A stretch of 23,064 nt of DNA from positions 1-23,064 of the IMG/VR virus record IMGVR_UViG_3300027770_000268. The stretch is one strand, 5' to 3'. Position numbers and translations under genes: made by a program. The stretch comes from a virus. Below, piece after piece: positions 1-23,064 of the stretch. Below the pieces are notes generated by a model. It was given only the letters and a program-made list of their open reading frames with translations. It was not told the origin of the DNA and ran no database searches. The first letter of the stretch is position 1, and every line of letters begins with the position of its first letter.

Positions 1-1
1 C

Positions 2-259
2 AAATATTACAAGTACAGGTACATTAACAAGTTTGGCGGTAACAGGTAATATAACAAACGGCAATGTTACTGGTGGTAATCTAGTTAGTGCCAGTTACTT
101 AACCGGTACATTAACAACAGCAGCACAACCAAATATTACAAGTACAGGTACATTAACAAGTTTGGCGGTAACAGGTAATATAACAAACGGCAATGTTACT
201 GGTGGTAATCTAGTTAGTGCCAGTTACTTAACCGGTACATTAACAACAGCAGCACAGCC
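2..259 (+). repeat. 129-bp tandem repeat, two copies (at least)
   Basis: Copies at 2-130 and 131-259 differ at one position (a128 versus g257). The base before the first copy matches the base before the second, so the array probably extends beyond the window. A degenerate third start follows at 260. The period is 43 codons, so the reading frame is preserved. Confidence 0.9.
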
Positions 260-788
260 AAACATCACTAGTGTAAGTACATCATTCACTAACCTTACCT
301 TTGCCAATGCACAAACAATCAGCGGCAATAATATGACACTTACTACTGGTGCAAATACGCTTCTTGGAACCATTACAGGCAACTGGTCATTAAGTGCCGG
401 TAGTAAATTACAAGCAACATACGCTGACTTGGCAGAATACTATGAATCAGATAAATCATACGAACCTGGTACTGTAGTAGAGTTTGGCGGTGAAAAAGAA
501 GTTACAATAGCTGAAGATGGCACAACAAGAGTTGCTGGGGTAGTATCAACTAACCCAGCCTATGTAATGAATTCACAATGCCAGGGTGAACATGTTGTTG
601 CTGTAGCATTGCAAGGACGTGTGCCATGTAAAGTTCGTGGAACAATACATAAGGGCGATATGCTTGTAAGCGGCGGCAATGGATTTGCTAGACCATCTCA
701 ATTACCTGTAATGGGAATGGTAATCGGAAAATCACTAGAAAACTTTGAAGGTGAAGGCGTTATTGAAGTAGCGGTTGGCAGACTTTAA
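3..788 (+). CDS. Tail-fibre-type structural protein, C-terminal part (5' end outside window)
   Basis: The reading frame is open from the window edge, so this is the 3' end of a longer gene; a TTG at 33 is inside the repeat and is unlikely to be the true start. The N-terminal half consists of two 43-residue repeats containing the motif QPNITSTGTLTSL. The same motif occurs once in the fibre gene at the other end of the window. The C-terminal ~120 residues (from about 420) begin YADLAEYYESDKSYEPGTVV and contain GVVSTNPAYVMN and GRVPCKVRG. These resemble the peptidase G2/IMC-type autoproteolytic domain found at the C-terminus of some phage fibre and appendage proteins; that similarity is from memory. 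Likely role: distal tail fibre or another virion surface protein, with a trimerisation or self-processing C-terminus. The neighbours downstream are also beta-rich structural proteins. I am confident it is structural and less sure of the domain name. Confidence 0.7.
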   Translation, partial: NITSTGTLTSLAVTGNITNGNVTGGNLVSASYLTGTLTTAAQPNITSTGTLTSLAVTGNITNGNVTGGNLVSASYLTGTLTTAAQPNITSVSTSFTNLTFANAQTISGNNMTLTTGANTLLGTITGNWSLSAGSKLQATYADLAEYYESDKSYEPGTVVEFGGEKEVTIAEDGTTRVAGVVSTNPAYVMNSQCQGEHVVAVALQGRVPCKVRGTIHKGDMLVSGGNGFARPSQLPVMGMVIGKSLENFEGEGVIEVAVGRL

Positions 789-789
789 T

Positions 790-797
790 AATAAATA
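790..797 (+). promoter_or_regulatory. Late-promoter-like box AATAAATA
   Basis: AATAAATA lies just after the preceding stop codon and 18 nt before the ATG at 816. AGGA at 804-807 is the ribosome binding site. It matches the T4 late consensus TATAAATA except at the first base and belongs to the series of such boxes in this window. Confidence 0.55.
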
Positions 798-815
798 AGA
801 TATAGGAATAATAAA

Positions 816-1373
816 ATGACAACATACGCATATACAGCAAACATTGCAACACCGGCAGCTTCAGCAAACATTGCAACAGATAAAGTAAGAATAGCCACTT
901 CTAATGCAGCTATTCAATATACTACTAGTTTCCCTAATGTAGCATTAACCGGTAATGTAACTTGTGCTACTAATACTAGTACAGTAACTGGAGTGGGAAC
1001 ATTATTTTTAACCGAATTGGGAATTGGATATTGGATAGGCAATACTGCCGGAAACTCAGCCGGCATTGTTAAAGCAATTGCTAATAATACTAGTTTAACA
1101 CTAACAGCAAATGCTTCTGTGGCAATAGCAAATACTACCGCAAGATATAGTCCATATGGTGTTCCGTATACTGTAGCAAATGCCAATAGCGAAGTTATTC
1201 CTGCAAACACTGTAGAAAATAGTATCATAGTAGGACAAGGTAATATTGTATCTTACTTAACATTAGCCGGTGCTAATTCTATATTCAGTATTACTGAATT
1301 GGGCATGCCTCATTCTAATACGGGTACATCAGGTATATTGGCAACCCCTGTTAATGGTGGTCCAAAGAAGTAA
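816..1373 (+). CDS. Putative virion structural protein with GVGT-type beta module
   Basis: This 185-residue protein is rich in Ala, Asn, Thr and Ser, has almost no charge, and shows no signal peptide or membrane segment. Around residues 48-110 it contains TGVGTLF, then LGIGYWIG, then VKAIANNTSLTLTANA. I recognise this as a recurring beta-strand module in tail and baseplate-associated proteins of environmental phages (general form tVtGvGT.F..el..Gd.I...g.V..I..dtsltLt.na). The start is supported by AGGA 8 nt upstream and a late box at 790. Position between a fibre gene and another beta-repeat protein suggests a tail or fibre accessory protein. No specific T4 homologue is recognised. Confidence 0.6.
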   Translation: MTTYAYTANIATPAASANIATDKVRIATSNAAIQYTTSFPNVALTGNVTCATNTSTVTGVGTLFLTELGIGYWIGNTAGNSAGIVKAIANNTSLTLTANASVAIANTTARYSPYGVPYTVANANSEVIPANTVENSIIVGQGNIVSYLTLAGANSIFSITELGMPHSNTGTSGILATPVNGGPKK

Positions 1374-1387
1374 ATTTTACTCCTTAA

Positions 1388-1395
1388 GATAAATA
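1388..1395 (+). promoter_or_regulatory. Late-promoter-like box GATAAATA
   Basis: GATAAATATATAAT starts at 1388, giving an 80-nt leader before the ATG at 1478. This is the longest leader among the late boxes here, and the leader contains potential hairpins. Confidence 0.6.
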
Positions 1396-1406
1396 TATAA
1401 TACATT

Positions 1407-1458
1407 CGCATTCGGCGAGTTTATGCGGTCCCCGCCGCGTAGTGACTAGAACTCACTA
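1407..1458 (+). promoter_or_regulatory. GC-rich, potentially structured 5' leader
   Basis: Within the 5' leader there are several self-complementary segments: CGCAT (1407-1411) with ATGCG (1423-1427); GCGG (1425-1428) with CCGC (1432-1435); alternatively CGGCG (1413-1417) with CGCCG (1433-1437); and TAGTGA (1440-1445) with TCACTA (1453-1458) over a 7-nt loop. The first pairings are mutually exclusive. The 1407-1439 segment is strikingly GC-rich compared with its AT-rich surroundings. The ribosome binding site AAGGAG follows. Function is unproven. Confidence 0.35.
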
Positions 1459-1477
1459 ATATTTCAAGGAGAAACAA

Positions 1478-2752
1478 ATGGGACGCCCTCTAAAAATCGC
1501 AAAGGCTCAAGCAGTCTTAACAGTAACTGATACAGCAGAAACCGGCAGTATCGTCACAATATCAGGTGGAAATTTAACTACATCACCTACTGTAGGTGTA
1601 GCTAAAGGTATGTCATTTATAGTTGCTACAACTGTTGGTGGATTAACAGCTAACACAATTTATTATGTAAATTCAATACTAACAAATACTACATTTAATG
1701 CATCACAGACTCAGTTAAGTGTACAGCCACAAATAATGCAACCATTAACAGACACAACTGGTCAATCAGTTAGTGCTTCATTTAATGTTGTTGATGCATA
1801 CTTTAACAACCCAGTTGGTGGAACAGGTTTCCCTGCTACTAATGCTAACACATACAGTGTAGTTGGTGGTAATACAGCAATCATTGGTAAACAAGTATTA
1901 GCACAAGTTGCTATTGGTATCAGTGGTACAGGTACATTATACACACCTTTAGCAGTTAATACTAGTAATGTAGTAGTTGGTGTAGGTACTGATTTAGCTA
2001 ACTTAGCTACTGGCGCAGCACTACAAATTGCAGTTGCTAATAATAACGGTAGTACTGATTATGTTAGTCTTGGGTTTGCTTCTGCTACACACGGTAATGT
2101 TTCAGTAGCTGTTGCCAATACAACAGTATCAGGTAGCGTTATTGGAACTTCGGGTAATGCACAAACTCTTATAGCAGATATGCCAATACAGTTTAGCGCA
2201 AATTTTGGCGGTTTAACTACAGGTACAACATATTTTGTTAAAACTATCGCTAACGCAGCAGCATTCACCGTTTCTACTAGTCAAGGTGGACCGGTACAAG
2301 CTGTCACCGCTAATGCGTCAGTAACAGCTAATGCTCTTATGAATCGTGTTGTACTAACAGCCAATGCTAACGTTGTCAGAAGTAATGCTTCATTCATCTA
2401 TGCTAATGATGAAGCAGGTTATATTGTTCGTCAAAAGGGTAAACAAAAATATCTAGTAACAGGAACAGTAACTGGTTTAACAGCACAATGCTTTACAGCA
2501 AACGTTGCAAACACAGCATTGACACCAAACTCAATGCGTATCCTTGCTACATATGCTAATAGTGCTACTCAAACAGTACAAAGTCTTTCTGACCACACTG
2601 GTGAGTTGTTTACTGCTACTTCAGGACCAATTGCTACTGGTAATATAGTGTTCCAAAATGCTGCTCCAGTATTTGCAACATTCAACACAGCAGTAGCAGC
2701 AAATGCGACTGGTGGACAACCTTACGCAATCGTAACTATTGCTAGCGCATAA
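1478..2752 (+). CDS. Putative virion structural protein with repeated GGL-TYxV beta modules
   Basis: This is a 424-residue, Ala/Thr/Asn/Val-rich protein of low charge. It carries two copies of a module: residues ~44-79 (GMSFIVATTVGGLTANTIYYV, then FNASQTQ) and ~234-273 (DMPIQFSANFGGLTTGTTYF, then AFTVSTSQGG). A related module is inserted in the sheath protein of this phage. The segment near 166-172 (VVGVGTDL) resembles the GVGT module of the preceding gene. The more polar region 305-330 (NDEAGYIVRQKGKQKYLVTG) resembles linkers seen in tail-associated proteins. A strong AAGGAG site precedes the ATG. It is probably a tail/fibre or capsid decoration protein; no named family is recognised. The next gene starts 1 nt after its stop. 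Confidence 0.6.
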   Translation: MGRPLKIAKAQAVLTVTDTAETGSIVTISGGNLTTSPTVGVAKGMSFIVATTVGGLTANTIYYVNSILTNTTFNASQTQLSVQPQIMQPLTDTTGQSVSASFNVVDAYFNNPVGGTGFPATNANTYSVVGGNTAIIGKQVLAQVAIGISGTGTLYTPLAVNTSNVVVGVGTDLANLATGAALQIAVANNNGSTDYVSLGFASATHGNVSVAVANTTVSGSVIGTSGNAQTLIADMPIQFSANFGGLTTGTTYFVKTIANAAAFTVSTSQGGPVQAVTANASVTANALMNRVVLTANANVVRSNASFIYANDEAGYIVRQKGKQKYLVTGTVTGLTAQCFTANVANTALTPNSMRILATYANSATQTVQSLSDHTGELFTATSGPIATGNIVFQNAAPVFATFNTAVAANATGGQPYAIVTIASA

Positions 2753-2753
2753 T

Positions 2754-3068
2754 ATGGCAACCGCATCAAGTAAGGCCGTTAAAATGCAACCTGAAACTGA
2801 AATTGCGGTACTTCAAGTCCAAGTTAAGAACATCGAGGATAAAATTGGTGATCTTAAAATGGATTTGAAGTCAATTCGTGATGCCCTAGATGAGAACGCA
2901 GAAGAAACTAGACAAATGTTGAAAACTATGCGTGAACAAGATGTTAAGGAACATAGCGAATTAGCTGGAAAGATTTCAGTTTTAGAAAAATGGCGCTGGA
3001 TGATGATGGGAGCAGGTGTAATAATCGGCTCTATGGGATTCAATACAGTGTCAACATTGCTAAAATAA
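2754..3068 (+). CDS. Small coiled-coil protein with C-terminal membrane segment (XhlA/holin-accessory-like topology)
   Basis: The ATG at 2754 lies 1 nt after the previous stop; an upstream in-frame TTG at 2739 is inside the preceding gene and is unlikely. The product is 104 residues. Residues ~15-75 form a strongly charged heptad-like helix (IAVLQVQVKNIEDKIGDLKM onward), suggesting a coiled coil. Residues ~80-100 (RWMMMGAGVIIGSMGF) form one hydrophobic segment. Such a long N-terminal coiled coil with a C-terminal membrane anchor is the topology of XhlA-type proteins that accompany phage holins; it could equally be a spanin-like or host membrane-active protein. No Shine-Dalgarno site is visible, so translation is probably coupled to the upstream gene. 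The stop codon lies at the foot of a terminator hairpin. Confidence 0.65.
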   Translation: MATASSKAVKMQPETEIAVLQVQVKNIEDKIGDLKMDLKSIRDALDENAEETRQMLKTMREQDVKEHSELAGKISVLEKWRWMMMGAGVIIGSMGFNTVSTLLK

Positions 3069-3094
3069 AAAAAGAGACTTAGGTCTCTTTTTTT
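3067..3094. terminator. Symmetric bidirectional intrinsic terminator
   Basis: A7-GAGAC (3067-3078), loop TTAG (3079-3082) and GTCTC-T7 (3083-3094) form a perfect 12-bp stem. Because A-runs and T-runs flank both sides, it works as a Rho-independent terminator in both directions. It separates the converging plus-strand structural genes and the minus-strand gp14-gp15-NUDIX block. Confidence 0.92.
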
Positions 3095-3495
3095 GTAAGT
3101 GTCTTTAACTTGTCCTGGACAACATCAAAATTCACAGTACTAAACAATCCAGGATGTAATGGCTTGGGATATTGATTATCTCCTACCCATGCATATCCAC
3201 AATGTTCTTCATTAAGTGCAGGAACAAACTCATCTTCTACCTCACAAAAGAATGTATGATAGGTAAAGGTGTGATTGATGAATTTCTGTATAGGTATTAA
3301 TTTAGCATTAATTGGAAACATTCCAATTTCTTCCTGACATTCTCTAGCAATACCCTCAAACAGAGTTTCATCATCTTCTATCTTGCCGCCGGGAATACCC
3401 CAATTGCCAGGGTTTTTGTTGTCTGTGCGTAATAGATATAGGTAGCGATTTGTTTTACTACTATAAAAGAAAACTCCGGCTGATGTATTGCTCAT
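3079..3495 (-). CDS. NUDIX hydrolase
   Basis: A full Nudix box is present: GGKIEDDETLFEGIARECQE followed by EIGM, which fits G-x5-E-x7-RE-U-x-EE-x-G-U with all metal-binding glutamates. NUDIX enzymes cleave nucleoside diphosphates linked to another group (oxidised dNTPs, Ap4A, ADP-ribose and others); the substrate cannot be told here. The WGIPGG motif before the box is typical. I chose the ATG at 3495 (139 codons including the stop), which puts the first beta strand (SAGVFFYSS) close to the N-terminus and leaves 19 nt after the upstream gp15-like stop. An in-frame ATG at 3546 with AAGGA upstream would add 17 residues and overlap the gp15-like gene by 32 nt. The last codons lie inside the bidirectional terminator. 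It is co-oriented with structural genes gp14 and gp15 and is probably expressed late. Confidence 0.92.
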   Translation of the reverse strand: MSNTSAGVFFYSSKTNRYLYLLRTDNKNPGNWGIPGGKIEDDETLFEGIARECQEEIGMFPINAKLIPIQKFINHTFTYHTFFCEVEDEFVPALNEEHCGYAWVGDNQYPKPLHPGLFSTVNFDVVQDKLKTLTKKET

Positions 3496-3514
3496 ACTAT
3501 GATTTATCACAGTA

Positions 3515-4891
3515 TTAGATGACGATAGAATAATCCCCTTGATCATACCATCCTTCGTATGATTTCATCCAAGTATCATCTACAAAACGATATTGGACAT
3601 TAGTTGTTAAGTTAGTTACATATTCTAATGTAGTTGGGGTTGCAATAGTGCTATCAAAACTTACAAACCATTCTCCAGCGCCGGCATTGTATTCAATAAT
3701 GTCATTAGCAAATGCTACTACATTACCCCATGCAACAGTGCTATCACCGGGAGCACCAATGTTATCTACTAGAAGATATCTACGTCCATTAACTGGCCCG
3801 GGCAATCCTGCATTTGGACCAGTTAATTGAGGGTTTATCACACCGTCAACTGGATCCAATGTATTTTGTGGTAATGTATCAGGGTCAATGTTATAGATTA
3901 ATAATCTATCATCATTGGGATTAGGTACAATAGTGCCTACAATTTCGTGATCCATAAATGGATTTTGTAGCCAAATTTGACTAATACCTGGTTTAACTGT
4001 TCCATACACATTTAACACACTAGACCAATATATATCAGTATTGGGATTATCAGGTAATTCTGTATTAAAATTACTTGGATCAAACGCAACTGCTTGTGGC
4101 AATATTTGTAATGTATTTCCCAATAGCAATAATTTGTATCCGTATGGTGTGATTTTTGGTCTAGTTCCTAACAGCAAATCATCATCTTGTATATCAGTTA
4201 ATGCTGTGCCTTTAAAGATTGATGCAATAATTTTTTCAATAACACCCATCTTCTTAAGTTTACTTGCTGTACTAATCCAAATTGGCATATAGAATTTCCA
4301 ACTCATAACATCAATTGGATTACCGGTGCCTACTGGAATACTGCGACTACTGAAAGTTAATCCATCTTGGTATACAACACTTAATGAGGTCCAATCAATA
4401 AAGTTATCAGTACTTTGTATCTCTAATGCAGGGTTAAACAATGTGCCTAATTGTTCTATTAATTGCAGTTTTTGATTATAGTTTGTAGTCCAAAAATCTA
4501 CAGTAAGTCTTAATGTATAAGGCACTGGCATTAATCTTTCTACCGTGAATGCCTGTCCTTGCACAGTTTCATATTCTTGTGTGTCGTTATTATAAGATCG
4601 TTGTCGAACTTGCACCTTATCAATAAATGTAGGATCTTGTGTTCTGCGTTGATCGTATTCCAATGCAGTAATATAATATGTTATTAGAGGTGCGCTTGGT
4701 AAGTTACTGGCACTATTATTAGCAATAATAGTTGATGCCTGTCTGCTGCTATCACCATACATAACAGGAACACGAACTAATATTTCATTACCCGCTGGAT
4801 CTTTGCCTTTAGTAACTTGCCAGTTACTGAAAATTTTTGCAAATTGAATTAAAAATCTGCGTACCTGATTGTCATAGAAAAAATCTGCCAT
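3515..4891 (-). CDS. gp15: Tail sheath stabiliser / completion protein (T4 gp15-like)
   Basis: This 458-residue protein starts FFYDNQVRRFLIQFAKIFSN and continues with VRVPVMYGDSSRQAS. T4 gp15 shows the same N-terminal pattern (YFYN..RR....FSNIQI...RVPITY). The middle part has MPVPYTLRLTVDFWTTNYNQ, LIEQLGTLFNP, and MSWKFYMPIWI, matching the gp15 core. gp15 forms a hexameric cap on the last sheath ring and joins the tail to the head. T4 gp15 is 272 residues; this one is much longer, with a C-terminal extension from ~residue 260. The extension contains NGRRYLLVDNIG, FANDIIEYN, and YEGWYDQGDY. Such W/Y-rich repeats recur in T4-like phages of marine bacteria. The gene begins 10 nt after the gp14-like gene, so they form one operon. 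Confidence 0.8.
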   Translation of the reverse strand: MADFFYDNQVRRFLIQFAKIFSNWQVTKGKDPAGNEILVRVPVMYGDSSRQASTIIANNSASNLPSAPLITYYITALEYDQRRTQDPTFIDKVQVRQRSYNNDTQEYETVQGQAFTVERLMPVPYTLRLTVDFWTTNYNQKLQLIEQLGTLFNPALEIQSTDNFIDWTSLSVVYQDGLTFSSRSIPVGTGNPIDVMSWKFYMPIWISTASKLKKMGVIEKIIASIFKGTALTDIQDDDLLLGTRPKITPYGYKLLLLGNTLQILPQAVAFDPSNFNTELPDNPNTDIYWSSVLNVYGTVKPGISQIWLQNPFMDHEIVGTIVPNPNDDRLLIYNIDPDTLPQNTLDPVDGVINPQLTGPNAGLPGPVNGRRYLLVDNIGAPGDSTVAWGNVVAFANDIIEYNAGAGEWFVSFDSTIATPTTLEYVTNLTTNVQYRFVDDTWMKSYEGWYDQGDYSIVI

Positions 4892-4901
4892 TATATACTC
4901 T

Positions 4902-6605
4902 TTATACTACTGGGGGCAACGGGTCAGGTGTCAATCCTAAAATAGTTGACAACGCTTGACGTTGCGGAACAAATGTTCCATCTGTAAGTTTTGTTTGCGC
5001 CCTATCATTAATAAAGCTAGATTTCTGTGATTTATCTGCTTCCGTCATGCCTGTAGGCGTTCTGACATTTTTAGATATTCTAACCCATATTCTACCATCC
5101 CAGCGATATAGCAATTGCGGGAAGTAATCAATACGTAAAAAGTAATCTCCAACTTGTGGATTTTGTGGGAAACTTATACCAGCTCCAGTTGGGAATCCAT
5201 TTGGTGCTTCTCCGGTGCCATCTAAATATCCTGTCGTATATCCAAAACTTCTTGGGCTACTACGTGCAATGAATTGGAATGCCGGATCACAATCTGCTCT
5301 CCAATCCATATCCTGATTAATTGTACCAGTAAATCCCGGTAGTTCTGGGTTAGCATCAGCAGTTGCATATGTATTATCAGCAGTACCGTATGGTCCGGTA
5401 ATTTGTCCCATTGAATATACTGTTAATATTTTGTTCCCTGTTACCTGCCCTGAATTAGTATCTGTTCTTTCAGGTGCTAAGGTAACTGTTTCTAAATTGA
5501 CAGTGTTGAAAATATCTAACTTATCATATCCCATATCAGCCGTCATGTCCCAAATACTTTTTATTGCTGCTTTAGAAATTTTAAGTACTGGGCTAGGATT
5601 TTTAAAATTAGAGTTACGAACCATCATTACTCTAACATTTATAACTGGATTACTACCATTTGTATTAACCCCAACCGGTGGTGCAGGATTATTAATGGCT
5701 CGGGATAAAACTCCATCACTTGAATATTCACCGTACGTGGGTACAATATATAGATTACTTCTATCGTAACCTGCCTTAGGTACAAGACGTTCTGCTTCAA
5801 CAAGGGCAGCATTGTTAATTTCAATGTTCTTATTGTAAGTAGCAAGAATATCTTTAAGATTATCCGCGGTATCTAATTGCCAATATGTAGGATCAGGTGG
5901 GTATGTCCCGGCCGGAACATCAATTAATGCCTTGTAATTTTTATCACCGTAAGTAATTACATATCCTGCAGGATATGTTTTATTTTTGTCCCATATACCT
6001 AAATAAGTATCTTGGTCTATTGGAGCACTTAATATCTGACTAAATTCTTCACTATCAACCAATGGTTCACATTTGATACGCCATAGATGCGGGAACCAAG
6101 TTGGACTAAACCCCTCGCTAGCATAATTAGCGTCGGTAATTTGCATGAAACGTTTCAATGCAGTTGGGATAGTTTCCTTTAAGGGGTTGTAATCTAGTAA
6201 ATGAGGTAATTCAATTACATCACCAACCATTAACTTTCTACCAATCAAATCAATCATATCATTATAATGAACTGTAATGAATATAATATCATTGTTTAAG
6301 AATAATCCAAACTGACTTAAATCAAAATCTAAATTCTGTACATTGTAATGTCCACGTAAACGATATACATTTGGGTCATATGTTCTGTCACGGTTTTCCA
6401 AGAATAACAAATCTTGTATATTAGTCGGGGCTAATACATCATATTCAGGTTGGGTAGCATCAATTGATGGACCTTGGTTTGTTGGACCCATATACTTATG
6501 TACATACAAATCCGTGGAACCTGCGGTGAACTGTTCTGATATTATCTTATCAAAAAAGTTATAATCATTAGTTTTATTGGGACGCCAAAGTGAAAGCCGG
6601 GGCAT
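4902..6605 (-). CDS. gp14: Neck protein (T4 gp14-like) with carbohydrate-binding-like insertion
   Basis: This is a 567-residue protein; T4 gp14 is 256. Residues ~17-150 (FFDKIISEQF, LYVHKYMGP, VGDVIELPHLLDYNP) and ~150-192 (LKRFMQITDANYASEGFSPT, FPHLWRIKCEPLVDSEE) match the gp14 neck protein pattern as I remember it from T4-like phages. Adjacency to the gp15-like gene supports the call. gp14 and gp13 form the neck that closes the DNA-filled head and docks the tail. Residues ~201-246 contain WDKNKTYPAGYVITYGDKNY followed by KALIDV and WQLD, which resembles a chitin-binding CBM5/12 module. Residues ~485-511 have VGDYFLRIDYFPQLLYRWDG, a Trp/Tyr motif common in phage surface proteins. A late box and AGG-type ribosome binding site lie upstream. 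Confidence 0.75.
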   Translation of the reverse strand: MPRLSLWRPNKTNDYNFFDKIISEQFTAGSTDLYVHKYMGPTNQGPSIDATQPEYDVLAPTNIQDLLFLENRDRTYDPNVYRLRGHYNVQNLDFDLSQFGLFLNNDIIFITVHYNDMIDLIGRKLMVGDVIELPHLLDYNPLKETIPTALKRFMQITDANYASEGFSPTWFPHLWRIKCEPLVDSEEFSQILSAPIDQDTYLGIWDKNKTYPAGYVITYGDKNYKALIDVPAGTYPPDPTYWQLDTADNLKDILATYNKNIEINNAALVEAERLVPKAGYDRSNLYIVPTYGEYSSDGVLSRAINNPAPPVGVNTNGSNPVINVRVMMVRNSNFKNPSPVLKISKAAIKSIWDMTADMGYDKLDIFNTVNLETVTLAPERTDTNSGQVTGNKILTVYSMGQITGPYGTADNTYATADANPELPGFTGTINQDMDWRADCDPAFQFIARSSPRSFGYTTGYLDGTGEAPNGFPTGAGISFPQNPQVGDYFLRIDYFPQLLYRWDGRIWVRISKNVRTPTGMTEADKSQKSSFINDRAQTKLTDGTFVPQRQALSTILGLTPDPLPPVV

Positions 6606-6625
6606 AATTAACCTACCTTATTACT

Positions 6626-6633
6626 TATTTATC
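6626..6633 (-). promoter_or_regulatory. Late-promoter-like box GATAAATA (minus strand)
   Basis: On the minus strand GATAAATA precedes AGGTAGG (probable ribosome binding site) and the gp14-like ATG at 6605, with 20 nt between box and start codon. It is divergent to the sigma70 promoter at 6666. Confidence 0.6.
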
Positions 6634-6665
6634 GTAAATACAGACGACGGCGTATTACCAAAAAC

Positions 6666-6694
6666 TTGACATTAAATGGTTATTGTGTTATACT
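6666..6694 (+). promoter_or_regulatory. Strong sigma70-type (early) promoter
   Basis: TTGACA (6666-6671), exactly 17 nt, then TATACT (6689-6694). The -35 is a perfect match and the -10 matches 5 of 6 positions of TATAAT. This is the clearest host-type promoter in the window and drives the gene at 6725; the transcript leader would be about 25 nt. Confidence 0.88.
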
Positions 6695-6724
6695 ACGTAT
6701 TCAATTGAAACTTTGGAGTAATAT

Positions 6725-7891
6725 ATGGCTACACGTAAGCATACAGACGATCATTTTGTAAAAGCACTCAACCCCAGAGATGCTGATACAAAGTATATGG
6801 GTGAAGAACCATTCTTCCCGACCCAGCCCGAACCCGAAACAAGATTTTCAGCACTTGCTAGAAGTTTTACGTGGTACACCCGTTTCTATACTAAAAAAGA
6901 CGCAAAAGAACTATTGTGTCAATATCTGGATTACAATAAGCGAACAGACGAGGCTAAGTTGGTTCGTAAGGTCCATGAAAGCGAATTCATTATTACATTG
7001 TGCTGGGTAGCACGTATGACAATGCGCGGGCTAGAATTAACCGAGCATGAAGAACTGACATTGCAAAATGATATTGGACGACTAGTCAAATCATTGAATT
7101 CTACAGAAACAAAAACTAGCGCAACCAGTATCGTAAAAGAAGAAGTGGTTGCAACACGCCCCAACATTCAGGAAATTCTGAAAGAAAAGGCACGAGATGC
7201 CGCCGGCGAAATGGAAGGGATGATTGACGATTTTGTTACTAAGGGCAAAGCGTTGGAAAAGACAGTTGATATTGTTGCAAAATACAATGTCATGCCTCAA
7301 CATATCCCAATCATTGTTGAAATCTGGAAACGTAAGCAAGATGAATTTCAACGTCTAAGTGACGGTGACGAGTCTCTAAAAGAGGGTTATGCGTTCCTAG
7401 GCAAGATTCAGATTCGTAACATTCTGAAATTTATTGAGGGTGTGCTAGGTGACTTGAATAGCTATATCAGCATTAAGAAAGCAAGCAAGGCTCCGCGCAA
7501 ACGTAAAGCAGTCCCTGTTGAAAAGATTGTTGCTAAACTGAAATACTTGAAGTTGTTCAAGGATGTTCAATCTAAACTTGATTTAGTTAGTGTACATCCT
7601 ACAAAACTTCACGGGGCAAGTGAAGCGTGGGTTTATGATACTGGTAAGCGTAAATTACATCACTACATTGCTGACGATTATAGCAAAGTGTTCAGTGTTA
7701 AGGGTAACACATTGCTAGGGTTTGATGCGAATACTAGTGAGATGAAAACATTACGTAAGCCCGGCGAGCAAATCAAAGAAGTGATGGGAAGCAAGCCCGC
7801 AGCACGTAAGTATTTCAAAGATATCAAAGCAGTAGGTGCAGTGCCCAATGGAAGGTTCAACGAAAATATGTTGATTTTGAAAGCGTTTTAA
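6725..7891 (+). CDS. Conserved T4-like phage protein of unknown function, early-type promoter
   Basis: This 388-residue, Lys/Arg-rich soluble protein has TGGAG 7 nt before the ATG. Residues ~40-180 look helical and charged. A basic stretch KASKAPRKRKAVP (252-264) precedes the C-terminal part: KLKYLKLFKDVQSKLDLVSV, then GASEAWVYDTGKRKLHHY, then TLRKPGEQIKEVM and NGRFNENMLILKAF. I recognise this C-terminal pattern as conserved in hypothetical proteins of marine T4-like phages, but I know no function. The basic linker would allow nucleic-acid binding. The sigma70 promoter directly upstream, rather than a TAAATA box, suggests early expression. It heads a tightly packed operon with two tiny genes and a MazG gene. 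Confidence 0.75.
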   Translation: MATRKHTDDHFVKALNPRDADTKYMGEEPFFPTQPEPETRFSALARSFTWYTRFYTKKDAKELLCQYLDYNKRTDEAKLVRKVHESEFIITLCWVARMTMRGLELTEHEELTLQNDIGRLVKSLNSTETKTSATSIVKEEVVATRPNIQEILKEKARDAAGEMEGMIDDFVTKGKALEKTVDIVAKYNVMPQHIPIIVEIWKRKQDEFQRLSDGDESLKEGYAFLGKIQIRNILKFIEGVLGDLNSYISIKKASKAPRKRKAVPVEKIVAKLKYLKLFKDVQSKLDLVSVHPTKLHGASEAWVYDTGKRKLHHYIADDYSKVFSVKGNTLLGFDANTSEMKTLRKPGEQIKEVMGSKPAARKYFKDIKAVGAVPNGRFNENMLILKAF

Positions 7892-7892
7892 A

Positions 7893-8081
7893 ATGAACAG
7901 ACAAGAGGTACAACAACGAATGACAGAGATTATGGTTATGATTGACCAGTCAATAGCAATGACCGATGACAGAAATGAAATATTAATGTTAGCCTGTGCT
8001 ATGATGCAGAGGTCTAAAGAGATATTTGAGTCTGAATTGGGTGTAGAAGGAAGAAAAGAAATGTTTAAGGATTATGTATGA
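7893..8081 (+). CDS. Small helical protein, unknown function
   Basis: The ATG lies 1 nt after the preceding stop. The product has 62 residues, is Met-rich (10 Met) and acidic, and looks entirely helical (RQEVQQRMTEIMVMIDQSI). No membrane segment or known motif is seen. The stop overlaps the next start as ATGA at 8078-8081. Coding status rests on length, tight packing and overlap rather than on homology. Confidence 0.6.
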   Translation: MNRQEVQQRMTEIMVMIDQSIAMTDDRNEILMLACAMMQRSKEIFESELGVEGRKEMFKDYV

Positions 8082-8254
8082 CAGATAAATTTTTTATATG
8101 GTTTGATCGTAACCGTAAAACGATTGGATATACAGTTGCCGGACTCAATATTTTGAGTGGGTTAAGTTTGCTTGCTAGCGGACAAAGTGCAAATGGCTGG
8201 TTGCAGATTTTCTTGGGAGGTGTCATTGGAATTGATACTGCAACAACACCATGA
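8078..8254 (+). CDS. Small membrane protein (58 aa)
   Basis: The ATG overlaps the previous stop (ATGA) and its own TGA at 8252-8254 overlaps the MazG start (ATGA at 8251), so the three genes form a translationally coupled chain. The product starts MTDKFFIWFDRNRKTIGYTV and is followed by hydrophobic segments AGLNILSGLSLLASG and WLQIFLGGVIGI, with a positively charged turn-in before the first. This suggests two short membrane helices, or one helix plus an amphipathic one. Similar short proteins with a W-x-DxNRKxIGYT start occur in marine T4-like phages as far as I recall, without known function. Confidence 0.7.
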   Translation: MTDKFFIWFDRNRKTIGYTVAGLNILSGLSLLASGQSANGWLQIFLGGVIGIDTATTP

Positions 8255-8697
8255 AAATTGATTTAAACAAATACCAAGAGTTTGTAGAGGCAGTTACTAG
8301 TCAAGCAAGCAATGACCTGACTACATTCCATGATACGATAGATCGGTTAGATGCTAACTATGAACTAGACTTAGCAGACAATCAGATGAAGCATGGACCT
8401 GATGTTAATATTCCACTACTAATCACAGCATGTTTTGGATTAGCGGCTGAAAGTGGTGAATTTATTGAAGTGCCCAAGAAGATCATTTTTCAGGGTAAAG
8501 CATTGACTGACGAGAATGTATTTCATATGAAACGTGAACTCGGTGACATTATGTGGTACTGGGTAAATGCATGTCGTGCGTTGAATCTTGACCCCAACGA
8601 AGTGATTGCTGAGAATATACGCAAGTTAGAGTCACGCTATCCCGGTGGAAAGTTTGACGCATTTTACAGCGAAAATCGTAAAGACGGCGACTTGTAA
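8251..8697 (+). CDS. mazG: MazG-type nucleotide pyrophosphohydrolase
   Basis: The 148-residue product has the two metal-binding motifs of the all-alpha NTP pyrophosphohydrolase (MazG) fold: E67-SG-E70 in CFGLAAESGEF and E96-LG-D99 in MKRELGDIMWYW. The C-terminal ENIRKLESRYPGGKFD also matches the single-domain phage MazG family. These enzymes hydrolyse (d)NTPs to (d)NMPs, and cyanophage members prefer dGTP/dCTP; a role in lowering ppGpp was proposed but is disputed. It is the last gene of the early-type operon and is coupled by ATGA overlap to the small membrane protein. Together with the dNMP kinase at 9604 it fits nucleotide recycling during infection. Confidence 0.92.
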   Translation: MKIDLNKYQEFVEAVTSQASNDLTTFHDTIDRLDANYELDLADNQMKHGPDVNIPLLITACFGLAAESGEFIEVPKKIIFQGKALTDENVFHMKRELGDIMWYWVNACRALNLDPNEVIAENIRKLESRYPGGKFDAFYSENRKDGDL

Positions 8698-8709
8698 TAC
8701 ATGAACCAT

Positions 8710-8745
8710 AGTGTTACCTGATAAATAGTATTATTAGGTAACACT
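8710..8745. promoter_or_regulatory. 10-bp inverted repeat flanking a late box
   Basis: AGTGTTACCT (8710-8719) and AGGTAACACT (8736-8745) are perfect reverse complements, separated by 16 nt. The GATAAATA late box (8720-8727) lies exactly inside the loop. There is no T-run, so it is a poor intrinsic terminator. The right arm also carries the AGG that is probably the ribosome binding site of the gp13-like gene. Confidence 0.65.
8720..8727 (+). promoter_or_regulatory. Late-promoter-like box GATAAATA
   Basis: It lies 19 nt before the gp13-like ATG (8747), in the loop of an inverted repeat. The sequence after it (TAGGTAACACT) recurs upstream of the fibre gene at 21493. Confidence 0.6.
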
Positions 8746-8746
8746 T

Positions 8747-9544
8747 ATGTCAACATATCCAACCGCTTCTGTTCTTTCAACTCCAACCGGGTTAACTTTA
8801 TCAGAATTAAAAGAGGGATTATTCAGTAATCTTAGATATCGTCTTGGTGACGGGATGATTGATATTGAATTGGATCCTCAACATTACGAGGCAGCGTACA
8901 ATTACGCTATTAAGGTCTATCGTCAACGGGCACAAGCCGCTACGGAAGAATCTTATATTCTAATGACCATTGAAAAGAATGTAGATACCTACACTCTTCC
9001 TGCTGAGTTTATCAATGTAAGAAGTATTTTCCGTAGAACAATTGGTTTAGAAACTGGGCCATCAAGCAGCAGTTTTGATCCGTTTAGTAGTGCTATTCTA
9101 AACACCTATTTGCTTAACTATAATTATGCTGGCGGTATGGCAACATATGACTTTTATGCAGGTTATGTTGAGTTAGCAGCAAGAATGTTCGGTGGTTATG
9201 TAACATACACATTCAACCCAGTGTCCAAGATATTGCGTATTGTTCGTGATCCAAAAGGATCGGGAGAGCGTGTATTGATATGGGCCGATGTACAAAAGAC
9301 AGAAGAAATATTACTACAAGACCCGGGCGCTGGTGTATGGATTGGTGATTTTATTTTAGCTAATCTTAAAGTTATGATTGGTGAAGCCCGTGAGAAATTT
9401 GGCACTATCGCCGGTCCAGGTGGCGGTACAACATTGAACGGTACTGCCATGAAAGCAGAAGGCAAAGCTGGAATGGAATTATTGATTGAAGAATTGAAGA
9501 AATATGTAGATTACAGTCAACCATTAACATGGGTACAGGGTTAA
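8747..9544 (+). CDS. gp13: Neck protein (T4 gp13-like)
   Basis: The 265-residue product has LFSNLRYRLGDGMIDIELDP, then HYEAAYNYAIKVYRQRAQAA, then VDTYTLPAEFINVRSIFRRT. This matches the gp13 family pattern in marine T4-like phages (helix, RLG.....IE, then Y.EA...A...Y....., then Y.LP......V..IF). The C-terminal part has a helix-rich region with LANLKVMIGEAREKFGT and a Gly-rich loop (GPGGGTTLNG). gp13 pairs with gp14 to make the neck collar that closes the portal after packaging. In T4, genes 13-14-15 are adjacent and co-oriented; here gp13 is separated from 14-15 by the early-type operon and lies on the opposite strand. A late box and AGG site precede it. Confidence 0.75.
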   Translation: MSTYPTASVLSTPTGLTLSELKEGLFSNLRYRLGDGMIDIELDPQHYEAAYNYAIKVYRQRAQAATEESYILMTIEKNVDTYTLPAEFINVRSIFRRTIGLETGPSSSSFDPFSSAILNTYLLNYNYAGGMATYDFYAGYVELAARMFGGYVTYTFNPVSKILRIVRDPKGSGERVLIWADVQKTEEILLQDPGAGVWIGDFILANLKVMIGEAREKFGTIAGPGGGTTLNGTAMKAEGKAGMELLIEELKKYVDYSQPLTWVQG

Positions 9545-9553
9545 CCTAAATGC

Positions 9554-9582
9554 TTTCTATTGTCTTGTTACTGTAATATAAT
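9554..9582 (+). promoter_or_regulatory. Possible weak sigma70-type promoter
   Basis: TATAAT (9577-9582) is a perfect -10, but the hexamer 17 nt upstream is only TTTCTA (9554-9559). AGGAA (9593-9597) then serves the ATG at 9604. No TAAATA box is present before this gene, which hints at non-late transcription. Confidence 0.35.
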
Positions 9583-9603
9583 AAGTACTTATAGGAACAT
9601 TGT

Positions 9604-10263
9604 ATGATTATAGGTATCACTGGTTTAATTGGTTCAGGCAAAGACACAATTGCTGACTATCTTACTACCCATCACGGGTTTAAACGAATCAGTTTTGCAT
9701 CCAGTCTTAAAGATGCAATAGCAGTAATCTTTGGATGGAACCGTGAATACTTAGAAGGCACAACAAAAGCTAGTAGAGTTTGGCGTGAACAGAAAGATGA
9801 ATGGTGGAGCAATCGTTTGGGTATGGACATTACCCCAAGATGGATACTACAATATTGGGGAACTGATGTATGTCGTAATCACTTTCACAATGATATCTGG
9901 GTAGCAAGCGTAGAACACAAGCTATTAAACTCTAATGAAGATATTGTAATTACCGATTGTAGATTTGCCAATGAGGTAAATGCTATTAGAAACATAGGCG
10001 GTATAGCAATTAGAGTAAAACGAGGCCCTGATCCTGAATGGTATGATTCAGCAGTGGCATACAATAGAGGGCCAAACGGTAACTCAGCTTGGTCTCTAAG
10101 CAAAATGAAGTTAGACAAACTACACATTCATGCTAGTGAGTACAGTAGTGTAGGACTAGACTATGACCATATGGTAGATAACAACAGTACCATTGATGAA
10201 TTACACAACACTATGTACGGAATAATTAGTAGTCAATTTGTAGATCACCTCGACGCCAAGTAA
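9604..10263 (+). CDS. gp1: Deoxynucleoside monophosphate kinase (T4 gene 1-like)
   Basis: The 219-residue product has an N-terminal Walker A loop GLIGSGKDT (7-15) following a short beta strand. It then has FKRISFASSLKDAIAVIFGW, WILQYWGTDVCR (81-91), and VITDCRFANEVNAI (115-128), which is the Walker B/DxR-type core of the dNMP kinase family. HASEY (176-180) near the end matches the conserved SE motif. The T4 enzyme (241 residues) phosphorylates dTMP, dGMP and 5-hydroxymethyl-dCMP for DNA synthesis. Its length is complete for the family. The 3' end overlaps the convergent gene by 38 nt. Confidence 0.88.
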   Translation: MIIGITGLIGSGKDTIADYLTTHHGFKRISFASSLKDAIAVIFGWNREYLEGTTKASRVWREQKDEWWSNRLGMDITPRWILQYWGTDVCRNHFHNDIWVASVEHKLLNSNEDIVITDCRFANEVNAIRNIGGIAIRVKRGPDPEWYDSAVAYNRGPNGNSAWSLSKMKLDKLHIHASEYSSVGLDYDHMVDNNSTIDELHNTMYGIISSQFVDHLDAK

Positions 10264-10579
10264 CATCTTTTTTCTTAACTACTTCTATACAATTTAAACA
10301 AATACTACGTAGATTAGTATGTTCAGTATGTTCTAAGTTTCCGTCAATATGAAACACGGTTATTTGTGTAAGAAATAGACTTTTAAACCCACATAAATCA
10401 CATGTGGCTTTTTTTTTATATCCACTTTTGGTCCAATTAGCCTTTCTAGGCTTTAGTTTGTTTTTCTTTCGGCCGCATTCATCACATGTACTTCTGTAAT
10501 GTGTAACTCCGTCACGTTTATAATTTATAGCGGTATGATTTTTGTTACATTTAATACAAATTGGGCGTTGATTTAGCAT
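10226..10579 (-). CDS. Small zinc-finger / degenerate HNH-like protein
   Basis: This 117-residue basic protein has four CxxC pairs: C8/C11, C32/C35, C60/C63 and C94/C97. FHIDGN (76-81) and NLRSIC (89-94) lie between the last two pairs. The order CxxC - HxDGN - NLxxlCxxC is that of HNH endonucleases with zinc knuckles, but the final His usually following the last CxxC is missing (CIE). It could be a homing-type endonuclease or a DNA-binding protein. The minus-strand orientation, opposite to its neighbours, and the convergent 38-nt overlap with the kinase gene are consistent with an inserted element. No Shine-Dalgarno site is seen; the minus-strand sequence ACTAAATA lies 4 nt before the ATG. 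Confidence 0.7.
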   Translation of the reverse strand: MLNQRPICIKCNKNHTAINYKRDGVTHYRSTCDECGRKKNKLKPRKANWTKSGYKKKATCDLCGFKSLFLTQITVFHIDGNLEHTEHTNLRSICLNCIEVVKKKDVTWRRGDLQIDY

Positions 10580-10596
10580 ACAGTATTTAGTTAGAA

Positions 10597-10620
10597 ACCT
10601 TCGAAGGTACGGTTAAACCG
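10597..10620. promoter_or_regulatory. Adjacent palindromes between divergent genes
   Basis: ACCTTCGAAGGT (10597-10608) is a perfect 12-bp palindrome. It is followed by CGGTT-A-AACCG (10610-10620) and then a run of six T (10623-10628). It may be an operator, or a weak terminator for the kinase transcript. The run of T's suits plus-strand termination, but the second stem is short. Confidence 0.4.
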
Positions 10621-10637
10621 ACTTTTTTGAATTTATT

Positions 10638-10645
10638 AATAAATA
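10638..10645 (+). promoter_or_regulatory. Late-promoter-like box AATAAATA
   Basis: TTAATAAATAATAG surrounds the box, giving a 53-nt leader to the sheath ATG. AAAGGA (10685-10690) is the ribosome binding site. The box is the same variant as at 790. Confidence 0.6.
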
Positions 10646-10698
10646 ATAGTATGCAATCAGGTAGTAAACCTCAAAATTTTACATAAAGGAAAAATAAA

Positions 10699-13600
10699 AT
10701 GGCATTAACATCACCCGGCGTAGAAGTAACGATCATTGACCAGAGTCAATATTTACCAGCGGCTGCTGGTTCTGTTCCGCTAGTAGTATTAGCTACAGCG
10801 CAAAACAAAGCCAATCCAACAGGTACAGGCGTAGCACCCGCTACAACTGCTGCAAATGCAAATAAGTTGTATCAAGTTACAAGCCAAAGAGATTTAGTAA
10901 GTTTGTATGGAACACCATTCTTCTATACTACAACAGCTGGAACACCAATTCAAGGTTACGAATTAAATGAATATGGTTTATTAGCAGCATATTCATTATT
11001 AGGCGTTACTAACCGTTGTTATGTATTACGTGCTGATATTGATTTAGCAAGTTTAGTTGGACAAACAGCACGTCCAACAGGTGCCCCTGCTGACGGCGCA
11101 TATTGGTTAGATACTCTTACTTCAACTTGGGGTATAAATATATTCAATGCAACAACAGGACAATTTGTCCCAGTATCTCCTCTTGTTATTAGTGATGCAG
11201 CTTCATTAACTGGAGGTGGATATCCATTAGATAGTATTGGTAACATTGGAAGTTATGCAGTAAATGCAACAGTGACTGGAACAGGCGCCCCTGTTACAAC
11301 ACACCAATTCTTTTTAAAGAATTACAATAATACTTGGGTTCCATTGGGATCAAATGAATGGATGGCTTCTGTTCCTACAATTCAAGGTACTGTAAGTAAT
11401 CCTACATTAATTGCAACTAATACATTTACTATAAATGTAAGTGGTATATACAACATTGTAATAGAAGTTCCAGCAGATAATACTGTTGAAGGAGTTGCAA
11501 GTGCTATTAATGATGTAGGATTAGGCATTATTTCAGCAAGAGTAAGTTCAGGTAGATTGTTGATTTATTCTGTACAAACTTCAACAAGTCTTGGTTATTT
11601 CTCTATAACAAATACTACAGGAACACCGGCAACTGCAATGGGACTTCCTTTATCAACAAACGTTTATCAACCAATATTACAGTACGGCACTTCATCTCAG
11701 ATGCCATTGTGGTCTAGTAGTCAAACAACTCCTCGTCCAACTGGTTCTATTTGGATGAAAATTGGTTCTTCTGGAAACGGATTGGAACCAATTGTATCTA
11801 GATATAGTACTACAACTGCATCATGGGTTGCAAAATCTGTATCATTGGCTCAATCTGATTGGTCAGTTACCGCTACGTTAGATCCATCAGGCGGAGCATT
11901 GATTGCAGCAGGTGAAGTTTATGGTCAATATAATTTTAATGGACAATTTAATGCAGGTCCGGTTTACTTATGGGAAAGATTAGCATCTGGCCCAACAGTA
12001 GTAACAGGAACAACAACTGATGTTGTATTTGCTGGGCTTACTAGTTCTACTAGTTGTACTGCAACAACAGCATCAAGTGATCAAATTACTGTAGCAAGTT
12101 CTGCTGCTTTTAATATTGGTGACCCGGTAGTATTTACAGGCAGTGTTTTTGGTAATGTAGTGGTTGAAACTACATATTATATCTTAGATAAGCCAACTGC
12201 AACCGCAGTAACAATTTCTGCTACCCTAGGTGGAAGTACATTCCAATTAGCTAATGCAACTGGTACAATGACCATGACTAATCCAGATGTATCTTTGTAT
12301 GTTCAAGTAAGCGCAGCTGGTTCCACTAATTTATCAGCAGTGTATAGCTTTGTAGTTGAGGACGGAATGGATAACACAGATTTTGTAACTGCATGGCAAT
12401 CATCAGGTATACCTAATACTAGTGCAAGCATTACTACTGACGGCGCAATTCAACTACAACACACCCTAGGCGGTGTAATTGTAATGAATGATGTTATTCA
12501 AACTGCGGGCGCACTTAAAGGATATTCTGCAGGTATTTTAGATCAAGCTGGATTCATAGTAGGGGATACACTATTTACTAAATATGGAAATCAACCAACT
12601 GTTACTTTTACATCAGTTACTCCTAATTCCACTGATAGTGCTACAGGAACTAATGCAACGGTAACTATAACAGGCAATTATGGAAAGTATGTATTAAATG
12701 GTAATGGTGTAGCAACCGCTGGAACTGGATATGCAATAGGTGATCAATTAACGTTCTTGGGTACACAATTAGGTGGAACAAGCCCGGCAAACGATTTAGT
12801 AGTTCAAGTTACTGCTATATCAGGTGACAGCGCAACTGGTCCAGTAACCGCAACTGCATGGGTTTCAGGTACTTCTAGTATTAATTATTCAGTAGAATGT
12901 AGTAATTGGGTAGAATTAGACTTTACTGCTAACGAAGGTGCCCCAGTAGCAACTCCAACAAATGGTACAAACTGGTTCTACAGTGTTATTGACCAAGTTG
13001 ATATACTAGTGCAAGCTAATGGTCAATGGAATGGTTATAGAAATATAAATTACGATTCTACTGGTTTCCCATCAGCAACAGGCAGTAATGCAACAGATCC
13101 AAATGGTCCTATAATTGCTGCAACTGAACCAACAACTCAAAGTGACGGCACAACTGCATTAGCATACGGTGATTTATGGATCAACACAACTGATTTAGAA
13201 ATGTATCCGGTTATTAGTCGTTGGCAAAGTGTTGAGTCTGTAGATCAGTGGGTATTGATTGACAATGCAGATCAAACTAGCAGCAAAGGTGTAGCATTCT
13301 ATGATGCACGTTGGAGCAGTTCTGGTGCAATCAACCCAGTTGATGATCCGATTCCAACTATCAAGAGTTTGTTAATTAGTGATTATGTTGATTTAGATGT
13401 TCCGAATCCAGCTGCATACCCAACAGGTATGTTGTTGTTCAACACACGCCGTTCAGGATACAATGTAAAAGAATTCACAACAGGATATTTTACAAGTGCT
13501 AATTATCCAAATGCCGGATCATATGATGCAGGGGATCCTACTAACATAGATAACTTACCATTGGTTAGCTATACATGGGTAAGTCAAAGTGGATTACAAA

Positions 13601-14562
13601 GTAACGGCAGTCCGTATATGGGTCGCCAAGCACAACGTAATATGGTTGTAAAATCATTGCGTTCAGCGATTGACACTAATACTGATATCCGCGACGAAGA
13701 TAACTTCTTCAACTTAATGGCTACACCTAACTATCCAGAATTACAACCTAACATGGTTGTATTGAATGCGGATCGCGGTGAGACAGGTTATATTATTGGT
13801 GACACTCCAATGAGATTGCCTCCAAGTGCTACTGATATTCAAGCATGGGCAACTAACGCCGCAGGTGCAACAAGCACAGGCGAAGAAGGTTGTGTAACAC
13901 GTAATACATACTTAGGGTTGTTCTATCCAAGTGGTATCACAAGTGACCTAAGTGGTAACTTAGTTGCTGTTCCTCCAAGTCACATGATGTTGCGTACATT
14001 CTTACGTAATGACACCATCAGCTATCCTTGGTTAGCAGCAGCAGGCACACGCCGCGGTATCATTGACAATGCTACAAACATTGGTTATATTGATTCAGCT
14101 ACTGGTGAGTTTGTTACTACTAAGACACAAATTGGTATTCGTGATGTATTGTACATTAACTTTATCAATCCGTTGGTATTCTTTACAGGCGTTGGGTTAC
14201 TAAATTATGGTAACAAGACAAGTTATAACAGTTCTAGCGCATTAGATAGAGTTAACGTTGCACGACTAATTGCTTATGTACGTAGACAATTAACATTAGC
14301 AGCAAGACCGTTTGTATTTGAACCTAACGATGCATTGACTCGTAATCAAATCGCAGGTGTGGTTCAAACATTGATGGTTGATTTAGTTGCTAAACGCGGT
14401 ATCTATGATTACTTGGTAATTTGTGACGAAAGTAACAATACCCCAGCAAGAATCGATAGAAATGAACTTTGGATTGACGTTGCACTTGAACCAGTGAAAG
14501 CCGCTGAATTCATTTACATCCCGGTTCGTGTTCTAAACACAGGTGAGATAGCATCATTATAA
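10699..14562 (+). CDS. gp18: Tail sheath protein (T4 gp18-like), oversized
   Basis: The N-terminus (MALTSPGVEVTIIDQSQYLP, then YGTPFF and YGLLAAYSLLGVTNRCYVLR) and the C-terminal ~310 residues are classic contractile-tail sheath sequence. The C-terminal part has QAQRNMVVKSLRSAI, GITSDLSGNLVAVPPSHMML, ARLIAYVRRQLTLAARPFVF, and ELWIDVALEPVKAAEFIYIP. The sheath surrounds the tail tube and contracts on infection. T4 gp18 has 659 residues; this one has 1287. The extra length lies between ~residues 125 and 960, where protruding domains I and II sit in T4. The middle holds several recognisable modules: a flagellar-hook-like segment (~241-317), a GGL/TYY-type module (~470-523), a GTGYAIGDQL module (~675-710), and Trp-rich blocks (DGAYWLD, GSIWMKIG, GDLWINT). 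No frameshift is seen. The gene is flanked by gp19, as in T4. Confidence 0.93.
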   Translation: MALTSPGVEVTIIDQSQYLPAAAGSVPLVVLATAQNKANPTGTGVAPATTAANANKLYQVTSQRDLVSLYGTPFFYTTTAGTPIQGYELNEYGLLAAYSLLGVTNRCYVLRADIDLASLVGQTARPTGAPADGAYWLDTLTSTWGINIFNATTGQFVPVSPLVISDAASLTGGGYPLDSIGNIGSYAVNATVTGTGAPVTTHQFFLKNYNNTWVPLGSNEWMASVPTIQGTVSNPTLIATNTFTINVSGIYNIVIEVPADNTVEGVASAINDVGLGIISARVSSGRLLIYSVQTSTSLGYFSITNTTGTPATAMGLPLSTNVYQPILQYGTSSQMPLWSSSQTTPRPTGSIWMKIGSSGNGLEPIVSRYSTTTASWVAKSVSLAQSDWSVTATLDPSGGALIAAGEVYGQYNFNGQFNAGPVYLWERLASGPTVVTGTTTDVVFAGLTSSTSCTATTASSDQITVASSAAFNIGDPVVFTGSVFGNVVVETTYYILDKPTATAVTISATLGGSTFQLANATGTMTMTNPDVSLYVQVSAAGSTNLSAVYSFVVEDGMDNTDFVTAWQSSGIPNTSASITTDGAIQLQHTLGGVIVMNDVIQTAGALKGYSAGILDQAGFIVGDTLFTKYGNQPTVTFTSVTPNSTDSATGTNATVTITGNYGKYVLNGNGVATAGTGYAIGDQLTFLGTQLGGTSPANDLVVQVTAISGDSATGPVTATAWVSGTSSINYSVECSNWVELDFTANEGAPVATPTNGTNWFYSVIDQVDILVQANGQWNGYRNINYDSTGFPSATGSNATDPNGPIIAATEPTTQSDGTTALAYGDLWINTTDLEMYPVISRWQSVESVDQWVLIDNADQTSSKGVAFYDARWSSSGAINPVDDPIPTIKSLLISDYVDLDVPNPAAYPTGMLLFNTRRSGYNVKEFTTGYFTSANYPNAGSYDAGDPTNIDNLPLVSYTWVSQSGLQSNGSPYMGRQAQRNMVVKSLRSAIDTNTDIRDEDNFFNLMATPNYPELQPNMVVLNADRGETGYIIGDTPMRLPPSATDIQAWATNAAGATSTGEEGCVTRNTYLGLFYPSGITSDLSGNLVAVPPSHMMLRTFLRNDTISYPWLAAAGTRRGIIDNATNIGYIDSATGEFVTTKTQIGIRDVLYINFINPLVFFTGVGLLNYGNKTSYNSSSALDRVNVARLIAYVRRQLTLAARPFVFEPNDALTRNQIAGVVQTLMVDLVAKRGIYDYLVICDESNNTPARIDRNELWIDVALEPVKAAEFIYIPVRVLNTGEIASL

Positions 14563-14570
14563 TAAGCTAG

Positions 14571-14600
14571 GATAACCCCGAAAGGGGTTATCTGTTTATT
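14571..14600 (+). terminator. Hairpin after sheath gene, terminator-like
   Basis: GATAACCCC (14571-14579), GAAA tetraloop (14580-14583) and GGGGTTATC (14584-14592) form a perfect 9-bp stem, followed by the T-rich tail TGTTTATT. The T-tract is interrupted, so termination may be partial, or the hairpin may protect the sheath mRNA 3' end from decay. Confidence 0.7.
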
Positions 14601-14603
14601 TAA

Positions 14604-14611
14604 GATAAATA
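14604..14611 (+). promoter_or_regulatory. Late-promoter-like box GATAAATA
   Basis: This box lies immediately after the sheath terminator hairpin and 22 nt before the tube ATG. AGGAG (14620-14624) is a strong ribosome binding site. Confidence 0.65.
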
Positions 14612-14633
14612 AGATTAACAGGAGATATATAAA

Positions 14634-15266
14634 ATGGCAACAGCCTCACAATCATTGTTCAACATGACAGTAGCATCTGATAATGCCGGTGGCAATCAGG
14701 GCTTACTAATGCCAAAACTACAATTCAGATTCAGAGTAAACTTTTTGAATTTTGGAACAGACACAAGTACAGTAGAGTTAACTAAACAAGTTATTGACTG
14801 CTCACGTCCACAAGTACAGTTCCAAGAAATTACACTACCAGTATACAATTCAACAATGTATTTGGCAGGTAAATATGCTTGGCAAACAATGTCAGTCAAC
14901 ATTCGTGATGACGCAACTGGTAGCGTTTCAAAATTAGTTGGTCAACAACTACAGAAGCAATTAGACTTTGTTGAAATGGCAAGTGCTGCATCAGGACAAG
15001 ACTATAAATTCCAAACCAACATCGAAATTTTAGATGGTGGTAATGGTACAAATGCTCCTGTAGTATTAGAGACATGGGAACTATATGGATGTTTCTTGCA
15101 AACAGCTAACTACAACACATTGAACTATGGTACAAATGAGGTTGTGACAATATCATTGACAATACGCTTTGATAATGCAATTCAATCTGCAATTGGTTCT
15201 GGTGTAGGTGCTACTATCGGTAGAACAGCAGGTTCATTATCTACAGGTATTGGCGCTGGTTCATAA
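14634..15266 (+). CDS. gp19: Tail tube protein (T4 gp19-like)
   Basis: The 210-residue product has MPKLQFRFRVNFLNFG, VELTKQVIDCSRPQVQFQEI, then VYNSTMYLAGKYAW, VNIRDDATG and LVGQQLQKQLDF, and a C-terminal sheet with ETWELYGCFLQTANYNTLNY. This is the gp19 tube family pattern. gp19 polymerises into the rigid inner tube through which DNA passes. T4 gp19 has 163 residues; here a short N-terminal arm and a Gly/Ser-rich C-terminal tail (IGRTAGSLSTGIGAGS) account for the extra. The separate late box and strong AGGAG are consistent with the high copy number required. Confidence 0.92.
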   Translation: MATASQSLFNMTVASDNAGGNQGLLMPKLQFRFRVNFLNFGTDTSTVELTKQVIDCSRPQVQFQEITLPVYNSTMYLAGKYAWQTMSVNIRDDATGSVSKLVGQQLQKQLDFVEMASAASGQDYKFQTNIEILDGGNGTNAPVVLETWELYGCFLQTANYNTLNYGTNEVVTISLTIRFDNAIQSAIGSGVGATIGRTAGSLSTGIGAGS

Positions 15267-15271
15267 TCAAC

Positions 15272-15279
15272 GCTAAATA
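15272..15279 (+). promoter_or_regulatory. Late-box-like GCTAAATA close to start codon
   Basis: Only 8 nt separate this box from the ATG at 15288, and no Shine-Dalgarno site is present. If it is a promoter, the transcript would begin near the start codon. Confidence 0.4.
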
Positions 15280-15287
15280 AATCTAGC

Positions 15288-16550
15288 ATGTCTGGATTTT
15301 TTCAAGACTTACTTAAAGGCGCCGCCGGAACATTTTTCGGCGGCGATTACCTACGGGATTATACTCATGCTAGTAAGACATTTAGACCTAATTCATATCA
15401 AAACGCTCCTAAGTTTAAATATCTATTTCATACATATTTTGAAATAAATCCAGCAGCATACGGCGAAGGTATTAGTACAGGATCTAATTTTGGTATTCTA
15501 GTTAAAACAGTAAAACTCCCTAGTTTTACTTTTGACGTAGCGGTAATGAATCAATATAATCGCAAAAGATTGGTTCAATCAAAAATAAAATATGATACCA
15601 TAGATATTACTTTCCATGATGATCACGGCACTGCACCTAATACTCCAAATTCAGGTGGCACAATAAGAAGTTTGTGGAAAGCATATTACAATTATTATTA
15701 TGCTGATGGTACTGTGCCTCAAGTTGTGTTGCCAGGTGCACCCGGTGCCCCTCCCAGAAAATTAGTTAGTGGTGCATATCCATTCTCTACTGATGCTACA
15801 TATAACAATCGTAATCAATATAAACCGTCTATAACAGGCAATGACAATTGGGGATATTCAGGAGACTCTCCTGACCCGTCTGGTTCAAAAATACCTTTCT
15901 TTAAACAAATAACTGTATTTGGTCTAAGTCAACATAATTGGACTGCCTACACGTTGATTAACCCAGTCATAACTAGATTTACACACGATACATATGACTA
16001 TGCTCAAGGTACTGGTACTATGGAACATCAAATGTCTATCGATTATGAAACGGTAGTATACAATGATGGTGGATTAAGCGGAAAGGCACCGGGAAATATT
16101 GTTACTGGATTTGGTGATGATGCTAATTATGATCGAACGCCTAGTCCAATAATGAGACCAGGCGCTAATAAAACTATATTAGGTCAAGGCGGATTACTAG
16201 ATGCAGCAGGTGGTATTATCAATAATTTAACTCCTGATCCAGTCACCGGAGAAGTAAACCTACTAGGTGCTATTCAAAAAGCAGGGACAGCATATAACAC
16301 ATTTAAAAATACTAATTTAGGCAGTCTGGTTAAATCAGAACTTACTGCCGGTATAATAAATGCAGTTGGACAAACCCCTAATAGAAATTTAATTGTTAGT
16401 ACCCCTATCTTTGGGGCAGCACCTCAAACTAGTGGCACCGCCGGAGCACCACCAAGTAATGCACAATCTACCCCTCAACAACTCGGCGGAGCTCCTTATG
16501 CGGGTACTAGTAATAGCGGAGTTACTAATTCCCCGCGAGGCGGCAGATAA
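15288..16550 (+). CDS. Tail-tube-fold structural protein, gp19-related (baseplate tube initiator/cap-like, gp54/gp48-type)
   Basis: This 420-residue protein shares the layout of the preceding gp19. FGILVKTVKLPSFTFDVAVM, NQYNRKRLVQSKIKYDTIDI, TFHDDHG and LWKAYYNYYYADG parallel gp19's KQVIDCSRPQVQFQEITLPV, YNSTMYLAGKYAWQTMSVNI, RDDATG and LVGQQLQKQLDF. Residues ~205-260 (FKQITVFGLSQHNWTAYTLI, then METHIONINE-containing MEHQMSIDYETVVY) complete the beta barrel. The tail after ~270 is Gly/Ala/Pro-rich and probably flexible. In T4, gp48 and gp54 are gp19-like proteins that cap the baseplate and start the tube, so a tube-initiator or cap role is likely. A second tube-type protein is also possible. 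I would not assign a T4 number without structure comparison. Confidence 0.62.
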   Translation: MSGFFQDLLKGAAGTFFGGDYLRDYTHASKTFRPNSYQNAPKFKYLFHTYFEINPAAYGEGISTGSNFGILVKTVKLPSFTFDVAVMNQYNRKRLVQSKIKYDTIDITFHDDHGTAPNTPNSGGTIRSLWKAYYNYYYADGTVPQVVLPGAPGAPPRKLVSGAYPFSTDATYNNRNQYKPSITGNDNWGYSGDSPDPSGSKIPFFKQITVFGLSQHNWTAYTLINPVITRFTHDTYDYAQGTGTMEHQMSIDYETVVYNDGGLSGKAPGNIVTGFGDDANYDRTPSPIMRPGANKTILGQGGLLDAAGGIINNLTPDPVTGEVNLLGAIQKAGTAYNTFKNTNLGSLVKSELTAGIINAVGQTPNRNLIVSTPIFGAAPQTSGTAGAPPSNAQSTPQQLGGAPYAGTSNSGVTNSPRGGR

Positions 16551-16553
16551 ATA
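16546..16553 (+). promoter_or_regulatory. Late-promoter-like box GATAAATA
   Basis: The box overlaps the stop codon of the tube-like gene. It is followed by a small hairpin AATAGT-ATAA-ACTATT (16550-16565) and the ATG at 16574. No Shine-Dalgarno site is seen. Confidence 0.55.
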
Positions 16554-16573
16554 GTATAAACTATTAATTTATT

Positions 16574-16933
16574 ATGCCACAAATACTAGATCAACGCACT
16601 TCAATGGATCAAACGGTTAGAATATTTGACTCCTTTTATGCCATCACTTTAACTATAAACGGAAACGAATATGATATCGTTCGTGGATATTTTCTATCAA
16701 TTTGTGCTACAAAAAATATTGCAAATAATTTCACTGCGGTGTTATTCAGAATATCACAAGAAACCGGAATAGATGCACTTGATTTGTTAGACCAAATAAA
16801 AGGCAAAAAAAAGATGGAGATGAATCAAATTTTTGCTTACTATATGAATAGTTTCAAAAGCAAAACATCTCTTTATGGTATAGGTACAGTACCAAAACCT
16901 AATTTACCCGTAGCACGTAATATCGTACAATAA
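16574..16933 (+). CDS. Conserved T4-like phage protein, unknown function (probably structural/assembly)
   Basis: The 119-residue product starts MPQILDQRTSMDQTVRIFDS and includes NEYDIVRGYFLSICATKNIA, then FTAVLFRISQETGIDALDLL and MNSFKSKTSLYGIG. I recall this pattern (LDxRT..DQ.VR..D.FY, LLDQIKG, NSFKTKTSLYG) as conserved in T4-like phages of marine bacteria next to gene 4, without an assigned role. It has no membrane segment and looks alpha/beta. It sits 2 nt before the gp4 start, suggesting co-translation and a role in virion assembly. Confidence 0.65.
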   Translation: MPQILDQRTSMDQTVRIFDSFYAITLTINGNEYDIVRGYFLSICATKNIANNFTAVLFRISQETGIDALDLLDQIKGKKKMEMNQIFAYYMNSFKSKTSLYGIGTVPKPNLPVARNIVQ

Positions 16934-16935
16934 TC

Positions 16936-17373
16936 ATGGGTAACTGGGCACAAGGCATATATACTCCTAAAAACCCACAAAAATATGTAGGGAAACATAA
17001 ACCTAAATACCGTTCAGGATGGGAATTAACATTCATGACCTTTTGTGATACACATAATAACGTAACACATTGGGCTAGCGAATCAATGTCTATTCCTTAT
17101 CGTAGTCCATTAGATGGTAAAGTGCATAACTATATTCCAGACTTCTTTGTTGTTTATCAAAACAAGTATGGAAAAGCAATTGCTGAAGTAGTAGAGATTA
17201 AACCCAAGAAACAAAGTCTAATTGAAAGCCGTGCGGCAAGCGCAAGAGATAGAGCAGTAGTTGCTGTAAATCATGCTAAATGGGCCGCTGCTACTGCATA
17301 TTGTAAAATGCAAGGGTTTGCGTTTAGAGTCATAACTGAAGATGACCTTTTTAGAAACGGGTCACGAAAGTAA
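16936..17373 (+). CDS. gp4: Head completion nuclease (T4 gp4-like)
   Basis: The 145-residue product (T4 gp4: 150) has KPKYRSGWELTFMTFCD, WASESMSIPYRSPLDG, then HNYIPDFFVVY and VVEIKPKKQ. E30, D69 and the E87-x-K89 pair form the PD-(D/E)xK nuclease core of the TnsA-like type. gp4 is needed to complete packaged heads so they can join tails; the nuclease motif is conserved, and its exact substrate is not settled. It follows the 119-aa gene by 2 nt and precedes the terminase small subunit. Confidence 0.85.
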   Translation: MGNWAQGIYTPKNPQKYVGKHKPKYRSGWELTFMTFCDTHNNVTHWASESMSIPYRSPLDGKVHNYIPDFFVVYQNKYGKAIAEVVEIKPKKQSLIESRAASARDRAVVAVNHAKWAAATAYCKMQGFAFRVITEDDLFRNGSRK

Positions 17374-17380
17374 CTAAATA
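17373..17380 (+). promoter_or_regulatory. Late-box-like ACTAAATA, 5 nt from start codon
   Basis: ACTAAATA overlaps the gp4 stop and lies only 5 nt before the ATG at 17386, with no Shine-Dalgarno site. A transcript from it would be nearly leaderless. Confidence 0.35.
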
Positions 17381-17385
17381 CTTTT

Positions 17386-17862
17386 ATGACAAAAAAGCTA
17401 GAAGAATTATTTGAACTTCCCCAAAATGAAATAGACACTTTGGCAAAACCGACGCCAGAGAACGCACAAGAAATTACCACTGAAGCATTAGATAGTCTAT
17501 CAAAAATAGAACAAGCATTACCACAAGTACGTGGATTAGAAGCTGCTGACGATGAGATGGATAGTCTTGCTACACTAGCACAAGATAGCTATAAAGACTT
17601 GATGGACTTGGGAATGCAAGTTGATAGTAGATATGCTAGCGAGATATTCAATGTTGCTGGAACTATGCTAGGACATGCTATCACAGCAAAGACTGCTAAA
17701 CTAAATAAGAAGTTAAAGATGATTGATTTGCAACTAAAAAAAGCGCAATTAGATCAAAAAGAAGCAAGTAGAGACAAAGAGATTGAGGCTACCCCGTTAG
17801 GTGAGGGTAGAGAACTTGACAGAAATGAGTTACTTAAGATGTTGGCAGCGAAATCCGACTAA
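17386..17862 (+). CDS. gp16: Terminase small subunit (T4 gp16-like)
   Basis: The 158-residue, highly helical, charged product contains DDEMDSLATLAQDSYKDLMD, LGMQVDSRYASEIFNVAGTM, and AKLNKKLKMIDLQLKKAQLD. The order acidic segment - helix with DLMDLGMxVxxR - IFxVA - long basic helix matches the gp16 family of T4-like marine phages. T4 gp16 (164 residues) has the same layout in its central coiled-coil domain. gp16 oligomerises, recognises concatemeric DNA and stimulates the large terminase gp17. No large terminase is present in this window. The low-complexity C-terminus (NELLKMLAAKSD) is common in the family. Confidence 0.72.
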   Translation: MTKKLEELFELPQNEIDTLAKPTPENAQEITTEALDSLSKIEQALPQVRGLEAADDEMDSLATLAQDSYKDLMDLGMQVDSRYASEIFNVAGTMLGHAITAKTAKLNKKLKMIDLQLKKAQLDQKEASRDKEIEATPLGEGRELDRNELLKMLAAKSD

Positions 17863-17865
17863 AAA

Positions 17866-17873
17866 GATAAATA
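17866..17873 (+). promoter_or_regulatory. Late-promoter-like box GATAAATA
   Basis: It starts 4 nt after the gp16-like stop. AGGA (17882-17885) serves the ATG at 17893. It probably drives the 209-aa and 953-aa genes together. Confidence 0.6.
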
Positions 17874-17892
17874 ATATATACAGGAATAAAAA

Positions 17893-18522
17893 ATGCGAAG
17901 CCTCAAACAACATATTATGGAAAGTATACATACTTACAAGTATACTATCAAAATTGCCGGCACCATTGACAAAAACTTTTTAGATATGTTTAAATACAAT
18001 CTAACCAAGTTTGACCCAGTGGAAATCAGTGAACCAAAGTCTACCCCGATACAGAAGTCACCATATGGATTTCCTAATTTAGAGAATGAAAGCGTAACAT
18101 TGATTAAAGTTGAGTTTAGATACCCAGCTACAGAGCCAATGGTACAACAACTTGCTCAACTATGTGGATACAATGTTAACATGGTGCGTATGGTATCAAC
18201 AGACTTTGATGATAGCATTGACAGCGAAATGGCCGGCTATGAAAATGAAATGAAAAATAGTCCATTACTTGACAAAGAAGAAATGGGTCAACAGCCAGAC
18301 GCTAAAGCAGCAAGCAAAGCGTATGGAGATTCATATTTAACTTCAATCAAAGATCAAGCTAAAGAGTCTAAGATTGATATTCCATATGCAGGAACAAAAA
18401 CAAAAGATGCGTTTGACCCGTTCAAGCCATATTTAGATGATAAGAAGTTGGGTGATAAGAGTCCAATGACTACTATCAAAATGCCACCAAAGCCAAAGAC
18501 TGGCGCAGCATATAACCGTTAA
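17893..18522 (+). CDS. Unknown protein, possible prohead-associated protein with N-terminal cleavage-site-like peptide
   Basis: This is a 209-residue protein. The N-terminus MRSLKQHIMESIHTY contains I8-M9-E10|S11, which fits the (L/I)xE|(A/G/S) site of T4 prohead protease gp21. Residues ~14-95 (YKYTIKIAGTIDKNFLDMFK, then ESVTLIKVEFRYPATEPMVQ, QLAQLCG) read as an alternating beta-alpha-beta domain, possibly ferredoxin-like. The C-terminal half is charged and disordered-looking (SKAYGDSYLTSIKDQAK, KMPPKPKTGAAYNR). I recognise no family. It is co-oriented with and 10 nt upstream of the 953-aa gene, and both share a late promoter, so a head-assembly role is inferred from context only. Confidence 0.6.
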   Translation: MRSLKQHIMESIHTYKYTIKIAGTIDKNFLDMFKYNLTKFDPVEISEPKSTPIQKSPYGFPNLENESVTLIKVEFRYPATEPMVQQLAQLCGYNVNMVRMVSTDFDDSIDSEMAGYENEMKNSPLLDKEEMGQQPDAKAASKAYGDSYLTSIKDQAKESKIDIPYAGTKTKDAFDPFKPYLDDKKLGDKSPMTTIKMPPKPKTGAAYNR

Positions 18523-18532
18523 GGAAAAGAAA

Positions 18533-21394
18533 ATGGATATCAGAGATATATTAAAATCATTCGACAATTTATCAGAAGCAACAACAGCTACTGATAAAGG
18601 TACAGTTCACAAAGCAGGCCCAGGTGGATATGGAAATAAACATGGATCAGAAGATGTTACTGATCAATATGGTAAACCAATTGCTCGTATGAGTTTAGGT
18701 AAAATGGGTCTTGCAAATGAACCAAAGCGCGGCAAAGGTCGTCCACCAAATCCTGACAAAGCAAAAGAGTACGATAGCACAGCACTAAACAAAGCAATGG
18801 GTGTCGGTAAAGCACCTAAGCCAACTGGCAAGCCTAGTGTTAAGCATAGTCTTAAAGAATACTTTGATATAATGGACGAAGCATTAAGCGAAGCAGGACT
18901 AGCAGTACAACCAATGCCAGCTACACCGCAACAGAAGCAACAGCAGCAAATGGCAACAAAGCCATCTTTTATGATTAAAGATCCTGCTAATCCTAATATG
19001 CCAGCTATCACTACTCAAGATCCAGCAGTGGTACAAGCAGCTAAGAATGGTACAATGTCAATGCAGAAGCCAGGCGCTGCCCCAACTGCACCTGGTGCTG
19101 CACCCGCTGCAGGTGCAGGCTCACAAGTTGCACCAATGAAAGAAACAGGAGATGTTGGTAAGCATAACAATGCCTCTACAGGATTTGACGCATTGGTTCG
19201 TAAATTGACACCTAAGTACGGCAAAGAAGCTGCTACAAAAATTGCAGGCTCACAATTTCAAAAAATGAAAGAAAGTGAAATAGAAGAAGCAGCTAAGTAT
19301 CGTGATCCTAAATACAAAGACCAATTGTACACACAGGAACCACTAGACCATACGTTTGGCCCTGACATGGATGATGCTTACGATAATGACTACCCCGATG
19401 ACTACGCTGGCAGAAAAAGCCCAATGCACAGTGGCACCGGTGATCCATTAGAAAAATGGCATCGTAGGTCGGCTAAAAATAGTATAAACACTCAGGGCAA
19501 AAGAGCAGGCTTGCCATCAAGAGATCAAATTACCAGTTTGAAACAAAGTATTAAAAATGTTCACGGTCAACATGCAAGACCTAATTTGCCAGAAGCAGAA
19601 CAACCGCAACATTTTGCACAATCAAGCCCACTAAGCACTGCTAATCGCGGTGTGTTAGAAAGCAAAAAAGGTGTTAATCCTTTCGCTAAGAAAGATGACA
19701 AAAAAGACGATAAGAAAAAGCCAGATGCCAACAAGAACGGTATCCCTGACTATGCTGAAGATGGTAACGGTCCAAACGATACAAAGAAAAAAGGTGCAGC
19801 ACCTAAGAAAGGTGTAAATCCTTTTGCTAAGAAAACTGAGAAAAAGAAAGTGAAAGAAGGTATGGAACATCATTTACAAGCAGCAAGACTTGAAGGTAAG
19901 AGTCACGCACTAAGAAAAATGCCTTACAATTGCACACACGATAATATGGAAGAAGCACGTTGCTACCATGATGGCTTTAAAGAAGGCCTAGATGAGTGCT
20001 ATGGTCAAATGCCAATACTTGGTCGTACAAGAGTTGGTGAAGTAGACGAGGCTTATGTGGCTAGTCCATCTAATCAATATGATCATTATGGTGATGAGGC
20101 TTCTCCAGAAGAACACAAAGCATACCAAGATGAAATCAATTTGTATAAGACTCCGGGTGCTCATCCTGCTCTAGCATCAATAGGCATGGGCCGCGCTCAA
20201 GATATGAATAGTCGTTTAATTCAAACATTACAAAAAAGAGGAAAGCCTGTTCAACAAGCATTTGGTGAAAACGAAGTAGGCACAATGGCTAGTTATGGTG
20301 CAGATGACATGGGTATGGATGAAGGCAATCCTTTCACTGCCGGGCTTGCTAGAACACCACAAGGTGGCAAGTTTAAAGTAGGTGGAAATACATTTACTGA
20401 TAGAACACGCTATGATTCAAATTTAGAAGAATTTGCGTTTGAATCATTGGACAAGCAATTGAATGCACTACTTGAAAGCGAAGAAAAAGTTTCAGAAGGC
20501 ATGACAGTTTCTATCAGTAAAGGTCAACAAGGTTCTCCTGATTCAGTAAGTGTATCAGCACAAGATGGTGAAGCTGACCAGTTGTTAAGTATCATCAAGT
20601 CAGCAGGCATGGGTTTGTTTGGCGGTGATGAACACAATGGTTATGGCGCACCACAAGGCTCAACACAAGCTCCTGGTGGCATTGAAGTAGTTGATGACCA
20701 TGACGGTATGATGGCATTGATGAGAAAGTTATCAGGCGCAGGCGGCGAAATGCCAAGTGGCGGTGATTACGAAAGTGAAGAAGGTCACGAAGGACACGGC
20801 GAAGAAGATCATATGCACGGTGAAGAAGAAACTTGCAATGAATGCGGCGGCATGATGGAAGCTGGTCATTCTTGTGGTTCAAAAGAAATGGTAGATGAAG
20901 TAGAATCAGAAGATCAAATGGAATTTGAAGTATCTGAAAATGCTCCAGACTCTGGTGCTGATAATACTAATGCTGATGTCGCAGGTAATGCAGCGGCTAA
21001 TAGCGCATTAGCAACAGCGGATGCAGGTGCTGATGAAGAAGAAGGTCAAGTATATTCAAGTCCTACTGAAGGTAAAGAAGATACTACTGGTGAAGAAGCC
21101 GGTAAAGAAGTAAAAAAAGATATTGAATACGATGACAAGAAAGACGAAAAATACAAGAAAGACACAAAAGTAGATGAATCATACGCTAATAGCGCAGATG
21201 ATACTTTTGAAGCTGACATTGACTTTATGACTAAGGTTATCAGTGGTGGATTGAATAAACAAAAATCTACTGGTCAAACAACAGTTCCAGTTATCAATGG
21301 TCAAAAGAATCGTATGGGAGTTGATGGATTAGGTAGTCCAATGAAAGAGTCTAATGATTTATTAAAAGACTACAGAAAATTAAGCGGTCTATAA
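18533..21394 (+). CDS. Large modular low-complexity protein, candidate prohead core/internal head protein
   Basis: This is a 953-residue, highly charged, mostly disordered protein preceded by AAGGA. The N-terminus MDIRDILKSFDNLSEA resembles the T4 capsid-targeting peptide of internal proteins (short helix ending in xxE|A). Further (L/I)xE|(A/S) sites end at E120, E252, E354 and E648. Modules: AT-hook-like KRGKGRPP (65-72), a Gln/Met-rich linker (132-145), Ala/Pro/Gly tract (180-197), duplicated KKGVNPFAKK (378-387, 425-434), EF-hand-type loop DANKNGIPDYAE (398-409), a ribosome-modulation-factor-like helical segment (446-490), acidic His-rich region (745-763), and C768-C771-H779-C781. No catalytic domain is seen. 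I recognise no named family. A packaged, protease-processed head protein or scaffold is inferred from the sites, composition and the neighbouring gp4/gp16 genes; a virion structural role of another kind remains possible. Confidence 0.65.
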   Translation: MDIRDILKSFDNLSEATTATDKGTVHKAGPGGYGNKHGSEDVTDQYGKPIARMSLGKMGLANEPKRGKGRPPNPDKAKEYDSTALNKAMGVGKAPKPTGKPSVKHSLKEYFDIMDEALSEAGLAVQPMPATPQQKQQQQMATKPSFMIKDPANPNMPAITTQDPAVVQAAKNGTMSMQKPGAAPTAPGAAPAAGAGSQVAPMKETGDVGKHNNASTGFDALVRKLTPKYGKEAATKIAGSQFQKMKESEIEEAAKYRDPKYKDQLYTQEPLDHTFGPDMDDAYDNDYPDDYAGRKSPMHSGTGDPLEKWHRRSAKNSINTQGKRAGLPSRDQITSLKQSIKNVHGQHARPNLPEAEQPQHFAQSSPLSTANRGVLESKKGVNPFAKKDDKKDDKKKPDANKNGIPDYAEDGNGPNDTKKKGAAPKKGVNPFAKKTEKKKVKEGMEHHLQAARLEGKSHALRKMPYNCTHDNMEEARCYHDGFKEGLDECYGQMPILGRTRVGEVDEAYVASPSNQYDHYGDEASPEEHKAYQDEINLYKTPGAHPALASIGMGRAQDMNSRLIQTLQKRGKPVQQAFGENEVGTMASYGADDMGMDEGNPFTAGLARTPQGGKFKVGGNTFTDRTRYDSNLEEFAFESLDKQLNALLESEEKVSEGMTVSISKGQQGSPDSVSVSAQDGEADQLLSIIKSAGMGLFGGDEHNGYGAPQGSTQAPGGIEVVDDHDGMMALMRKLSGAGGEMPSGGDYESEEGHEGHGEEDHMHGEEETCNECGGMMEAGHSCGSKEMVDEVESEDQMEFEVSENAPDSGADNTNADVAGNAAANSALATADAGADEEEGQVYSSPTEGKEDTTGEEAGKEVKKDIEYDDKKDEKYKKDTKVDESYANSADDTFEADIDFMTKVISGGLNKQKSTGQTTVPVINGQKNRMGVDGLGSPMKESNDLLKDYRKLSGL
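19664..19834 (+). repeat. Duplicated KKGVNPFAKK segment with lysine-rich linker
   Basis: The ten-residue segment occurs at 19664-19693 and 19805-19834. The codons differ at several third positions, so the copies are old rather than a fresh duplication. An EF-hand-like loop lies between them. Confidence 0.75.
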
Positions 21395-21408
21395 AAGAAT
21401 CGTACTTT

Positions 21409-21439
21409 AAAATACCCGGCAATAGTCGGGTATTTTTTT
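21409..21439 (+). terminator. Intrinsic terminator after the 953-aa gene
   Basis: AAATACCCG (21410-21418), 8-nt loop, CGGGTATTT (21427-21435), and further T's to 21439. The 9-bp stem followed by a T-run (21433-21439) is a good Rho-independent terminator. The A-run before the stem may give weak activity in the other direction. Confidence 0.88.
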
Positions 21440-21461
21440 GGGTCACCGTTTCTCAAATAAC

Positions 21462-23064
<1,603 letters not shown>

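Follow-up and report, generated by a model that had tools for sequence, protein, structure and literature searches.

A candidate internal head protein with serial prohead-protease-like sites in a jumbo T4-like phage

The internal proteins of phage T4 are loaded into the head from one gene each. The T4 prohead protease gp21 cuts gp22, gp67 and gp68 into many pieces that are mostly cleared, and T4 proteins found in mature virions have shed N-terminal propeptides, as described in the available part of PMC9026906. In phage SPN3US, several prohead-protease cuts fall within one head protein, gp53, all of them in its N-terminal propeptide (PMC10052503, available part).

The window analysed here, the whole 23,064-nucleotide stretch at positions 1 to 23,064 of IMG/VR record IMGVR_UViG_3300027770_000268, encodes a 953-aa protein (Table 1) that shares features with each of these systems. 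Like T4 gp22, gp67 and gp68, it has an N-terminal site and, densely along the chain, hydrophobic-x-E sites followed by A, S or G; unlike gp22, it is encoded at a separate locus, has 953 rather than 366 residues and shows no sequence homology to gp22 outside the tail. Its short N-terminal peptide with an [LI]xE/A-type end (slash, putative cut) resembles in form those of T4 IPII and IPIII, whose CTS role is described in the available part of PMC9026906; T4 uses several small genes for IPI-III and Alt, in place of which a single long chain here combines many sites with segments that can be exchanged. In common with inner-head proteins of SPN3US (gp53) and other giant phages, it has several prohead-protease sites, here putative ones, and it differs from gp53, as far as the available part of PMC10052503 describes it, in that the sites run to the C-terminus and that the protease motif and the phage group are others.

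In phage PA5oct, the gene EST35_0203 occupies the same position, after a relative of the 209-aa neighbour and before the large terminase, in a matching gene order. Its product is mildly site-rich, ranking 8th of 432 (5 sites against 1.84, P 0.04), contains the word LAG twice, and carries a deposited ESI-MS/MS virion note, which PA5oct gp22 does not. Comparison of EST35_0203 with the 953-aa family by hhalign gave a probability of 0.2%, no profile match was found in PA5oct up to E 1, and, unlike the 953-aa protein, EST35_0203 lacks the C-terminal tail motif.

We read the 953-aa protein, on its sequence features and with a probability of about 0.62, as an accessory protein of the prohead core (internal head) in a jumbo T4-like phage, where it would be cut by the phage's own gp21. 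The helix at residues 1-15 and the gp22-like tail at residues 940-953 would anchor the chain in the gp22 core during shell assembly; active gp21 would then cut the hydrophobic-x-E sites followed by A, S or G, first E15, E120, E354, E655 and E939, releasing both anchors and dividing the chain, and the optional, lineage-variable cassettes between the sites could be cargo left in the head. Packaging, anchor binding and cleavage, like what becomes of the pieces and what they do, are what we infer from these features. Such a role would be a likely one for a family that has been unannotated.

Table 1 Positions of the features in the window (a slash marks the putative cut)
Feature	Position	Strand	Remarks
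953-aa head-core/internal-head candidate, whole gene	18533..21394	+	ATG-start ORF; starts MDIRDILKSFDNLSEA
N-terminal targeting-like helix, residues 1-15, end LSE/A	18533..18577	+	site conserved in relatives
AT-hook-like KRGKGRP, residues 65-71	18725..18745	+	
E120 codon, LSE/A, end of predicted helix 107-119	18890..18892	+	
Lineage-specific cassette 1, about residues 248-353, between MKE247/S and LPE354/A	19271..19594	+	
Conserved helical hairpin, residues 432-491, with E442 and E474	19826..20005	+	
Lineage-specific cassette 2, residues 507-578, just after VDE506/A	20048..20266	+	
E648 (LLE/S) and E655 (VSE/G)	20474..20497	+	
Conserved segment after E655, residues 656-697, GMTVSISKGQQG...GLFGG	20498..20623	+	
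Cys cluster CNECGGMMEAGHSC, residues 768-781	20834..20875	+	
E939 codon, MKE/S, directly before C-terminal tail	21347..21349	+	
C-terminal tail SNDLLKDYRKLSGL, residues 940-953	21350..21391	+	
209-aa neighbour with N-terminal IME/S (MRSLKQHIME/S)	17893..18522	+	distant relative of PA5oct EST35_0202
158-aa neighbour, phrog_16202 (unknown function)	17386..17862	+	common to PA5oct EST35_0201
Head-closure, TnsA-like protein (T4 gp4 type)	16936..17373	+	phrog_218 E 7e-45; PF08722 E 2.1e-21

A preliminary description of the window had listed five [LI]xE/[AS] sites. Exactly these five are present (E15, E120, E252, E354 and E648), the predicted fragments have the lengths it gave (15, 105, 132, 102, 294 and 305 residues), and the motif is enriched over shuffled sequence, at 5 against a mean of 0.92 (P 0.0024, 5000 shuffles). 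Admitting G at P1' as well leaves the count at 5, against 1.52 (P 0.016). E655 and E939, two of the best conserved sites, had been missed. A wider class, [LIVM]xE[ASG], in which P3 was widened post hoc after the family had been seen, occurs 16 times against 3.2 expected. When the 284 called genes of the genome were ranked for this class, gp22 came first, the 953-aa gene second and gp21 fifth; with the strict class [LI]xE[ASG] the 953-aa gene ranks sixth (5 against 1.53, P 0.02). The ranking corrects for composition by a per-protein expectation, shuffling and five control motifs, for which P was never below 0.17 in gp22, the 953-aa gene or the gp67-like gene. As a positive control, the T4 genome (262 genes) gave gp22 first, gp21 second and gp23 fifth. 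In the relative G008 (372 genes), gp22 was first and the member of the 953-aa family fourth, and gp22 also ranked first in GAP32, RaK2 and Vibrio 2.275.O.

Across 36 family members, [LI]xE[ASG] was found 149 times against 62.6; the control [LI]xK[ASG] was likewise enriched (123 against 72.6), which counts against the cleavage reading. A further 32 held-out members contained 389 motif sites against 120 (sd 10, max 154). For both counts, members sharing at least 60% of 5-mers were dropped, and for the 54-member alignment used below, incomplete ORFs, identical ORFs and ORFs of 600 aa or less.

The gp21-like protease that the preliminary description had proposed looking for is encoded by the same phage: elsewhere on its 263-kb contig are genes for a T4-type portal (phrog_213), gp21 (PF03420, E 3.3e-29), gp23 (PF07068, E 3.1e-99) and a 366-aa gp22 with relatives that carry the annotation scaffolding protein. 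PF03420 and PF07068 both matched above their cut-offs in 3 of the 13 contigs searched, all three longer than 200 kb; the other ten (43-171 kb) gave no gp21 match and no gp23 match above cut-off.

The C-terminal tail (KLSGL/KLAGI form) resembles the gp22 tail NVIDIKRLAGL. A gp22-like C-terminal end was found in only two of the 284 genes, gp22 and the 953-aa gene, where shuffling predicts 0.028 genes. The family ends in L[AS]G[IL]x0-3 in 53 of 54 members, the tail is present in 28 of 32 held-out members, and clade gp22s also carry an L[AS]G[ILM]-type tail at the C-terminus. Internal LAG words do not exceed what shuffles can give, either in this genome (2 against 1.3) or in PA5oct (5 against 1.6, shuffle maximum 7); only the C-terminal position of the word stands out. 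Alignment of the 953-aa family to gp22 by hhalign (probability 6%, E 0.006) covered the last 58 columns, the tail, and revealed no gp22 homology beyond it. A short C-terminal motif is common to the scaffold and to the 953-aa core candidate, and its binding partner could be sought.

The claim that the protein is modular held for one slot, in which segments are bracketed by sites. This first slot is shorter than 60 aa in 46 of 54 aligned and 31 of 32 held-out members, and is filled in nine members by seven distinct, unrelated cassettes. All seven distinct fillings have sites on both sides, in a slot that was chosen post hoc from the data and with fillings counted from 60 aa upwards; only the left-hand site is informative, because nearly all members have the right-hand one. 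Shorter stretches without the left site were seen in L314 (54 aa), L374 (51), L381 (40), L039 (36) and L342 (33), and the left site of L048 and L061 is set several residues into the block. Cassette 2 is present in 4 of 54 aligned members and its end has no site. In the first 36 members, 36 of 98 cassette ends lay within 6 aa of a site; ends placed at random gave 16.2 (sd 3.4), and conserved positions drawn at random gave 5.5 (max 11). This boundary enrichment was not replicated in the 32 held-out members, with 25 of 154 ends against 19.0 (sd 4.1) within 6 aa and 36 against 34.6 within 12 aa, and the strict [LI] motif had no effect at cassette ends in either set (7 against 5.0, then 10 against 7.3).

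A further reading, which we put forward tentatively on these sequence patterns, is that jumbo T4-like phages chain several internal proteins into a head cargo polyprotein, preceded by a targeting peptide and followed by a scaffold-like tail. Cassettes unrelated to one another would be swapped at the protease junctions, and the peptides that the prohead protease makes from the one gene product would differ between lineages, be packaged alongside the DNA and perhaps be ejected into the host. The polyprotein-like internal head protein proposed earlier is partly supported, by its N-terminus, the presence of gp21, gp22 and gp23, its motif density and its modular middle, and is not supported at E252 and E354 as they were written. 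No account of such a polyprotein was found in the literature, searched at the level of titles and the openings of abstracts. If true, one chain that can be cut and that carries an exchangeable slot would load a virus head in another way than T4 does, and site-to-site cassettes would provide a sequence rule for finding new phage effectors.

Searches with the cassettes gave 137 matches at other places; the 30 listed all stem from two queries, both short and one a low-complexity repeat. No cassette was found inside another kind of protein among 6713 ORFs, three matches outside the filter being family fragments by sequence, and the L007 cassette had no match in the phage collection. Cassettes of relatives showed weak HTH-like and glycine zipper matches below curated cut-offs, and one member had a DUF433 match. 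These, with the AT-hook-like KGRP, are the hints that the DNA-associated or host-acting peptides proposed earlier might be released. Within L061, two cassettes are mutually related (32% over 59 aa, E 4e-4).

The individual sites bear on an unlikely alternative, that of an internal (ejection) protein of T4 IP/Alt type which is cut once near E15, kept nearly whole and delivered with the DNA, its other sites unused. E15 is the most L-strict of the conserved sites, with [LI]xE[ASG] in 46 of 54 relatives and, with [LIVM], in 24 of 32 held-out members, so that the capsid-targeting-like N-terminus described earlier is kept in most of them; the model places a helix at residues 3-11 with low confidence. 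Propeptide loss by T4 mature-virion proteins (PMC9026906, available part) would agree with a single N-terminal cut, as would the virion-MS note of the PA5oct protein, which its gp22 lacks. E442 and E474 also favour it: both were rejected as cut sites, having a fixed P2 and lying in confident helices (residues 441-490 are the best-predicted stretch, block pLDDT 74-95), and are probably structural because P2 is fixed at both, which means that the motif counts include probable non-sites.

Against a single cut stand the gp22-like density of sites along the whole chain and the conservation, with varied P2, of E120, E354, E655 and E939. At E120, Glu is present in 46 of 46 aligned relatives and [LI]xE[ASG] in 30, with LIVM at P3 (1.00) and ASG at P1' (0.80) both less varied than P2. 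E354 has the strict motif in 15 of 54, rising to 45 with [LIVM]; E655 fits [LIVM]xEG in 54 of 54; and position 939 is occupied in 39 members, 38 of which have Glu (P3 LIVM 0.95, P1' ASG 0.97). At E648, 34 of 53 have [LI]xE[ASG] and 40 the Glu itself. E252 was rejected as a conserved site, since only 4 of 54 relatives have an aligned residue and one the motif. Of the serial sites first described, E15, E120 and E648 thus recur, E354 is weak and mostly [LIVM]xE, and E252 is not conserved; of the two placed in disordered linkers, E354 does lie in a very low-confidence stretch, probably disordered by the model, and E252 ends a predicted long helix (218-254). The low-confidence model as a whole, probably disordered, also argues against a protein kept nearly whole. 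The spread of sites resembles gp22, gp67 and gp68 at least as much as the once-cut T4 internal protein invoked earlier. Genome-wide, N-terminal targeting signals number 16 in 284 genes against 6.3 in shuffles (max 14, 500 shuffles), only a modest excess because internal windows reach 16 (mean 8.3, 200 draws).

In support of the main reading, the residue classes at P3, P1 and P1' are conserved in six columns of the family, where P2 varies most. The repeated motif could instead be a helix-capping or linker grammar that involves no proteolysis and perhaps docks another head protein. We consider this improbable. In its favour, the family mixes V, M and also Y (64 against 17.9) at P3, departing from the L/I rule of T4 (PMC9026906, available part) and of the gp22s of six other clade phages (V 5 against 4.0, M 1 against 2.0), and [LIVM]xE[KDTNE] likewise lies near cassette ends, as the only motif above the null within 6 aa in both sets (18 against 5.7; 23 against 11.7). 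Against it, gp22s of the same lineage also have V and M at P3, and P2 varies at several of these sites. In 49 distinct lineage gp22s, P3 per protein was L 6.67 (against 0.91), I 2.53 (0.40), V 3.90 (0.64) and M 1.06 (0.26); A was not enriched (1.02 against 0.72), and F, Y, T, D, S, E and K were absent. Acceptance of V and M rests on these lineage gp22s, because the other clade gp22s show L and I only. All 35 distinct gp23 sequences of the lineage have LxE at the expected cut, as do those of Atu_ph07, Phosso, Vibrio 2.275.O, GAP32, RaK2 and PA5oct, an L-type specificity that speaks against a purely structural repeat and is silent on V and M.

On its 5' side the 953-aa gene is preceded by genes for sheath, tube and head-closure proteins. 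The N-terminal IME/S reported earlier for the preceding 209-aa gene was confirmed, and 48 of 56 distinct homologues have such a site; the protein is 28% identical to EST35_0202 (tblastn, E 1e-5), which has a deposited virion-MS note. The 158-aa neighbour is perhaps the small terminase, judging from its position and the sequence of T4 gp16; the small-terminase model PF11053 found nothing in this genome and, among five records, matched T4 alone. The sheath, tube and head-closure genes, with the large terminase as the next gene in PA5oct, would suit a neck, tail or DNA-packaging accessory protein that is produced along with the nearby tail-tube, head-completion and terminase genes and whose motif density reflects an acidic, disordered composition, which is equally improbable given that composition was controlled for and that a gp22-like end would not be expected.

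One scan of IMG/VR gave 342 confirmed stretches with the 953-aa family. The protein matched no family in PHROGs, Pfam or NCBIfam (up to E 0.1), the family profile no PDB sequence (up to E 1), and no annotated phage record held a relative (E up to 1e-3); the conserved core reached only E 4 against annotated phages. Among 37 relatives scanned against PHROGs, 18 matched phrog_24078 and 12 matched phrog_20603, two families without a known function; in one relative the stretch matching phrog_20603 also occurs in Thermus phages, and another relative has a 45-aa match to one unannotated phage. The 953-aa protein is probably mostly unfolded, judging from a full-length model with a mean pLDDT of 48.7 and 633 of 953 residues below 50; low pLDDT may also stem from a shallow alignment, here of 37 sequences. 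A model of the middle part had a mean pLDDT of 54.2, and both models were too weak for a fold search.

Three other elements recur in the family. The KGRP noted earlier in the N-terminal part belongs to an AT-hook-like stretch that had no Pfam match and has a counterpart, [KR]x0-3GRP within the first 150 aa, in 43 of 54 relatives. In the segment after E655, many columns are invariant or nearly so, and strand-strand-helix is predicted with low confidence. A CxxC(x5-14)C stretch, possibly a metal-binding knuckle, is present in 54 of 54 members.

The open reading frame analysed here encodes a 953-aa protein, in which the preliminary description had marked five prohead-protease-like (L/I)xE↓(A/S) sites at E15, E120, E252, E354 and E648. 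Exactly these five are present, and the proposed comparison with shuffled sequence gave 5 sites against 0.92 expected (P 0.0024); the site observation therefore stands. No family in Pfam, PHROG or NCBIfam matched the protein, a tblastn search of the phage collection returned no matching record, and the profile of its family matched no PDB sequence.

To assess conservation, the best 80 of 160 confirmed relatives were taken, representing 76 loci, and 54 distinct complete proteins were aligned. The motif [LI]xE[ASG] occurs at E15 in 46/54 relatives, at E120 in 30 of the 46 with a residue at that column, at E648 in 34/53 and at E252 in 1/4; glutamate is invariant at E354 (54/54), yet only 15 of these have the full motif. 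With P3 widened to L, I, V or M, a class chosen after the family had been inspected, the 953-aa protein contains 16 sites (3.25 expected; 0/5000 shuffles), and 36 dissimilar members contain 458 against 131 (sd 11). The excess recurred in 32 held-out members (389 against 120, sd 10, maximum 154). Ten permuted or changed control motifs were depleted in eight cases, neutral in one and raised in one ([LI]xK[ASG], 123 against 72.6). Among 34 columns of conserved glutamate, eight show the right P3 and P1' classes in 80% or more of the rows. In six of the eight, variation is greatest at P2 (E15, E120, E354, E655, E939 and one in an insertion that the window protein lacks), and these are likely to be cleavage sites. 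At E442 and E474 P2 is fixed and both residues lie in the best-predicted helices, so that these two are taken to be structural rather than cut.

The scaffold protein gp22 was used to ask whether the lineage's protease may accept V and M at P3. In the window lineage, 49 distinct gp22s show P3 enrichment for L, I, V and M alike, with F, Y, T, D, S, E and K absent, whereas in gp22 of six other phages of the clade enrichment is limited to L and I. At several window-lineage gp22 sites variation is confined to P2, with P3, P1 and P1' kept; others are invariant throughout.

A 263,709-bp contig of the same phage (G002, locus L004) encodes a protein identical to the 953-aa protein, with flanking genes that match the window's. 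When its 284 called genes were ranked by excess of [LIVM]xE[ASG], gp22 came first (14 against 2.0), the 953-aa gene second (16 against 3.2) and the protease gp21 fifth; with only [LI] at P3, gp22 was first and the 953-aa gene sixth. The family member in a relative's contig was 4th of 372. Among 262 T4 genes, gp22, gp21 and gp23 were 1st, 2nd and 5th, and gp67, gp68, the IPs, gp24 and Alt were placed 12th to 102nd; the ranking therefore picks up substrates with dense sites but passes over most of the rest. gp22 was first in GAP32, RaK2 and Vibrio phage 2.275.O; in PA5oct (432 genes) it was 2nd and EST35_0203 8th. Third in G002 (14 against 3.7) was a 902-aa protein encoded after the large terminase, a candidate for another core protein. 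Further G002 proteins, at 228075-232448 (-) and 203054-207293 (+), have targeting-like starts (MRAREFIAES, MNFKELLEGAE, MRFSEIISEN, MKTNEFLTEL), and some are site-rich. In Vibrio phage 2.275.O, a 58-aa open frame at 16459-16635 has a start (KQMKESATGGGTSAGAIASV) resembling that phage's gp23 cleavage junction.

The 953-aa protein ends in SNDLLKDYRKLSGL and gp22 in NVIDIKRLAGL, a type of tail found in no other of the 284 G002 genes (0.028 genes expected from shuffling). The LAG-type tail is kept in 53/54 relatives and 28/32 held-out members, and is preceded within 25 aa by a site in 43 of the 53 (N allowed at P1'). Similar tails occur on gp22 of PA5oct, Atu_ph07, Phosso, Vibrio 2.275.O, GAP32 and RaK2, but not on T4 gp22. 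In PA5oct the tail motif appears five times (gp22, EST35_0203 twice and two other genes with MS notes), a count inside the shuffled range (mean 1.6, maximum 7).

Coordinates of the 953-aa gene, the head genes and the 902-aa gene
Feature	Sequence	Positions	Remark
953-aa protein	window	18533-21394	
gp23 shell protein	G002	23239-24435	
gp22 scaffold	G002	24463-25563	
gp21 protease	G002	25576-26211	
portal protein	G002	27391-29187	
large terminase	G002	119482-120912	placed at 119596; not beside the 953-aa gene
902-aa protein	G002	121288-123996 (+)	

The gp21, gp22, gp23 and portal genes lie about 142 kb from the 953-aa gene in G002. Relatives of gp22, some annotated as scaffolding protein, are found in the jumbo T4-like phages PA5oct, Atu_ph07, Phosso, RaK2, PBECO4 and GAP32, and the 209-aa neighbour of the 953-aa gene is distantly related to proteins of PA5oct-type phages and of Atu_ph07. 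The PA5oct order (sheath, tube, second tube, small protein, head closure, 168-aa, 200-aa, EST35_0203, large terminase) is that of the window as far as the 953-aa gene, save one inserted homing endonuclease; the tube, second tube, head closure and 168-aa genes share PHROGs with their window counterparts, and the terminase was confirmed by PF03237. EST35_0203 (498 aa) and EST35_0202 both bear an ESI-MS/MS note. Because homology between EST35_0203 and the 953-aa family was not detectable, it is a positional counterpart only. The second tail-tube-like protein, adjoining the normal one, has 420 aa in the window (15288-16550) and 492 aa at the same place in PA5oct. A protein at 33-788 of the window, presumably tail-fibre-like at a guess, contains a repeat some 40 aa long (AVTGNITNGNVTGGNLVSASYLTGTLTTAAQPNITS). 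On the minus strand, 22503-23045 holds open frames rich in proline and valine, opposite a repetitive part of the 2796-aa gene that follows the 953-aa gene.

These features fit an accessory protein of the prohead core that gp21 would process and that carries exchangeable segments. In T4, passages of PMC9026906 describe core proteins as cleaved into many pieces that are mostly removed, and mature-virion proteins as losing an N-terminal propeptide. Either fate may apply to the pieces of the 953-aa protein, which could be mostly removed or kept in the virion, and the polyprotein proposed in the preliminary description is a live possibility.

Lineage-specific segments (cassettes) alternate with a short stretch, for example KK[MKE↓A]EAPQ, at a slot before E354. 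This slot is shorter than 60 aa in 46/54 members and 31/32 held-out members, and 37 of the 46 short stretches contain an [LIVM]xE[ASG] site. Nine members carry seven distinct segments there, with trimmed lengths of 60 to 189 aa (represented by those of the window protein and loci L007, L008, L024, L048, L061 and L310), which showed no mutual similarity at E 0.1. All seven have a site on the left and right; a random 22-aa window, the length inspected on the left, holds one 23% of the time. A broader rule, by which cassette ends as a class coincide with sites, had strong support in the first set of members but did not hold up in the held-out one. One relative's cassette resembles helix-turn-helix domains and another cassette a glycine zipper, both below the curated cut-off. 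Locus L061 (9486-10025) has a tandem pair of related cassettes, and a [VM]DE↓A site precedes each of them.
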